Of a DNA stretch of 64,000 bases, positions 1 through 64,000 are shown one piece after another (within the stretch, counting starts at the first letter, position 1; each line of letters opens with the position of its first letter). The notes under the pieces are model-generated. The model was not told the DNA's origin, ran no database searches, and saw nothing but the letters and a program-made list of their open reading frames with translations. A program made the translations under genes and the position numbers. Source of the DNA: Ignavibacteriaceae bacterium (GTDB lineage Bacteria; Bacteroidota; Ignavibacteria; Ignavibacteriales; Ignavibacteriaceae); contig JAHBUO010000001.1 of the NCBI GenBank assembly GCA_019638025.1, positions 186,001 to 250,000 on the forward strand, read 5' to 3'.

Positions 1-1200
1 GAGCCTTCGCAATTATTTGGGAAATGAAATCTCAATTTCTTATTCAATAGCCCCCATCTTCAGATGGGGGACAAAAAAAAGAAAACACAGAATGGGCTTT
101 AGCCCAATAAAACATTGTTGAGTTTGGCTAAAGCCAATTATCGGTGTAGGCTTTTTTAATTCCACGACTTGAATGTCGTGGCTATTGAAGGTCTTGAAAA
201 TTATTTGGGAGATGAAATCTCAACTTGCTTTTGAATAGCCCCCATCTTCAGATGGGGGACAAAAAAATGAAAAAAACATTTGGGCTTTAGCCCAATAAAA
301 CGACGCTTGGTTTGGCTAAAGCCAATTATCGAGTAGGATATTCTTAACCCCACGACTTGAAAGTCGTGGCTATTAAAAGTCGTTGCTATTAAAAGACGTG
401 GCAATTATAAGTCGTGGCGATTGAAGGTCATTTCAATTATTTGGGAAATGAAATCTCAATTTCTTATTCAATAGCCCCCATCTTTAGATGGGGGATTATA
501 AAAAATAGAAAAAGGAAAATGGGCTTTAGCCCTATGAGACTACGTTGAGTTTGGCTAAAGCCAATTATTGGGTAGGCTTTTTTAACCCCACGACTTAAAA
601 GTCGTGGCTAATAAAAGACGTGGCTATTGAAGTCGTAACAATTATTAGTAGATGAAATCCAAATTGCATTTTTATAATAGCCCCCATCTTTAGATGGGGG
701 ACAAAAAAAAAGAAAAAAGCAAATGGGCTTTAGCCCTATGAGTCTGCGTTTTGTTTGGCTAAAGCCAATTATTATGCGGGATTTTTTATAAATCCACGAC
801 TTGAAAGTCGTGGCTAATAAAAGACGTGGCTATTAAAAGTCTTCGCAATTATAAGTCTTAGATATTTAAGGACTTGAAAATCATTTGGGAGATGCAATCT
901 CAATTTGTTATTCAATATCCCCCATCTTCAGATGGGGGATATAAAAAATAGAAAAAGGAAAATGGGCTTTAGCCCTATGAGTCTGCGTTTTGTTTGGCTA
1001 AAGCCAATTATTATGCGGGAATTTTTATAAATCCACGACTTGAAAGTCGTGGCAATTAAAAGTCTTCGCAATTATAAGTCGTGGCTATTAAAGTCGCAAC
1101 AATTATTAGTAGATGAAATCCAAATTGCATTTTTATAATAGCTCCCATCTTCAGATGGGGGATAAAAAAAAGAAAAGACAAAATGGGCTTTAGCCATCCG
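1..1200. repeat. array of six mosaic palindromic (REP-like) repeat units
   Basis: Six tandem units of about 190-240 bases are each built from the same short palindromes in the same order. Module B is CCCCCATCT-TC-AGATGGGGG, starting near 51, 239, 475, 681, 919 and 1142. Module C is GGGCTTTAGCCC. Module D is TTGGCT-AA-AGCCAA. Module E is CCACGACTT-GA-AAGTCGTGG, often followed by degenerate copies of AGTCGTGGCTATT. A conserved lead-in (TTGGGAAATGAAATCTC) precedes module B. Unit 6 is truncated after module C near 1194. More copies lie at 6204 and 7626. Non-coding; open frames here arise from the repeats. The role is unknown; REP/BIME-like or non-autonomous mobile DNA are the obvious readings. 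Confidence 0.85.
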
Positions 1201-1516
1201 GCTTGAGTGACCTCCCCAAAAACCAACCCAAACGGTTTTAACCGTTTACCCACCCCAAAAAATCCTTAACTATTTTTTAACATAAAACCTTTGGAATCAC
1301 AGAGATATATACTTATTTTTTGTAAGTTGATAATCAGATGTATTACTCCTCTCCCCTAATAATTGGTTTGATTATTTTTATTTTGTTTATATTTTTTGCT
1401 GACGGTTATTATCACTCCGAAGTTTTGAAAAAATAATCTGTTTAAAGTTGAGGCTACTCATGTGGCAAAATAAATGTAAGCAAAGAAGAATTACGTTGTT
1501 AACCAGGATGCAAAAA
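1201..1516. other. gene-free stretch between repeat array and toxin-antitoxin pair
   Basis: About 300 AT-rich bases with no convincing gene or strong palindrome. It must hold the promoter of the downstream toxin-antitoxin pair, but I could not pick out a motif. A minus-strand open frame here overlaps the antitoxin gene and has no family features. Confidence 0.5.
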
Positions 1517-1726
1517 ATGGAAAAGTATATTTTAACGATCACCGATGGTTCTAAAAAAGAACTGTTGTTGAGGTTTCTTAAAGAAATTAATTTCGTACAT
1601 ATTGAAAAGAAAGCAGAAGATGTGTTACCCCAATCCGAATCTAACTTCAAAGAACTTTTTGGAATTTGGAGAAATAGAGACATTTCGCTAAATGAGATTA
1701 GAAACAAAGCTTGGAATAGAAACTGA
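1517..1726 (+). CDS. putative VapB-like antitoxin of a PIN-domain TA pair
   Basis: A small charged protein of 69 residues lying 2 bases upstream of a PIN-domain toxin, the usual antitoxin position. The frame is open from 1448, giving 92 residues, but the upstream part is Cys/Lys/Arg-rich and unlike an antitoxin. I place the start at ATG 1517 (MEKYILTITDGSK), with 1508 as an alternative; AGG at 1505-1507 could act as the ribosome binding site for 1517. The C-terminal part (FGIWRNRDISLNEIRNKAW) resembles the toxin-binding tails of small VapB/Phd-like antitoxins of PIN toxins, with the common FGIW.DRDI..IR pattern. The N-terminal fold is not recognised. Family assignment is by position and tail only. 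Confidence 0.7.
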   Translation: MEKYILTITDGSKKELLLRFLKEINFVHIEKKAEDVLPQSESNFKELFGIWRNRDISLNEIRNKAWNRN

Positions 1727-1728
1727 TC

Positions 1729-2109
1729 ATGGTTTTATGCGATACCAATATCATTATTGAGCTTCTAAAGGGAAATGTCAAGGTTATTAATGTTATTGAG
1801 AAAATTGGGCTGGATAACATCGGTATAAGTGCTATCACAGAAATGGAACTTTACTTTGGAGCTTTTAATAAATCAGAACTTAAATTTATAACGAAACACC
1901 TACATGGAATACCTTCATATCATATCCATAATGATATTTCAATAATGGCGGTTACACTGACTGAACAATATTCGAAAAGTCATAAATTAAGTATTCCCGA
2001 TGCCTTGATTGCAGCAACAGCTATTATCAACAACTTTGAGTTGTTTACATTAAATATTAAAGATTTTAAGTATATACCAAATATTAAGCTTTACAAAAAA
2101 TTACAATAA
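1729..2109 (+). CDS. vapC: VapC-like PIN-domain toxin ribonuclease
   Basis: 126 residues, the typical length of VapC toxins, which are Mg-dependent endoribonucleases cleaving tRNA or rRNA. The PIN acidic residues are visible: Asp5 in the opening LCDTN motif, Glu40 in EMELYFGA, Asp91 in IPDALIAATA and Asp112 in NIKDF. The active site therefore looks complete. The gene starts 2 bases after the antitoxin stop, so the two are translated together and the antitoxin should neutralise the enzyme. VapBC pairs usually autorepress their promoter; no operator was identified here. The location beside a repeat array suits a horizontally acquired module. Confidence 0.9.
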   Translation: MVLCDTNIIIELLKGNVKVINVIEKIGLDNIGISAITEMELYFGAFNKSELKFITKHLHGIPSYHIHNDISIMAVTLTEQYSKSHKLSIPDALIAATAIINNFELFTLNIKDFKYIPNIKLYKKLQ

Positions 2110-2254
2110 TTCTAACTCTCTTATGAGAATACAAGCGAGTTTGTCGGTAAATATGGCAACTAATTTTGAGACTATAGTAAATGCAGTTATCGCATTGAAA
2201 ATTTTTAACTACAACTTTTAACTTATAATTTATTTAACAAGGGACTATTCTTTT

Positions 2255-5200
2255 ATGAAAAAATTCTTTTTACTCTTTTTTACGCTCCTCCTCTCAACAG
2301 GTTTTGTTGGGGAGGTTTGGGGACAGACAACGATACATAGCAATAATTGTGTTAGTGCAACCGCTGGTTGGACTTTTAATGATGGGGGGGAAAGTGCAAT
2401 TCAACAATCAGGATACTGGCTATTAGATCATACTGGGGATTATATCGTATCAGAAACCTTCAATGTTGTATCATTTACTAATTTAACGCTAACGTTCAAA
2501 GTCGCAACCTATGGTTCTGGTACTAACCACGCTTGTAAGGTTGAATATTCAACAGACAATGGGTCAACTTGGAGCGAAGACACATTTATATCTGCAACAC
2601 CGACTTCCTCAACCTACATCAGTGCTGGAACTTGGAATTTAAATACCTTAAACACAACGCAATTAAAATTTAGATGGACTTCCCCCGATGGAGGATCTAA
2701 AGGCGTAAGAATTGATGATATTTTATTTACAGGTACAATCCCCGAACCAACCACCCAGGCGAGCATTATAACATTTGATCCCGTGGGGACTTCTAGCTTT
2801 ACAATCGGCTGGACTAACGGTAACGGCTCATCAAGAGCAGTATTTATGAAGCAAGGAAGCGGAGCAATAACAAATCCATCTGACGGTACTGCATATACCG
2901 CAAGTGCAGATTGGAACAGTAAAGGAACACAACTTGGCTCTTCCGGTTATTATTGCGTTTATAACGGTACGGGTAGTTCTGTAGCTGTAACAAATTTATT
3001 AGCAAGTACAGAATATTACGTTCAGGTTTTTGAATATAACAGTTCCGGTGTTACATCAAATTACTATACCGCAACCGCCACAGGCAACCCAAACAATCAA
3101 ACCACAAGTGCCGCCTCTGAACCGACATTAACTATTGCGGCTGACCCGGCACTTACAGAATTAAATCTAAACAACGCTGAAGTTACTTTAACTTTAACTA
3201 ATGATGAATTTGTTGATGGAACGCTTGATGAATCTAACTTCACATTAAATAACGCTCCAACGGGAACCTCTATTAATTCGGTTGTCCACACAAATTCAAC
3301 AACTGCCGCATTAACTTTATCTTATGACGGGACTGATTTTGACGTAAATGTTACAAACTTTTCAGTTACAATCGGTGCAGACGAATTAACAAGCACTTCA
3401 GAACTTACAAGTAATGTATTAACAATTACAGCCACTGTAGAAACTGCCCCTGTAGTAACAACAGATGCGGCAATTACTACAAACGGAACCACAACCGCAG
3501 AATGGGGAGGAGAAGTTACCTCTGACGGTGGTGAGTCAGTTACTCAAAAAGGTTTGGTTTGGAATACTTCAGCCACACCGACAGTTGATAACTTCAAAAC
3601 AGAAGAAGGTGCGGGGACAGGTGATATTACAGGTAATATGACAGGTTTAACTCCAAATACTCTTTATTATGTTCGTGCTTATGCTACAAACTCAGTTGGA
3701 ACAGCTTATGGTGCTGAGAGAACTTTTACAACAAATAATTTATCCGCCCCGGTTGCGAGTGCCGCAACAGATATAACTGCAACCGGTTTTACTGCAAATT
3801 GGAATAGCGTTACAGGTGCTGCAAGTTATCGGTTGGATGTTTCAACTCATTCAGCGTTTAACAATACAACCCCTGCAACAGATTTATTTATATCTGAGTA
3901 TGTAGAGGGATCATCAAGTAATAAATATATTGAAATTTATAATGGTACAGGTAATTCAGTTGATTTATCAGATTATAAACTTCAGTATTTTGCAAATGGA
4001 AGTGCCTCAACTAGTAGCGATGTTCAATTGTCAGGAACTCTTAATCATGGACAAACAATAGTATATAAGAATGGTTCAGCAGCTCTAGTTTTACCCGAGG
4101 GGGTTTCTGCTATTACTAATACAGCCGTAAATTTTAATGGTGATGATGCCGTCGCCATTTTTAAAATATCAACCGATTCCTACGTAGATATATTTGGTAG
4201 AATAGGCAATGATCCTGGTACTGCTTGGACCGGCGATGGTGGTTATACTACCGTTGATAAAACTCTTAGAAGGAAGTCCTCAGTAACAGGCGGGGTTACA
4301 ACCAATCCATCAGGTACCGGAGCAACCGCATTTACTACTTTAACTACCGAGTGGGATTTGTATAATATTGATGTTATTTCGGACTTAGGTTCACACACCT
4401 ACGGCACACCAAGCTTCATCTCCGGATACAACAATGCAACCATAAACGCAACCAGCGAAACAATTACCGGGTTAAATGCAGGTACTACATATTATTACAG
4501 AGTCCGTGCTCATAGTGCTACAAGTACCAGTGACAACTCGTCAACAATTACTGTTACAACTGCAGCCAGTACAGTAACTAATGCCGTTGGTGGTACGGGT
4601 GTACAAAATGTTACCGTAAGCGGTGCAACAGGTGTCGGTAATATTAATTTTGCTAATGTAACCACCCCCGGAGATATTTTAGTAAGTAATTTTAATAACG
4701 CCCCGACAGCTCATGGATTGGACGGTAATGTAAGTAATTACCGCTGGGTAATTGAACCAAGCTCAGGTTTAGTATTTAATCAGGGTGATGGTTATTCACT
4801 ACGTTTTCAGGTTGCAAATTGCCCGGGTATAACTGAATTAGCAGACGGGAATAATACCGACCTTCAATTATATAAAAGAAGTACTCCCGGCTCCGGAGCC
4901 TTCACAGGTCCAATTGCCTTAACATATCACCGTAACGGAACAAACGGTAATCAAACTGATGATTATATAACATCCGAGTTAATTACTACAGGGTTCAGTG
5001 AGTTTGTATTCCAATCACCTTCACAACCTCTCCCTGTAGAACTCGCCTCATTTAACGCTGTGCCTGTTAACGGTGCGGTTAAGTTAATTTGGCAGACTTC
5101 TACCGAGATTAATAATCATGGTTTTGATGTTGAGAGAGCTATCTCTGCTAACTCTTCGGATGATTTAACATGGGAAACTCTAGCTTTTGTTAAAGGGAAC

Positions 5201-5608
5201 GGAAACAGTAACTCGGTTAAAGAGTACTCTTATACCGATAACAATATTTCCGCTTCAGGTAAATATGCTTACAGATTAAAACAACTCGATACAGACGGGG
5301 CTTATAAATACTCCCCTATTGTTGAGACTGATATTACTGTAGTTTTGGATTATGCTCTTGAGCAGAATTATCCTAATCCGTTTAATCCTTCTACTACAAT
5401 TAACTACTCAATTCCTAATGCGGAATATGTAACTATAAAAGTCTTCAATACACTCGGAGAAGAAGTAGCTACATTATTCAACGGTAATATGGAAGCGGGT
5501 AAACATTCACTTTCATTTGATGCCTCAAAGTTGAGTAGCGGAATGTATATTTACAGATTATCGGCAGGAAACTTTACACAGATAAAGAAGATGCTTTTAG
5601 CAAAGTAA
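2255..5608 (+). CDS. large secreted multidomain protein with lamin-tail domain and T9SS sorting domain
   Basis: 1117 residues. An N-terminal signal peptide (MKKFFLLFFTLLLSTGF, cleavage near Gly23/Gln24) is followed by a beta-rich region resembling adhesin or carbohydrate-binding jelly rolls (about 25-165). Several fibronectin type III-like repeats follow (about 170-280, 395-490, 495-780). A lamin-tail domain (LFISEYVEG...KYIEIYNGTG) lies at about 540-712. The C-terminal ~85 residues carry the type IX sorting signal (NYPNPFNPSTTINYSIP) and end in a Lys-rich tail. It should cross the inner membrane by Sec and the outer membrane by T9SS, then be anchored or released at the surface. Ligand unknown; adhesion is a plausible role. 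The lamin-tail domain appears inserted inside an Fn3 repeat. Confidence 0.9.
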   Translation: MKKFFLLFFTLLLSTGFVGEVWGQTTIHSNNCVSATAGWTFNDGGESAIQQSGYWLLDHTGDYIVSETFNVVSFTNLTLTFKVATYGSGTNHACKVEYSTDNGSTWSEDTFISATPTSSTYISAGTWNLNTLNTTQLKFRWTSPDGGSKGVRIDDILFTGTIPEPTTQASIITFDPVGTSSFTIGWTNGNGSSRAVFMKQGSGAITNPSDGTAYTASADWNSKGTQLGSSGYYCVYNGTGSSVAVTNLLASTEYYVQVFEYNSSGVTSNYYTATATGNPNNQTTSAASEPTLTIAADPALTELNLNNAEVTLTLTNDEFVDGTLDESNFTLNNAPTGTSINSVVHTNSTTAALTLSYDGTDFDVNVTNFSVTIGADELTSTSELTSNVLTITATVETAPVVTTDAAITTNGTTTAEWGGEVTSDGGESVTQKGLVWNTSATPTVDNFKTEEGAGTGDITGNMTGLTPNTLYYVRAYATNSVGTAYGAERTFTTNNLSAPVASAATDITATGFTANWNSVTGAASYRLDVSTHSAFNNTTPATDLFISEYVEGSSSNKYIEIYNGTGNSVDLSDYKLQYFANGSASTSSDVQLSGTLNHGQTIVYKNGSAALVLPEGVSAITNTAVNFNGDDAVAIFKISTDSYVDIFGRIGNDPGTAWTGDGGYTTVDKTLRRKSSVTGGVTTNPSGTGATAFTTLTTEWDLYNIDVISDLGSHTYGTPSFISGYNNATINATSETITGLNAGTTYYYRVRAHSATSTSDNSSTITVTTAASTVTNAVGGTGVQNVTVSGATGVGNINFANVTTPGDILVSNFNNAPTAHGLDGNVSNYRWVIEPSSGLVFNQGDGYSLRFQVANCPGITELADGNNTDLQLYKRSTPGSGAFTGPIALTYHRNGTNGNQTDDYITSELITTGFSEFVFQSPSQPLPVELASFNAVPVNGAVKLIWQTSTEINNHGFDVERAISANSSDDLTWETLAFVKGNGNSNSVKEYSYTDNNISASGKYAYRLKQLDTDGAYKYSPIVETDITVVLDYALEQNYPNPFNPSTTINYSIPNAEYVTIKVFNTLGEEVATLFNGNMEAGKHSLSFDASKLSSGMYIYRLSAGNFTQIKKMLLAK

Positions 5609-5628
5609 AAGCTGATAAATAAATTATT

Positions 5629-5660
5629 GAAAGGGCTGTCGGTTTGGCAGCCCTTTTTTG
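5629..5660 (+). terminator. intrinsic terminator after the T9SS protein
   Basis: A hairpin with stem AAGGGCTG / CAGCCCTT and a short loop is followed by a T run, about 20 bases after the stop codon at 5608. Confidence 0.85.
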
Positions 5661-6022
5661 TACATTCAAGAAGTAATTCTCGTTTAACTTCTTAGGTGTC
5701 GATTTACTCCCCCAAAGTAGAGAATTTGCTATTTTAGCAGAAACCGTCCTTTTCAAAAAAAGTGCGATTTTAAGCCGTTTTACTACCTCGAAGGTGGGGG
5801 TACCAACCTTAAAGGGTATCGCTTGACCCTAAAAGGAACTCGCTAGATGCAAAATGGTTCAAGCGAGATGCTAGAAGGCTCAAGCAAGTTGCAAAATGGT
5901 TCAAACGAGATGCAAAATGCCTCAGAGTTGTTCCTTTGAGGTTATATGTTGAGCCTTTTAGGTATTATCGATAGGCTAAAAGCATCTATCGATACTCTTT
6001 GAGAATCAATGTTGAGGGGAGT
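5661..6022. other. non-coding stretch with short tandem repeats
   Basis: No convincing gene. It contains a run of four 21-base tandem repeats (annotated separately) and a short direct-repeat-like lead-in. The open frames crossing it on the minus strand show no family features and run into palindromic repeats. Confidence 0.6.
5845..5927. repeat. four tandem copies of a 21-base repeat
   Basis: Units start at 5845, 5866, 5887 and 5908, all variants of AGATGCAAAATGGTTCAAGCG; the last is one base short. The units differ from each other by a few substitutions, so this is an older tandem array. It is not part of a recognisable gene. Confidence 0.85.
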
Positions 6023-6477
6023 TTTCTTTGCGCCCCTGCGTCCTTGCGAGAAACTTGCCTTCCGTTTTCCTTTGCGGACTTTGTGTGTTTTTCCTTTGTG
6101 AACTTTGTGTTGGAGTTGTTTTCCTAAAACCGAAGGCACTAAAACATGGCAAGTAAAGTCATCCCAATTATTTGGAGATGCTATCTCAATTAATTTTAAA
6201 TAGCCCCCATCTTCAGATGGGGGACAAAAATAAATAAAAAATATTTCGGCTTTAGCCAAATTTAACTACGCTGGTTTGGCTAAAGCCAATTATCGCGTAA
6301 GTATTTTCAATTCCACCACCACGACTTAAAAGTCGTGGCTATTAGAAAGTCGTGGCTATTAGAAAGTCGTGGCTATTAGAAAGTCGTGGCAAATAAAAGT
6401 GAACTTTGTGTTAGAGTTTTTTTCCTAAAACAAAATGCACTTAAACACAAGTAACACAAAGACTTTCACGAAGAACA
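6023..6477. repeat. left copy of a long repeat block flanking the MNT/HEPN pair
   Basis: This block matches 7490-7870 almost base for base over its core (about 6101-6477). It contains CACAAAG/CTTTGTG-rich ends, the CCCCCATCT/AGATGGGGG palindrome at 6204-6223, GGCTTTAGCC, TTGGCTAAAGCCAA and CCACGACTTAAAAGTCGTGG. From 6331 it carries about 3.5 tandem copies of the 17-mer AGTCGTGGCTATTAGAA, against about 1.5 in the right copy. It is a member of the same repeat family as 1-1200. Confidence 0.85.
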
Positions 6478-6635
6478 CTAAGAGAGAAAAGGATATTGCT
6501 ATTTTAATGCTGTTGATAGTCTTAGGAATTTCTTATCTCCCACTGAATTTATTTAGATAATTTGTTCACCAAATTGATAATCTTAATCTTCGAGAAACAA
6601 GTTTTAAAAATCAGCAACACTTATTATATTTTGAT
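6478..6635. other. leader of the MNT/HEPN operon
   Basis: AT-rich, gene-free 158 bases between the repeat block and the ATG at 6636. It presumably holds the operon promoter; no clear Shine-Dalgarno sequence precedes the ATG and no operator palindrome stands out. Confidence 0.4.
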
Positions 6636-6956
6636 ATGACAAATCATCGTTTAATAGCAAAAGAGCTAAAAGAAAATCTCGAAAATAACCTCCCCGGATT
6701 AATTCAGAGAGTTATTCTTTATGGCTCATATATTAAAGGAAAAGCAAACGAGAATTCCGACCTCGATTTTTTGCTTCTACTTAATAATGACATCGATTGG
6801 GAGACCAAGAGAGTCATCTACGATATTAGCAACAATATTAATATCAAGTATGATGTCTGGGTTGATATTAATTGGATTTCCAAAAATGACTTAAACTCAT
6901 TGCGTGGCAAGCAGCCTTTCGTACAAAATGCTTTAGCTGAAGGAATTACAGTGTGA
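6636..6956 (+). CDS. mntA: MNT-type nucleotidyltransferase antitoxin (MntA-like)
   Basis: 106 residues with the minimal nucleotidyltransferase signature GS-x10-DxD: Gly30-Ser31 in LYGSYIKGK and Asp42/Asp44 in SDLDFLLLL. Proteins of this family act as antitoxins of type VII systems. They transfer AMP to a tyrosine of the partner HEPN ribonuclease and silence it. The catalytic residues needed for transfer are present. The gene overlaps the following HEPN gene by 4 bases (GTGA), so the two are translationally coupled. The pair sits between two long, near-identical repeat blocks, which suggests acquisition or duplication together with them. An alternative is a DNA polymerase beta-like orphan, but the partner makes that unlikely. 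Confidence 0.88.
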   Translation: MTNHRLIAKELKENLENNLPGLIQRVILYGSYIKGKANENSDLDFLLLLNNDIDWETKRVIYDISNNINIKYDVWVDINWISKNDLNSLRGKQPFVQNALAEGITV

Positions 6957-7354
6957 CTCTAAGGGATGATGAGCGAAATACAATTATCAATTACCGATTA
7001 AATCAGGCCGAGCAAGCGCTTGACGATGCTGATTTTTTATTAAATCACAAAAAGTTAAGTTTAGCGGCTAATAGAATTTATTATTCATTATTCTATGCTC
7101 TAACAGCCATTGCTTTGAAAGATGGTTTTTCTACTTCGAAGCACAAACAACTAATCGGGTGGTTTAATAAAAAGTATATAAAAACAAGCCTAGTCGATAT
7201 TAAATACAGCAAATTAATATATTCGGCTTATGAGAATCGAGAAAAAGGTGATTACGATTTTCTTTTTACCCTCACTTATGATGAAATAGCAAATTCGCGC
7301 GTTCACACCGAAGAATTTGTAAATAAAATCATCCCAAACCTACTCACACAGTAG
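6953..7354 (+). CDS. HEPN-domain toxin (HepT-like)
   Basis: 133 residues, mostly helical, starting at GTG 6953 inside the end of the MNT gene. The HEPN family fold is suggested by the N-terminal NYRLNQAEQALDDADFLL helix, by NRIYYSLFYAL and by the Arg96-x4-Tyr101 motif (NREKGDY). HEPN toxins are usually metal-independent RNases using Rx4-6H. Here the histidine position is occupied by Tyr, as in the branch of HEPN proteins with an R...DY motif, so nuclease activity is not assured. Tyrosines near the motif are candidate AMPylation targets of the partner. Confidence 0.83.
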   Translation: MTLRDDERNTIINYRLNQAEQALDDADFLLNHKKLSLAANRIYYSLFYALTAIALKDGFSTSKHKQLIGWFNKKYIKTSLVDIKYSKLIYSAYENREKGDYDFLFTLTYDEIANSRVHTEEFVNKIIPNLLTQ

Positions 7355-7960
7355 AAAGATATTACGCCTACAACTTTTAATTTACCGAAGTTGCAATCCG
7401 ATTCGGTATAGAGAGACTCGCCAACTTCAAAACGCATAAAGTTTAAATCATTTCTGGCGGACTTAGTATTAAGAGGTTTCTTTGCATCTTTGTGAGAAAT
7501 TTGCCTTCTCTTTTCCTTAGTGAACTTTGTGTTGAGGTTGTTTTCCTAAAACCGAAGGCACTAAAACATGGTAAGTAAAGTCATCCCAATTATTTGGAGA
7601 TGCTATCTCAATTAATTTTAAATAGCCCCCATCTTCAGATGGGGGACAAAAATAAATAAAAAATATTTCGGCTTTAGCCAAATTTAACTACGCTGGTTTG
7701 GCTAAAGCCAATTATCGCGTAAGCATTTTCAATTCCACCACCACGACTTAAAAGTCGTGGCTATTAGAAAGTCGTGGCAAATAAAAGTGAACTTTATGTT
7801 GGAGTTTTTTTTCTAAAAACAAAAGGCACTTAAACACAAGGAACACAAAGGTTTTCACGATGAACACAAAGGTTTTAGTATTTGGCGATGACCAATTTTA
7901 AATAAATAATGAACTCCGACGATGACTCGGTTTGGAACTCTTAGGAATTGAGATGCAATT
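7355..7960. other. non-coding stretch containing the right repeat block
   Basis: No gene is supported. It holds the right copy of the flanking repeat (annotated separately) and ends in a terminator for the minus-strand SPFH gene. Confidence 0.6.
7490..7870. repeat. right copy of the long repeat block flanking the MNT/HEPN pair
   Basis: Direct repeat of 6023-6477 in the same orientation. The central part (about 7541-7790) is nearly identical to 6118-6390, including the module B palindrome at 7626-7645 and CCACGACTTAAAAGTCGTGG near 7741. Only 1.5 copies of the 17-mer repeat are present. CACAAAGG-type repeats continue to about 7873. Confidence 0.85.
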
Positions 7961-7990
7961 ATAAAAGAGACGCAGCGTTTCTGCGTCCCT
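7961..7990 (-). terminator. terminator downstream of the SPFH gene
   Basis: On the minus strand GACGCAG-AAACG-CTGCGTC forms a 7-bp stem followed by TCTTTTAT, 13 bases beyond the stop of the SPFH gene. Confidence 0.75.
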
Positions 7991-8002
7991 CATAGATTCT
8001 GT

Positions 8003-8929
8003 TTACTTTTTCTTCTCTTCATTTTTGATAACCGACATAGCAGTTGCAATCATACCGGCGACATCGGTTAAATTATTCGGGAGAATTATTGTGTTATTGG
8101 TTTTGGCAAGATTTGAAAAAGCTCCGAGGTATTGTTCGGCAACACGCAAATTAACTGCATTAAGTCCTCCTTCTTCGTTAATAGCTTTTGCAATTTCTCG
8201 AATACCGGTTGCGGTAGCAGTTGCAACTCTTTCAATTTCTCTACCGCGTCCTTCGGCTTCGTTAATTCTCTTTTGCATTTCCCCTTCGGATTTAGCAATC
8301 ATTTCTTGCTTATCACCTTCGGCACGATTAATCTTTGCTTGCTTATCACCTTCAGACTCAGCAATTAAAGCCCGTTTTTCTCTTTCGGCTCGCATCTGTT
8401 TTTCCATCGCATCTTTTATGCTTTGCGGAGGAACGATATTCTTAACTTCGTAACGTGTAACTTTAACACCCCATGGTTCTGATGCTTTATCAACTGCATC
8501 AACAATAGCTGTGTTAATTGTATCTCGCTCTTCAAAAGTTCTGTCTAAATCTAATTTACCGATAACGCTTCTCATAGTTGTTTGCGCAAGTTGTGTAGCT
8601 GCAAATTGATAATTATTAATACCGTAAGATGCTTTCATCGGGTCTATTACTTGAAGATAGAGAATTCCGTCTACTTCTACGGCAATATTATCTTTTGTAA
8701 TACATGTTTGAGAGGGGACATCAAGAGCTTGTTCTTTTAATGTATGCTTGTAAGAAACTTTATCGATAAAAGGAATAAGCATATGAAATCCGGCTTCAAG
8801 CGTTGAGTTGAATTTACCGAGTCTTTCAACAATAAATGCGGAACGTTGCGGGACTATTCTGATTGTGTTGATAAAAACGAAAAAGGCAAAGAGAATCAGT
8901 CCGATTAAAATAATTGTAATTGGCTCCAT
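8003..8929 (-). CDS. qmcA: SPFH/stomatin-family membrane protein (QmcA/paraslipin type)
   Basis: 308 residues: one N-terminal membrane segment (IIILIGLILFAFFVFI-like, residues 4-22), then an SPFH domain from about residue 25 (VPQRSAFIVERLGKF) to 200. A charged Ala/Glu/Lys-rich coiled coil with repeated AEGDKQ/SEGEMQ blocks (about 185-250) follows. Stomatin-like proteins form large membrane rings and work with NfeD proteins in membrane quality control and microdomains. The nfeD-type gene lies 14 bases upstream in the same operon, the usual arrangement. The exact client is unknown. Confidence 0.92.
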   Translation of the reverse strand: MEPITIILIGLILFAFFVFINTIRIVPQRSAFIVERLGKFNSTLEAGFHMLIPFIDKVSYKHTLKEQALDVPSQTCITKDNIAVEVDGILYLQVIDPMKASYGINNYQFAATQLAQTTMRSVIGKLDLDRTFEERDTINTAIVDAVDKASEPWGVKVTRYEVKNIVPPQSIKDAMEKQMRAEREKRALIAESEGDKQAKINRAEGDKQEMIAKSEGEMQKRINEAEGRGREIERVATATATGIREIAKAINEEGGLNAVNLRVAEQYLGAFSNLAKTNNTIILPNNLTDVAGMIATAMSVIKNEEKKK

Positions 8930-8943
8930 GATAACTCCGAAAT

Positions 8944-9405
8944 TTATTTTAACGATTTAACTTTTAGTGTGAGATTTTTCTTACCGATAATTTCTACGAT
9001 TTCACCGGCTTCGATTTGTGAGTCAGACTCAGCACTCCAATTCGTTCCATGAATTTCAATTTTTCCTTTTGAAGGAGGAATAATTGTTTCTACAACTTTA
9101 GCATGTTCACCTATTAAATCGCCGGTAGTCTCTTTATCATCAACAGAAGAATCGATTTTTCCCATAAAGAGTTGCTTCACCCATTTCCTTAATGAGAAAA
9201 GAAGTATTACCGAAGAAACAAAGAAAATGAAGAGTTGTACATTAATGCTTATATCGAAAAGAAGAGTAAGAAGAGCCACTATCCATGCACCTATACCGAA
9301 AAAGAATAATATTAATCCGGGAACTAAAAGTTCAAGGAGAAGTATTACCAATCCGATTGCAAACCAGATAACCGTAGGATCCCAGAATTCACTTGAGAGG
9401 TTCAT
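8944..9405 (-). CDS. NfeD-family membrane protein
   Basis: 153 residues with two to four hydrophobic segments in the first 75 residues (VIWFAIGLVILLLELLVPGL, then IGAWIVALLTLLFD and LFIFFVSSVILLF) and a C-terminal OB-fold-like domain (about 95-150, GTNWSAESDSQIEAGEIVEI). It is the short NfeD type, without the ClpP-like protease domain of long forms. It partners the SPFH protein encoded immediately downstream. First gene of a two-gene minus-strand operon. Confidence 0.9.
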   Translation of the reverse strand: MNLSSEFWDPTVIWFAIGLVILLLELLVPGLILFFFGIGAWIVALLTLLFDISINVQLFIFFVSSVILLFSLRKWVKQLFMGKIDSSVDDKETTGDLIGEHAKVVETIIPPSKGKIEIHGTNWSAESDSQIEAGEIVEIIGKKNLTLKVKSLK

Positions 9406-9470
9406 GAGTAATCCTTTTTTTTGTTGCTCAAAAATTAAGTATGATTAAACCCAATAACAATCGGAAAATA

Positions 9471-9497
9471 AAAAAGGCTGTCAACCGACAGCCTTTA
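9471..9497 (-). terminator. terminator downstream of aconitase
   Basis: Read on the minus strand: AAAGGCTGTC-GGTT-GACAGCCTTT followed by TTTATTTT, 20 bases after the aconitase stop. A strong GC-rich hairpin with a T tract. Confidence 0.88.
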
Positions 9498-9517
9498 ATA
9501 ACAAGAAGAAATTACCG

Positions 9518-11770
9518 TTAGCCTTTGGCAATAAGATTTAAAGCACTTCCGGCTTTGAACCATTCGAATTGTCGCTCGTTAAAAGTATGGTTCAATTGAA
9601 ATTCATCAACAGTTCCATCGCTATGTTTTACAATTAGAGTAAATGGTTTACCGACTTCAAATTCTTTTAATCCTTTTATGGTAACTCTATCGTCTTCTTT
9701 AATTAAATCATAATCGCTCGGATTAACAAAAGTAAGAGGAAGCATTCCTTGTTTTTTCAAATTGGTTTCGTGGATGCGTGCAAAACTTTTAACTATTATT
9801 GCTCTACCGCCAAGGAATCGGGGCTCAAGAGCAGCATGCTCGCGGCTTGAACCTTCGCCATAGTTTTCGTCACCTACAACAACCCAACCGGTATTTGATG
9901 CTTTATATTCTCTTGCAACTTCAGGAACAGATTTAACTTCGCCCGAAAAAACATTCTTAACTTTGCCGGTATCACCCGAATAAGCATTTGTTGCACCGAT
10001 AAACATATTGTTAGAAATATTATCGAGATGACCACGATATTTTAACCATGGACCCGCCATTGAAATATGGTCTGTAGTACATTTTCCTTTAGCTTTTAAC
10101 AATACGGGAACATCTTCAATATCATTTCCATCCCAAGGAGCAAACGGCTGAAGCAATTGTAATCTATCACTTGAATGCTCTACTTTAACATTTACCGTTG
10201 AGCCGTCAGCAGCAGGGGGAACATATCCATCATTCCCCTTATCAAAACCTTTTTTGGGAAGCTCATCTCCGGTTGGAGGGTCTAATTTCACTTTTTCTCC
10301 GGCTTCATTAACCAATTCATCTGTCATCGGATTAAAAGCAAGACTTCCTGCAATCGCTAAAGCGGTAGTAATTTCGGGACTTGCAACAAAGGCAAGAGTA
10401 TTAGGGTTTCCGTCATTTCTTTTAGCAAAATTTCTGTTGAAAGATGTAACGATTGTGTTTTTTTCTGAAGGCATATCCATACGCTTCCACATACCGATAC
10501 ATGGACCGCAGGCGTTTGCTAATATTACACCACCTAAATCTTCAAGGATTTTTAATTGCCCGTCACGCTCGATAGTTGCTCTAACTTGTTCGGAACCGGG
10601 AGTGATTGTGAATTGTGCTTTCGATTTTAATCCTTTAGCCAAAGCTTGTTTAGCAATACTTGCAGAGCGGTCAATATCTTCATAGCTTGAATTTGTACAG
10701 CTCCCTATAAGTGCAACGCTTAATTTCTCGGGATAACCGTTTTCTTTTATTGCATCTTTCATTTTAGAAATTGGCCATGCAAGGTCGGGAGTAAACGGAC
10801 CGTTAAGCAGTGGTTCTAATTCGCTTAAATTAATTTCAATTACCTGATCAAAATATTTAGAATAATCTTGATAAACTTCAGCATCATCGGTCAAGATATT
10901 TTTCATTGTTAAAACGAGGTCAGCCAAGTCTTCTCTCGAAGTTGATTTTAAGTATCTTACCATACTTTCATCAAATGGGAAAAGAGAAGTAGTTGCACCG
11001 ATTTCAGCTCCCATATTACAAATTGTCCCTTTACCGGTACAAGAAATAGATTTAGCCCCTTCGCCGAAATATTGAACAATAGCACCTGTTCCTCCTTTAA
11101 CCGTAAGGAGTCCGGCAACTTTAAGAATTACATCTTTAGGCGAAGTCCAACCGGAAAGTTTACCTGTTAAATGAACTCCGATTAATTTAGGCCATTTTAG
11201 TTCCCAGGGCATTCCCGCCATAACATCAACAGCATCGGCACCCCCGACACCTATTGCTATCATTCCGAGTCCCCCCGCATTAGGAGTATGGGAATCTGTT
11301 CCAATCATCATTCCGCCTGGGAAAGCATAATTCTCAAGAACAACTTGATGAATAATTCCGGCACCCGGTTTCCAGAAACCAATTCCATACTTTTGACTTA
11401 CACTTTCAAGGAAATCATAAACTTCTTTGTTTTCTGTATTAGCTCTTTGCAAATCTTCTTCGGCACCAATTTGGGCTTGAATTAAGTGGTCGCAATGAAC
11501 TGTTGACGGAACTGCAGTAGTTTTTTTCCCGGCTGACATAAACTGAAGAAGTGCCATTTGTGCGGTTGCATCTTGCATAGCAACTCTATCGGGAGCTAAA
11601 TCAGCATAATCTTTTCCTCTGTTTAATGGCGTTGTGGGTAACTCACATAAGTGGGTGTAAAGAATTTTTTCGGTATAAGTTAACGGACGACCAAGCAACT
11701 TACGCGCATGATCTACCTTACTTTGAAATTCGGCATAGATTTTTTTAATCATGTCTAAATTTGGTGTCAT
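9518..11770 (-). CDS. acn: aconitate hydratase, mitochondrial type
   Basis: 750 residues, close to mitochondrial aconitase length. The enzyme isomerises citrate to isocitrate in the TCA cycle using a 4Fe-4S cluster. Cluster-binding cysteines are visible in [11 protein letters not shown] and in [11 protein letters not shown], and substrate-binding motifs in [13 protein letters not shown] and in [12 protein letters not shown] of the C-terminal swivel domain. The frame is open to 11806, but I choose ATG 11770 ([12 protein letters not shown]) because AGAGGAAAAT sits directly upstream; the extra 12 residues have no such signal. Single-gene unit ending in a strong terminator, divergent from the FAD-linked oxidase gene at 11884. 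Confidence 0.96.
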
Positions 11771-11883
11771 ATTTTCCTCTAAGTAGTATTTGAATATTTT
11801 GCTCAAAATTACGAAATAATATTTAAATGATTTTCCTATTTTTGATTATACAGATGATTTTCAGAAAAAATTATGGATAACCT

Positions 11884-13344
11884 ATGTTAATCAAATCAAA
11901 TCCCGATGAAATTCAAGCATATCTTGTTGATGCTTCTAACTTTAAGGGAACTTGTGAAAAAGTTTTCTTTCCCGAAAATGAGTTAGATGTAATTTCAATT
12001 CTTAAAGATGCAAATGATAAAAATTTTAATGTTACTGTTTCAGGTAACGGAACCGGATTAACCGGTGCTCGAGTTCCAACTGATGGAGTTGTTATTTCTA
12101 TCGATAAGTTGAACAAAATATTAGAACTGAATATTGATGAAAAATATATAGTTATAGAACCCGGAGTTCTTCTCTCTTTTCTGAATGATGAAGTAAAAAA
12201 AGTTAATCTTCTTTATCCCCCTGACCCAACCGAACAGAATTGCTATGTTGGAGCAACAATCGCAACAAATGCTTCCGGAGCAAAAACATTTAAGTATGGG
12301 CCAACTCGCAGTTACGTGTTAGAGCTTGATGTAATTCTTCCAAACGGTGAAAAGGTTGAACTTAAACGTGGAGATTTTATCGCCGAAGAGAATCTACTCA
12401 TAATCAAAACAACGGAGAATGATGTTATAGAAATTTTGCTGCCGGATTACAAAATGCCCGCAACAAAAAATGCATCGGGGTATTTTATTCATAACAATAT
12501 GGATGCAATCGATTTATTTATCGGCTCGGAAGGAACTCTTGGTATTATAACAAAAGCAAAACTCAAATTACTTGATGCTCCATTTAATACATTATCGTGT
12601 GTGGTTTTCTTCAACTCCGAAAAAGATGGATTATATTTTATTTCGGAAGGGAGAAAAAAATCTAATTCCCCCGATAATCCCCTTTCTGCAAGGGCTTTAG
12701 AGTTTTTTGATAAAAATGCACTTGAGTTTTTGCGTGATGACTTTAGCGAAATAAACGGAAATTTTGAATGTGCTGTTTGGTTCGAACAAGAAATCAATGC
12801 TGATATTGAAGACGAACTTACCGAATTATGGTTTAATCAAATTGAAGAATGTAACGGCGATACCGATAATATTTGGGTTGCACTTCAGGAAACAGATAAA
12901 GCAAGGATTAAAGAATTTCGTCATGCAATCTCTTATAAAGTTAACGAATATATTTCTCGCAATAATTTTAGAAAACTTGGGACAGATGTTGCCGTTCCCG
13001 ATTCAGATTTCAATGATTTTTATTTTTATTGTCAGAGCCTTGTAAAATCAAGCGGAATTGATTCAGTCTGTTATGGTCATTTCGGAAACTCACATATTCA
13101 TTTGAATATGCTTCCTAAAAATGAAGAAGAATTTTTAATCGGAAAAAATTTGTATAAATCTATTTGTGAAAAAGCAGTCGAATTAAACGGAACTGTTTCC
13201 GCCGAGCATGGCATCGGTAAAATAAAATTAGATTATCTGAAATTGATGTACGGTGATGACGGAATCAATAAAATGAAATCCATAAAAAAAATACTCGACC
13301 CGAATTTTATTCTTGGGCGCGGCACAATGTTCATTGCAGATTAA
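11884..13344 (+). CDS. FAD-linked oxidase of the GlcD/D-lactate dehydrogenase family
   Basis: 486 residues. A PCMH-type FAD domain occupies about 20-230 (SGNGTGLTGARVPTDG, YPPDPTEQNCYVGATIATNA, GSEGTLGIITKAKL). The C-terminal FAD oxidase domain has the metal/substrate motifs GHFGNSHIHLNML and SAEHGIGKIKLDYL. Such enzymes oxidise D-2-hydroxyacids such as D-lactate, glycolate or 2-hydroxyglutarate and pass electrons to quinone or an Fe-S partner. No GlcE/GlcF gene lies beside it, so it is probably a stand-alone dehydrogenase; substrate cannot be told from the sequence. Divergent from aconitase across a 113-base AT-rich gap. Confidence 0.92.
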   Translation: MLIKSNPDEIQAYLVDASNFKGTCEKVFFPENELDVISILKDANDKNFNVTVSGNGTGLTGARVPTDGVVISIDKLNKILELNIDEKYIVIEPGVLLSFLNDEVKKVNLLYPPDPTEQNCYVGATIATNASGAKTFKYGPTRSYVLELDVILPNGEKVELKRGDFIAEENLLIIKTTENDVIEILLPDYKMPATKNASGYFIHNNMDAIDLFIGSEGTLGIITKAKLKLLDAPFNTLSCVVFFNSEKDGLYFISEGRKKSNSPDNPLSARALEFFDKNALEFLRDDFSEINGNFECAVWFEQEINADIEDELTELWFNQIEECNGDTDNIWVALQETDKARIKEFRHAISYKVNEYISRNNFRKLGTDVAVPDSDFNDFYFYCQSLVKSSGIDSVCYGHFGNSHIHLNMLPKNEEEFLIGKNLYKSICEKAVELNGTVSAEHGIGKIKLDYLKLMYGDDGINKMKSIKKILDPNFILGRGTMFIAD

Positions 13345-13440
13345 TAGCTTTCCGATTTTACTATAAAAATTCAATAGGCTTTAATATCTTTTGCACAATT
13401 AATTAGAGTGTTTTGATTTATTCACAATTTAAATATTGTT

Positions 13441-14295
13441 ATGAATTTCCCATTTAAGAAAATTGGTCTTGCAATAACATTCTCTCCCACCGGAAAAGCT
13501 CTTTTAGCCGAAGCTAAACGGTTGCAATCTTTGTTTAATTCCGAATTATATCTTTTCCACATTGGTGAAAGAACTGATGAAAAAGAAAAATCTTTACTCG
13601 AACTTATTTTAGCTTCAGGATTGAATGCTGATTCCTTTAAACTTGATTGGGGAAGCGGCGACCCTGCAAAAGCAATCATCAAAAAAGCGAAAGAACATTC
13701 ACTCGATTTACTAATCGCCGGTGCATTAGAAAAAGAATCGATGTTAAATTATTACATCGGTTCGGTTGCCAGAAAATTGATGAGAAAAGCTCCTTGCAGT
13801 TTGTTAATTCATACAATCAGACCTAACGGATTTAGCAAGTTTAACAAGTTTTGTGTCTCAGTTGATTTTACCGAAGAAAATGAAAATATGATTAAACTTG
13901 CATATCAATTTGCATTATTGGAAAATGCTAAAGACTTCGTTTTAATACGTGAATTTAAAGTACTCGGATTAGCTTCAACTGTATATGAAACCGGCTCGGC
14001 TCAAGGAACAGAAAAAGTGCGTCTCGAAATTCAACAAGAGGAAGAAGAAAAAACTAAATTCTACATTAAAGAACTTCAGTTAAAAAACATTAATGTTGAA
14101 ACTGTATGTCTCTATGGCAAAGAAGGATGGGAAGCAAACAACTACATTCGCGAAAACGGAGGAGATATTTTTGTTCACTTAGCTCCCAAAAATTCTTTGA
14201 AGTTTGTTGATAGATTGTTTCAGCACGACCTTGAATTCATACTTAAAGAACTCCCCTGCTCACTCTTATTAGTAAAACCGGATAAAACCAACTAA
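13441..14295 (+). CDS. tandem universal stress protein (UspA) family protein
   Basis: 284 residues made of two Usp domains (about 1-125 and 135-280). The first ends in YYIGSVARKLMRKAPCSLLI, close to the ATP-binding Usp pattern G-x2-G-x9-G-S/T but with several glycines replaced. The second ends in DLEFILKELPCSLLLVKP. Usp proteins respond to energy or membrane stress, often by binding ATP. The stop overlaps the start of the antiporter gene by one base (TAATG), so this Usp is probably a cytoplasmic regulator or energy sensor for that transporter. Confidence 0.9.
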   Translation: MNFPFKKIGLAITFSPTGKALLAEAKRLQSLFNSELYLFHIGERTDEKEKSLLELILASGLNADSFKLDWGSGDPAKAIIKKAKEHSLDLLIAGALEKESMLNYYIGSVARKLMRKAPCSLLIHTIRPNGFSKFNKFCVSVDFTEENENMIKLAYQFALLENAKDFVLIREFKVLGLASTVYETGSAQGTEKVRLEIQQEEEEKTKFYIKELQLKNINVETVCLYGKEGWEANNYIRENGGDIFVHLAPKNSLKFVDRLFQHDLEFILKELPCSLLLVKPDKTN

Positions 14296-15965
14296 TGAAT
14301 TTATCTGCAAGCGATATTACCCTATTTCTTGTCGGCATCAGTGTAATGCTCTTCTTTGCAAGAGCCTTCGGTGAAATATCAAGAAGGTTTAAACAACCTA
14401 TAGTTATGGGAGAAATTGTTGCGGGTATAGTTCTTGGTCCAACAATTTTCGGTATGCTTTTCCCCGATTTTTTTAATCTCCTTTTTACATCCTCAAAAAA
14501 TATTTCTATTGCTTATGAAGGACTCACAACCTTAGCAGTAATTATGTTGTTGCTTGTCTCGGGGTTAGAGGTTGATTTAAGTGTGGTATTAAAACAAGGG
14601 AAAACCGCCGTCACTACAAGTTTGATGGGAGTATTATTTCCGTTTGTAGTCGGATTTGGAGCCGCATATTTTTTCCCTGAACTTCTTGGTATTGTAAATA
14701 TTGAACAAAAATTAGTATTTGCACTGTTCGTTGGAACAGCTCTTTCTATAACCGCTCTTCCGGTAGTTGCAAAAACATTGATGGATTTAAATATTTTTAA
14801 ATCAGAAATCGGAACAGTAATTATTGCATCTGCAATGGTTAATGATTTAATCGGCTGGATAATTTTTTCAATAATTCTTTCGATGTTGGGGACTGCTTCA
14901 CATGGACTCAATTTTGGAGCTACTGTCGGCTTAACATTTTTGTTCATTGGTGTTATTTTAGTTATCGGAAGAAAGTTGATAAATCTGGTTATTCCGGCAA
15001 TTCAAACTAAAACATCTTTCCCCGGTGGAGTTATAAACTTTATTCTAATACTCGGATTTCTTGGTGCTGCATTTACCGAGTACATTGGTATTCATGCAAT
15101 ATTCGGTTCATTCATCATCGGAATTGCTATTGGAGATTCAGCACATCTAAAAGAGCAAACTAAAGAAATTATTCAGCAGTTTATAACTAACATATTTGCC
15201 CCACTCTTTTTTGTTTCGATTGGATTAAGGGTAAACTTCATCGCCAATTTCGATATTGTAATAGTTTTAGTCTTTCTAATTCTTGCTTTTGCCGGAAAAG
15301 TTATCGGCTGTGGTTTGGGTGCTTATTGGGGTGGTATGAAAAAAGATGATGCACTTGCTGTCGGCTTCGGAATGAATTCACGGGGGGCTATGGAAATCAT
15401 TCTTGGCATTCTTGCATTTAACTTCGGCTTAATCAACGAAAAAGTTTTTGTAGCGTTAGTAATAATGGCTCTCTTTACATCTATTACGAGTGCTCCTTTG
15501 ATGACTATTTTCTTAAACAGAAAAAAGAAAAGCTTTAAAGATCTTGTAAATAAAAATCTAATAATCGTTTCCGAGGCAACCGATAAAACGGAAGTAATTA
15601 AAGAGCTTGCATCTCTCTGTGCCGCAACCATTAAATTAAACGCTGAGGTAATTTATGAAGAGGTCCTTAAGCGTGAAGAAATTATTCCAACCGGAATTGC
15701 AAACACTTTGGCTTTGCCGCATGCACGATTAAATATCCAAAAGCCGATTATAGCAATAGCATTACTAAAAAATGAAATTGATTTTGAAGCAGCTGATAAT
15801 ATCCCATCAAAAATTGTTATTCTACTTTTAACCCCAAAAACAGACAATGAACTTCAGCTTAAACTCCTTTCTGAAATAGCAAAGTATTTCGGAAATAAAG
15901 AAAAAGTTGATGAGCTTCTTGCTGACTTTAACCCTCAATCGGTTTATCAAAAATTAGTCAAATGA
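14295..15965 (+). CDS. CPA2 cation/proton antiporter fused to a PTS EIIA domain
   Basis: 556 residues. Residues 1-400 form a KefB/NapA-like antiporter with about 12 membrane segments (QPIVMGEIVAGIVLGPTIFG, conserved ALSITALPVVAKTL, NSRGAMEIILG). Residues about 415-556 are a PTS EIIA type-2 domain with the candidate phospho-histidine in ALPHARL. Exchange of Na+ or K+ for protons across the inner membrane would be regulated by phosphorylation or by binding of the EIIA module. No TrkA-N domain, usual in Kef proteins, is present. Coupled to the Usp gene upstream. Ion specificity is not determined. Confidence 0.93.
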   Translation: MNLSASDITLFLVGISVMLFFARAFGEISRRFKQPIVMGEIVAGIVLGPTIFGMLFPDFFNLLFTSSKNISIAYEGLTTLAVIMLLLVSGLEVDLSVVLKQGKTAVTTSLMGVLFPFVVGFGAAYFFPELLGIVNIEQKLVFALFVGTALSITALPVVAKTLMDLNIFKSEIGTVIIASAMVNDLIGWIIFSIILSMLGTASHGLNFGATVGLTFLFIGVILVIGRKLINLVIPAIQTKTSFPGGVINFILILGFLGAAFTEYIGIHAIFGSFIIGIAIGDSAHLKEQTKEIIQQFITNIFAPLFFVSIGLRVNFIANFDIVIVLVFLILAFAGKVIGCGLGAYWGGMKKDDALAVGFGMNSRGAMEIILGILAFNFGLINEKVFVALVIMALFTSITSAPLMTIFLNRKKKSFKDLVNKNLIIVSEATDKTEVIKELASLCAATIKLNAEVIYEEVLKREEIIPTGIANTLALPHARLNIQKPIIAIALLKNEIDFEAADNIPSKIVILLLTPKTDNELQLKLLSEIAKYFGNKEKVDELLADFNPQSVYQKLVK

Positions 15966-16049
15966 TAATTAAAGTTATTCATCATTAATTGAATAATTTT
16001 TCTCACAAAAAAAATGTAAATTTGTCTATTAATTTTACACGAGGTTATA

Positions 16050-18089
16050 ATGAAAAAGCTTCTTCTTTTATCACTTATTCTTACTTCCATCCTTATAGGA
16101 CAACAAAAACGAATTTTAGAAATCGAAGACCTTTGGGCAATGCAAAGAATCGGTTCTTTCTCTCTCTCTCCTGATAATAAAACAATTGCTTTCTCTCTTA
16201 GTACATTCAGTATGGAGTTGAATAAAGGGAATAGCGATATTTATACTATTAACAGCGACGGCTCTAAGCTTACTCCGATTCTGAATAGTGAAAAAAGTGA
16301 GAGTAATCCTAAGTTTACTCCTGATGGTAAAAAAATAAGTTATGTTTTAGGCGGACAACTCTGGTTATGTGACCTCGATGGCTCTAGTAAAGTTCAACTA
16401 ACTGATATTTATTCCGGTGTATCTGATTTTGTTTGGTCAAATGACGGTAGCAAAGTTTTGTTTACCTCTTCCGTTTATCCCGACTGTGTGGATGACGATT
16501 GTAACAAACGAAAAGATGAAGCTCTGGAAAACTCTAAAGTTAAAGCAAGTCTCTTTACCGAATTGATGTATAGACATTGGAATGATTGGCGCGGTGATAA
16601 AAGAAGTCATCTATTTCTATTCGATGTAAAATCAAAAGAGACTATCGATTTAACACTCGGTTCAAAATTCGATGTTCCGCCAATTTCTCTTGGTTCAGCA
16701 AAAGATTTTTCTTTTTCTCCCGATGATAAAGAAGTTGCATTTACAATGAACACCGATGAATTCCTTGCGACAAGTACTAACAATGACATTTTTATAATTA
16801 ACCTCGCTGATGCAAAAAAGGGGAGTAAAACCGACTACAAATTAATTTCGGTAAGCAAAGGGAATGATAATCAACCCGTTTATTCACCGGATGGAAAATA
16901 TATTGCTTACTGCTCAATGGAACGTGCCGGATTTGAAGCCGATAAACAACGATTAATGCTTTACAATAGAACTGACGGTACAACTATAAGTTTAACAGAT
17001 GATATTGATTTATCAGTCGCAGAAATAGTATGGAGTAGTGATTCAAAATCAATAATATTTAATGCCGCAAATCAAGTTTATGAATCAGTTTACAAAATTG
17101 AAATCGCGACAAAAAAACTTACGACCTTATTAAAAGAATATAACAACACATCAATCGCAGCTTCGTCAGATGGAAAGATGATATACTTTAAGCAGCAAAG
17201 GACAAATCTTCCGCATGAAATTTTTGCGCTTTCTTCTGATGGAAAAAATCTGAAACAGATTACATTCGTTAATAAAGAGCGTCTCGCAAATATCGAAATG
17301 AACGATATGGAAACATTCTGGTCAAAAGGGGCTGATGATGCCCAAGTACAATCTGTTTTAATTCGTCCTCCGTTTTTCGATGCAAAGAAAAAATATCCGA
17401 TGATATTCTTAATTCATGGTGGACCTCAAGGAAATTGGGGGGATGATTTCCATTATCGTTGGAATGTTCAAGCGTTTGCGGCTCAAGGTTATGTTGTTGT
17501 TGCTCCAAATCCTCGAGGAAGTACAGGCTACGGTCAAAAATTCTGTGATGAAATTTCAGGCGATTGGGGAGGAAAAGTTTATACCGACTTAATGAACGCT
17601 TACGATTATGCAATTGAAAATTTCTCATACATCGATAAAGAAAATACTTTTGCCGCAGGTGCATCTTACGGCGGATATATGATAAATTGGATTGCCGGCC
17701 ACACAGACAGATTTAACGCACTCGTTAGCCATGCGGGAGTTTTTAATCTTGAAAGTATGTACGGAACAACCGAAGAACTTTGGTTTACTGAATGGGAATT
17801 TAAAGGAACGCCATGGCAAAATCGTGAGCTTTATGAAAAGTTCTCTCCTCACAGATATATCCACAATTGCAAAACCCCAGTCCTTGTAGTACACGGGGCA
17901 TATGATTTCAGAGTTCCCGAAGAACAAGCTTTTCAATTATTCACATCTTTACAGCGCCTCGGTGTTCCATCTCAATTTCTCTACTTTCCGGATGAGACTC
18001 ACTTCGTAGCAAAACCACAAAACGCAAGACTCTGGTGGAAAACCGTTTTTGATTGGTATGGTAAATTTTACAAAAGAAATTTAAACTAA
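16050..18089 (+). CDS. S9-family serine peptidase (prolyl oligopeptidase-like)
   Basis: 679 residues with a short signal peptide (MKKLLLLSLILTSILIG, then QQKR). An N-terminal WD40/beta-propeller of the TolB/DPP-IV kind (about 20-400, repeated SPDxK motifs) is followed by an alpha/beta hydrolase domain. The catalytic triad can be read: Ser539 in GASYGGYM, Asp619 in HGAYDFRVP and His651 in PDETHFV. It should cleave short peptides in the periplasm, probably as a dipeptidyl or acylaminoacyl peptidase. CGAGG precedes the ATG. First gene of a likely operon running through hemW at 22171. Confidence 0.93.
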   Translation: MKKLLLLSLILTSILIGQQKRILEIEDLWAMQRIGSFSLSPDNKTIAFSLSTFSMELNKGNSDIYTINSDGSKLTPILNSEKSESNPKFTPDGKKISYVLGGQLWLCDLDGSSKVQLTDIYSGVSDFVWSNDGSKVLFTSSVYPDCVDDDCNKRKDEALENSKVKASLFTELMYRHWNDWRGDKRSHLFLFDVKSKETIDLTLGSKFDVPPISLGSAKDFSFSPDDKEVAFTMNTDEFLATSTNNDIFIINLADAKKGSKTDYKLISVSKGNDNQPVYSPDGKYIAYCSMERAGFEADKQRLMLYNRTDGTTISLTDDIDLSVAEIVWSSDSKSIIFNAANQVYESVYKIEIATKKLTTLLKEYNNTSIAASSDGKMIYFKQQRTNLPHEIFALSSDGKNLKQITFVNKERLANIEMNDMETFWSKGADDAQVQSVLIRPPFFDAKKKYPMIFLIHGGPQGNWGDDFHYRWNVQAFAAQGYVVVAPNPRGSTGYGQKFCDEISGDWGGKVYTDLMNAYDYAIENFSYIDKENTFAAGASYGGYMINWIAGHTDRFNALVSHAGVFNLESMYGTTEELWFTEWEFKGTPWQNRELYEKFSPHRYIHNCKTPVLVVHGAYDFRVPEEQAFQLFTSLQRLGVPSQFLYFPDETHFVAKPQNARLWWKTVFDWYGKFYKRNLN

Positions 18090-18107
18090 TAAGGGATAGA
18101 GGAGTAT

Positions 18108-18482
18108 ATGTCAAACAACGAAATCAAATGGCGAGAAATTGATTATGGTGATGAAAATGAAGAGCCGAAAGGTGAATTGAATTATAAACAGGTTAAAGAG
18201 CAAGCCGATTATGTTGATGCAAATCTATGGGAAAAGCTTGAACAAGTCGGAAAGAAAATTTCGTTTGCTAAAGATATTATGGCACTCTATCGTTATATGA
18301 CCGATAAATATGTTTCATGGCATCGCAAAGCAATTATAGTTGCAGCTTTAATCTATTTTATTTCACCAATTGACACAATCCCTGACATCGCTCCACTTGT
18401 CGGCTATTTGGATGATTTGGGAGTAATTACAGCATTACTAAAATATCTTGGCAGTGAACTTATTCCGTATTATAATTCTTAA
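18108..18482 (+). CDS. YkvA-family (DUF1232) small membrane protein
   Basis: 124 residues. The DUF1232 core HRKAIIVAALIYFISPIDTI and PDIAPLVGYLDDLGVI lies at residues 66-105, and a charged N-terminal half precedes it. Function of the family is not established; it is a predicted membrane-associated protein. It follows the peptidase by 18 bases (GGGATAGAGGAG in front of the ATG) and precedes the NUDIX gene by 23. Confidence 0.88.
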   Translation: MSNNEIKWREIDYGDENEEPKGELNYKQVKEQADYVDANLWEKLEQVGKKISFAKDIMALYRYMTDKYVSWHRKAIIVAALIYFISPIDTIPDIAPLVGYLDDLGVITALLKYLGSELIPYYNS

Positions 18483-18505
18483 CGTACACAAATTATCGTT
18501 CGAAA

Positions 18506-19042
18506 ATGAATTTTAAATTATTAAAAAGTGACTCCCTCTTTAAGGGAAAAGTGTTTGATCTTCAAGTTGATGAAATTGAATATGACAGCGGCAACAAGGG
18601 AATCCGCGAAGTTGCGGTACATCCCGGAGGGGCTGTGATAGTTGCACTAACTAACGATTACAAAATTGTAACAATTAACCAATTTCGTTATCCTTTACAA
18701 AAATTTCTTACTGAACTTCCTGCGGGAAAACTTGAGAAAGGGGAAGACCCGCAAGTTTGTGCAGTACGTGAACTTGAGGAAGAAACAGGTTATAAAGCCG
18801 CTGAGGTTACAAAATTAGGTGCAATAGTAACCGCTCCCGGTTTTTGTACTGAAGTTCTTCACGTATACCTTGCGCAAAATTTAACTCAAGGAGACCACAA
18901 ACGTGAAGAAGGAGAGTTCGGGATGCAGGTTATTGAACTTACTCTCAAAGAAATCGAAGATAAAATAAAATGCGGTGATATCTACGACAGCAAAACTATT
19001 TCCGCAGTAATGTTAGCGAAATTACATCTAACTAAATCCTAG
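18506..19042 (+). CDS. NUDIX hydrolase, ADP-ribose pyrophosphatase-like
   Basis: 178 residues. The Nudix box fits G-x5-E-x7-REUxEExGU exactly (GKLEKGEDPQVCAV then RELEEETGY, residues ~75-97), preceded by the RQFR-like NQFRYPLQKFLTELPAG typical of NudF-type ADP-sugar pyrophosphatases. Likely reaction: ADP-ribose to AMP plus ribose-5-phosphate, a housekeeping clean-up role. It sits 5 bases ahead of recN in the operon. Confidence 0.92.
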   Translation: MNFKLLKSDSLFKGKVFDLQVDEIEYDSGNKGIREVAVHPGGAVIVALTNDYKIVTINQFRYPLQKFLTELPAGKLEKGEDPQVCAVRELEEETGYKAAEVTKLGAIVTAPGFCTEVLHVYLAQNLTQGDHKREEGEFGMQVIELTLKEIEDKIKCGDIYDSKTISAVMLAKLHLTKS

Positions 19043-19047
19043 TTGAA

Positions 19048-20754
19048 ATGTTGAAATCTCTTTACATAAAAGATTATGCTCTAATCGAATTATTAAACAT
19101 CGAATTTCAGAGTGGACTCAACATAATAACCGGCGAAACCGGAGCGGGCAAATCTATTCTCATCGATGCAATGGGGTTATTGCTCGGCGAAAGAGCTTCA
19201 GGTGATGTAATTAGAAAAGGGGCTTCAAAAGCTATCGTCGAAGGTATTTTTGATGTTTCGAATAATAAAAAAATATCGAAATTATTAGATGATAACGAAA
19301 TTGATTATTCTGAGGAATTAATAATGCGGCGTGAACTTTCATTAAAAGGTAATCGTTGTTTTATTAATGATTCTCCGGTCCCTCTCAATATTATAAAAGA
19401 AGCCGGTTATTTGCTTGTTGATTTACATGGACAACACGAACATCAATCGCTTCTTCGTCCCGAAATGCATATAGAATTTTTGGATGACTTCTCCAATAAC
19501 GATACCTTATTCGAAAAATATACTCTTGCAATAAATCAATTAAATCGGATTCAAAAAGAATTAAGAGAGTTACGAGAGCGAGAAAGCATTCTAAAAGAGA
19601 AGAAAGAATTATACTCTTTTCATATAAGAGAAATTGACAATATCTCACCCCTTGAAGATGAGGATAATCAAATCTCGGAAGAATTAAAAATTCTGGAGAA
19701 TTCAGAAAAACTTCTTGAGCTTACCTCTTCTATATATGGATTGATTTATGAAAATGAAGATTCAACATATGATTCACTTGCAAAAATTAAAACGCAATTA
19801 GATGAACTTAACGGAATCGATAAATCCTTTTCTGAAATTGTACAAGAAGCTGCCTCGGCATTGTCAATTGTGGATGATATTAAATCATACGTCCGAAATT
19901 ATAATTCCCAAATTGATATAGACCCGCAAAAACTTGATTCCCTTCGGAATCGTTTATTATCAATAAATTCATTAAAGAAAAAGTTTGGCGGAAGTGTAAA
20001 ATCAATTCTTGAGTATCGAAAAAAAATAGGTGATGAATTTGAGTTAGCAGAGTCTTTTGAAGAAAACATTCTCTCCATTCAAAATAATTTATCCAAACAA
20101 AGAGAACTCTGCGGAAAATTTGCTTTAGAGTTATCTGAGACAAGAAAAAAATCAGCAAAACAACTATCGAAAAATGTTATCGAAGAACTCTCTTCGCTTG
20201 GCATTTCGAATGCTAATTTTGATGTACAAATAATGCATTTACAAAATCATAACGGAAGCGGTAATTTTGTTCTGATTGATAATGTCGAATATTTATACGA
20301 CTCAAGCGGAATAGATAAAGTTGAGTTTTATATTTCCACTAATCTTGGTGAAGATTTAAAACCTCTTGCTAAAGTTGCATCGGGGGGAGAAGTTTCAAGA
20401 GTAATGATGGCATTAAAATCATCCCTCGCAAAAAACGACAAGCTTCCATTATTAATCTTTGATGAAATTGATACAGGTGTCAGCGGAAGAATTGCGCAGA
20501 AAGTCGGGCTTGCATTAAAATCGTTAGCAAAGTATCATCAAATAATTGCAATAACACACCTTCCTCAAATTGCCGGTTTAGGTGACGTTCATTTTATGGT
20601 TGAAAAAAATGATATTGCAGGTAGAGTAGTAAGTTCAATAAAGATGCTGAGCGCAGAAGAACGAATTAGAGAAGTTGCGAAACTTATGAGTGGTGAAGAA
20701 ATCACCGATTCATCATTAAAAAGTGCCCGTGAATTGATGGGCATACAAAAATAA
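19048..20754 (+). CDS. recN: DNA repair protein RecN
   Basis: 568 residues, normal RecN length. SMC-like ATPase: Walker A ITGETGAGKSILIDAMG near residue 28, long coiled coils at about 150-380 (LRELRERESILKEKKE), the signature VASGGEVSRVMMALK and Walker B LPLLIFDEIDTGVSG near 470. RecN holds broken DNA ends together during RecA-dependent double-strand break repair. It often belongs to the SOS regulon, but here it lies inside an operon and no LexA-like palindrome like those at 52254-52297 precedes it. Confidence 0.97.
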   Translation: MLKSLYIKDYALIELLNIEFQSGLNIITGETGAGKSILIDAMGLLLGERASGDVIRKGASKAIVEGIFDVSNNKKISKLLDDNEIDYSEELIMRRELSLKGNRCFINDSPVPLNIIKEAGYLLVDLHGQHEHQSLLRPEMHIEFLDDFSNNDTLFEKYTLAINQLNRIQKELRELRERESILKEKKELYSFHIREIDNISPLEDEDNQISEELKILENSEKLLELTSSIYGLIYENEDSTYDSLAKIKTQLDELNGIDKSFSEIVQEAASALSIVDDIKSYVRNYNSQIDIDPQKLDSLRNRLLSINSLKKKFGGSVKSILEYRKKIGDEFELAESFEENILSIQNNLSKQRELCGKFALELSETRKKSAKQLSKNVIEELSSLGISNANFDVQIMHLQNHNGSGNFVLIDNVEYLYDSSGIDKVEFYISTNLGEDLKPLAKVASGGEVSRVMMALKSSLAKNDKLPLLIFDEIDTGVSGRIAQKVGLALKSLAKYHQIIAITHLPQIAGLGDVHFMVEKNDIAGRVVSSIKMLSAEERIREVAKLMSGEEITDSSLKSARELMGIQK

Positions 20755-20775
20755 CTTTCATGAAAGGGGAAAATT

Positions 20776-20994
20776 ATGAAAGCTTTTGAGTTCATGTTAA
20801 AAACTGACAGCAAGGGAAAAGTTTGTATTCCCGATGAAGTAATTAAACTGCTTCCTAAAAATCAGAGCATTCGAATGATATTGTTAATTGAAGAAGAACA
20901 AGACAAAAAAATAAATTCTTCGGTTACTGAAATTAGGGCTCAAGAATATTACTACGCTCTCAAAGATAACGAACCCGTTTACGACGATTTTTAA
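20776..20994 (+). CDS. small AbrB/antitoxin-like protein
   Basis: 72 residues. The first 45 (FEFMLKTDSKGKVCIPDEV then IKLLPKNQ) resemble the swapped-hairpin AbrB/MazE-type or related small antitoxin N-termini: beta strand, short turn with GKVCIP, helix. The acidic tail (DNEPVYDDF) is antitoxin-like. A strong GAAAGGGG site precedes the ATG. No toxin gene follows: the next gene is hemW, 43 bases on. It is either an orphan antitoxin, a small regulator or an unrelated conserved protein; I cannot decide. Confidence 0.75.
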   Translation: MKAFEFMLKTDSKGKVCIPDEVIKLLPKNQSIRMILLIEEEQDKKINSSVTEIRAQEYYYALKDNEPVYDDF

Positions 20995-21037
20995 CGTTTT
21001 GTTTTAGCCGGGTTATCAACTTTAACGAAATGATTAA

Positions 21038-22171
21038 ATGAAAAATAACGCGGCTCTTTACATTCACATTCCTTTTTGCGACCACAAATGTATTTATTGT
21101 GATTTTTACTCGATTATAACTTCGGATAATATTACCAATTATTTGTCCGCATTAAAAAGAGAGATTGATTTCTATTCCGGAAAATATTCGGCGAGTCATT
21201 CATTCAATACAATTTATTTCGGAGGTGGAACACCTTCACTTATGCAACCCGAATATATCTCAGAAATTGTAAGCCATATTAAAACGAAATTTATTGTTTC
21301 GGATGATGCAGAAGTAACATTAGAAACAAATCCTGGAACTGTTGATTACAAAAAATTGACCGATTTTCTTTCTTCCGGAATAAATAGAATCAGCATAGGA
21401 ATTCAATCCTTCAACGAGGATGAACTGAAATTCTTAACACGAATTCATTCCGGACAAACTGCAATTGATACGATTATCGCCGCTAAACATGCCGGCTTTG
21501 AAAACATCAGCATCGATTTAATATTCAATCTGCCAAATCAAACGAAAGAGAAGTGGATAGAAAATTTAAAAACCGCATTCACATTACCGATTAACCACAT
21601 TTCAACTTACAGTTTAATATTGGAACGAGGCACTATTCTTAATAAAATGGTTTTAGATGGAAAGGTAATTCTGCAAGATGACGATTATGATGCCGACTTA
21701 TATGAATCAACGATAAATTACATTTTAGATAAAGGAATGATTCAGTATGAAGTATCAAATTTTTGTTATCCCGGTTTTGAATCAATTCATAATAATGCTT
21801 ATTGGCATTACAACGATTACTTAAGTTTCGGTACCTCGGCACATTCTTTTATGAACGGAAAGCGTTGGCATAATTGCTCGAGCTTAAAGATGTATATTGA
21901 TTTAATCGACGAAAAAAATAATGCTCTAATCTCTAAGGAAATATTAACAAAAATTGAAATGGAAAATGAATATTGGTTTCTTGCTTTCCGAAGTAGAGGG
22001 TTGATAGTTGAAGAATATATTTCAAAATTCGGCAACTCAAGATTAAATCAGAACTCAGACTTGATAAGCAACCTTATCGATGAAGGCTTTATGCTCAATC
22101 AAAATGGAGTAATAAGACTTACGCCCAAAGGCTTTGCGCTTTGTGATGAAATTCTTTCACGCTTTAAGTAA
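21038..22171 (+). CDS. hemW: HemW-like radical SAM protein (haem chaperone)
   Basis: 377 residues. The radical SAM cluster ligands are Cys14, Cys18 and Cys21 in HIPFCDHKCIYCDFY, followed by YFGGGTPSLM and SIGIQSFNEDELKFL as in HemW/HemN. The CDFY variant (no third downstream Cys as in true HemN) and length favour HemW, which binds haem and delivers it to respiratory enzymes, rather than coproporphyrinogen dehydrogenase. It would serve an organism rich in cytochromes, such as those encoded here. Converges with the BatA-like gene one base beyond its stop. Confidence 0.93.
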   Translation: MKNNAALYIHIPFCDHKCIYCDFYSIITSDNITNYLSALKREIDFYSGKYSASHSFNTIYFGGGTPSLMQPEYISEIVSHIKTKFIVSDDAEVTLETNPGTVDYKKLTDFLSSGINRISIGIQSFNEDELKFLTRIHSGQTAIDTIIAAKHAGFENISIDLIFNLPNQTKEKWIENLKTAFTLPINHISTYSLILERGTILNKMVLDGKVILQDDDYDADLYESTINYILDKGMIQYEVSNFCYPGFESIHNNAYWHYNDYLSFGTSAHSFMNGKRWHNCSSLKMYIDLIDEKNNALISKEILTKIEMENEYWFLAFRSRGLIVEEYISKFGNSRLNQNSDLISNLIDEGFMLNQNGVIRLTPKGFALCDEILSRFK

Positions 22172-22172
22172 A

Positions 22173-24281
22173 CTAACTTTTTGTAACGTTCGCAATTTCT
22201 TTTTTAGTATTTCGAGAGATAATCATTTCAGCGATAGCAGCCAATAAAGCTAATACCAAAAATAGCTTCCATAATTCAGAGCCGTATCTAGCTTGCTGAA
22301 TTACCGTTGCGATATCAGATTCAACATCCACAAAGGAATGTGCTCCTTTAAAATTAACCTCTTGAAGATAATTTTCGATTTCGGTTTTACTTAAGTACTC
22401 AGTTAACGACTCTCGAGCATCATGATTTACAGCTACAACTTCTTTAATTAAATCATCACTCTTAAATTTATACAAGCCACTCTGATTTGTCGAAGCAAAT
22501 GATAAATAATTCGCAGCCTCATTACTTTTTATTGTTAATGATTCTTCTGAATTATCCGGATAAATAACCCGCATAGGCTTGTTAATAAAGGACTTTAATG
22601 GTATTTCAATCTTCTGTCCTGCAGTATATTTGATGTTATCTTTTACCTGAGAAGAGAGATATAGCATTGACTTATAAACAAGTGGGACAAATATTCCCTT
22701 AAATCCTAAATCAGATGAGGTTTGATTGGGAACAACCGAGCATAAAAGAATTTTTCCGTTTCCGATTTTATGTTCACTTAAGAATGGTGATTGATCAAAT
22801 AAATCAATAATAATTCTACCGTTATTGTTGGATGATGAATAGTAACTGATGATTTCCGGCGATTCAATTTTTTGATTCTTTTTATCAATAAATAAATCGG
22901 AGAATATCGGATGTTCAAAGTCAATATTACGAAACAGAATCGGAGGAGCTCCTTGTTTGGCGGTTTCGATGTAAGACTTAAATTGATTTATCGATAAAGA
23001 TAATAGTTTGTTGTTTATTTCACCGATTGAGCTTTTACTTCCGGGGAATAAAATAACTCCGCCTCCCTGTTCAACATAATTTTTCATGTTATCGGTTTGC
23101 CCAATTTTATCAAAGCCAACTATAAACACTGATGAATACTTGTTCAAATCGATACCGCTCAATTGAGCAATGTTACGTTCATCAATTTTAATAGCTTGAT
23201 TTTCGTTAGCGGCTTGTAGAGCTAAACTAATAAATTTTGAATCTTGTTTGTCATCGCTTAAAATAAGTGTATTAAAAACATCCGCAACATATATTGAAGC
23301 ATAACGACGGTTATCTCCCGGAATTTCGTCATCTTCAATTTCAACAAAAATATCTTGATAACCATGTTGAGCTATAATAGATTCTAATTCAATCTCTTTT
23401 GATTCTCCGCTATTAAGTAAAATACTTTTTTGCGCCATCCTTTTGCCGTTTATAAATAAAGAGACAACGAGATTATTTACATCGGTTGAAGAATTATTTC
23501 TTACAACCGCTGTTGTTTTAAGCAATTTGTTTTTTTCAAATATTTGCGAGTTAATGGAAAAGTCATCAATTGAATAATTTTGCGGATTGCTTTTTGAATA
23601 GTCAAATAAGTATAATTTAATATTTTCATTAAAGAATTGACTCAAATCAGAAAGAACTTTCTCATCGGCAAGTCGGCTTTTTTGAAAATCGGAAAAGAGA
23701 TAAATCTCTTTGTTATAGTTTTGTGAAGAGCCAATCAATTCAGCAGCTTTAACCAACATATAATTTAACGAATTGCTTACAGAAGAAATATTAATATCAT
23801 TAATTTCTTTTTTGAGTTCGGAAATATTGGATGAAAATTTATACTCATCACGATAATTTTCTCCGGTGAAAAGAAATACAATTTCATCACCCTCTTCAAA
23901 CTGTTCAAATATTTTATGAATAATTTCTTTTGATTGATTTAGAAAAGAGCCCTTAGAATCAACTATTCCCATGCTAAGTGTATTATCAACAATAAATACT
24001 GCAGAAGTTTTTGCCGTTGATGCAGTTCCGCCGATTGCAATTCCTTTAAGTGTGGGGCGTGCAAAAGTCATTACCAGAAATAGAATTATCAATATTCTAA
24101 TTAGGAGCAGTAACAACTGTTTAATTTTAATTTTTCGGATTTTATTCTTTTGAAGTTCCTTAAGAAAGATGAGTGTGCTAAACTCAATTTTTTTTAGCTT
24201 ACGTAAATTCAACAAATGAATTAAAATCGGTATTGAAGCCGCTAAAAGTCCGAATAATATTGCGGGATTTAAGAAAGTCAT
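22173..24281 (-). CDS. BatA-like membrane protein with von Willebrand factor A domain
   Basis: 702 residues. N-terminal BatA domain (FLNPAILFGLLAASIPILIH, then LRKLKKIEFSTLIFLKEL) with two membrane segments in the first 80 residues. A VWA domain follows (FIVDNTLSM: the MIDAS DxSxS is present as DNTLS), then a long beta-rich region including a glutamine-amidotransferase-like segment (EQGGGVILFPGSKS), and a C-terminal membrane helix (LWKLFLVLALLAAIAEMIIS). Related proteins are called aerotolerance regulators or BatA. Cellular role undetermined. Last gene of the ferritin-galE-rmlA-rmlC operon, 22 bases after rmlC. Confidence 0.88.
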   Translation of the reverse strand: MTFLNPAILFGLLAASIPILIHLLNLRKLKKIEFSTLIFLKELQKNKIRKIKIKQLLLLLIRILIILFLVMTFARPTLKGIAIGGTASTAKTSAVFIVDNTLSMGIVDSKGSFLNQSKEIIHKIFEQFEEGDEIVFLFTGENYRDEYKFSSNISELKKEINDINISSVSNSLNYMLVKAAELIGSSQNYNKEIYLFSDFQKSRLADEKVLSDLSQFFNENIKLYLFDYSKSNPQNYSIDDFSINSQIFEKNKLLKTTAVVRNNSSTDVNNLVVSLFINGKRMAQKSILLNSGESKEIELESIIAQHGYQDIFVEIEDDEIPGDNRRYASIYVADVFNTLILSDDKQDSKFISLALQAANENQAIKIDERNIAQLSGIDLNKYSSVFIVGFDKIGQTDNMKNYVEQGGGVILFPGSKSSIGEINNKLLSLSINQFKSYIETAKQGAPPILFRNIDFEHPIFSDLFIDKKNQKIESPEIISYYSSSNNNGRIIIDLFDQSPFLSEHKIGNGKILLCSVVPNQTSSDLGFKGIFVPLVYKSMLYLSSQVKDNIKYTAGQKIEIPLKSFINKPMRVIYPDNSEESLTIKSNEAANYLSFASTNQSGLYKFKSDDLIKEVVAVNHDARESLTEYLSKTEIENYLQEVNFKGAHSFVDVESDIATVIQQARYGSELWKLFLVLALLAAIAEMIISRNTKKEIANVTKS

Positions 24282-24303
24282 TCTAAATTAATCTTTTAAA
24301 CAA

Positions 24304-24858
24304 TCACTTATTAAAAACAAAATCTTTCTCGATATCGGAAAACTTTGTCCCGATTAAATCTTTTTCAGAAACAATCGGAGTTTCAACTTTCCAATCGATA
24401 TTCAACTCGGGATCATTATAAAGAAGAGTTTTTTCGGAAGCCTTATTATAATAAGCAGTACACTTGTAGTGAAATAGTGCCGTTTCAGAAAGCACGGCAA
24501 ATCCGTGTGCAAATCCGGGGGGAATCCAGTAGAATAAATGATTTTCATCAGAAAGTTCAATTGCATAACATTTACCAAAAGTAGGGGAACCAAACCGGAT
24601 ATCTACGGCAACATCAAGCACTTTACCAACCAGAACATGACACAATTTCCCTTGTGCAAAATCGCCTATCTGATAGTGTAATCCCCTAATTGTATTCTTT
24701 ACCGACTTCGAAATATTATCTTGAACAAACTTTACGTTTATTCCAAGGGATGACAAAACATCTTCGCGATATTCTTCATAAAAATAACCTCTGGAATCAC
24801 CAAAAACTTTTGGTTTAAGCACAATCAAATCATCAATACGAGTTTCAACAATTTCCAA
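24304..24858 (-). CDS. rmlC: dTDP-4-dehydrorhamnose 3,5-epimerase
   Basis: 184 residues, typical RmlC length. A cupin fold with the catalytic His in TIRGLHYQ (about residue 62) and the family motifs SRGYFYEEY, VLDVAVDIRFGSPTFG and PPGFAHGFAVLSE. It epimerises dTDP-4-keto-6-deoxyglucose at C3 and C5 on the way to dTDP-L-rhamnose for surface polysaccharide. rmlA lies just upstream (3-base gap); rmlB and rmlD are not in this window. Confidence 0.96.
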   Translation of the reverse strand: MEIVETRIDDLIVLKPKVFGDSRGYFYEEYREDVLSSLGINVKFVQDNISKSVKNTIRGLHYQIGDFAQGKLCHVLVGKVLDVAVDIRFGSPTFGKCYAIELSDENHLFYWIPPGFAHGFAVLSETALFHYKCTAYYNKASEKTLLYNDPELNIDWKVETPIVSEKDLIGTKFSDIEKDFVFNK

Positions 24859-24861
24859 AAT

Positions 24862-25731
24862 CTACTCCTTAGCTTCAGTAACTACTTTAATTAAATAATC
24901 ACGATACATACAATTTGGCATATTTCCGATTAAAGTTTCAAGTTGCTCTAAAGTTATAAAATTCTTATAGTAAGCTATTTCTTCAATACAAGCGACTTTC
25001 AATCCTTGCCTATCTTCAATTGCACCGAAAAAGTTAGATGCTTGCAGAAGTGCTTCGGGTGTACCTGTATCAAGCCAAGCAACTCCGCGTCCGATTTTTT
25101 CAACACGCAGTTTTCCGGCTTTTAAGTAAGTAGTATTTACATCAGTTATTTCAAGTTCTCCGCGAGCTGATGGCTTCAAATTTTTAGAGATTTCAACAAC
25201 ATCGTTATTATAAACATATAAACCGGGAACTGCGAATTTTGATTTTGGTGATTTCGGTTTCTCTTCGATTGAAATTGCTTTACCTGATTTATTAAACTCA
25301 ACTACTCCATAACGCTCCGGGTCAAGAACTCTATATCCGAATACTGTTGCCCCCTTGTTCTTTGATATAGCATTGTAAAAAAACTCGAGAGAACCATAAA
25401 ATATATTGTCACCCAATACAAGCGTTACATCATCCTTTCCAATAAAATCTTCCCCAAGTATAAAAGCTTCGGCAATTCCATTAGGCGCTTTTTGAAGAGC
25501 ATAGCTGATTGATAATCCAAGATGACTTCCATCTTTGAATAATTTTTTATAATGCGGAATGGTCTCTTTGTTTGATATTATCAATATATCTTTAATCCCC
25601 GCCAACATTAGTATTGATAGAGGAAAATAGATTAACGGTTTATCATAAATAAGCGTTAATTGTTTGCTGTAAATTTGCGAGATTGGATACAAGCGTGAAC
25701 CTGAACCCCCGGCAAGAATAATTCCCTTCAT
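24862..25731 (-). CDS. rmlA: glucose-1-phosphate thymidylyltransferase
   Basis: 289 residues from ATG 25731 (MKGIILAGGSGSRLYP). An upstream in-frame TTG at 25734 would add one Met; the ATG with AAAGGAAAA ahead is preferred. Family motifs: the LAGGSGSRLYP nucleotide-binding loop, YDKPLIYFPLS, LVLGDNIFYG, GLYVYNNDVVEI and GRGVAWLDTGTPEALL. It makes dTDP-glucose from dTTP and glucose-1-phosphate, the first step of dTDP-rhamnose synthesis. 13-base gap after galE and 3 bases before rmlC. Confidence 0.96.
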   Translation of the reverse strand: MKGIILAGGSGSRLYPISQIYSKQLTLIYDKPLIYFPLSILMLAGIKDILIISNKETIPHYKKLFKDGSHLGLSISYALQKAPNGIAEAFILGEDFIGKDDVTLVLGDNIFYGSLEFFYNAISKNKGATVFGYRVLDPERYGVVEFNKSGKAISIEEKPKSPKSKFAVPGLYVYNNDVVEISKNLKPSARGELEITDVNTTYLKAGKLRVEKIGRGVAWLDTGTPEALLQASNFFGAIEDRQGLKVACIEEIAYYKNFITLEQLETLIGNMPNCMYRDYLIKVVTEAKE

Positions 25732-25744
25732 CAAATTTTCCTTT

Positions 25745-26719
25745 TTAATATTTTGGATTTGAGTGCCATTTATAAGCGTGAGTTAGTATATCTTCAATTT
25801 TATATTGTGGATTCCAGCCGAGAACTTTTTGAGCCTTTTTGTTGTCGGCAACAAGAATTGCCGGATCACCGGCTCTTCTTCCTTCAAATTTAATTTTAAT
25901 ATCTTGTCCGATAATTGATTCAGCTTTCTTTATAACTTCCATCACTGAATTACCAAGTCCCGTACCTAAGTTAATAATTTCCGAAGAATTATTCTCTCTT
26001 AGAAAATTGAGAGCGAGAAAATGTGCATTTGCCAAATCGGTAACGTGGATATAATCACGAATACAAGTACCATCAGGAGTTTCATAATCAGTACCGAAGA
26101 CTGATATAGTTTCACGTTTACCCAAAGCAGTATTGATTATTAAAGGAATAAGATGAGGTTCCGGATCATGACTCTCACCGATTACACCCTCCGAATCAGC
26201 TCCTGCAGCGTTAAAATAACGAAGGGCTACATATTTGAATCCGTATGCCGACTCATAATCTCTTAATATTTTTTCGATTACTAACTTACTTTCTGCATAA
26301 GGATTGATTGGTTTAGTCGATTCACTTTCAGAAATCGGGACTTGTAAAGGATTTCCGTAAACAGAGCATGTTGATGAAAAAACAATATGCTTTATATTCA
26401 ACTCTTTCATCGCATTCAAAAGATTAAAAGTTCCCACAACATTATTCTGATAATAAAGTTGTGGATTTTCAACTGATTCACCGACATAAGCAAAAGCCGC
26501 GAAATGAATCACGGCTTCAATCTCATGTTTTTTGAGTGACTTTACAAGTTCAGAATAGTTTAGTAAATCACAATTCTCAAAGGGAATATGCGACGGAACG
26601 GCTTCAATATGTCCCCGCGATAAATTATCAAGAACTATAACATCAACATCATTTTCAATTAGCAGTTTTACAGTATGGGAACCGATATAACCTGCACCAC
26701 CCGTTACGAGAATTGACAT
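25745..26719 (-). CDS. galE: UDP-glucose 4-epimerase
   Basis: 324 residues of an extended short-chain dehydrogenase: Rossmann motif VTGGAGYIGSHTVK at the N-terminus, active-site Ser-Ser-Thr (VFSSTCSVYGN), Tyr-x3-Lys (NPYAESKLVIEK) and RYFNAAGADSEG. It interconverts UDP-glucose and UDP-galactose, here probably for surface glycans given the rml genes that follow. Starts 3 bases after the ferritin stop, so these two unrelated functions share a transcript. Confidence 0.95.
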   Translation of the reverse strand: MSILVTGGAGYIGSHTVKLLIENDVDVIVLDNLSRGHIEAVPSHIPFENCDLLNYSELVKSLKKHEIEAVIHFAAFAYVGESVENPQLYYQNNVVGTFNLLNAMKELNIKHIVFSSTCSVYGNPLQVPISESESTKPINPYAESKLVIEKILRDYESAYGFKYVALRYFNAAGADSEGVIGESHDPEPHLIPLIINTALGKRETISVFGTDYETPDGTCIRDYIHVTDLANAHFLALNFLRENNSSEIINLGTGLGNSVMEVIKKAESIIGQDIKIKFEGRRAGDPAILVADNKKAQKVLGWNPQYKIEDILTHAYKWHSNPKY

Positions 26720-26722
26720 AAA

Positions 26723-27235
26723 CTATTTTTCTTCCACCGGAGCTTCAGCAACTCGCTGTCCTAATTCTCTATCAATTAAAAAGATTCCGTTATTGTTATC
26801 ACCGATTAATTTCAAATCATCTACAAGTTTTTGAGCAGTTGCTTCTTCTTCAACTTGCTCGGTAACAAACCAATTCAGAAAACTTACTGTTGCATGATCT
26901 TTTTCTTGAAGGGCTAAATCGACTATTGCATTTATACTTGCCGAAACTTTTTGTTCGTGAGCATAAGTATCTTCAAATACATCAAGAATAGATTTCCATT
27001 CTGCTTTTGGTTCATCGATTTTAGCAAGTTTTGCTCTCCCCCCTTTTTGAATTAGGTAAGAATAAAATTTCATCGCATGAGCATATTCTTCTTGTGATTG
27101 AATTGCCATCCATTTAGCAAAACCCGATAAGCTTTTGGATTCAAAATATGCTGACATCGATAAATATAAATATGACGAATATAATTCTGCATTTATTTGA
27201 TTGTTAAGTGCATCTTCAATATTAGCTTTAATCAT
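26723..27235 (-). CDS. ftnA: non-haem ferritin (FtnA-like)
   Basis: 170 residues, four-helix bundle. Ferroxidase ligands are visible: Glu in NAELYSSYLYLS, Glu-x2-His in QEEYAHAMKFY and Glu in TEQVEEEATAQ. It oxidises Fe(II) and stores iron as a mineral in the cytoplasm, which matters for a cell making many haem proteins. First gene of the five-gene minus-strand operon leading to BatA; the promoter must lie in 27236-27344. AAAAGG lies ahead of the ATG. C-terminus slightly extended and acidic. Confidence 0.96.
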   Translation of the reverse strand: MIKANIEDALNNQINAELYSSYLYLSMSAYFESKSLSGFAKWMAIQSQEEYAHAMKFYSYLIQKGGRAKLAKIDEPKAEWKSILDVFEDTYAHEQKVSASINAIVDLALQEKDHATVSFLNWFVTEQVEEEATAQKLVDDLKLIGDNNNGIFLIDRELGQRVAEAPVEEK

Positions 27236-27344
27236 TGTTTTTCCTTTTGATTTTTGATTGAATTTAGGTTTGTAAAGCTAATAAAAAGAGGAAAGTTGAA
27301 CAAGATAATAAAGTTATTTTGCATCAATAGATTTGATTCGGACA

Positions 27345-27378
27345 TAAAAAAAGGCGACCAATTCTGATCGCCCTTTTC
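27345..27378 (-). terminator. terminator downstream of the T9SS cytochrome
   Basis: On the minus strand AAAAGGGCGATC-AGAATT-GGTCGCC followed by TTTTTTTATG. The stem is 7 bp with one G-U pair, 25 bases past the stop. Confidence 0.82.
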
Positions 27379-27402
27379 TTCGAAATAATTTCGAAAACTG
27401 AA

Positions 27403-29760
27403 TTACTTCATCAATACCATTTTCTTGGTAAGAGTTACTGATGAAGATTCTAGTCTGTAGAAATAGATACCGCTTGCAACTTTAGCGCCGCTAGCATCGT
27501 TTCCATTCCATGAAATTTGATGTTTACCTGCAGGAACTACATCGTTAAGTATTTCGCTAACAATTCGTCCCATTGCGTCGTAAACTACAACTTTAACTTT
27601 TTCTTGTTTAGGAACAGTGAAATTAATTGTAGTTGTTGGGTTGAACGGATTTGGATAATTTTGACCGAGAGAGAATTCTTTCGGGCTAGGAGTAAAGTCA
27701 ACATTAACAACTTTTGAATAATTTGCTGTACCGTCTAAATCGATTTGACGTAGTCTATATGAAATTTGACCTGATTCCATATCGCTTAAGTCATCGGTAT
27801 AAGAATATTTATTAACTTCTGTTGTTGTTCCTTTACCGGCTAAGTAACCGATTTTTGACCAACCACTACCGATATTTCTTTCAACTTCAAAACCTTTATT
27901 ATTGGTTTCGGTTGCTGTTTCCCATGTTAATGAAACTAAATCATTTTGTTGAGCGGCAGCGAAAGTAGTAATTTCAACAGGAATTACACCACCGATAGCA
28001 AGAATTGATTTGGTTAACAAATTAACAGTGAATTTTGTATTATGCATACCGCGGCTTGCATCACCATAGATCATTCTATAGTTGAAATAAGCTTTACGAA
28101 TTGTGATATCATTCAATGATGTAATTTGAGTAACTGATATTGAATCAACCCCAACCGGAGGAAGTGCAATTCTTAGTCTTTGCATTAAACCATCAACTTC
28201 TGATTGGATTGGTTCTACTGTTCCGTCACCATCATAATCTGAAGAAGCAATAAAATCAGCAAGACTTGTTACAGGACCGTGGCAGCTTACGCAACCTTTT
28301 AGGTTTGCATAACCGGTTTCAGGATTTACAATGTTCATGCTGTGTCCGCCAACTTTACTTCTGTTAACGTTTCCGGTATCAGGAGTAGCAGCCATGTGAC
28401 AATCAACGCAAGTATTTTCAATATATTTGTGGTTACCAGAAATATATGGGTTTGCGTCAAACATTGCAGCATTTTGTCCAAAAAGCACGTCTGATTGTGT
28501 AGAATAGTGGGGTCCCCAATTAGAATTTACTGAAGAACCAACAACGTAAGTTTCACTATTTCTTCGTCCCTTATGGCAACTCATACAGGTTTGACCTGTT
28601 CCACCAAGATTTGTATAATTAAACGCATTACCTAATGTATCACCGGTAACAGGTGTTTGACGCAATGAAGCTGTGTAATTATTTCCATGAGGATCATGGC
28701 AAGTTGCACAACTAATTACATGGTGATCAGCAACTGTAGGAGCAATTGGGGTTGTTGTTGTAATTCCTTTTGAATAAAGGACATAACCCATACCATCATG
28801 GCATCTCATACATTGTTGTAAATCGTGTGATGGTAAAGCTCTTGTAGCTGAACCTTCATAAACCGCATCTGAGTGTAATGAGTTTTCAAATTCACGAACA
28901 GTATTGTATCTCGATGGAGAATCATGACATTTAGCACAAGTTCCTGCATCATAATCGATAGCAATATTGTTTTTTGTAGCACCCATTGTAGCGTGAACTG
29001 AACCAGGACCATGGCAGCTTTCGCAACCAATAGTAGCATGGTTAACTAAATTTGGGAATCCGGTTTTCAATGAATCCCATTTTCCTGCATTAGGAGGTCC
29101 AACATATGTCCAACCTAATTGAGCAGCTAAATCATCAAAGCCGTTATTAGCGGCTACATTATTATGATCGGCACCGGTAGTATGGCATTTGAAGCAGTTA
29201 GCACTGAAATGGCTTGAACCGGAGGTGATCATATCTTTGAAAGTTGTTCCGTGTCCGGAAACTTTCCATTTATCAAAAACAGCTATAAAAGCAGGTGTTC
29301 CGGCATGACAAGTCATACACTTAGGAAAAGTACCTGCAACACCGTCAAAATTACCAACACCGACATAATTTCCGGCATAGATACTATAAGTTGTATCATC
29401 TGTTCCGAGAGCTGTAGTGATGGTTAATTTGACTTTATATTCACCAACTACATCAGCATTAAAATATGCCCAATTGGTGTTAAATGAGGTAAAAGCTGCT
29501 GCAGAACCGCCAGGTTTTTGTTCAAATGTATATACCGCTGAGTTAATAGGATCCGTAGTAGGAATATTAAACGGTGATACGTATACAAATGTACCTGTAG
29601 GAACAACTCTCAACCCTTGAGAAACTGAATTAGTTGAAGCTGTGAGACCGTAAGTTGTCAACTTGTAAGGGGAGACAGCTTCAATCTTTAGTACCGCTCT
29701 CTGTGCATTAAGATTTAATGCGAAAGCAAGCACGAAAAGTAATAGTACAGATTTTTTCAT
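27403..29760 (-). CDS. nonahaem cytochrome c with T9SS C-terminal sorting domain
   Basis: 785 residues from ATG 29760, which has AGGGGAA ahead and starts a clean signal peptide (MKKSVLLLFVLAFALNLNAQ); the frame is open 22 codons further but without those features. An Ig-like region (25-130) precedes nine CXXCH haem sites with first Cys at about 148, 189, 246, 275, 317, 351, 392, 451 and 490. An Fn3-like region (about 610-690) and a C-terminal type A sorting signal (LGQNYPNPFNPTTTINF) follow. Predicted role: surface electron transfer after T9SS export. Partner oxidant or reductant unknown. Monocistronic, with a terminator. Confidence 0.94.
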   Translation of the reverse strand: MKKSVLLLFVLAFALNLNAQRAVLKIEAVSPYKLTTYGLTASTNSVSQGLRVVPTGTFVYVSPFNIPTTDPINSAVYTFEQKPGGSAAAFTSFNTNWAYFNADVVGEYKVKLTITTALGTDDTTYSIYAGNYVGVGNFDGVAGTFPKCMTCHAGTPAFIAVFDKWKVSGHGTTFKDMITSGSSHFSANCFKCHTTGADHNNVAANNGFDDLAAQLGWTYVGPPNAGKWDSLKTGFPNLVNHATIGCESCHGPGSVHATMGATKNNIAIDYDAGTCAKCHDSPSRYNTVREFENSLHSDAVYEGSATRALPSHDLQQCMRCHDGMGYVLYSKGITTTTPIAPTVADHHVISCATCHDPHGNNYTASLRQTPVTGDTLGNAFNYTNLGGTGQTCMSCHKGRRNSETYVVGSSVNSNWGPHYSTQSDVLFGQNAAMFDANPYISGNHKYIENTCVDCHMAATPDTGNVNRSKVGGHSMNIVNPETGYANLKGCVSCHGPVTSLADFIASSDYDGDGTVEPIQSEVDGLMQRLRIALPPVGVDSISVTQITSLNDITIRKAYFNYRMIYGDASRGMHNTKFTVNLLTKSILAIGGVIPVEITTFAAAQQNDLVSLTWETATETNNKGFEVERNIGSGWSKIGYLAGKGTTTEVNKYSYTDDLSDMESGQISYRLRQIDLDGTANYSKVVNVDFTPSPKEFSLGQNYPNPFNPTTTINFTVPKQEKVKVVVYDAMGRIVSEILNDVVPAGKHQISWNGNDASGAKVASGIYFYRLESSSVTLTKKMVLMK

Positions 29761-29776
29761 AATAGGTTCCCCTATT
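29761..29776 (-). promoter_or_regulatory. hairpin overlapping the ribosome binding site of the T9SS cytochrome
   Basis: Directly before the ATG the minus strand reads AATAGG-GGAA-CCTATT: a perfect 6-bp stem closed by a GNRA-type GGAA loop. The AGGGGAA ribosome binding site lies partly in the stem and loop, so folding could limit translation. Inference only. Confidence 0.5.
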
Positions 29777-29970
29777 TTGTTTGAATTAGTTATTTCGAGA
29801 CAATTCAAACAAAAATTATACCGCAATTTTTCGACTGTTATTTAGGGAATATCTTTTGAAAACGAGTCAAACATTAAATTTCTTCTTGTTATAAAGAAAT
29901 TGTTTTCAATGTTGAAAATGTTTGCTTTCGCTTACATTTGCTAATTGGCAAGTTATTTACTTCAACTTCA

Positions 29971-32526
29971 CTACAGAATTTGATTAATAGCTTCCAATAG
30001 TTCTGCTTCTATGAAGGAATAGTAGTTTTTTGAGACCTGATTTTTGTTTTGGTCCAATACATAAAATGCATCGACAATCTCATCCCCTTTTGTGGCAATT
30101 TTTGCAAAATAGATATGCAGCCCGAGCTCATTCATTTTTCCGGTTACTTGATATAAAAACCCAAGTCTATCAGGGGAATAGATATCGATTATCGTATATT
30201 TTTCTTGAACTTCAAATTTGATTCGTACTTGTCCCGGACGTTTGAAAAATTTATTCTCGATACGCCACCATTTTGATTTCATTCTTTTTATTTCAGTTGA
30301 AAGCTGAATTAATCCTGAAATTACAGCATAAAAATCTTCTTCAATCTTACCGTATCTTTCAATCGATAATTTTTTGTGAGTGCGGAAATCGGTTACATTA
30401 AAATTATCAATTACAATTCCGTCTTTACGAGTAAATATTTTTGCATCGTGAATATTTACATCGTTTATAGATAACACCCCGCATAGTTTTGATAAAAGAA
30501 AAGGGGAGTCTTTTGCAATTACGGTTATGCTTGTAAAACTTTCCAACTCTTTAAATAAAACAGAGACAGAGCTTCCGGAATTAATTTCTTCGATATGTCT
30601 TGCAATTTCTTCATCGGTAAATTGAGATGCATAACCAAGCTCGTTGATTGAATCAATGTGGTCTTGAACATGATCTTCAGAAATTGAATTGGAATGCCTC
30701 GTAATATCTTTTGGAATAATATAAGTGCTGTTGATTAACAACTCTTCACCGCTTAGTTGTTCGTCAATCATTGCGGCGGATTTACGATAAAGTTCATTTA
30801 GCAAATCATGTTTCCATGAAGTCCATAATGCCGGATTAACCGCTGATAAATCAGCAAAAGTAAGAAGGTAAAGTAAATCGAGCTGATCTTTTGAAGTAAA
30901 TTTCGTAATGAAATTATTTAATGTTTCGGGGTCATTTAAGTTTCTTCTGAAAGCAACTTGTTCCATTAGAAGATGATTTTTAACCAAAAATGTAACGAGC
31001 TCAACTTCTTCATCTGTATAACCGAGACGGTTTAGAATTTGTTCAGCCATTTCTGAGCCGATTATCTCATGTCCGGAAATATTTATAGGTTTTGCTATAT
31101 CGTGAAGCAATAAAGCAAGATACAAAAGATCCCTTCTTCTTAAATTATTAAAAATCTTTCCTAACTGAGATGTATCGTTAGATAATTTTTCGACATTAAG
31201 TATGGTTACAAGAGTATGTTCGTCTGCGGTATAGCAATGATAAACACCATGTTGAATAAACCCGTTCAAATCAGCAAACTCAGTTAAGAATACTTGAAGA
31301 ACTCCGAGTTCATTCATAATCGAAAGAGTTTTTCCAACATTATGAGGAATGTGAAGCATCTCTCTAAAAAACACAGACGAATCAGAATCGTTATTTACCT
31401 CAATGTTATCAAGGCTCTCAACAATTTTTGAACGAAGATGTTCATCGAAATGTCCGTTGTAAAAGCATCTGTAATAAAATCCACGTAATATATCAGACAT
31501 AGTTAATTGTCTGAGATTTCTGATATAAATTATATCACCCATAAGATAATAATCTGCATCGATGTCAACAGCAAGAGTTTCGGGGAGTTCACCGGCAATT
31601 ACTTTTCTAATCTTTTTTAGGAATGACCTGTTAAATCTGTAAACAACATTTGAGGCTTCAAAATACTCTTTCATAAACTGCTGAAAGCCTTCTTTTTTAT
31701 ATCCGAGTATTTTGGTTACTTTAATTTGGTCTGCGAATTCAAGCCTGTCGTTTTTTTGTTTATGAAGAAGATGAAGCAAGCACCGAACCATCTGGATGTA
31801 CTTAAATGCATTTAGCAATCGTGCACATTCCATTGACGATGTAAAGTTTTCTTCGCGGAGTAAATCGATAAAGGTTTCTGATTGAGTTATTTCCGATTGC
31901 TTATCTAAAAGAACTTGTTTGTTGAGAGTATAAAGCCATTCAATTAACTGAAGGTCTCTTAATCCTCCTGCAGTTTGTTTTACGTTCGGCTCTATAACTT
32001 TTGGAGAATTCCCATACTTAACATATCTGAACTCGGCATCTTCGAGAAAAGCTTCTAATAAAACTCTCTTTACTTGTGGAGTAAGTGTTGATGATAAAGT
32101 TTTATTCCACGAATTATAAACGTCTTGATTTCCTAAAAGAAAACGGGTTTCAAAAAATTGTGTAAACGTGTGAAGGTCTTCTTCTAAATATTTCTGAATA
32201 TCCTTAAACTCACGCACAGTATGTGATACTTCAATACCTAGATCCCACAAGCTTGTAATTAGATTTGCAATATCTTCTTGAGAAGTTGAAACTGAATCAG
32301 CAATAAACATTATATCAATATCAGAGTAGGGAGCTAATTCCCTTCGGCTAAAACTCCCGGATGAAGCTAATGCAAATGAATACTGCTTTCCTCCGGCGGC
32401 ACCTCTAATAATTTCTTCTACCAAAAGGCTGTAATCAATTGAAAATTGAAGCGAGTTATGCACTACCGGACTGAAGTGAAACAGCTTATCTCTTTTTTCT
32501 TTGAAGTATTGTTTAAGGGAATTCAT
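29971..32526 (-). CDS. glnD: [protein-PII] uridylyltransferase / uridylyl-removing enzyme
   Basis: 851 residues, the usual GlnD length. Nucleotidyltransferase domain with GSFSRRELAPYSDIDIMFI near residue 55, the GlnD-specific helical domain, an HD phosphohydrolase (LALLLHDIAKP near 475), and two C-terminal ACT domains (TSITVIAKDSPFLLSKL, YTIIDIYSPDRLGFLY) that sense glutamine. It adds or removes UMP on PII to report nitrogen status. Found as the last gene of a queC-queF-glnD group, 15 bases after queF; no PII gene in this window. Confidence 0.95.
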   Translation of the reverse strand: MNSLKQYFKEKRDKLFHFSPVVHNSLQFSIDYSLLVEEIIRGAAGGKQYSFALASSGSFSRRELAPYSDIDIMFIADSVSTSQEDIANLITSLWDLGIEVSHTVREFKDIQKYLEEDLHTFTQFFETRFLLGNQDVYNSWNKTLSSTLTPQVKRVLLEAFLEDAEFRYVKYGNSPKVIEPNVKQTAGGLRDLQLIEWLYTLNKQVLLDKQSEITQSETFIDLLREENFTSSMECARLLNAFKYIQMVRCLLHLLHKQKNDRLEFADQIKVTKILGYKKEGFQQFMKEYFEASNVVYRFNRSFLKKIRKVIAGELPETLAVDIDADYYLMGDIIYIRNLRQLTMSDILRGFYYRCFYNGHFDEHLRSKIVESLDNIEVNNDSDSSVFFREMLHIPHNVGKTLSIMNELGVLQVFLTEFADLNGFIQHGVYHCYTADEHTLVTILNVEKLSNDTSQLGKIFNNLRRRDLLYLALLLHDIAKPINISGHEIIGSEMAEQILNRLGYTDEEVELVTFLVKNHLLMEQVAFRRNLNDPETLNNFITKFTSKDQLDLLYLLTFADLSAVNPALWTSWKHDLLNELYRKSAAMIDEQLSGEELLINSTYIIPKDITRHSNSISEDHVQDHIDSINELGYASQFTDEEIARHIEEINSGSSVSVLFKELESFTSITVIAKDSPFLLSKLCGVLSINDVNIHDAKIFTRKDGIVIDNFNVTDFRTHKKLSIERYGKIEEDFYAVISGLIQLSTEIKRMKSKWWRIENKFFKRPGQVRIKFEVQEKYTIIDIYSPDRLGFLYQVTGKMNELGLHIYFAKIATKGDEIVDAFYVLDQNKNQVSKNYYSFIEAELLEAINQIL

Positions 32527-32541
32527 TTAAGTTTATTTTAG

Positions 32542-32919
32542 TTAATCGAGAAAAACATCTTCGAATTTAGGCGATTGATATTCTGCTTCAATGATTGAGG
32601 AAATTCCTCCGCGTACATTAAACTCAGCAGTTATCCGCATTACTCTTGGTTGAAGAACTCCTATTAAATCGTCTAAAATTTTATTTGTCACCGACTCAAA
32701 ATATATTCCATCGTTTCGATATGATTGCAAATAAAACTTATAGCTCTTTAATTCAACACAAAGCTTATCTGCAATATACGACAAAGTTATTGTTGCGAAA
32801 TCTGGCTGACCGGTTACCGGGCACACAGATGTAAACTCCGGTTGTACATGTTGAATTATATAATTTCTTTCCGGCTTAGGATTAGGAAAGGTTACTAATA
32901 TTTTTTGTTTTTTGTTCAT
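32542..32919 (-). CDS. queF: NADPH-dependent 7-cyano-7-deazaguanine reductase
   Basis: 125 residues: the short unimodular QueF with the catalytic Cys in EFTSVCPVTGQPDF and the family motif YFESVTNKILDDL. It reduces preQ0 (7-cyano-7-deazaguanine) to preQ1 for queuosine tRNA modification. Follows queC by 27 bases and precedes glnD by 15. Confidence 0.96.
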   Translation of the reverse strand: MNKKQKILVTFPNPKPERNYIIQHVQPEFTSVCPVTGQPDFATITLSYIADKLCVELKSYKFYLQSYRNDGIYFESVTNKILDDLIGVLQPRVMRITAEFNVRGGISSIIEAEYQSPKFEDVFLD

Positions 32920-32946
32920 GGGTAAATCTTATCTTTCATTAAAAGT

Positions 32947-33642
32947 TTAAAAATAATTCGGTTTAACCGAATACTTAATCATATCCTCTATTTCGGCTTG
33001 TTGAAAACCTCTTAATCTGAATGCACAACTGTCGCATTCACCACAGGCTTCCTCTTCACTTTTATAACATGACCATGTTAAATGAAGCGGAGCATTAAGT
33101 TCCGTTCCTTTTCTAACAATTTCTGCTTTAGAAAGGTTTATAATCGGAGTAATTATTTTTATTTCTGTTTCAGGCTTTGTACCAAGGTCAACCATTCTTT
33201 GATAAGCTTCATAAAATTGTGGGCGGCAATCGGGATAACCGGATGCATCTTCATATACTGCTCCTATGAATATAGCTTTTGCATCAATCACTTCAGCCCA
33301 ACTTACACAAGCAGATAAAATATTTGCATTTCTAAACGGAACGTATGAGTTTGGAATTTCTTTACTTGATAAATCTGCTCTTGCAATTTCGATGTTATTA
33401 TCGGTTAATGAGCTTCCACCGATTTTTGAGAAATGTGTAAAATCAAATATTAATCTGTGACTAACATTATAAAAATCAGCAATATCATTAAAGGCTTTTA
33501 ATTCACGCTTTTCGGTTTTTTGTCCATAGTTAAAATGTGCAAAGGCAAGAGTATAATTTTCTTTTGCCAAGGCTGCCGTAACACAACTATCCATCCCTCC
33601 GCTAACAGCAACTACTGCAAGAGGTTTTTTATTATCAATCAC
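32947..33642 (-). CDS. queC: 7-cyano-7-deazaguanine synthase
   Basis: 231 residues. N-terminal ATP-pyrophosphatase loop VSGGMDSCVTAALA, central GAVYEDASGYPDCRPQFYEA and a C-terminal zinc site (CGECDSCAFRLRGF, plus SCYKS upstream). It converts carboxy-deazaguanine to preQ0 at the cost of ATP and ammonia. First gene of the queC-queF-glnD minus-strand group. I looked for a preQ1 riboswitch in 33643-33899 and saw none. Confidence 0.96.
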   Translation of the reverse strand: MIDNKKPLAVVAVSGGMDSCVTAALAKENYTLAFAHFNYGQKTEKRELKAFNDIADFYNVSHRLIFDFTHFSKIGGSSLTDNNIEIARADLSSKEIPNSYVPFRNANILSACVSWAEVIDAKAIFIGAVYEDASGYPDCRPQFYEAYQRMVDLGTKPETEIKIITPIINLSKAEIVRKGTELNAPLHLTWSCYKSEEEACGECDSCAFRLRGFQQAEIEDMIKYSVKPNYF

Positions 33643-33899
33643 TACTTTCTCGATTTACTTTTTGAGTTACCCAAAAATAATCAAATTACGTTAGTAATAA
33701 AAAAAGAGTGTTATTTCAGTTGAAATCGAAAGAATAAACTCAAAATCAATTCTACTTGAAATTTTGTGGCATAAATTTACATCTGCAAATTCACTGACCA
33801 TTTTTAAAGGCTACCCAACTTTTATGTTGTAAAATCCAAAATGTTTGTTTTATATTTAGACGTAAATTTTAATATCAAAATATTTTGAAAGGTGAAATA

Positions 33900-34364
33900 A
33901 TGAAGAACTTCATTTTATCAGTTTTAGTTCTTTTATTAATGACAGGGGTGGTATCGGCAAAAGAAAAGAAATATGGGAAAGCACTTACTCTTAAAGAAAA
34001 AACTAAAATCTCTGATATCTATGCAACTCCGGCTAAATATGTCGGTAAAAAAGTTCTTGTTGAGGGAATGCTGTTAGATGTTTGCGCTAAAAGAGGATGC
34101 TGGGTTGAATTGGCTAGTGATAAAGAATTTCAAAAAATGAGAGTTAAAGTTAACGACGGCGAAATAATTTTCCCGATGGAAGCAAAAGGTAAAACCGGCT
34201 TGTTTGAAGGAACTCTTCAAGAAATCAAATTAACAAAAGAACAAGCTATTGAACGCGCTGAGCATCATGCCGAAGAGCAAGGAATTAAGTTTGACCCAAG
34301 TACTATTACGGAAGGAACAACTATTTACCAAATTAAAGGCTTGGGCGCAGTTATTAAAGACTAA
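33900..34364 (+). CDS. secreted DUF4920 (OB-fold-like) protein
   Basis: 154 residues from ATG 33900, preceded by AAAGGTG; the open frame starts 5 codons earlier without a better site. Signal peptide (MKNFILSVLVLLLMTGVVSA), then a DUF4920 domain: VGKKVLVEGMLLDVCAKRGCW, VKVNDGEIIFPMEAKGKTG. The C-rich DVCAKRGCW motif could bind metal or form a disulfide; function of the family is unknown. Followed by a terminator. The upstream 257 bases are gene-free. Confidence 0.88.
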   Translation: MKNFILSVLVLLLMTGVVSAKEKKYGKALTLKEKTKISDIYATPAKYVGKKVLVEGMLLDVCAKRGCWVELASDKEFQKMRVKVNDGEIIFPMEAKGKTGLFEGTLQEIKLTKEQAIERAEHHAEEQGIKFDPSTITEGTTIYQIKGLGAVIKD

Positions 34365-34382
34365 TTAGACTTTTTCAGATTT

Positions 34383-34409
34383 AAGGGATGGTTTACCATC
34401 CCTTTTTAT
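34383..34409 (+). terminator. terminator after the DUF4920 gene
   Basis: AAGGGATGG-TTTA-CCATCCCTTTTT: a 9-bp stem with a 4-base loop followed by a T tract, 19 bases after the stop. Confidence 0.92.
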
Positions 34410-34424
34410 TATTGGGAATACAAT

Positions 34425-34979
34425 ATGAGATGGAGAAAATGGCTTAGAATCCTTCACAGAGATATCGGTTATCTTGCGGCAGGATTAACGGTAATTTATG
34501 CAATTTCGGGAGTTGCTGTTAACCACGTCGAAGACTGGAACCCTAATTACAGCATCGAAAAAACAACCATTGTTCTTGATTCTATACCATCAAATTATGA
34601 AAAAGACGAAATGGTGGCTTACATCCTTTCTCAATTAGGTGAAACCCGCGAAGTTAAAAACAGTTTTCGCCCCGACCCAAACAAACTTGATATTTTTATC
34701 GAAGGAAATACAATCAACGTAAATTATGATACTCGGGAAGTGACTCAAGAAAAGGTCGTTAGTAGACCGATAATCAGAGAAACTAACTTTCTTCACCTTA
34801 ATGCCCCTAAAAAAGTTTGGACTTACGTTGCTGATGTATTTGCGGTAGCTCTTGCTTTTCTTGCAATCTCCGGATTGTTTATGATTAAAGGGAAAAACGG
34901 AATAACCGGAAGAGGTGCATGGTTAACCGCACTTGGAATACTTCTGCCGATTATTTTTCTTTTAATCTACTATTATTGA
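34425..34979 (+). CDS. PepSY-associated membrane protein
   Basis: 184 residues. N-terminal PepSY-TM helix with the typical RKWLRILHRDIGYLAAGLT and SGVAVNHVEDWNP, a soluble middle part (about 40-120), and two C-terminal membrane helices (YVADVFAVALAFLAISGLFM, AWLTALGILLPIIFLLIYYY). Relatives are cytoplasmic-membrane proteins linked to ferric or haem iron reduction, but the function is not established. The conserved His in ILHRD and NHVED could bind haem. Next gene starts 4 bases later. Confidence 0.85.
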   Translation: MRWRKWLRILHRDIGYLAAGLTVIYAISGVAVNHVEDWNPNYSIEKTTIVLDSIPSNYEKDEMVAYILSQLGETREVKNSFRPDPNKLDIFIEGNTINVNYDTREVTQEKVVSRPIIRETNFLHLNAPKKVWTYVADVFAVALAFLAISGLFMIKGKNGITGRGAWLTALGILLPIIFLLIYYY

Positions 34980-34983
34980 TGTA

Positions 34984-37041
34984 ATGAAAAATATCATCGA
35001 CAATTTCTTCTATCCAAAATCAATTTGCATTGCCGGTGCATCTACAAAAGAGAAGAGCATCGGTTATGAACTATTAAAATCGATTAAGATTTATAACTAT
35101 ACCGGGAAGATTTTTCCGGTTAATCCTAAAGCTGATGAAGTTTTGGGTTATAAATGTTTTCACTCCATTGACGAAATAAAAGAAGAAATTGACCTCGCTA
35201 TTGTTTTAGTTCCCAAAGCTTTTGCGGAAGAGACCATCGATAATCTTTTAGATAAAGGGGTTAAATCGATAATATTAATCACCGCAGGATTTAAAGAGAC
35301 CGGCACCGAAGGTGAATTAGTTGAAAAGAGAATTTTGGAGAAAGTTAAAAGCTACGGTGCAAGACTCGTTGGTCCAAACTGTATGGGAGTAATATCAACT
35401 TTTAACGAAATAAAACTTAATGCCACATTCGTTGCAGAAAAACCTGAAGTCGGCACAACGGCATTTTTTTCTCAGAGTGGAGCGATAGGTGCGGCAGTCT
35501 TAAATTCTCTGCGTGATACTGATATTCGTTTCGGTCACTTTATAAGTGCCGGTAATAAAGCTGACATCTCTGAAAATGATTTACTTCTCTATTGGCAAAA
35601 TGATTCGCAAATAAAAACCATAACTTATTATCTCGAAAGTTTTGTGGATGGTGAGTCTTTCATAAAACCTTTTATTGATGGAGATATTTCAAAACCGGTT
35701 ATTTTATTAAAGGGGGGAAGAACCAGCGGAGGAATGAAAGCTGCTTCGTCTCACACAGGGGCTTTGGGAAGTAATGATAAAGTTGTAGATGCAATCGCAA
35801 ATCAATTTAATATTATCAGAGCAGATTCGTTAAATGAATTATTCAATACGGCAAAGGGATTTGAAAATTTTAATTCTCCTTCGGGAAATAGGATTGCCGT
35901 TTTAACAAATGCCGGCGGACCCGCAATTTTAGCGGTCGATGCTCTGGAAAAACGAGGTTTAACATTAGCAACACTTAGTCAGTCAACTAAGGAAAAACTA
36001 AAAGAAATTGTTCATCCCGAAGGGAGTGTTAATAATCCGGTTGATCTTCTTCCGGGTGGAAGTGCACAGCAATATAAATCGGTTAATGAAATACTTTTAG
36101 CCGATGATAACGTCGATGCGGTGGTCTCAATTTTTGTTGAACCTGTAATGGTTCCCGCATTTGATGTAATTGAAGGAATAAATTCAATTCAGCACAACAA
36201 ACCGATATTTCAAGTTGTTATGCCTCTCCCGGAATTTTGGCAGAAATATCGAACGGAATCCGATACAAAAAAACCATTATTTAGAAATCCCGAAGACCCC
36301 GCTATTGTTATAAGTAACTTGTTTAGTTTCTACATCGGTCGAAGCAAAAGAAAAAATTTCATTAAGCCGAACGTAAATAACCACTTGCAACTGATTAGCG
36401 GATATATTTCTCCTACCGAAATAGAAAAGCTCTGCAGTTTATACAACTTCCCGATAGTTAAAAATCATTTTGTCTCTATGGCTGAAATGAAAGATGATGA
36501 TTTTGAAATTGATTATCCTATAGTATTAAAAGCAGTTTCGAAAGATGTTATACATAAATCGGAATTCGATGCCGTAAAATTGAATATTAACTCTAAGAAA
36601 GAGTTAATTGAATCAGCACAAGAGATGGCGGATTCATTTGCATTAAAGGGGTTATCTCTTGATTTATTTATGATTCAACCCTTCATTAAAATGAAACACG
36701 AAATATTAATCGGTGGATTTCGCGACCCTTCGTTCGGACCAATAATCATGTTCGGTACAGGAGGAAAGTATGTTGAAGTTTTTAATGATACCGCGATGCG
36801 CTCCGCTTATTTGAGTGATGAAGATATCGAACATCTCATTTGCGAAACAAAAATCGGAAGGATACTTCATGGCGTTCGCGGAGAAAAACCGATTGACATT
36901 CAAGAGCTCAAACGTATTATAAAAGCATCTGCACAGATGATGCTTGATTTACCGTCAATTATAGAATTTGATTTCAATCCACTCCTCGTTTCCGATTCGG
37001 GAAAAATCAGTGCGGTTGATATCCGAATAAAATCCTCATAA
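34984..37041 (+). CDS. ADP-forming acyl/acetyl-CoA synthetase (fused alpha and beta)
   Basis: 685 residues. CoA-binding domain (GASTKEKSIGYELLKSI), succinyl-CoA-synthetase-like part with GPNCMGVIST, FFSQSGAIGAAVLNSL and the phospho-His loop KAASSHTGALGSN, then a C-terminal ATP-grasp half (IVLKAVSKDVIHKSE, DPSFGPIIMFGTGGKYVEV). No acetyltransferase (GNAT) domain is attached, so this is the metabolic enzyme rather than Pat. It converts acetyl- or acyl-CoA plus ADP and phosphate to the acid, CoA and ATP, a route used by fermenting or amino-acid-degrading cells. Substrate range not known. Confidence 0.93.
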   Translation: MKNIIDNFFYPKSICIAGASTKEKSIGYELLKSIKIYNYTGKIFPVNPKADEVLGYKCFHSIDEIKEEIDLAIVLVPKAFAEETIDNLLDKGVKSIILITAGFKETGTEGELVEKRILEKVKSYGARLVGPNCMGVISTFNEIKLNATFVAEKPEVGTTAFFSQSGAIGAAVLNSLRDTDIRFGHFISAGNKADISENDLLLYWQNDSQIKTITYYLESFVDGESFIKPFIDGDISKPVILLKGGRTSGGMKAASSHTGALGSNDKVVDAIANQFNIIRADSLNELFNTAKGFENFNSPSGNRIAVLTNAGGPAILAVDALEKRGLTLATLSQSTKEKLKEIVHPEGSVNNPVDLLPGGSAQQYKSVNEILLADDNVDAVVSIFVEPVMVPAFDVIEGINSIQHNKPIFQVVMPLPEFWQKYRTESDTKKPLFRNPEDPAIVISNLFSFYIGRSKRKNFIKPNVNNHLQLISGYISPTEIEKLCSLYNFPIVKNHFVSMAEMKDDDFEIDYPIVLKAVSKDVIHKSEFDAVKLNINSKKELIESAQEMADSFALKGLSLDLFMIQPFIKMKHEILIGGFRDPSFGPIIMFGTGGKYVEVFNDTAMRSAYLSDEDIEHLICETKIGRILHGVRGEKPIDIQELKRIIKASAQMMLDLPSIIEFDFNPLLVSDSGKISAVDIRIKSS

Positions 37042-37122
37042 TCTTCACTCAGTAAAAGTCTGAATCCTTTTTTCTTTTCCGTTATCATATCATTCAGAAA
37101 TAAAAATAAATTAGGAGATGAG

Positions 37123-37488
37123 ATGACTGAGAACTTAACAAAAGATACTTTTTTAACTAAAGTATTTGATTACGAAAAAAACAGTGAATGGAAATTTGAG
37201 GGAGAGCTTCCTTGTATTATTGATTTTTGGGCTCCTTGGTGCGGTCCGTGCAGAATGGTTGGACCGGTTTTAGAAGAGCTTTCTGAAGAGTATGCAGGAA
37301 AAATAAACATCTATAAAGTTAACACCGATGAAGAACAAGAACTTGGTGGCGCTTTTGGAATCAGAAGTATTCCTTCAATTTTATTTGTGCCTAAAGATGG
37401 TCAACCACAAATGGCTGTCGGTGCTCTCCCAAAACAATCGCTAAAAGAAGTTATTGAAAAAGAGTTACTCAAAACTCAATTGAATTAG
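37123..37488 (+). CDS. trxA: thioredoxin
   Basis: 121 residues. Active site WAPWCGPCRMVGPVL near residue 40, cis-Pro in RSIPSILFV. Slightly N-terminally extended compared with E. coli TrxA (108 residues). Cytoplasmic protein-disulfide reductase. TTAGGAGATGAG lies ahead of the ATG, a good binding site. Stand-alone gene followed by a hairpin. Confidence 0.96.
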   Translation: MTENLTKDTFLTKVFDYEKNSEWKFEGELPCIIDFWAPWCGPCRMVGPVLEELSEEYAGKINIYKVNTDEEQELGGAFGIRSIPSILFVPKDGQPQMAVGALPKQSLKEVIEKELLKTQLN

Positions 37489-37495
37489 TTATATC

Positions 37496-37514
37496 GGGGA
37501 ACTGTATGTTCCCC
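37496..37514 (+). terminator. possible terminator after thioredoxin
   Basis: GGGGAAC-TGTAT-GTTCCCC, a 7-bp perfect stem 7 bases after the stop. The following T tract is broken (AAATCCTTTTCTT), so termination may be partial. Confidence 0.65.
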
Positions 37515-37602
37515 AAATCCTTTTCTTAAAATCCCAAATAAATTGAATTATTTTCGTTTCTCAATTGTTTATCTTTTGTAATTAAAAGATGAAGATTTGT
37601 AG

Positions 37603-38832
37603 ATGAAAAAATTTGATATCCCATTATTTTATAGAAGTCCGATAATTTCAAGAATTAAAGAAATCAGAAAACTTCAAGACCCCCGCAAAAAAGATTATGC
37701 TCCGGCTATTCTTAATTTTGGACCTTTGCGCATTAAGCTGCCACGTCATTTTGGTTTTTGTTATGGTGTTGAGAACGCAATCGAAATAGCGTATAAAACA
37801 ATAGACGAAAATCCAGATAAAAGAATTTTTCTTTTGAGTGAAATGATTCATAATCCGGAAGTAAACAACGATTTATTAAGTCGTGGAATAAGATTTATTT
37901 CAGATACATACGGAAATCAGCTTATCGATTGGAAAGAGATTTCGAGTGATGATATTGTTATCATTCCGGCGTTTGGTACAACAATCGAGACGGAAAACAT
38001 TTTGAAAGAAATCGGAATTGATACTGTAAAATATAACACTACTTGTCCTTTTGTAGAAAAAGTTTGGAACAGAGCGGCTCAGCTCGGTGAGGGAGACCAC
38101 ACAATTATTATACACGGAAAAGCCTCTCACGAAGAGACTCGTGCAACTTTTTCGCATAGCGTAAGAAATAGTCATTCGCTTATTGTTAAGGATATTGAGG
38201 AAGCCCAACTATTAGGAAAAATAATTTTAGGTGAACTCCCAAACGAAAAGTTTTACGAATTATTTGCTAATAAATATTCAGATGGCTTTGATGTTGAAAG
38301 GGATTTATCAAAAATTGGAGTTGTAAACCAAACCACAATGCTTGCAACCGAAACTCAGTCAATAGCTGATTATTTAAAAGGGATAATGGTTAAAAAATTC
38401 GGTGAACCTGAGATTAAAAGTCACTTTGCCGATACTCGCGACACATTATGTTATGCAACTAACGATAATCAACAAGCTACAATTGCATTGTTAGAAGATA
38501 AATCTGATTTCGCTATTGTTGTAGGCGGATACAACAGTTCAAATACATCTCATATAGTTGAGCTGTGTGAAGAAGTTCTACCTACTTATTTCATATCAAA
38601 TGCCGATAAAATAATTTCAGAAATAATTATATCTCATTTCGACATTCATACCAAAGTTGAAAAAGAAACTAACAATTTTATCCCAGTGAAAAATCGGGTT
38701 GATATAATTGTTACCAGCGGTGCCTCTTGTCCCGATGCAATAGTGGATGAAGTAATGAGTAAAATCATCTCTTACTTTCCCGGCAGTAAATCTGTAGAAG
38801 AAGCATTAAATGATTATGCGGCAAATTTTTAA
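37603..38832 (+). CDS. ispH: 4-hydroxy-3-methylbut-2-enyl diphosphate reductase
   Basis: 409 residues, about 90 more than E. coli IspH and like the long cyanobacterial/plant type. The three cluster cysteines are in RHFGFCYGVENAI, NTTCPFVEKVW and TSGASCPDAIVDEV. It makes IPP and DMAPP in the last step of the MEP isoprenoid pathway using a 4Fe-4S cluster. The N-terminal ~45 residues (FYRSPIISRIKEIRKLQD) and a central insertion (GKIILGELPNEKFYELFANK) account for the length. GATGAAGA precedes the start weakly. The cassette region begins after this gene. Confidence 0.95.
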   Translation: MKKFDIPLFYRSPIISRIKEIRKLQDPRKKDYAPAILNFGPLRIKLPRHFGFCYGVENAIEIAYKTIDENPDKRIFLLSEMIHNPEVNNDLLSRGIRFISDTYGNQLIDWKEISSDDIVIIPAFGTTIETENILKEIGIDTVKYNTTCPFVEKVWNRAAQLGEGDHTIIIHGKASHEETRATFSHSVRNSHSLIVKDIEEAQLLGKIILGELPNEKFYELFANKYSDGFDVERDLSKIGVVNQTTMLATETQSIADYLKGIMVKKFGEPEIKSHFADTRDTLCYATNDNQQATIALLEDKSDFAIVVGGYNSSNTSHIVELCEEVLPTYFISNADKIISEIIISHFDIHTKVEKETNNFIPVKNRVDIIVTSGASCPDAIVDEVMSKIISYFPGSKSVEEALNDYAANF

Positions 38833-39198
38833 TTAATCGTTAAGCAATAAAAGTTGAAATCAAAATTTATTGAATTTACTGACGCCACCCCACGCGATGC
38901 AAAACCGCCTAATTGCCTGCTCATCTTTTAAATAAGTTCAGGTTCTTTTTTTTATAATGGTTTGCTCTTGTGTTATCTGATGCAAGTCTAACGGTTTCTT
39001 TATTCGTTTCTGTCGTGTTTCTTTTTTTTGGAGTTTTGTATTCATACCAAAATTATCCGTATTGAAGATGGGTGAAATGCAAGCCGAGCCTTTTTCGTTA
39101 AATTTCCGTTAATTGCCCCGAGGCGATAGGCGAAAGAGTAGCGTGGTGAAGAATTTTTGAAAACAATTCTGAAGAAGTTGAGTTTTGAAAATTTAAAT
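38833..39198. other. non-coding stretch before the small membrane protein gene
   Basis: 366 gene-free bases. A weak long-range complement (CACCCCACGC near 38886 and GCGTGGTG near 39141) is seen but does not resemble the attC-like sites further right. No terminator with a clear T tract after ispH. Confidence 0.5.
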
Positions 39199-39555
39199 TT
39201 AAGCTTTACGAACAGAGTCCATTCCTATAATAACGAACACAATTCCCATAATTGTTAAAGGAGGAGCTTTAAAATCAAAATTAAAAAGATATCCAATCGC
39301 ATTAACCACAAGCATTACGAATCCGGTAATTGCCATAATGTATCCCATAATTTTTTTCTTGTTTAATGCATCCGTCTTTTGTTTTTTTTCCAAAAAGAAT
39401 CCAATAGCGATGCCGAATGCAATCCCACATCCAACTCCAACAGCTAACCATACTGCAACATCATTGGTTAATAAACCAAGAATAACTCCAAGGATTGCAC
39501 CTCCGGCGAAGCCAAAGGAAACACCAAGTGCTAATTTATTATTTTTTTGTTCCAT
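39199..39555 (-). CDS. small glycine-rich membrane protein, function unknown
   Basis: 118 residues with four predicted membrane segments (ALGVSFGFAGGAILGVILGL; VWLAVGVGCGIAFGIAIGFF; YIMAITGFVMLVVNAIGYLF; PLTIMGIVFVIIGMD) and a short Lys-rich loop between the halves. Small-residue spacing in the first pair suggests close helix packing. I do not recognise a family. It sits at the left edge of the cassette array, and could be its last cassette or an ordinary chromosomal gene. No strong ribosome binding site. Confidence 0.7.
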   Translation of the reverse strand: MEQKNNKLALGVSFGFAGGAILGVILGLLTNDVAVWLAVGVGCGIAFGIAIGFFLEKKQKTDALNKKKIMGYIMAITGFVMLVVNAIGYLFNFDFKAPPLTIMGIVFVIIGMDSVRKA

Positions 39556-39611
39556 ACTGTGTATTCATTATAATAAATATATAAAGTTTTCAAAACTAAA
39601 TTGCAATTAAA

Positions 39612-39735
39612 GGTTACATGTACGACACTTTGGGGATTGCGTAGCGATTCACTATCAAATTACAAGTTACTCGATGCGGGGCTGAAAGAATGATTTAACA
39701 ACTTAAACCCCAATGTTTTATACACGATGTTGGCG
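39612..39735 (-). repeat. degenerate attC-like site, end of cassette 3
   Basis: CCCCAA/TTGGGG forms an inner stem (39641 and 39708 region) and ACATGTACGACA pairs loosely with TACACGATGT. The box at 39729-39735 (GTTGGCG on the plus strand) matches the start of cassette 3. The distal box is GTAACC rather than GTT-initial, so this site is weaker than the other two. Confidence 0.5.
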
Positions 39736-39753
39736 TTTGGTTGTTTTTATTTT

Positions 39754-40635
39754 TTAATTATTTTCTTCATAGTAATAGGAATAGTCAATCCCTTTCATAA
39801 ACATTTCACGGTCATTTATTTTATCTGTAAGCGCATTATGTAAAAGAGTCTTAAGAATAATACTTTTTGTTGGACTGAGCATCATTGCATTCATATAGTC
39901 TCGTTTACTTATTTTACTCCAATCAACACATTTTTTAAGGCGTTTTTTTAGCATTAAATCTAACCATATTCTCGTGCTTCTGCCGTTACCTTCCATAAAA
40001 GGGTGAGCAATGTTCATTTCTATGTATTTGTCTACAATTTCTTCAAATGTATTTTCCGGCATTGCTTCTAGTTGTGTTAATGTGTCGCCTAAGAAGCGTG
40101 ATACGGCAAATTGAAAACCTCCTTTTGAAATATTCTTTTGCCTGATTTGACCGGCAAATTCATAAAGTCCTCCAAACAAATACGCATGAATTTGTTGTAA
40201 ACCTTTTGCTGTACCAACTTCAATGCTTTCAATAAATGAACTTTCAAATAAAGCATACGCTTTTGTTTTACTTTTTCCGTCGATGCTCTCATCGCTGTAT
40301 GTAAACCATTCAATAAATCGATTTGCTTTTTTTCCGGGGAATTCTTTACCCAATGCAATTATGCCGTTGTAATCTAACACATCAGCAAAACGTCTTTTTC
40401 CGTCAGGAGCAAGAAACTTCAACCGGGTAGTAGCACTAACCACTTGGCTGTTTTCTTTCTTTAACTTTGCTTTGAGATATTTCCAATAATTGCGGGTTTT
40501 TGCGTAGTCATCTTGGTCGGTAAGCACTGCAACAATATCCAGCACCGAAAAACACCACTTGGCATTTTCTTCATCCCAAATAGCTCGTACTTCGCGGTCG
40601 TCAAAGAAACGAATGGATATTTTTGTGTTATTCAT
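39754..40635 (-). CDS. BRO-N domain fused to a Fic-domain AMPylase-like protein
   Basis: 293 residues. Residues 5-115 resemble the BRO/phage antirepressor N-terminal domain ([40 protein letters not shown]). Residues about 125-290 form a Fic domain with the complete catalytic motif HPFMEGNGR (His211, Arg219). Fic enzymes transfer AMP or other groups to target proteins and often act as toxins. I found no clear S/T-x3-E-G/N inhibitory helix, and no Phd-like antitoxin gene sits beside it. Sole gene of cassette 3; the target is unknown. Confidence 0.88.
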
Positions 40636-40724
40636 TCTTAAATTTATTCTATTCTGATATTATTATTTCAAAATTATGAAAATTTTTGTCTTGAAGTAAA
40701 AGACTTCCGTCTTTTTTCACACTT

Positions 40725-40859
40725 GCCGCTAACGTTTTGGGGCCTGGCGAAGGCGGGGATTTTCAGTACTAAACTTCATTAGATGCACAAAGCTTGAATA
40801 TAGCACTTCACTGTCTTAGAAGCTCGAAACCCCCGCTTTTGCAAAACGGCTGTTGTGCG
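40725..40859 (-). repeat. attC-like site between the Fic and TA cassettes
   Basis: Boxes GCCGCTAAC (40725-40733) and GTTGTGCG (40852-40859) enclose imperfectly paired arms: GTTTTG...GCGGGG on the left against CCCCCGCTTTTGCAAAAC on the right, with extra unpaired bases on one arm, then a central loop of about 65 bases. The geometry and ~135-base length match integron attC sites. Confidence 0.7.
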
Positions 40860-40876
40860 TTCGGCTTTCTTTTCTG

Positions 40877-41203
40877 TCAGGCGAGTTTAACAAAGTTGTC
40901 TTCAAGTTTTACGTTAAAGTTTATTTCTGCCTTTAATGCTTTAAACACTTTCAAAATGGTGTCAATTGTCGCACTGTTAGCACTGCTTTCAAGTTTAGAG
41001 ATTTGAGCTTTCTGAACTCCAACAAGTCGTCCAAGTTCTTCTTGGGTCAAGTTTCTTTCTTGTCTTGCTGTTTTAATCATTTTGCCCAAAACGTCCATAC
41101 GAAGTTCGTATTCGTATTCGTCTCGTTCAGCCGTTCCAACTTTACCGATATACTTGTCTTTCATCTCGGCAAGTGAGTAAGTCTTTAATTCTTTGGTTGC
41201 CAT
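40877..41203 (-). CDS. XRE-family antitoxin (HigA-like)
   Basis: 108 residues with a Cro/C1-type helix-turn-helix at about 40-92 (MIKTARQERNLTQEELGRLV, KAQISKLESS) and an extended N-terminus that probably contacts the toxin. Such proteins neutralise a RelE/HigB-type mRNA interferase and repress the operon. The gene follows the toxin by 4 bases, the toxin-first order of higBA. It remains intact even though the toxin frame is broken. Second gene of cassette 2. Confidence 0.9.
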   Translation of the reverse strand: MATKELKTYSLAEMKDKYIGKVGTAERDEYEYELRMDVLGKMIKTARQERNLTQEELGRLVGVQKAQISKLESSANSATIDTILKVFKALKAEINFNVKLEDNFVKLA

Positions 41204-41207
41204 ATGA

Positions 41208-41549
41208 TTACTTTTTTTGTTTGTTGTTAAAATATTTGTCTCTCAGTCTTATTGCCCGGTCAATTTCGTTTGTCGGAACTTTGTCAACTTTCTTTATGAA
41301 ACCGTGGGTCGCTATTACTAAAGTTTCTTTGTTATCTGTCTTTTCTCAAAAGGCAAGAAGTCTGATTTGAAGTCCTGCGAACTTTGTCCGAAACTCCCAA
41401 ATGTCATTTTGAAGCTTCTTGAAAAGTTTTGGGTCATTCGTCTGTTCAGCAAGGTCAATATTGTAAAAGATTTTCTTGATTGTCTTTGGGTCGAGTTGCG
41501 AAATGAACTCGTCTGCTTCTTCTAAAAATTTTGTCTCAAAAAATCTCAT
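41208..41549 (-). pseudogene. RelE/HigB-like toxin gene interrupted by an in-frame TGA
   Basis: The frame reads 67 residues (MRFFETKFLEEADEFISQL...GLQIRLLAF), then TGA, then 45 more sense codons with no shift (EKTDNKETLVIATHGFIKK...) to TAA at 41208. Related HigB/Gp49-like toxins read RLL.FW.K.D.....ATHGI.KK, so the TGA sits where Trp (TGG) is expected. TGA is used as a normal stop elsewhere in the window. The likely explanation is a nonsense mutation inactivating the toxin while the antitoxin is kept; a sequencing error is possible. Full length would be 113 residues. Confidence 0.88.
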
Positions 41550-41646
41550 TCAATACTGTCTTGTTTAACGTCACAAAGATAATGAAAGTTTCCAAAAATA
41601 GAAACAATGTTTTTCGTGTTTTAGTTCGGTATCGATTTTAAGCTGA

Positions 41647-41783
41647 CTCACAACGGTTTGGCGCTTGGCGTAGTGGTGGGTTTCGGAGCACAAAACTGTC
41701 AACCAGCACTACACTTGAATAGAAGCACAAACCTTCAATTAACCACGTCACCGCCACTTGCGGCAAACCGATGTTATAGGGCG
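41647..41783 (-). repeat. attC-like site between cassettes 1 and 2
   Basis: The best of the three sites. Boxes CTCACAAC (41647-41654) and GTTATAGGGCG (41773-41783) flank arms GGTTTGGCGCTTGGCG and CGCCACTTGCGGCAAACC, which pair except for a few extrahelical bases. The loop of about 80 bases includes a TTGAATAGAAGCAC-type core resembling that of the neighbouring site. Confidence 0.75.
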
Positions 41784-41798
41784 TTTTTCTTTCATTTG

Positions 41799-42377
41799 TC
41801 ATTGTTCCTGTTCGCATTTTGCCAAAAAGTCTATCCAACTAATTTCAGGTTGATGTTTTATAAAATAATCTTTTATTTCTTCTTTTATTATTTGTTGGGC
41901 CTCACCCAAATATGTTTCATATTCTATTCTTGGTCGTGGTTGTTTGCTTTCGTCTTTCTCAAATATTTGCATGTCGAAACCATAATTATTCCCTTTGTCA
42001 AGCGTGTCATTTATTGCTTTTAAAATTTTTCGTGGGTGTTGGTGGTACTCGCATTCAGAACTCATCATAGGAGGTGCTGTGCAGTTGCCAATAAATTTCG
42101 GGTATAATGTTTTTCTTTGAAAAGTCGGATATGAATGTCGGTAATTTGAATAAAATGTTTGGTCAACTAAAACAGTCTAAAAAAGTGCAACTGCGAAAAG
42201 TCCTTGTCTATCTTGCGGAATTATGTTTAAATACTTGTATTGAGGTGTCAAGAAAAAGTATTGAATATTAAATTCGTTTCTGTCGTAATGCTTGTTGCCG
42301 TCAATAGGTATTTGTCCCACGAAATTTAGAAGGTCTCGTTGGAATTGCTGTTTGTAATATGTCTTAAAGTCTGTCAC
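41799..42377 (-). pseudogene. unknown cassette gene interrupted by an in-frame TAG
   Basis: From GTG 42377 the frame encodes 66 residues (VTDFKTYYKQQFQRDLL with GTG read as Met), a TAG at 42177-42179, then a further 125 sense codons in the same frame to the stop at 41799. The downstream part includes MMSSECEYHQHPRK and ISWIDFLAKCEQEQ. One point mutation would restore a 192-residue protein. No family is recognised. The gene starts 4 bases after the nuclease-like gene, so the two were an operon. Alternatives: two small genes, or termination that is occasionally read through. Confidence 0.65.
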
Positions 42378-42381
42378 GCCT

Positions 42382-43191
42382 TTATTGTTTTAATTTTTCA
42401 GGTAACCAAAAATTTCTGTCAGAAGAACCCTTAGGGATAATTAAACCAACATCTGCTTTTCCACTTTTAATTTTTTCAATTATCGGGTGTTCTGGATTAT
42501 TTCTCTCTCTTGTCTGTCCGCCATAAAAATAACCAAATCCACTTTTGTCAATTGCATTAAATCTTTTTGTTATGACTTCAATGATTTCTGCTGAATTTTC
42601 GAATACAAACATTCCAAAATGAATTTCTGTGCTCCATAAAACACCATAACCCTTTATTGAATTGTCAAACAATGCTTTAACATTACTACTGCAACGCTGT
42701 ATCCAATAAGCCCAATTAACAACCTCAATTCCTGTTGCATCTTCTACAATTTTCTTCTTTCTGAACGGCTCGTGTTTGGGCGGTCCATATCTTGATAAAG
42801 CAAAATGAGAAGGTCCATCAAATTCAAGAAAAATTGGGGGGTTGCCTTCAAGACTTAACTTTAAGTCTATAGAAAAGCGTTTAACATTAATCTGCCTTTC
42901 AATTTGAATGTTGGGGTATGTCCTTTTTATAATTGCTATCAAAAGAAGTTCATCAAGACTTGATTTTTCAACAGGAATAGCGTTTGGAATTTTATTGTCA
43001 TACCACAATTTTTGAATTTGTCGTTCGTCAACAACTTCGTTTTTGTCAACGGTATTAAAATTCACTTTTGAAAGGTCATTGTCATTGACTAGAAGAATTT
43101 CCTTTACGTCATCCTTTGTCAAATATGAACCAACACATTTGTCGCTGTCGTTAAGGTCAAAAATTCCTTCTGGTCTTCCGAGTATTGCCAT
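42382..43191 (-). CDS. cassette-encoded protein with PD-(D/E)XK/DUF559-like nuclease core
   Basis: 269 residues. The central part (about 85-165) has the pattern of a Vsr/DUF559-type fold: helix ELLLIAIIKRTYPNIQIERQ, then strand RFSIDLKL, then PPIFLEFDGPSHF, then a helix and strand ending in GIEVVNWAYWIQRC. Asp in SIDLKL and Glu/Asp in EFDG are candidate metal ligands. The C-terminal ~100 residues are unique. Possible roles include restriction or another defence nuclease; not shown. First gene of cassette 1, with its ATG 22 bases past the cassette start. Family assignment is by pattern only. Confidence 0.72.
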   Translation of the reverse strand: MAILGRPEGIFDLNDSDKCVGSYLTKDDVKEILLVNDNDLSKVNFNTVDKNEVVDERQIQKLWYDNKIPNAIPVEKSSLDELLLIAIIKRTYPNIQIERQINVKRFSIDLKLSLEGNPPIFLEFDGPSHFALSRYGPPKHEPFRKKKIVEDATGIEVVNWAYWIQRCSSNVKALFDNSIKGYGVLWSTEIHFGMFVFENSAEIIEVITKRFNAIDKSGFGYFYGGQTRERNNPEHPIIEKIKSGKADVGLIIPKGSSDRNFWLPEKLKQ

Positions 43192-43212
43192 TGAGTGTCG
43201 TCTTTTTAAAAT

Positions 43213-43300
43213 GCCCTATAACTCTTTTATAGGTCTCACAAAACCAGACATATACAACCACTATTAGCCGTATAGGTCTCATAAAAGTGAGACTTTATTT
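43213..43300. repeat. palindrome cluster at the upstream edge of the cassette array
   Basis: CCTATAA-CTCTT-TTATAGG (43215-43233) and GTCTCA-TAAAAG-TGAGAC (43276-43293) are perfect hairpins. TATAGGTCTCA occurs as a direct repeat at 43228-43238 and 43271-43281. The cassette start box GCCCTATAAC (43213-43222) is the left arm of the first hairpin. It may be a recombination or insertion site at the array's head. Confidence 0.65.
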
Positions 43301-43428
43301 TTCCAAACTTAAATAATTCTTCTTTATAAATCATCAAAAGGCGATTTTATTTTTCGTAAACTTTTAGTTGATACGTGCATAAATCTCAGTTGTTTTACTG
43401 CTTTTGTGTCCGCTTTTTCGGATGCATA

Positions 43429-44775
43429 TCAGTATTGTATTTGTTTTTTAATATAACCCTCAACATCAAACTTCTTTTTACAACCGTTGTAATTCATATA
43501 ACGTATTTTTCCGTAAACGCTTCTTTCAAACCAGGCGCGGTCATGGACTCCACCTATTGACCAGGCGCATCCCGTGTAACCGTTTGGGTCACGTCCGTCG
43601 AGTTCGTATTTGTCATTTAAGTAAACAGCAATTTTCATTGCTTCTGAAGGGGACTCACTCCACTCAAGGATTTTTTTTGCCCAATACATTCTCATATAAC
43701 CGTGCATTTTTCCGATTGTAAGTAGTTCGATTTGTGCGGCATTCCAAAGGTTGTCGTGAGTTTCGGCATTTTCAAATTTTTCTTGTGGGTATAGATAATC
43801 CCGCTTATCTGTTAAGTGTTTAGAAAGCGATTCTTTTGCCCAGTTTTTAAAGCCTTCATAATTATCATAGTTATCATTGTATAAACAAAAATTGTCGGCT
43901 AATTCTTTTCGAACAATTAATTCTTCTAAGAAAGACTCTGCACCGAGGGAATTGCTAAAATTTTTTTTAGTTTCTAAAGCAATTCGTTGTGCCGATGTTT
44001 GTCCGAAGTGTAAATATGGGGAAAGATTAGATTGCCCGTTTAGTGTAGGATTATTGCGGTCGGAATCATAGTTTGATAACTTATTGTGAAGAAAACTTTT
44101 CAGTATAGACGCAGCAGAATTTTCTCCCGGAATAAATTCCTTCACTCTTTGAACCGAAGTATCAACCTTCAGCGAACTAAACACTCTCTCCCAATCAATC
44201 TCTGAAAAATCTGAAGGTTTATTTTCCTCTACATAATCTATTTGTGGGAAATCATCTAAAAATTCAGGAAGTAATTTGTGGATTTTCGGTCTAATCGTAT
44301 AAGCAGCAAATTCTTCTTTATTCGAAACATAAAAAGCGGGAACTACATTATGTGCGTCAACTTCGTAAAATGGAATTGAGATATTTTTTAATACATCATC
44401 TTTCCAAACTCTCTTTACTTTTAACGGATCAAAATCAGTAACTAATGCGGAAATATTATTTCTGTTAACAAAATCAATAATTGATTGTGCGGGATTTCCG
44501 ATTAGTAGCTTAAAAGGAATGTTCAATTCGGCAAGCTTAACTTGAACCTCCTTTAATCCTTCGAACATAAAATCATACTGACGGAGTGTTGCACCAAGAA
44601 AATTATCAGCTAAAGTAAAAACAACAGTAAGTCCTTTTTGGTTTTTGCTTGCAAGAAGTCGGGAGTAAATCAATGCCCAATTATCGTTAACTCGTTGGTC
44701 TCGGCTCATCCAATAAACAATTCGACCAATTTTGTTTTCTCCCTTATTTAATATGCGTACTCTTTTAGTATTCAT
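43429..44775 (-). CDS. phr: class II CPD photolyase
   Basis: 448 residues. Photolyase N-terminal domain (IVYWMSRDQRVNDNWALIYS) and C-terminal FAD domain with class II motifs (LEELIVRKELADNFC, DNLWNAAQIELLTIGKMHGY, MRMYWAKKILEWS, LDGRDPNGYTGCAWSIGG). It repairs UV-induced cyclobutane pyrimidine dimers using light and FADH-. Divergent from the YciI-like gene with a palindrome in the shared promoter region. No terminator is evident before the cassette region. Confidence 0.96.
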   Translation of the reverse strand: MNTKRVRILNKGENKIGRIVYWMSRDQRVNDNWALIYSRLLASKNQKGLTVVFTLADNFLGATLRQYDFMFEGLKEVQVKLAELNIPFKLLIGNPAQSIIDFVNRNNISALVTDFDPLKVKRVWKDDVLKNISIPFYEVDAHNVVPAFYVSNKEEFAAYTIRPKIHKLLPEFLDDFPQIDYVEENKPSDFSEIDWERVFSSLKVDTSVQRVKEFIPGENSAASILKSFLHNKLSNYDSDRNNPTLNGQSNLSPYLHFGQTSAQRIALETKKNFSNSLGAESFLEELIVRKELADNFCLYNDNYDNYEGFKNWAKESLSKHLTDKRDYLYPQEKFENAETHDNLWNAAQIELLTIGKMHGYMRMYWAKKILEWSESPSEAMKIAVYLNDKYELDGRDPNGYTGCAWSIGGVHDRAWFERSVYGKIRYMNYNGCKKKFDVEGYIKKQIQY

Positions 44776-44823
44776 CCTAAAACAAATCCTTTTTTATTTA
44801 ACAACATGAAAAGAAATTAATAG

Positions 44824-44839
44824 TTCACTACTCAGTGAA
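44824..44839. promoter_or_regulatory. short palindrome between divergent photolyase and YciI-like genes
   Basis: TTCACT-ACTC-AGTGAA, a perfect 6-bp inverted repeat about 50 bases ahead of the photolyase start and 80 ahead of the YciI-like start. A possible operator; no regulator is known. Its half-site arrangement is opposite to that of the candidate LexA sites. Confidence 0.35.
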
Positions 44840-44917
44840 AAAAATCGTTGTAATTGATGCAAGTATAATTAAATTTACATCAAGTTAGTTATTCCAAAAT
44901 AAAGTAAGGATAATTTT

Positions 44918-45319
44918 ATGAAAAATACTATGATATGTTTCTTGGTAATGTTCTTTGCCCTAAGTGGTTTTTTGTTTGGACAAGAAAGTGATTCCGCCAA
45001 ATCTAAACCGATTTACGAAATGAAACAATATTTTATGGTGTTACTAAAGTCGGGGACTAACAGAAGTCAAGATTCCGCAGATGTAGCAAAAATTCAAGCC
45101 GGACACATGGCTCACATTGCAAAAATGGCTGAAGAGGGAGTTCTTGATATTGCGGGTCCGTTTGCTGATAAAGGTGATTTGCGAGGAATTTTCATTCTGA
45201 ATGTATCAACTTTTGAAGAGGCGGAAGCTTGGTGTAAAAAAGATCCGGCAGTAATTTCCGAAAGATTATCTTATGAAATTAAACCCTGGTGGTCAGCAAA
45301 AAATAGTTGTTTGAAGTAA
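44918..45319 (+). CDS. secreted YciI-like protein
   Basis: 133 residues with a signal peptide (MKNTMICFLVMFFALSGFLFG). The mature part is a YciI-type ferredoxin-like fold: IQAGHMAHIAKMAEEGVL, IAGPFADKGDLRGIFIL, STFEEAEAWCKKDPAV. YciI proteins carry a conserved His and Asp and some have dehydrochlorinase-like or muconolactone-type activity; most are uncharacterised. Export to the periplasm is unusual for the family. TAAGGATAA lies ahead of the ATG. Converges with the TlpA-like gene at a shared terminator. Confidence 0.9.
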   Translation: MKNTMICFLVMFFALSGFLFGQESDSAKSKPIYEMKQYFMVLLKSGTNRSQDSADVAKIQAGHMAHIAKMAEEGVLDIAGPFADKGDLRGIFILNVSTFEEAEAWCKKDPAVISERLSYEIKPWWSAKNSCLK

Positions 45320-45328
45320 AGCATTAAA

Positions 45329-45356
45329 CAAAAACGCCGGCTTAAAACCGGCGTTA
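45329..45356 (-). terminator. terminator between convergent YciI-like and TlpA-like genes
   Basis: AACGCCGG-(7 bases)-CCGGCGTT. On the minus strand it is followed by TTTTTGTTT, a good terminator for the TlpA-like gene; on the plus strand the T tract is weaker. It probably serves both. Confidence 0.88.
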
Positions 45357-45362
45357 ATGAAT

Positions 45363-45905
45363 TTATTTTTTCAACAAGCTTTTTATCAAAGAAGTGTAAG
45401 TTTCTTTAGGAACTAACCCTACGTGAGTATCAACAATATTTCCCTTTTTATCCACAATAAATGAAGTTGGGATTGCCTCAACTCCTCCATAAGCTTTTAC
45501 AACTTCCATATTTCCGAAAACAACAGGGTAGTTAATTCCGTAGTTTTTAATAAACGGAGCAACATCTGCTATTGTATTATCTCTATCGAGAGAAATACCG
45601 ATTACAACAACATCATCTTTGTATTCTTTTTGAATAGCAATTAAATCCGGAATCCCTTTTCTACATGGAGGACACCAGGTTGCCCAAAAATCAATAATAA
45701 CTATTTTATTTTTATAATCTGAAAGCTTAACAATTTTTCCGTCGGGCGTTTTAAGTGAGAAGTCGGCGGCTTTTTTAGTGCTGTTAAGAAGTTGGGTTGA
45801 GTTATACTCATTATTTTCAGAATTATTATAGTCTGATTTCTCACAAGCGATAGTGGAAAACGAAAGAGCTATAATTACGGGGATAACTAAAAGTTTTTTA
45901 AGCAT
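45363..45905 (-). CDS. TlpA/ResA-like thioredoxin lipoprotein
   Basis: 180 residues with a lipoprotein signal (MLKKLLVIPVIIALSFSTIA then Cys21), a short Asn-rich linker and a thioredoxin fold with the active site FWATWCPPCRKG near residue 90, cis-Pro in AIPTSFIVDKKG. Membrane-anchored, probably periplasmic reductase that keeps the cysteines of apocytochromes reduced for haem attachment, consistent with the multihaem cytochromes encoded here. Confidence 0.94.
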   Translation of the reverse strand: MLKKLLVIPVIIALSFSTIACEKSDYNNSENNEYNSTQLLNSTKKAADFSLKTPDGKIVKLSDYKNKIVIIDFWATWCPPCRKGIPDLIAIQKEYKDDVVVIGISLDRDNTIADVAPFIKNYGINYPVVFGNMEVVKAYGGVEAIPTSFIVDKKGNIVDTHVGLVPKETYTSLIKSLLKK

Positions 45906-45958
45906 AGTGATTCCTTATTTTTTCTAATTGGATGAACAAAACCTTAAAAGGTTTCACA

Positions 45959-46177
45959 TCATGGTAATGATTGAATATTCTGTTTGTAAAACGGAGGGTA
46001 TGGTCCACGCTCAGGTTCTGTTCGTGTATTATTTACGATAAAAAAGACAATCATTACAACAATAAACACCACAGTGGAAACAAGATTTTTATATCGTGGG
46101 TCAATCAAAGGTGTTTTCTCCGGAACTATTTGATTACCGATTTTTCGTTCTTTTTTCTTCTCGAATTTTTGTGCCAT
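45959..46177 (-). CDS. small single-pass membrane protein, function unknown
   Basis: 72 residues: a Lys-rich cytoplasmic start (MAQKFEKKKERK), one membrane helix (STVVFIVVMIVFFIVNN, about 35-50) and a Pro-rich tail (ERGPYPPFYKQN). Overall like conserved short FCB-group membrane proteins of unknown role. 59 bases downstream of the DUF1648 gene and just upstream of the TlpA-like gene. Confidence 0.75.
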   Translation of the reverse strand: MAQKFEKKKERKIGNQIVPEKTPLIDPRYKNLVSTVVFIVVMIVFFIVNNTRTEPERGPYPPFYKQNIQSLP

Positions 46178-46236
46178 ATACTTTCTTAATTAATTGTGCT
46201 TAAAGATATAAAAAATTAAAAATAATAACGATGGAA

Positions 46237-46770
46237 TTATTCCGATTCTTCTTCATCTTCCTCAACTTTTGAAAAGACCATAAGAAGTCTGATAAGCCAA
46301 GCCATTGTTGATACTAAAAATAGCATAAGAGCTATCCAAAAATCATTATTCAGTTTAATAGGAGAAGAAAGATTGGCATCTATAATAAAAATCAAATTGA
46401 CTAGCATAAAAACGAAAGTAATTATTCCAAAAAAATTCAGATTTGCTTGAAGCATTGAAATCGTAATATCTCTTCTTTCCGGAGCCAACCAATATTCTTT
46501 CTTCGGAACGTTTATCATGCTGTTGCTGCTTTTTTTTATAAAGATGTTGATTCCATAAAACATCAAAATAAGGAAAAATAAAAAGACGTTGTAAATCAGA
46601 ATAAAATTAAACTTATCCGAAAAACCATCCGGATTATTCATGTTACCAAAGTGAGTTGCAATCTTATCAGGTAGTGAAAAGTAGAAGTTCCGGATAATCA
46701 CTATTTCGATAATGAATAGTAATATGTAGACAATTGCCGTGTTTCGTTCCGAAAAAAACTTTTCAATCAT
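46237..46770 (-). CDS. DUF1648-family membrane protein
   Basis: 177 residues with four membrane segments. The DUF1648 signature LPDKIATHFGNMNNPDGF lies at about 34-51 after the first helix. The family includes SdpI-like immunity proteins, but short forms such as this are uncharacterised. The acidic tail (KVEEDEEESE) is notable. Divergent from the decarboxylase gene at 46876. Confidence 0.85.
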   Translation of the reverse strand: MIEKFFSERNTAIVYILLFIIEIVIIRNFYFSLPDKIATHFGNMNNPDGFSDKFNFILIYNVFLFFLILMFYGINIFIKKSSNSMINVPKKEYWLAPERRDITISMLQANLNFFGIITFVFMLVNLIFIIDANLSSPIKLNNDFWIALMLFLVSTMAWLIRLLMVFSKVEEDEEESE

Positions 46771-46875
46771 TTTATATTGGATTTGCTTTGTAACTTTTGA
46801 AAAATATTATCTGTAAATATATTCCATTCCAACAACAAGATTACTATTTTCGTTTACACAAAATAGGAATTTTTA

Positions 46876-48360
46876 ATGGACAATATTTTATACTCCGGGT
46901 TTATTGGACCTAAAGCCGAAAATATTGAAGCCTTACGCATTCTTCTAAACAAAGTTCTTGATCATCAAAGAACTTGGCGGCAATCATTCTTTATAGAAGA
47001 TGATTCGCTATATAAAAATTTCAAAAATGATTTTTCTTCGATAGAAAAAGAATTAGACTTATTCTTACAGAAATATAATTCAAACACCCCCTTCTTTCAT
47101 CCGAGATACTCAGCGCAAATGCTGAAAGACACAACACTTCCAACGATTATCGGGTATCTGGCTTTTATGCTGACCAACCCAAACAATCACGCTTACGAAG
47201 GAGGACCGGTTACAACCGATATGGAAATGGCCGTTGTCTCCTGGCTAAAGAACATGATTGGTTATAAACAAGGTTGGGGGCATTTGACCAGCGGCGGTTC
47301 GCTTGCAAACACTGAAGCACTTTGGGCAATCCGCGATTATTACAAAAGCGGAACAGTCTATTTTAGCGAAGTTTCGCATTATTCTTGGAAACGAATTTGT
47401 AGCATCTTGAGAATTCCACAATATGAAGAAGTTAATGTTGATAAAAATTTCAGAATGGATTTGAATCAGCTTGAAGAAAAGCTAGAGCATAATCCTGCTC
47501 TGGCAGTGATAGCAAATTTTGGTTCAACCGGAACAGGTAGTGTTGATGATATCGAGGGACTTCTTCAGTTAAAAAACAAATATGATTTTCATCTTCATGT
47601 CGATGCAGCTTACGGTGGATTTTTAAGAACAATTATTCTTGATGAAAAAGGAGCAGTAATCCCGTATAAAGAAACATTACCCATATCTGATTATGCTTAC
47701 AAACAAATGTTTTTATTAAATGAATCTGATTCAATTACAATTGACCCGCATAAGCAAGGCTTGATTTCTTACGGTGCCGGAGCGGTTTTATATAAAAACG
47801 AAGAACTCCGCTCGGTTATTTTAAATACCGCACCATACACATATCACCAGCTTGATAAGCCGAATATCGGAATGTTTAGCTTTGAAGGTTCACGACCGGG
47901 AGCAATGGCAGCAGCTTGTTATTTGACTTATAAAGTTTTCCCTCTAAATAATGTTGGTGTTGGAAAAGTAGCTTATAATTCATTAAAAGCATCAAAAGAA
48001 TTTTATAATATGATTGAAGACTCTGATGGATTTAAGAACTTGCATCATCCCGATCTTGACTTAAATTGTTTTTATGTGAATTCTGATTTACGCAGCGCTA
48101 CTGTACACAACGAGTATGTAATTAATTTGTATAAACAACTATCGGTTGAAGCAAAAAATCCGGAGTTTATTCTCTCCAAATTTGTGATGACTCCTGAATT
48201 ATCCAGAAGAATACTTCCGAATTTGGAGAATAGTTCAAATGAAAATGTAATTGCACTCAGATCTGTATTTATGAAGCATTGGAATGGTCTTGATGAAAAT
48301 CGATATATCAAGATGCTCGTCTATACATTAAACAGAAAATTATCGGAAATAAAAATTTAG
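46876..48360 (+). CDS. pyridoxal-phosphate-dependent group II decarboxylase
   Basis: 494 residues. Motifs of the glutamate/aromatic amino acid decarboxylase family: HPRYSAQMLKDTTLPTIIGY, LTSGGSLANTEALWAIR, HVDAAYGGF (Asp contacting the PLP ring) and the Schiff-base lysine in SITIDPHKQGLIS. Cytoplasmic release of CO2 from an amino acid; the substrate cannot be told from the sequence. A TAGGAATTTTTA site lies ahead of the ATG. The ABC ATPase gene follows after 14 bases. Confidence 0.9.
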   Translation: MDNILYSGFIGPKAENIEALRILLNKVLDHQRTWRQSFFIEDDSLYKNFKNDFSSIEKELDLFLQKYNSNTPFFHPRYSAQMLKDTTLPTIIGYLAFMLTNPNNHAYEGGPVTTDMEMAVVSWLKNMIGYKQGWGHLTSGGSLANTEALWAIRDYYKSGTVYFSEVSHYSWKRICSILRIPQYEEVNVDKNFRMDLNQLEEKLEHNPALAVIANFGSTGTGSVDDIEGLLQLKNKYDFHLHVDAAYGGFLRTIILDEKGAVIPYKETLPISDYAYKQMFLLNESDSITIDPHKQGLISYGAGAVLYKNEELRSVILNTAPYTYHQLDKPNIGMFSFEGSRPGAMAAACYLTYKVFPLNNVGVGKVAYNSLKASKEFYNMIEDSDGFKNLHHPDLDLNCFYVNSDLRSATVHNEYVINLYKQLSVEAKNPEFILSKFVMTPELSRRILPNLENSSNENVIALRSVFMKHWNGLDENRYIKMLVYTLNRKLSEIKI

Positions 48361-48374
48361 AAGCAGATGATTAT

Positions 48375-49109
48375 ATGATAGAAATAAAAAATCTTCACAA
48401 AAGTTTTGGCACCAAAAAAGTTTTATCGGGCGTTAATCTAAATATTCAGCCGGGTGAAACCCTTGTAATTGTTGGACGAAGTGGGTGCGGCAAAAGTGTC
48501 ATGCTTAAACACATTGTCGGATTACTCAGCCCTGATGAAGGAGAAGTTAAAGTTGAAGGGAAAATTATTAATCAGTTAAGCGAAAAAGAGCTTTATCAAA
48601 TTAGAAGAAAATTTGGATTTCTATTTCAGGGAGCAGCTTTATTTGACTCAATGAGTGTTGAGGAAAATGTTTCGCTTCCACTTGTTGAATCGGAGAATGG
48701 TATTAAAAAATCCGAAATAGATAAAATTGTAGCCGAGAAACTTGAACTTGTCGGTTTGCCGGGTATTCAAAAACTAAAACCTTCGGAATTATCAGGAGGG
48801 ATGAGAAAGAGAGTTGGACTTGCGCGTGCTTTAGCAACTACACCCGATTATATTCTTTATGATGAACCCACAACCGGTCTCGATCCGATTATGTCTGATT
48901 CAATTGATAATCTAATTAAAGATTTGAGCGAAAAAATTAATGTTACTTCAATTGTTGTTACGCACGATATGTTCAGTGTTAAAAATGTTGCAGACCGCGT
49001 GGCAATGATGCACGAAGGCAAAATTTATTATGAAGGAAAACCCGATGAACTTCTTAATTCAAAGGATGAAATAATCTATGATTTTATAAAGAGAACAGAA
49101 ACTCTTTAA
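48375..49109 (+). CDS. mlaF: MlaF-like ABC transporter ATP-binding protein
   Basis: 244 residues. Walker A VGRSGCGKSVMLKHIVGLL, signature ELSGGMRKRVGLARALA, Walker B YILYDEPTTGLDP and the H-loop IVVTHDM. The GGMRKRVGLARAL signature with SVMLKHIVGL is that of MlaF/Mkl ATPases, which energise outer-membrane lipid transport with MlaE permease and MCE-domain MlaD. Neither partner is next to it: the following gene is a convergent SulP transporter. Coupled to the decarboxylase gene. Confidence 0.9.
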   Translation: MIEIKNLHKSFGTKKVLSGVNLNIQPGETLVIVGRSGCGKSVMLKHIVGLLSPDEGEVKVEGKIINQLSEKELYQIRRKFGFLFQGAALFDSMSVEENVSLPLVESENGIKKSEIDKIVAEKLELVGLPGIQKLKPSELSGGMRKRVGLARALATTPDYILYDEPTTGLDPIMSDSIDNLIKDLSEKINVTSIVVTHDMFSVKNVADRVAMMHEGKIYYEGKPDELLNSKDEIIYDFIKRTETL

Positions 49110-49119
49110 TCCAATTTTC

Positions 49120-50775
49120 TTAACTCTTTAAAATATCTCTTGCACGAACTAGCGCCTGGTCAATATTAGCAAAGACGTTTTCTTCGCCGACCTTCTTCAA
49201 AAATCCGGATTGTTCAAACGCCATCAGTGGTTGTGCATGAACTCCGGAAAAAATTAATTTTGTCCCTTCTTCTTTCGATTCCATCAACAAATCTTCAAGA
49301 ACATGAAGCCCTGTAGAATCAATAGCCGGAACATTTCTCATTCTAATAATTCTAATTTTAGGTGGTGCTTCGAGAGTTTTAACAGCTTCTTTAAATTTAT
49401 CAACAGCACCAAAGAAGAAGGGTCCATTAATCTCATAAACTTCGACATCTTTCGGAACATCTTTTCTATTGATTGCCATCGGGTCAATTACATCTTCTTC
49501 ATCTTCCTTAAATTCACGTGTAACCACTCCTACATTTGTTACCATTGCCATTCTTCGCATAAATAGGAAAACCGAAAGAAGCATTCCGATTTCGATTGCA
49601 ATAGTTAAATCGAACACAACTGTGAGCCCGAATGTTGTTAAGAGTACGATTACATCGCTTTTGGGATTTTTCAATAATGCTTTAAAAGTTCGCCACTCAC
49701 TCATGTTATATGAAACAACAACTAAAATAGCAGCTAAAGTTGCAAGTGGAATAAGCTTAGCTAGGTTGCCGACAAACAATAATATCAGTAATAAAACAAT
49801 TGCATGAATCATCCCCGCAACAGGAGTTTTGCCCCCATTTTTAATGTTTGTAACGGTTCTTGCGATTGCGCCGGTAGCAGGAATTCCGCCAAACAATGGG
49901 GTGACTATGTTTGCAACACCTTGTGCAATTAGCTCCATATTTGAACGGTGTTTTCCGCCAATCATACCATCAGCAACCACTGCAGAGAGAAGTGATTCTA
50001 TTGCGGCTAAGAGTGCAATTGTAGTTGCAGGTTCTATTAATTTTTTAATGGTTGCCAAATCAAATCCGCTTAAAGAAGGCTCCGGAATTGAAGTTGGTAA
50101 ATCTCCAAATCGGCTACCTATCGTCTCTACCGGTAGACCAAATATTGATACAATTAAAGTTGAGACGACTAAAGCTATAAGTGAGCCGGGGATTTTGCGG
50201 GAAACTTTTTGCCATAAAATAATTATTAAAAGAGAGAGTAAAGCAATACCGAGTGCATAGTAATTTATTGAAGTAAAATGATGACCGTAGGCATACCACT
50301 TTTCAAAAAATTCTGATGGGACTTCCTGCATCGATAAGCCGAAGATATCTTTTATTTGCGAAGAAAAAATTATCAACGCTATTCCGGATGTAAAACCAAC
50401 TATTACAGGATGAGGAATAAATTTAATTACGGCTCCAAATCTTGCAAAGCCCATTATTACCAAAATTATTCCTGCCATTACAGTCGCAATTATTAATCCA
50501 TTTAGTCCGAATTCCTGAATTATTGAATAAACTATTACTACAAAGGCTCCGGTGGGTCCACCAATTTGCACGCGGCTTCCACCTAAAAATGAAATGATAA
50601 ATCCGGCGATAATTGCTGTGATTAATCCCTTTTCCGGAGTAACTCCGGATGCAATTGCAAACGCTATTGCTAATGGAAGCGCCACAACGCCGACAATAAC
50701 TCCGGATGATAAATCAGACAGAAAATCTGCTTTAGAATAATTTTTAATTGTTGTAAATAGCTTTGGGCGTAACAT
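49120..50775 (-). CDS. SulP-family anion transporter with STAS domain
   Basis: 551 residues. 10-14 membrane segments with SulP motifs ([40 protein letters not shown]) and a C-terminal STAS domain (about 440-550) with [18 protein letters not shown], where Ser of DSTG is the usual phosphorylation site. Inner-membrane uptake or exchange of sulfate or bicarbonate; substrate not resolved. Converges with the MlaF-like gene. Confidence 0.95.
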
Positions 50776-50847
50776 ATAAATCGATATTAATGAAAATCAT
50801 AAACCGCATTAAAATAATAATTGTTCGGAATAAATGTTATAGTGGAG

Positions 50848-50879
50848 AAAAAAAAGCTTGAAATAATTCAAGCTTTTTC
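50848..50879 (-). terminator. terminator of the lexA operon
   Basis: AAAAAGCTTGAA-ATAA-TTCAAGCTTTTT: a 12-bp stem with a 4-base loop, followed on the minus strand by further T residues, 8 bases past the stop of the last lexA-operon gene. Confidence 0.9.
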
Positions 50880-50886
50880 ACTTTTA

Positions 50887-51327
50887 TCAGGCTACGCTTC
50901 GAGTAAAATTTGTATCTATTGATGGGCTATCGAATAAGTCGGATTTAACTTGTTCAAACAGCGGTATGATTTTAATCATTGTTTTTAGTGAGTCATCGAG
51001 AGAATTAACCAATCCCTTAATTAAAGAAACATGCTCTAAACTGACCCCTACAAATAGTGGGATGCGCTTTTTGGTAAAACGGCTTTCGCGTGCGGCAAGA
51101 AACGCAATCTTGTTGAGTAATCCGGGATTTTTTACATCTTCGGATAAGATTGTAATTCCTATTGCAAAATTCTTACGTTGTTTTGCAAGGACATCAATTT
51201 CGTAATCGCCGATTTTAGGTGGTTCAGAAAGATAAGTTCCAAATCGTCTTTTAACTGTAATATAACCATTCTGCCAAAAATGATTAATTAATAAGTCGAT
51301 TGCTCTTTGTTTTTTTAGAGATTTCAT
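50887..51327 (-). CDS. lexA-operon protein, possible nuclease-fold, function unknown
   Basis: 146 residues. The middle (GTYLSEPPKIGDYEIDVLAK, then RKNFAIGITILSED) has the strand-turn-strand order of a PD-(D/E)XK endonuclease core with Glu/Asp in YEID, but the usual E-x-K is absent (IGITI), so it may be an inactive relative. The N-terminal MKSLKKQRAIDLLINHFWQN resembles a DNA-binding helix pair. Third and last gene of the lexA transcript, 23 bases after the WYL-like gene, so probably induced with lexA. I do not know its role. Confidence 0.7.
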   Translation of the reverse strand: MKSLKKQRAIDLLINHFWQNGYITVKRRFGTYLSEPPKIGDYEIDVLAKQRKNFAIGITILSEDVKNPGLLNKIAFLAARESRFTKKRIPLFVGVSLEHVSLIKGLVNSLDDSLKTMIKIIPLFEQVKSDLFDSPSIDTNFTRSVA

Positions 51328-51350
51328 TTTAATCTCCTCTCTTAAATAAA

Positions 51351-51599
51351 TTAATTATAAAGAGGAATTATTGGAATAATAGGTGTGAATTTTGGCGCAT
51401 CGAGAATATGAATATTCGCAATTTTTCGATACTCAAATTTTTCAACACCGCGTCCAAATTTTTGTCTACCGTATATTACCTTATTACCGAATCTATCAAC
51501 GGCAGTGTAATAAGGCTCAAGAATAACTTCACTTGTCTCATAAAAGAACTGTAAAGTTCTTCTATTTAGTATTGCATGTAAAAAAATATCTGATTTCAT
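51351..51599 (-). CDS. small WYL-like protein of the lexA operon
   Basis: 82 residues. The order ILNRRTLQFFYE - VILEPYYTAVDRFGNKVIYG - EYRKIANIHILDAPKF follows a WYL domain (conserved basic helix, EPY, hydrophobic strand, and final IxxIxxLD), but in an almost minimal form. WYL domains sense ligands, often nucleic acids, in defence and DNA-damage regulators. It lies 10 bases after lexA and is likely SOS-controlled. Function undetermined. Confidence 0.72.
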   Translation of the reverse strand: MKSDIFLHAILNRRTLQFFYETSEVILEPYYTAVDRFGNKVIYGRQKFGRGVEKFEYRKIANIHILDAPKFTPIIPIIPLYN

Positions 51600-51609
51600 C
51601 TCTAACTCC

Positions 51610-52248
51610 TTAATTATACCATCTCATAATACCAACCACTTTCCCTATTATCGAAAAATTTTCTGAAAAGTTTATATCTATTGGCTTATAATTATCATTT
51701 TCCGGAAGAAGTTGAATTTTCCCTCGCTTATTTGAAAATCTTTTCACCGTTGCCTCATTATCGATCATTGCCACAACAATGTCATTGTTTATAGCTTCTG
51801 ATTGAGATGAAACAATTACTAAGTCTCCGTCAAATATTCCGGCGTTAATCATACTATCACCTTTGACGCGAAGAGCAAAACTCTCGTTCCCTTTTTTAAT
51901 AAGATTAGGGTCAATTACCAAATTCCCTTCAATATTTTCAATTGCTGAAATCGGAACACCCGCAGCAACTCTACCAACTATTGGAATCCTTGCATAGGAT
52001 TCATCAATTCTGAAGATGTTTGAATTTGATTCTTCGTCAAGAACATTAATGGCTCTGCTCGAATTACTCTCCACTGTTAAATAACCTTTTTTCTCAAGAG
52101 CATCTAAATGTCTTTTTACTCCGAATGTTGAAACCATTCCGAAATTTCTTGCAATCTCACGCAGTGTAGGCGGATATCCATTTTCATTTCTGAACTGATT
52201 TATAAATTCAAGAATTTCTTTTTGACGATCAGTTAGTTCTTTTTTCAT
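51610..52248 (-). CDS. lexA: LexA repressor
   Basis: 212 residues. N-terminal winged helix (LTDRQKEILEFINQF, PPTLREIARNFGM) and the C-terminal autoprotease: cleavage bond Ala96-Gly97 in VGRVAAGVPI, catalytic Ser132 in GDSMINAG and Lys169 in NEATVKRF, with the same spacing as E. coli LexA. It represses SOS genes until RecA filaments trigger self-cleavage. Two candidate operators lie immediately upstream (52254-52297), the first overlapping the ribosome binding region, so autoregulation is expected. First gene of a three-gene operon. Confidence 0.97.
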   Translation of the reverse strand: MKKELTDRQKEILEFINQFRNENGYPPTLREIARNFGMVSTFGVKRHLDALEKKGYLTVESNSSRAINVLDEESNSNIFRIDESYARIPIVGRVAAGVPISAIENIEGNLVIDPNLIKKGNESFALRVKGDSMINAGIFDGDLVIVSSQSEAINNDIVVAMIDNEATVKRFSNKRGKIQLLPENDNYKPIDINFSENFSIIGKVVGIMRWYN

Positions 52249-52253
52249 GATAT

Positions 52254-52271
52254 AGTGTCCAATTGTTCACT
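52254..52271. promoter_or_regulatory. candidate LexA operator 1
   Basis: AGTG-N10-CACT palindrome (AGTGTCCAATTGTTCACT) with a CAATTG centre, beginning 6 bases upstream of the lexA ATG. Shares its pattern with the second site 26 bases away. Confidence 0.65.
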
Positions 52272-52279
52272 ACAAATAT

Positions 52280-52297
52280 AGTGTGCGGATGTGCACT
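52280..52297. promoter_or_regulatory. candidate LexA operator 2
   Basis: AGTGTGCGGATGTGCACT, again AGTG-N10-CACT. Two copies of the same palindrome in front of lexA strongly suggest an autoregulatory operator of a form unlike the classical CTGT-N8-ACAG or CGAAC-N4-GTTCG. Confidence 0.65.
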
Positions 52298-52328
52298 TGT
52301 CAAGGGAAAAGGAAATATTTTTTAAAAT

Positions 52329-52362
52329 AAAAAAACCGCAGACTGTTTCTGCGGTTTTAAAA
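52329..52362 (-). terminator. terminator after proS
   Basis: On the minus strand AAAACCGCAGA-AACAG-TCTGCGGTTTTTTTATT: an 11-bp stem with a T tract, 17 bases after the prolyl-tRNA synthetase stop. Confidence 0.9.
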
Positions 52363-52378
52363 TCAAAAGAGTGTTTGA

Positions 52379-54067
52379 TTACTTCAACAAGTCTTTTATA
52401 GTATTAATTAGATTATCTATTTCAACTTCAAAACGTTCACCTGATTTACGGATTTTTACCTCAACTTTATTTTCCTTCAGTTTCTTTTCTCCAACGATTA
52501 TCTGAATCGGCATTCCGAGTAAATCGGCATCATTAAATTTGAATCCGGCTTGCGCATCTCTTCTATCATCAAACAGAACTTCAAATCCTTCTTTTTGAAG
52601 TTGGGCATATAAATTTTCAGAAGCCGTTATTACTTCTTCTTTCTTCATATTTAAACCGATAAGATGAATTTGAAATGGAGCAAGTGAAGTATCCCAAACA
52701 ATTCCTCTTTCGTCATGGTGTTGTTCGATGTAGCAAGCAATAACTCGTTCAACACCGATTCCATAACTTCCCATAATAATAGGATGTGATTTTCCATTTT
52801 CGTCTAAGAACAAAGCTCCCATAGACTCAGAATACTTTGTCCCAAGTTTAAAAATATGCCCTAGTTCGATAGCGGGAAAGACATCGAGTTTTGAATCACA
52901 TCTTGGACAATTTTCACCTGCTTTAATTATTCTTAAATCAGCGTATTCTATATTCGGAACATCGCGCGATAAATCAATTCCCCCGATGTGAAAATCATTT
53001 TTGTTTGCTCCGCTAAAAAGATTATTTAAGTTTCTTAATCTTTCATCGGCTATTATTCTACCTTTAAATCCTACCGGACCAATAGAGCCCGCATCTGCAC
53101 CGGTAAATTCTTTAAGTTCTTCGGGATGCCCCGGTCTTACACCGCTACCTGTTACTTTCTCAAGTTTAGTTTCGTTAACTTCCTCATTTCCCAACATTAA
53201 AACTAAGACGGCTTCTTTGTCATTAATATATACTCTTGATTTCGCACATTGAGTTTCATCAATATTTAAGAATGCACAAAGTTCATCGATTGACTTTACA
53301 TTCGGTGTGGAAATTTCGTAAATGTCTTTGCTTACATCATCTCTTTTAAGTGCTTCAACTTTTGAAGTCGCAACTTCAACATTTCCGGCATATCCGCAAG
53401 ACTCGCAATAAGCAACGGTATCTTCTCCTGCCGAAGATTTAACCATAAATTCTTCCGAACCACTTCCTCCCATTGCACCGCTTGATGCACCAACTACAAA
53501 GAATTTTAAACCACATCGTTCAAAAATATTTCTATAAGCCGAATCATGTAATTTATATGATTCGTTTAATCCTTCTTGGGTTGTATCGAAAGAGTAAGAA
53601 TCTTTCATCAAAAATTGTCTGCCGCGGATAATTCCGCTTCTGGGACGTGGTTCATTTCTGAATTTAGTTTGAATTTGATACCAAGTTTGAGGCATATCCT
53701 TATAAGAAGCTAAAACCCTTCTGGCATGATAAGTCATAATTTCCTCATGAGTTGGTGCGAGGATATATTCTCTATTCTTCACATGAAACATAGTATCGCC
53801 AAATGCTTCAACTCGATTTGTCTCTTCCCAAATTTCTTTTGGGTTTAACGCAGGAAGATGAAACTCTTGTCCTCCGATTGCATCCATTTCCTGGTGAATT
53901 ATTTCGCAAACTTTTTTAACAACTTTATAACCTAAAGGAAGAAAAGAATAAATTCCTGCGGAAAGCATTCTGACCATTCCGGCTCTAAGCATAAGAACGT
54001 GACTTGTAACAACCGCATCATTTGGTACTTCCTTTAACGTTGGAATAAACGATTTACTAAGTTTCAT
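52379..54067 (-). CDS. proS: prolyl-tRNA synthetase (bacterial type)
   Basis: 562 residues. Class II motifs: TSHVLMLRAGMVRMLSAGIY at the N-terminus, motif 2 TKFRNEPRPRSGIIRGRQF, motif 3 near GSYGIGVERVIAC, an editing insertion (about 225-380) and a C-terminal anticodon-binding domain (PFQIHLIGLNMKKEEV). It charges tRNA-Pro. Length and editing domain place it in the bacterial ProS type 1 group. Single-gene unit with its own terminator. Confidence 0.97.
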   Translation of the reverse strand: MKLSKSFIPTLKEVPNDAVVTSHVLMLRAGMVRMLSAGIYSFLPLGYKVVKKVCEIIHQEMDAIGGQEFHLPALNPKEIWEETNRVEAFGDTMFHVKNREYILAPTHEEIMTYHARRVLASYKDMPQTWYQIQTKFRNEPRPRSGIIRGRQFLMKDSYSFDTTQEGLNESYKLHDSAYRNIFERCGLKFFVVGASSGAMGGSGSEEFMVKSSAGEDTVAYCESCGYAGNVEVATSKVEALKRDDVSKDIYEISTPNVKSIDELCAFLNIDETQCAKSRVYINDKEAVLVLMLGNEEVNETKLEKVTGSGVRPGHPEELKEFTGADAGSIGPVGFKGRIIADERLRNLNNLFSGANKNDFHIGGIDLSRDVPNIEYADLRIIKAGENCPRCDSKLDVFPAIELGHIFKLGTKYSESMGALFLDENGKSHPIIMGSYGIGVERVIACYIEQHHDERGIVWDTSLAPFQIHLIGLNMKKEEVITASENLYAQLQKEGFEVLFDDRRDAQAGFKFNDADLLGMPIQIIVGEKKLKENKVEVKIRKSGERFEVEIDNLINTIKDLLK

Positions 54068-54162
54068 ATTGATGATGTTTTTATGAATAAATTTATTTTT
54101 GTAAAAGAAACGTAAAAATAAGGAATTGAAAGGGGACTTAAAAGTGATGAGTTTAATAAAAT

Positions 54163-54190
54163 AAAAAGGCTGCCCATTTGGACAGCCTTA
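54163..54190 (-). terminator. terminator after the double-rhodanese gene
   Basis: On the minus strand TAAGGCTGTCC-AAAT-GGGCAGCCTTTTTATTTT: a GC-rich stem with one mismatch and a T tract, about 20 bases after the stop. Confidence 0.87.
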
Positions 54191-54211
54191 AATATCAATA
54201 TGAAATCAATT

Positions 54212-55207
54212 TTATCTTACTAATGGATAAGTATTAATTTCGTTTGTGGTGAATTTATTTGCAGGAAGAATATCATAATTCATTGCATTCACGCCGTATA
54301 GTACGGATTTAGCATCATAACCTAAAGCTCTTAAATATGCAGCGATGTGAGCAGAGGTTTGTCCTGTATAACAATAAACAGCAATTTTCTTATCAGTAGG
54401 AAGAGTTTTTAATGCTGTGCTTAAAGCTAAATCTGATGGGTCAGGAGTATATTGAATTGAACCTGGAATATGTCCAAGAGCATAATGAGCAGCTGACCAA
54501 TAATTAACAATGTAATAATCATTTAAATTTTGGAAAAGAGTTGTTTTGGTCATTCTTGCATCACCAAATGGATCAGCTGAAGATAATAAAACATTAATTC
54601 TATCTCTCAAAATAGCTGTAGCTTCAGTTTTTCCGGTTGAAAGTTTTGGTAAACTGCCAACTGCATTTTTTGCAGCTGCGGTTGTTACAAATTGAGTTGC
54701 AAATTCATTACCGTTAGCAATTGCGGATTTCCAACCTGTGGCTGTGGTATCATTCCAACTGCACATCCCCCATTTTAAATCTTTAACATTTGTATAGCCA
54801 AGCAATCTTAAAATTCCGGTTGCAAAACCTGCAGTTTGTCCGGTATAGCATGCAATTACAACAGTGCCCTTATCTTTTAAGTTATTAGCTTCATAATAAG
54901 TAACGATATCTTTTAACGCAACATTAATAGCTCCTTGGATATGACCATTAGCATAATCAGCAGCTGAACGGATATCTAATACAACTTGAGTTGTTGAACC
55001 GGCAACGATTGCTGAGTAAACATCGGAAGCTGAAGCCATTGCTTGAATTTTTGGCACTCCGCCTAATGTTGTTTCAACATATTTTGCAAGAACTTCTGAT
55101 TCATTAACCGGATCCGGTGTCGGTTCGGTTGTGCTGTCTTTACATCCTGTATAAAATACAAAAAGTGACAATAACAGCGAGAGCAACAATAATTTTCTTT
55201 TTTCCAT
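54212..55207 (-). CDS. double-rhodanese lipoprotein
   Basis: 331 residues. Lipoprotein signal with Cys22 (LLSLFVFYTGCKD) and a Thr/Pro-rich linker, then two rhodanese domains (about 50-170 and 200-330). Both keep an active cysteine with the same loop: Cys120 in IACYTGQTAG and Cys279 in VYCYTGQTSA. They could transfer sulfane sulfur to thiophilic acceptors outside the cytoplasm, or merely bind it. Follows the multihaem cytochrome gene by 34 bases in a probable operon. AAGGAGTCC lies upstream of the ATG. Confidence 0.92.
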   Translation of the reverse strand: MEKRKLLLLSLLLSLFVFYTGCKDSTTEPTPDPVNESEVLAKYVETTLGGVPKIQAMASASDVYSAIVAGSTTQVVLDIRSAADYANGHIQGAINVALKDIVTYYEANNLKDKGTVVIACYTGQTAGFATGILRLLGYTNVKDLKWGMCSWNDTTATGWKSAIANGNEFATQFVTTAAAKNAVGSLPKLSTGKTEATAILRDRINVLLSSADPFGDARMTKTTLFQNLNDYYIVNYWSAAHYALGHIPGSIQYTPDPSDLALSTALKTLPTDKKIAVYCYTGQTSAHIAAYLRALGYDAKSVLYGVNAMNYDILPANKFTTNEINTYPLVR

Positions 55208-55241
55208 TACTAAGGACTCCTTTTTATAGTTAGTTTATTTT

Positions 55242-56606
55242 TTATTGAAACCAGTTTGAAGGAAGTTTTCCGTCAACAATAATTCCTTGATTGGCAGAAA
55301 TTTCCCAAGTTTCTTTTAAGTCTGAATTAAATAGATATAATGATTTATTTCTTAAAGTGTCACCTTCTTTAATAATATGACAGTTATCGTAACAAGATTT
55401 TCCGTCAGCAACTTTTGTTCTAGTTGTCCATCTAAGAATATTGTGAGGTGTTGTATATTTATATGTAGGACGAACATCGAAATTAGACAAACTAGTAACC
55501 CCATATTCTTTCCAGCTATCGGGAGCCATTAAAGAGCGTCTGACAGTGGCGAATTTGTAATTTTTTGTTTGTGGAATCGGATTCATCGCAATTTTAAAAC
55601 TTTGATGAGACGGTATTCTTGCACCGGCTCCACCGATATGGCAACTTCCACAATTATTGTAATCTTGTGAATGGCATGTATTACAATTGAATGTATTAAA
55701 ATGTGCTAAGTGATATTCGTTCGAATTAGAAGTTCCCGGATGGCAATTTACACATTTTGGTAATTGAGCCATTTTATATCTTTGATCATAATAGTTTCCG
55801 TCACCATGTACTTCATGAGTAGAGTGGCAACTCATACAAGTGAAACCTTTTTTTGTTAAGTGAACATCGGGTTGAGTTCCGGCAGCCACACCATAGTAAG
55901 CATGTCCACCACGACTTGTGTGACAAGTTGTGCAATGGTCTCTCATATCGGGCTTTACAAATTGATGTCCTTTATACAAACCGCCGCCACCTGCCGAAGG
56001 TCTATTAACATGGCAATCGCCACAAGAAGCATGACAAGTAGCGCAATTATGATTGTAAGCATCCTTCATTGCGTGGCTTAATTGTTCGAATGCGCTAAGT
56101 CCGGTTCCCAAACCTGAACGGAGTGTAACCATACTTTTTTGTCCGGTTCCTTGTTCGTGAATACTGTTTTTTGCATTAGCTACAATAGACGGATGACAAT
56201 TTGCACATTTTTCGTCAGCTGATTTGGAAGGGTGTTTTATGAAATTATTAGTATGGGCTAATTTTTTATCATCAGTCCCGTCAACCCCATTATGGCAAGT
56301 AGTACATTTCATTTTACCGTGATATGTTTTCTTGAATTCAGTATAACCGGTACCACCAAGATAAACTCTATCATAAGGTTCGATGTGAGGAGCATCTCCA
56401 CCGCAACCTCCCGCAGCATGCGCTGTATCGGGGGAATGAATCTGCTTTAACAAGTCATAATTTGTATGACAGCCTTCGCAACTGTTTTTTGCTAATGCCC
56501 CCTGAAGTGGGTCGGTTGGAACTTTAATATCTTCTTTTTGACATCCGATAAAAATCAAAACTGTGCTTACGGTAAAGAAGAAAAACAGTCTATTTAATTT
56601 CTTCAT
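55242..56606 (-). CDS. multihaem cytochrome c lipoprotein
   Basis: 454 residues with a lipoprotein signal (Cys22 in LIFIGCQKED). I count ten CXXCH haem sites (CEGCH, CTTCH, CANCH, CATCH, CGDCH, CTTCH, CMSCH, CVNCH, CNTCH, CGSCH). An eleventh, aberrantly spaced CYDNCH lies near residue 404. Extra His residues between them suit bis-His ligation. It should sit on a membrane and pass electrons to or from a periplasmic or extracellular partner. Cotranscribed with the double-rhodanese protein, which hints at sulfur chemistry. No T9SS domain. Confidence 0.93.
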   Translation of the reverse strand: MKKLNRLFFFFTVSTVLIFIGCQKEDIKVPTDPLQGALAKNSCEGCHTNYDLLKQIHSPDTAHAAGGCGGDAPHIEPYDRVYLGGTGYTEFKKTYHGKMKCTTCHNGVDGTDDKKLAHTNNFIKHPSKSADEKCANCHPSIVANAKNSIHEQGTGQKSMVTLRSGLGTGLSAFEQLSHAMKDAYNHNCATCHASCGDCHVNRPSAGGGGLYKGHQFVKPDMRDHCTTCHTSRGGHAYYGVAAGTQPDVHLTKKGFTCMSCHSTHEVHGDGNYYDQRYKMAQLPKCVNCHPGTSNSNEYHLAHFNTFNCNTCHSQDYNNCGSCHIGGAGARIPSHQSFKIAMNPIPQTKNYKFATVRRSLMAPDSWKEYGVTSLSNFDVRPTYKYTTPHNILRWTTRTKVADGKSCYDNCHIIKEGDTLRNKSLYLFNSDLKETWEISANQGIIVDGKLPSNWFQ

Positions 56607-56938
56607 AAGATTCCCCGGTAAAGGTGTTTTACAAAATTAATTTACTTACAAAAGTGAAATGCATTTGGCAAAATCTATTCCAAAGCATCCTAAGGTATGT
56701 CATCAATAAATTTGAAGAAAAAGAGAAGTTTGCTAATGGCAATTATCACTATTTGGAAAGAATAAAGTCTCTCTTCTTTTAATAGAGAAATGAATATTTT
56801 GAGGCAATAATTAAGATTACTCAATAATATTGATGCGCTTAATTATTGCCTATGGGCAAATGTTGTGCGGTTAAAAGCAAATACAAACAATAAACATGAT
56901 GAAAGTTTACCGTTATCTATCAAAATAAAATTAAGATT
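56607..56938. other. promoter region of the cytochrome-rhodanese operon
   Basis: 332 gene-free bases upstream of the cytochrome and downstream of the DUF2892 gene. It contains a 14-base perfect inverted repeat (annotated separately). No gene seen. Confidence 0.6.
56802..56851. promoter_or_regulatory. 14-base perfect inverted repeat ahead of the cytochrome operon
   Basis: AGGCAATAATTAAG (56802-56815) and its exact complement CTTAATTATTGCCT (56838-56851) enclose 22 bases. No T tract follows, so it is not a normal terminator; it could be an operator, an RNA stem-loop or a cruciform. Confidence 0.55.
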
Positions 56939-57133
56939 TTATTTCGATTCTTTAGTCTTACAAGTTGAAAGTCCGAATGGTAAATAAGCAGGACACCACC
57001 CGATGAATGCCGTAACAAGTGGAACAACACCTAAGTATCCCCACCATTCACCGCTATACAAAGCATAACCGATTAATGCAACACCGGCTGCAATTCTAAG
57101 AATTTTGTCGAACCCACCGACATTTTTTTTCAT
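56939..57133 (-). CDS. DUF2892 (YgaP-type) membrane protein
   Basis: 64 residues with DUF2892 features: NVGGFDKILRIAAGVALIGY, WWGYLGVVPLVTAFIGWCPA and a Cys in WCPAYLPFGLSTC. Two membrane helices. In E. coli YgaP this module is fused to a rhodanese domain, and here a rhodanese gene lies 2 kb away, so sulfur handling is a reasonable inference. The two cysteines in the C-terminal part may carry sulfur. Confidence 0.9.
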   Translation of the reverse strand: MKKNVGGFDKILRIAAGVALIGYALYSGEWWGYLGVVPLVTAFIGWCPAYLPFGLSTCKTKESK

Positions 57134-57270
57134 AACAACCTCTTTTATTTATTTTAGCAACACATTTAATTATCAAACAATATTCGTTATGAAAAGTTCA
57201 GAAAAAACATTATCCTTTCGATAAGAATTTATTTGATTCTGATAAAATATAATTTGTTTAGTTAATTTCA

Positions 57271-58299
57271 ATGAACGTCAGAAAAATTAGAACGATTGCC
57301 GATTCCCTTTTTGAACAAGGAAAGTACGATGACGCTTTCTATATCTATAACGAAATATACAGTAAAATTTGGGGAGCAATAGGAAGAGTTCAAACCGGAT
57401 TTACAGACTTTTCTCAATCTTTTTTAGGCAATAGTTTCAAATCAAATTACGACCTCCGTACAAATTTTTCAATGCAGGCTGTAGACAGCATCTTCAAACG
57501 ATGGTTTGATATGGATTCAGACCAGACATTGAATGAGTTTACATTTACTACTTATGGGCACTTGCAATGTATTTGTTATTCACCGGTTTTAGCTTCAAAA
57601 ATTTCTACCGAATATGTTTATAGCGAATTTATTATTCTTCAGACTTTAATTCTTCAATCAGATAAAGATGATTGGATTAATTATCTTCTTAAAGTTGTTA
57701 CTCCAATGATGGAAGATGGTCATCTGAAAAAGATTCGTTCTAATCTCACAAATAACTTTGTGAAAAACCTTCTTGTGGAAAATTCACAATTAGTTAAATC
57801 AACCGATTGGTTCAACTTAAATGTAATTTTTCTTGATTATTTAGTTAGTGTCGGAGACAACAGTTCGCAGCTATATACATCAGTTCATAATGTTGTCGGG
57901 TCATATTATCGACACAAGACTCATCGCAGAAAAACAAGTAATACCCGCGATAATAGCGGTCAGAAGCAAAGTAAGAAATCTGAGTCTTACGAAAGCTACG
58001 AGCGGTATGAAAAGTATGAGCGCTATGAACGCTTTGAAAAACATCACGCTCATAATAAAAATGAGTTTGATACTACAATAGCAACAGAAGCAGAAAAATC
58101 AGTTCACTACGGAAAAATATTAGGGCTTACCGGGAAAGTTTCTAAATCTCAAATAAGAAAAAAATACCTCGATTTAATTGCAAAATATCATCCCGATAAA
58201 GTCTCTGAATTGGGAGATGAAATTAAACTTTTAGCCGAAACCAAAACAAAGCAATTAAATGCCGCTTATGAATGGATGAAGCACAAATACAACTTATAG
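57271..58299 (+). CDS. J-domain protein with unknown N-terminal region
   Basis: 342 residues. The C-terminal 65 residues are a DnaJ domain with the HPD motif in AKYHPDKVSEL, which stimulates DnaK ATPase. Residues 1-215 are a helical unknown region, with no membrane segment. A low-complexity linker rich in Tyr, Glu, Lys and Arg (YERYEKYERYERFEK, about 245-260) lies between. The J domain at the C-terminus is the TerB/DjlA-like arrangement. Probably a targeting co-chaperone. Converges with recQ. Confidence 0.87.
   Translation: MNVRKIRTIADSLFEQGKYDDAFYIYNEIYSKIWGAIGRVQTGFTDFSQSFLGNSFKSNYDLRTNFSMQAVDSIFKRWFDMDSDQTLNEFTFTTYGHLQCICYSPVLASKISTEYVYSEFIILQTLILQSDKDDWINYLLKVVTPMMEDGHLKKIRSNLTNNFVKNLLVENSQLVKSTDWFNLNVIFLDYLVSVGDNSSQLYTSVHNVVGSYYRHKTHRRKTSNTRDNSGQKQSKKSESYESYERYEKYERYERFEKHHAHNKNEFDTTIATEAEKSVHYGKILGLTGKVSKSQIRKKYLDLIAKYHPDKVSELGDEIKLLAETKTKQLNAAYEWMKHKYNL
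57976..58050 (+). repeat. coding tandem repeat of 9 bases in the J-domain gene
   Basis: Nine-base codon triplets (TAT/TAC-GAG-CGC/AAG) recur about six times and encode the YERYEKYERYERFEK linker. The repeat is in frame and may vary in number between strains. Confidence 0.6.
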
Positions 58300-58300
58300 T

Positions 58301-59758
58301 TTAGTTACACACATCGCAATTACCACAATTTGGTTCATTCGGAAAACCAAAGTAATCAGAAATAAAAACTCTTCTGCAATGTTTTGTTTTAAAATAATTT
58401 ACAACCGAGAGCAGTTTGAGATTATCATTCTTTAACTTTTCTTGAAGATGAGTATCATCAGTTAATTCAAAAGGCAATTCATCAACTAAAATTAAGTTTT
58501 GTTTTTCGATAGAGCCTTCGGTTACACCGTATAAATCAAGCATACCAAGCACAGTTTCAATTCTGAAATCATTTTTGTTTTTATGACTCAATTCTTCTCG
58601 TAAGAAATCAATCCCCATTGAATTTACTTCTTCTGTTTTTGAATGAAGCACATCATAAACACGCGAATAGTAATCGGCATTTGGATTAGCCCATTTAATA
58701 AATTCCATTTGAGTAAGTAAATCTTCGTTGTTATAAAGCATAGTGCATAACGAATCACCCCCGTCTCTACCGGCTCTTCCAATTTCTTGATAATAAGATT
58801 CTATTGATGAAGGGACTTCGGCATGAATAACAAAACGAATATCAGCCTTATCTATTCCCATTCCGAAAGCATTTGTAGCCAGCACTAAGCTCTCTTCTCC
58901 GTTAATAAATTTACGAAGAATTTTCTTCCGTTGTATCGGATTAAGCTTCCCATGATAGATTGAGTGCTTATAACCTTTATCGCTAAGAATTTCAGAATAC
59001 TTTTCAAGTTTTTTGATTAATGAAAAATAGATGATTCCGGAACCCTTATAATTATTGAGAATATCTAAAATAGCATTAAGTGTTTCTTTTTCATCGAAGA
59101 CATCGACAGCTTCTAAACGTAAATTGGGGCGGTCAATCCCTCTGTGAAATATTTTGATTTCATCTTTTGCTAAACCAAGTTTTTTAATTATATCTAACTG
59201 AACTTTTGGTGAAGCAGTTGCGGTTAATGCTATTGTAATGGGGTTACCAAGAATTTCTCTGAACTCTGCTATTCGCGAATAATCGGGTCTGAAGTCGTGT
59301 CCCCACTCAGAAATGCAATGAGCTTCATCAATAGCCAACAATGAAACTTTGATTTTAGATAAGGCCTCAACAAATTCTGTTTTTCTAAATCGTTCAGGAG
59401 TTACATATAATATTTTAATCTTCCCATTAACAAAATTGTTAAGTCGATTTTTTCTTTCATCCGAAGAAAGACTTGAATTTATAAAGGAGGCATTTATATT
59501 TTTCTTAAGAAGAGCATCGACCTGGTCTTGCATTAAAGCTATCAATGGACTTATGACAATAGCTTTTCCCTCAAACATCAAAGCCGGAATTTGGTAACAG
59601 ACTGATTTTCCTCCTCCGGTTGGCATTAATACCAAAGCATGTTTTTGTTCAATAGTTATGCGGTTAATTATTTCGTCTTGAGATGCTCTAAATTTGTCGT
59701 GTCCCCAATGCTTCTTCAGCAACTCTAACGCCGATACTTTATCAATTAATTTTTCCAA
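58301..59758 (-). CDS. recQ: RecQ-family ATP-dependent DNA helicase, short form
   Basis: About 485 residues. Helicase motifs: GWGHDKFRASQDEII-like start, Walker A PTGGGKSVCYQIPA, DEAH box LLAIDEAHCISEWGHDF, TATASP, and motif VI QEIGRAGRDG. The zinc ligands near the end (HCRRVF...NCGNCDVC) are kept but the protein stops there, so the winged-helix and HRDC domains of full RecQ (about 600 residues) are missing. The frame is open to 59785; I favour TTG 59758 (residues LEKLIDKVSA), with AAAGGA ahead. 3'-5' unwinding in recombination and repair. Confidence 0.93.
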   Translation of the reverse strand: MEKLIDKVSALELLKKHWGHDKFRASQDEIINRITIEQKHALVLMPTGGGKSVCYQIPALMFEGKAIVISPLIALMQDQVDALLKKNINASFINSSLSSDERKNRLNNFVNGKIKILYVTPERFRKTEFVEALSKIKVSLLAIDEAHCISEWGHDFRPDYSRIAEFREILGNPITIALTATASPKVQLDIIKKLGLAKDEIKIFHRGIDRPNLRLEAVDVFDEKETLNAILDILNNYKGSGIIYFSLIKKLEKYSEILSDKGYKHSIYHGKLNPIQRKKILRKFINGEESLVLATNAFGMGIDKADIRFVIHAEVPSSIESYYQEIGRAGRDGGDSLCTMLYNNEDLLTQMEFIKWANPNADYYSRVYDVLHSKTEEVNSMGIDFLREELSHKNKNDFRIETVLGMLDLYGVTEGSIEKQNLILVDELPFELTDDTHLQEKLKNDNLKLLSVVNYFKTKHCRRVFISDYFGFPNEPNCGNCDVCN

Positions 59759-59940
59759 CAAGATTCCTTTTATTAATAGAACCAAAATAACACTAAGCGT
59801 TTAAAAACTACCAATGTGATTTAAACAATTTGTTAGTAGAAGTCAGAGTATTATATTTAAGATGTTTTTTTAGTAAAGATTTTCTTATAAATGAATTTTC
59901 ATGGGGTCTTGATGAAAATCAACATAGTCGAAATATTGTA

Positions 59941-61908
59941 ATGCTAAAGCGTACAAATATATCGATTTTATTTCTATCAATAATAATCTTTTCTACAACC
60001 GTTTACTCAAACAGTGTAATTGATTCGATAGCCGCAGTAATTGCACCTCTCCCGATTAAATCCAAAATTGATACGTTGATGAGTTTTACTTGGAACTATC
60101 GAAATATTTATCCCAAAGATGCTATTAGAGCAGCCGAGATGGTTTTTAATTTTGCTGAATCAATTGGAGATGCACACAATAAAGCAAAATCGTTAAACTA
60201 TCAGAGTGTTATTTACCGCGATGAAGGGGAATACGAAAAATCACTTGCCCTTTGTGCAAGAGGATTAGACATCTCTCAAACAAACGATGATTGGGTTGAA
60301 GAAGCCTATTCAAATAACAACATTGGGACAATCTATCGGCTAAAAGGAAATTATCCTCTGGCACTAAGCTACATTTATAAGGCTCTAAAAATATTCGATG
60401 ACAATAAAGACCTTGAGGGAAAAGCATTTTGCACATATAATATTGGCTTTGTTTATCTTCGACAGAATAACTACAATAAAGCACTCGAGTATTTAGAAGA
60501 GACCGCTAGGTTGCGCGAGGAAATTGGAGATAAAGAAGGAGCTATTAAAGCACGAGGACGCTCGGCTGATGCCTATGTTGAATTAGGGGAATATGATAAA
60601 GCAATTGAACTCTACAGTTTAGTTAGGGATTCATACGAGCAAATTGGCGATAGAAAAAGTACAATTTCTATGTACAACGGTATTGCAAAAGTTTACGAAA
60701 AAACTAACAACATTAATAAAGCCCTTGATGAAAGATATAAAGGATTGGCAATATCAAATGAGTTTAATGTAATTGAAGGGATTGTCACTAATTCAAGTGC
60801 TATTGGTTTGCTTGAGGCTAAATCGGGTAACTTCATAAAAGGAAAAGCTTATTTAGATTCCGCTCTCTTTATAACAAACAAGTTTAACTCTTCGGTTTTC
60901 AGACTAAATGTATACAAAAGCTATTCCGATTTTTATGAACTTCAAAATAATTATGTCGAAGCCTATAAATATCTCAAGCTTTATAATAACGAAAAAGATT
61001 CGATAGCCGGACAGGAAAAGCGTACCGTTGTTGCTGAAGTTGAATATGCTTATTCTTCAAACAAAAAAGAGAGGGAAAACGAATTAATAAAACGTGACCT
61101 CGAAAATCAAAAAACGATTATTAACTATTGGATTGTTATCTCAATAGCATTTGTAATAATTTCTGTTATAATCGGATTATTATATAAATCAAAAGAGAGA
61201 GCTAATAAGAAGCTTACCGAGTTAAATATTTTAAAAGATAAATTTTTCAGCATTGTTGCTCACGATCTTAAAAATCCTTTTCATGTTTTACTTAACTATT
61301 CTCAAATTCTGGATGAAGAGAAGGATAGTATGGAGAAAGAAGAGCGCGATGAAATAATTGCCTCTTTAGCAAGTTCGAGTAAAAGTGTCTATGCCCTCTT
61401 AGAGAATCTTCTTCTTTGGTCAAGATCTCAAACAAATCGAGTCAGTGTAAAATCAGAAGCGATTTCAATACCGAAAATCTTTAACGAGATAATTTCTGTT
61501 GTTGAAGAACAAGCTAAGTTGAAAGAAATTATCATCGAGAAAGACATTGTTGGTGATTATGAAATTAACTCTGACCCGGATATAATTAAAACAATAATTA
61601 GAAACCTTGTTGGTAATGCAATAAAATATACATCAAAGGGTGATTCGATAAAGCTTTCATTCAAGATCGAAGAAAATAATTTTGTAATTGCAATTGCTGA
61701 TACCGGCGTTGGCATTGATGAAAATCAGTTGCCGCAACTATTTACTCTATCAAATATAAATTCAAAAACAGGTACTAAGGGAGAAAAAGGTACCGGTCTT
61801 GGATTGGTAATTTGTCGCGAATTTGTTGAAAAACTTGGTGGAAGAATTTGGGCAGAAAAGAATCAACCCAAAGGAAGTATTTTTAGCTTTTCTATTCCTA
61901 TCAAATAG
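59941..61908 (+). CDS. TPR-domain sensor histidine kinase
   Basis: 655 residues from ATG 59941, which opens a signal peptide (LKRTNISILFLSIIIFSTTV); the open frame begins 37 codons earlier without such features. Residues ~60-360 hold about six tetratricopeptide repeats in a periplasmic sensor, then a membrane helix (NYWIVISIAFVIISVIIGLL). The kinase core follows: H-box FSIVAHDLKNPFHV, N-box NLVGNAIKYTS, G boxes ADTGVGIDE and GTGLGLVICREF. No response regulator is adjacent, so this is an orphan kinase. The ligand is unknown. Confidence 0.92.
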   Translation: MLKRTNISILFLSIIIFSTTVYSNSVIDSIAAVIAPLPIKSKIDTLMSFTWNYRNIYPKDAIRAAEMVFNFAESIGDAHNKAKSLNYQSVIYRDEGEYEKSLALCARGLDISQTNDDWVEEAYSNNNIGTIYRLKGNYPLALSYIYKALKIFDDNKDLEGKAFCTYNIGFVYLRQNNYNKALEYLEETARLREEIGDKEGAIKARGRSADAYVELGEYDKAIELYSLVRDSYEQIGDRKSTISMYNGIAKVYEKTNNINKALDERYKGLAISNEFNVIEGIVTNSSAIGLLEAKSGNFIKGKAYLDSALFITNKFNSSVFRLNVYKSYSDFYELQNNYVEAYKYLKLYNNEKDSIAGQEKRTVVAEVEYAYSSNKKERENELIKRDLENQKTIINYWIVISIAFVIISVIIGLLYKSKERANKKLTELNILKDKFFSIVAHDLKNPFHVLLNYSQILDEEKDSMEKEERDEIIASLASSSKSVYALLENLLLWSRSQTNRVSVKSEAISIPKIFNEIISVVEEQAKLKEIIIEKDIVGDYEINSDPDIIKTIIRNLVGNAIKYTSKGDSIKLSFKIEENNFVIAIADTGVGIDENQLPQLFTLSNINSKTGTKGEKGTGLGLVICREFVEKLGGRIWAEKNQPKGSIFSFSIPIK

Positions 61909-62041
61909 ATTTTAATCTTTCCTCTTTTTACTCCAGGCTATGCAGTTCAGTGTTGTTTAACGAATCCCAAATAGCTAATTTTGTAAAAGAATTTTTCTTT
62001 TTTAAGGTTCAAAACAATTTATAATATCGAAGGAAAAGACA

Positions 62042-63130
62042 ATGGAAAATAGAATTTATAACTTTAGTGCAGGTCCTGCAATTCTTCCCGAAGCAGTATT
62101 ATTAGATGCTCAAAAAGACCTTTATTCCTATAAAGGAAGCGGAATGAGCGTTATGGAAATGAGTCATCGCGGAAAAATCTTTGATGCTATTATCAAAGAT
62201 GCTGAGGCTGATTTAAGAAAACTACTTGATATTACCGATGATTATGCAGTTCTCTTTTTACAAGGTGGAGCTACTCTCCAGTTTTCTATGGTTCCGATGA
62301 ACTTAATGCCCCCGGCTAACAAAGCAGATTACATTCATACCGGTTCATGGGCGAAGAAAGCCGCAAAAGAAGCAAAGCGTGTTGGAACCGTTAATGTTGC
62401 CGCTTCTACCGAATCAGAAAACTTTGTTAGAATTCCAAAGCAATCAGAATTAAAGCTTGATAGCGAAGCATCTTATGTCCATTTCACTTCTAATAATACT
62501 ATTTACGGAACTCAATGGAGAAACGAACCTGAAGTTGGTAATGTTCCTTTAGTGTGTGATGCTTCTTCAGATTTTCTTCATAAAAAAATTGATATTAAAA
62601 AATATGCACTGATTTATGCAGGGGCTCAAAAAAATATTGGACCCGCCGGTGTAACCGTCGTTATCATCAGAAAAGATTTACTAGAGAGATCATCCGATTC
62701 ACTTCATACTTATATGAATTATAAAATTCATGTCGAAAATGATTCGATGTACAACACTCCGACAACATTTGGTATTTATATTGCCGGATTAGTCTTCAAA
62801 TGGTTATTAAATATGGGTGGGCTCGATGAAATGTATAAGCTTAATGTCGAAAAAGCCGGAATATTATATAATGCGATTGATTCAAGCAATGGTTATTATC
62901 GCGGTACAACTGCAGTCGAAGACAGATCGCTAATGAACGTTACTTACCGACTCCCAAATGAAGAATTGGAGAAAAAGTTTATAGATGAGGCTAAGAAAAA
63001 GGGCTTTGACGGTTTGAAGGGACATCGCTCGGTAGGCGGAATTAGAGCTTCTATTTACAATGCCTTCCCAAAGAAAGGCGTTGAAGAACTCGTTAAGTTC
63101 ATGGAAGAATTTAGAGCTAATAATCAGTAA
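62042..63130 (+). CDS. serC: phosphoserine aminotransferase
   Basis: 362 residues. PLP-dependent aminotransferase of class V: NFSAGPAILPEAVL, GMSVMEMSHRGKIFD, the Schiff-base Lys in YAGAQKNIGPAG and GGIRASIYNAFP. It converts 3-phosphohydroxypyruvate to phosphoserine in serine synthesis and can act in pyridoxine synthesis. GAAGGAAAAGAC lies just ahead of the ATG. Stand-alone gene closed by a terminator. Confidence 0.97.
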   Translation: MENRIYNFSAGPAILPEAVLLDAQKDLYSYKGSGMSVMEMSHRGKIFDAIIKDAEADLRKLLDITDDYAVLFLQGGATLQFSMVPMNLMPPANKADYIHTGSWAKKAAKEAKRVGTVNVAASTESENFVRIPKQSELKLDSEASYVHFTSNNTIYGTQWRNEPEVGNVPLVCDASSDFLHKKIDIKKYALIYAGAQKNIGPAGVTVVIIRKDLLERSSDSLHTYMNYKIHVENDSMYNTPTTFGIYIAGLVFKWLLNMGGLDEMYKLNVEKAGILYNAIDSSNGYYRGTTAVEDRSLMNVTYRLPNEELEKKFIDEAKKKGFDGLKGHRSVGGIRASIYNAFPKKGVEELVKFMEEFRANNQ

Positions 63131-63151
63131 AAATTGTTTTATATTTCATAT

Positions 63152-63184
63152 GCGTCTTCCGGAAATTTCGGTAGACGCTTTTTT
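63152..63184 (+). terminator. terminator after serC
   Basis: GCGTCTTCCG-GAAATTT-CGGTAGACGC with a T tract directly after (CTTTTTTATA). The stem has one mismatch. Confidence 0.87.
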
Positions 63185-63208
63185 ATATCAAATTCAAATT
63201 GGTGAACT

Positions 63209-63652
63209 ATGAAAAAGTTTAACATTTTATTCTCAATCGTAATTTTTACTTCACTCTTTTTAGTCTCTTGTGGCGATAAAAATGAACCTTTGAATTTCGA
63301 AGCATTCAGTATGGAAGTATTTGCTTACGACCTCGGTGATGGATATGAAATCAATGCTTCGGTAAGGGCTAAAGGATTTGTTCAAAAGGAAGAATCCGGA
63401 AATCATTCGACAAAAGTTAGTTTTGTTGTCGATTTAGTTAAACCCGATGGAACTAAAATATCAAACATCGCAAATGGTATTCAAGAAAAAAATCAAACTG
63501 AAAAGTTTATCGATATTCCGGTTGAAGCACAGTTTGAACTTGATACTACTTACGCCGCAGGCAACTATAAGTTAATTCTTAATTTGAAAGATGAAGTCGG
63601 TAAACAAACCGTGGCTATCGAAAAAGATTTTTCAATTGACGGCGAAGACTAA
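63209..63652 (+). CDS. small lipoprotein, function unknown
   Basis: 147 residues. Signal peptide with lipobox (LFLVSCGDK, Cys21), then a beta-rich domain (about 30-145) with alternating strands, e.g. YEINASVRAKGFV, VSFVVDLVKPDGT. No family recognised; the pattern is like Ig-like or C2-like outer-surface lipoproteins. Located just upstream of alaS, 29 bases apart, perhaps transcribed with it. Confidence 0.78.
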   Translation: MKKFNILFSIVIFTSLFLVSCGDKNEPLNFEAFSMEVFAYDLGDGYEINASVRAKGFVQKEESGNHSTKVSFVVDLVKPDGTKISNIANGIQEKNQTEKFIDIPVEAQFELDTTYAAGNYKLILNLKDEVGKQTVAIEKDFSIDGED

Positions 63653-63678
63653 TTAGATATTCTCAAATATTCAGGTAA

Positions 63679-64000
<322 letters not shown>

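What the first reader, a model, noticed from the sequence alone, without database searches (positions are those of the whole stretch)
52254..52297. Paired AGTG-N10-CACT palindromes as a candidate SOS operator
Two copies, AGTGTCCAATTGTTCACT and AGTGTGCGGATGTGCACT, lie 26 bases apart directly upstream of lexA. The form differs from known LexA boxes of E. coli, Bacillus and alphaproteobacteria, and would define a lineage-specific SOS box.
Basis: partly seen in the sequence, partly recalled or inferred. Interest (0 to 1): 0.55.

Follow-up and report, generated by a model that had tools for sequence, protein, structure and literature searches.

The report
Own SOS switch of Ignavibacteria-like bacteria
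Two palindromes in front of the DNA-damage repressor gene lexA are very probably its own binding sites, of a form typical of one order of bacteria, where they also sit at genes for error-prone DNA polymerases.

Summary
The two palindromes lie before a canonical LexA gene. AGTG-N10-CACT alone is too loose (33 sites against 36 control sites genome-wide); the real box is AGTGNNC(A)NN(T)GNNCACT. In 48 of 50 lexA promoters of relatives the pair is kept exactly 26 bp apart (40 of 50 with at most one mismatch per box), mostly with the upstream box filling the -35/-10 spacer. The box marks this order: 19 of 25 genomes, against control level elsewhere in the phylum (9 of 222). In the own genome its four exact sites lie before lexA (two), dinB and the finger half of a split DnaE-type polymerase. 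recA shows none (0 of 30). The core TGNNC-N4-GNNCA has the layout seen in Fibrobacter lexA promoters: a new variant of a known kind.

Two unexpected findings: 37 of 59 genomes carry a second LexA with a different box (ACCATACAAATGTATGGT) and different DNA-contact residues; both genomes of the window's genus lack it, and their dinB carries the first box. In the own genome only the finger half of the split polymerase, not the catalytic palm half, has the box. All is sequence inference; no binding was measured.

The parts
51610..52248 (-). lexA (LexA1), 212 aa; VAAG, GDSM and TVKRF motifs present
   Evidence: TIGR00498 228.8 bits, cut-off 110.95; Pfam LexA_DNA_bind and Peptidase_S24; motifs read in the translation; their reading as cleavage site and Ser-Lys dyad is recalled
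52254..52271 (-). LexA box B (minus strand AGTGAACAATTGGACACT), 5 bp before the ATG
   Evidence: the pair is kept in 48 of 50 lexA promoters, control 1 of 50
52280..52297 (-). LexA box A (minus strand AGTGCACATCCGCACACT); 17 of its 18 bp form the -35/-10 spacer
52298..52303 (-). -35-like element TTGACA, abutting box A
   Evidence: read; TTGAC starts 6 bp (41) or 7 bp (7) before the box in 48 of 48 paired promoters
52275..52280 (-). -10-like element TATATT; its first T is the last base of box A
   Evidence: read; TTGACA (<=1 mismatch) and TATATT (<=2) around box A in 41 of 50

Best explanation
The pair is the autoregulatory operator of lexA. LexA dimers bind an 18-bp palindrome, AGTGNNCANNTGNNCACT. 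Box A lies between the -35 and -10 elements and box B 26 bp downstream, over the probable transcription start, so bound LexA blocks RNA polymerase. Damage-activated RecA would trigger self-cleavage of LexA and derepress lexA and the few other box-bearing genes: in the window's genome dinB (Pol IV) and the finger half of a split DnaE-type polymerase. Shown here: sequence, conservation, promoter geometry, target genes, and a recognition helix that goes with the box. Inferred: binding, repression, the transcription start and RecA-triggered cleavage.
For: Canonical LexA next to the sites. The pair is at exactly 26 bp in 48 of 50 lexA promoters (each box <=3 and both together <=5 mismatches; 40 of 50 with each box <=1; reversed-pattern control 1 of 50). 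41 of 50 have TTGACA-box-TATATT. In the own genome the four exact AGTGNNCNNNNGNNCACT sites lie at promoters of SOS-type genes: lexA (two), dinB, DnaE finger half. Of the 30 finger-half promoters fetched, 28 have the box within 2 mismatches (19 exact; reversed pattern 4 of 30), against 0 of 19 palm-half promoters scanned and 0 of 30 recA loci. The stricter form AGTGNNCANNTGNNCACT is in 19 of 25 genomes of the order (control 0 of 25) and 9 of 222 outside (control 16 of 222). LexA1 proteins share the recognition helix ST(F)GVKRH; the paralog with another box has NR(A/S)TVQQH. Box2 is in 0 of 50 LexA1 promoters and box1 in 0 of 36 LexA2 promoters.
Against: No binding or expression data. recA lacks the box in 30 of 30 loci, so the inducer itself is not seen in the regulon. 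Allowing one mismatch in GTGNNCNNNNGNNCAC gives no genome-wide excess in the own genome (136 against 168 control), so weaker targets cannot be told from chance. A single box within 2 mismatches is found in all 50 lexA1 promoters, but the reversed pattern at that looseness also hits 18 of 50, so the pair, not single loose hits, carries the weight. A few of the 48 pairs are poor (for example G027, G054). The own genome is only 86% complete.
Confidence: 0.88

Rival explanations
1. The palindromes are the operator of another dimeric repressor that happens to control lexA.
For: No binding data; the box is not at recA.
Against: The other targets are SOS-type polymerase genes. The box type goes with the LexA recognition helix: LexA1 genes have box1 and LexA2 genes box2, without exchange. 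LexA proteins commonly repress their own gene (established knowledge).
Confidence: 0.06
2. The palindromes are chance, or DNA/RNA structure without regulator binding.
For: The plain AGTGN10CACT is at control level genome-wide; 13 of 100 shuffled windows hold two or more.
Against: Exact 26-bp spacing kept in 48 of 50 lexA promoters from 39 genera while the central bases vary; controls 1 of 50 and 0; recurrence at the DnaE finger half and some Y-family polymerase genes.
Confidence: 0.01
3. The box belongs to the already known Fibrobacter-type LexA box and is not a motif of its own.
For: Same core layout TGNNC-N4-GNNCA and the same place in the -35/-10 spacer of three Fibrobacter-type lexA promoters; after the ten best matches, the next LexAs in the scan are Fibrobacter; helices STFGVKRH and STNGVRSI are similar.
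Against: The outer AG/CT is nearly fixed here, while the three Fibrobacter sites have AA or TT / TT; Fibrobacter fixes GTGCA where this box varies; those promoters show one box, not a pair; two more Fibrobacteraceae promoters lack the core (5 of the roughly two dozen Fibrobacter-type loci inspected).
Confidence: 0.2

Closest known systems
Fibrobacter LexA box (TGCNC-N4-GTGCA; consensus recalled, sites seen)
   Same: Core layout TGNNC-N4-GNNCA and the place in the lexA -35/-10 spacer.
   Different: Here the palindrome reaches AGTG/CACT, positions 5, 6, 13 and 14 are free, and there are two boxes 26 bp apart.
Verrucomicrobia LexA box (TGTTC-N4-GAACA; recalled, the paper is not held)
   Same: As recalled, same spacing; several sites here read TGTTC-N4-GNACA.
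   Different: The AG/CT flanks are nearly fixed here and the inner half-site is free. Not tested against Verrucomicrobia sequences.
Balneolaeota LexA motif (TTACACATATTTTWTACATA; PMC7739468, passages read)
   Same: LexA of a neighbouring lineage that controls lexA and translesion polymerases.
   Different: A direct repeat, not a palindrome; recA is included there.
[quoted passage not shown] PMC8565304, sections 3, 12, 20 read)
   Same: S24 repressors with two different boxes; polymerase genes prominent in the regulons.
   Different: Those repressors have a CI-type N-terminal domain; here both proteins score over the canonical LexA cut-off.
Leptospira interrogans with two lexA genes (PMC3789691, search listing and start of abstract only)
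   Same: Two lexA genes in one genome.
   Different: Not compared in detail.

Membership tests
canonical LexA (TIGR00498) | LexA winged HTH plus S24 peptidase domain above the curated cut-off | tested here: met
   228.8 bits against 110.95; Pfam PF01726 and PF00717
canonical LexA (TIGR00498) | Ala-Gly cleavage site and Ser-Lys dyad | tested here: met
   VAAG, GDSM and TVKRF present in the translation; their meaning is recalled knowledge, cleavage not tested
LexA operator (SOS box) | palindrome in the lexA promoter, conserved in relatives | tested here: met
   pair at 26 bp in 48 of 50 promoters, 40 of 50 by a strict count; control 1 of 50
LexA operator (SOS box) | same box at other SOS genes | tested here: met
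   dinB and DnaE finger half in the own genome; 28 of 30 finger-half promoters fetched
LexA operator (SOS box) | box at recA (common, not universal) | tested here: not met
   0 of 30 recA loci
LexA operator (SOS box) | binding by LexA and damage-dependent derepression | not testable with these tools
   needs gel shift and expression assay
Fibrobacter LexA box | TGC at the start and GTGCA at the end of the core (consensus recalled) | tested here: not met
   in 96 sites position 5 is A49 C23 T22 G2, position 13 A46 T37 G7 C6, position 14 G36 A35 T25
E. coli LexA box CTGT-N8-ACAG | CTGT/ACAG half-sites | tested here: not met
   half-sites are AGTG/CACT

The most novel reading that the evidence does not exclude
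This order runs two canonical LexA repressors side by side with mutually exclusive operators: LexA1, box AGTGNNCANNTGNNCACT, for lexA1 and the finger half of a split error-prone DnaE; LexA2, box ACCATACAAATGTATGGT, for its own gene and, in part of the genomes, a following DUF72-dinB run that sometimes also holds the palm half. Splitting a C-family polymerase between palm and fingers and placing the finger half under LexA1 makes damage control gate the assembly of the polymerase. Where the palm half follows lexA2 and the finger half keeps the LexA1 box (clear in G053, weak in G055), both repressors would have to fall. In the window's genus LexA2 is not found and dinB carries the LexA1 box, a possible natural case of one LexA taking over another's target.
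Probability: 0.5. Interest if true: 0.75.

Novelty: new variant of a known kind. Interest (0 to 1): 0.55.

Why it matters
LexA boxes change between lineages, and a published model (PMC8565304, section 20) explains this by lexA duplication, divergence and takeover of targets. This order offers a dense natural series for testing it: of 59 genomes, 58 with LexA1 and 37 also with LexA2 over the cut-off, two non-overlapping boxes with matching recognition-helix residues, and a genus without LexA2 whose dinB carries the LexA1 box. The split polymerase with its box on the finger half is a layout I did not see in the four papers I opened (parts of each); I made no search of its own for it.

Tried and rejected
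Plain AGTG-N10-CACT as a genome-wide regulon signature: rejected, at control level. One-mismatch GTGNNCNNNNGNNCAC: no excess (136 against 168; the tool lists only about the first 50 of the 136 places). I looked at 15 stretches around stronger sites. Of the eight exact GTGNNCNNNNGNNCAC matches, four are the promoter sites of lexA (two), dinB and the DnaE finger half; C88, C104 and C120 lie inside ORFs and C67 lies between convergent ORFs. A one-mismatch site inside a dnaA-like ORF (C1:292450) was set aside as chance.

recA as a target: rejected; no core match within 300 bp upstream and no box (<=2 mismatches) in the whole 3-4 kb loci, 30 of 30. AND-gate of both halves as a general rule: rejected. 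The palm half has neither box within 450 bp in 19 of 19 loci scanned (19 of 40; mostly those away from lexA2), and in the own genome it follows a purD-like ORF. Against this, in G012 the palm half shares the finger half's box (not among the 19). The palm half follows lexA2 in 3 of 36 fetched loci, and by coordinates also in G036, G046 and G035; but in G036 and G046 the finger half follows it there too, and G035 showed no separate finger half.

LexA2 as a recent copy of LexA1: not supported. LexA2 is one clade (100/100) outside LexA1 plus outgroups, but the program warns that its long branch may be misplaced, and LexA1 was not shown to be one clade (2 changes; one clade in 45% of bootstrap trees).

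Papers: ten searches; those aimed at this lineage (12, 67, and 11 for Chlorobi) listed no paper whose title or abstract start concerns its LexA box. The library holds open-licence papers only, and I opened four (PMC8565304, PMC7739468, PMC3919608, PMC3091678).

Full report
WHAT IS THERE. The two palindromes are at 52254-52271 and 52280-52297. On the minus strand, the strand of lexA, the region reads TTGACA - AGTGCACATCCGCACACT - ATATTTGT - AGTGAACAATTGGACACT - ATATC - ATG. The upstream box fills the 17-bp space between a TTGACA and a TATATT element, and the second box lies just before the start codon. The gene is a full canonical LexA (TIGR00498 228.8 bits; PF01726 and PF00717) with VAAG, GDSM and TVKRF. 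The stretch TATATTTG also fits the Bacteroidota promoter element TAnnTTTG (recalled; 25 of 48 paired promoters fit).

IS IT MORE THAN CHANCE. Conservation decides. The ten best lexA matches among named records (L016-L025; six of the ten bear Ignavibacteria-type titles, the others Bacteroidetes, Chloroflexi or none) all show the core upstream of lexA, six of them twice; L094, a more distant Ignavibacteriae LexA near the end of the 80 loci, has none. I then took 50 of the 58 lexA1 genes found over the cut-off in 59 relatives, from 39 genera (30 loci; 20). In 48 of 50 two boxes are exactly 26 bp apart (each <=3, together <=5 mismatches); by a strict count (each <=1) in 40 of 50; with the reversed pattern in 1 of 50; in 0 of 100 Markov rounds. 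In 41 of 50 box A sits between TTGACA (<=1 mismatch) and TATATT (<=2). The 96 sites give AGTGNNCANNTGNNCACT, with C at position 7 in 95, G at 12 in 92, A at 8 in 86 and T at 11 in 67. With positions 8 and 11 free there are 116 sites against 33 control sites in 59 genomes. A draw of 247 genomes of the phylum finds the stricter form in 19 of 25 genomes of this order (control 0), 2 of 36 of the rest of the class (control 5) and 7 of 186 of the rest of the phylum (control 11): outside the order it is at control level.

OTHER TARGETS. In the own genome the four exact sites are lexA (two), dinB (C17) and a 557-aa gene on C93. That gene matches the second half of DNA polymerase III alpha (finger domain, HhH) and follows an ftsZ-like ORF (named by eye). 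Its partner, with the motifs PDIDLD and VKIDLLSQRS, is a separate 539-aa gene on C118 after a purD-like ORF; the Pfam result (PHP and palm-type domain) is for the G012 copy. Long frames of a usual DnaE, about 1,150 aa, are also listed in most genomes. Stand-alone palm halves occur in 40 of 59 genomes and finger halves in about 40 of 59 (38 near full, plus shorter frames in G051 and G059). Of the 30 best finger-half loci, 28 hold the LexA1 box within 2 mismatches (19 exact, 7 with one, 2 with two; reversed pattern 4 of 30), one holds the LexA2 box (G021) and one neither; in that genome, G046, the gene follows the lexA2 operon by coordinates. Of 19 palm-half promoters scanned, none holds either box; G012, not among them, has palm and finger halves divergent around one box. 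recA holds none in 30 of 30.

THE SECOND LexA. 37 of 59 genomes have a second match over the LexA cut-off; I fetched 36 (not the G014 copy, at a contig edge). In 35 of 36 the promoter has ACCATACN4GTATGGT within 2 mismatches (21 exact, 12 with one, 2 with two); the exception is G064. LexA1 promoters never have box2 (0 of 50, CCATACN4GTATGG <=2), LexA2 promoters never box1 (0 of 36, <=2). CCATACN4GTATGG occurs in 36 of 59 genomes, in 34 of them at lexA2 (G029 and G064 have it elsewhere; G013, G014 and G021 have extra copies); the control occurs in 3. The positions that contact DNA in E. coli LexA are Ser39, Asn41, Ala42, Glu44 and Glu45 (PMC3091678, passages); matched by eye with a recalled E. 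coli sequence they are in LexA1 S 50, F 45, G 50, K 48, R 46 of 50 and in LexA2 N 35, A 25 or S 11, T 36, Q 30, Q 32 of 36. LexA2 is followed within the roughly 3 kb fetched by a DUF72 gene in 23 of 36 loci, dinB in 14, both in 13 (DUF72 identity by Pfam for one copy); some stretches were too short to see more, and 12 of 36 showed neither.

LOSS OF LexA2 IN THE WINDOW'S GENUS. G000 and G012 have one LexA each and no LexA2 box, and both have the LexA1 box at dinB. Over Y-family polymerase genes the LexA1 box (<=2 mismatches) lies within 120 bp upstream in 7 of 21 loci of genomes without LexA2 over the cut-off and in 0 of 14 loci of genomes with it (Fisher p = 0.027); for dinB-type genes alone 4 of 12 against 0 of 13 (p = 0.039). 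One locus (G048, a genome without a full-length LexA, no box) was left out of the 21; in G052 a box lies 791 bp upstream, near the divergent finger half, and was not counted. The two groups were scanned with different patterns and lengths (CA..TG form, 400 bp; freer form, 1,200 bp); all seven hits pass the stricter form. Some genomes counted as lacking LexA2 are incomplete. The association is modest; it agrees with target takeover but does not prove it or its direction.

COMPARISON WITH WHAT IS KNOWN. The core TGNNC-N4-GNNCA has the layout of three of five Fibrobacter-type lexA promoters inspected, in the same spacer position (L026, L027, L028 with; L038, L047 without). The published consensus of Fibrobacter and Verrucomicrobia boxes is recalled, not read. 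[quoted passage not shown] PMC3919608 (passages) lists one Ignavibacteria genome with DnaE1 plus DnaE2 and does not speak of a palm/finger split in the passages I saw. I therefore call the box a new variant of a known kind.

LIMITS. Everything is sequence inference. The genomes are related, so counts are not independent events. The phylogeny's bootstrap had not fully settled.

Noticed in passing
L286:2980-4653 (G000:C93:103482-105152) and L288:426-2045 (G000:C118): A DnaE-type polymerase is split between palm and finger domains into two unlinked genes; the finger half follows an ftsZ-like gene and has the LexA box, the palm half follows a purD-like gene and has none within 450 bp.
   Followed up: partly
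L206-L241: Second LexA paralog with its own near-invariant box ACCATACAAATGTATGGT, followed in 13 of 36 loci by both a DUF72 gene and dinB within about 3 kb.
   Followed up: partly
L279:789-4201 (G012:C118): Palm and finger halves of the split polymerase are divergent and share one LexA1 box in the other genome of the window's genus.
   Followed up: partly
L269 near 2583 (G042), L348 (G062), L352 (G026): A different Y-family polymerase gene (LDFNSYFAS type) has the LexA1 box about 55 bp upstream in three genomes without LexA2.
   Followed up: partly
L099 at 1014 (G000:C67:11613): Perfect palindrome GGTGATCAATTGATCACC between two convergent ORFs; it looks more like a terminator than an operator.
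   Followed up: no
L242 (G048:C9): G048, same order, has no full-length LexA, only a short S24 match below the cut-off directly before a UmuC/DinB-type gene.
   Followed up: no
L094 at about 2968-2987: A more distant Ignavibacteriae LexA has another palindrome upstream (TGGTAGTTATATGACTACCA), a possible third box type.
   Followed up: no
window 52335-52357: Between the proline--tRNA ligase gene (52379-54067) and lexA, both on the minus strand, lies an inverted repeat (ACCGCAGA...TCTGCGGT) flanked by A/T runs, a likely terminator; seen by eye only.
   Followed up: no
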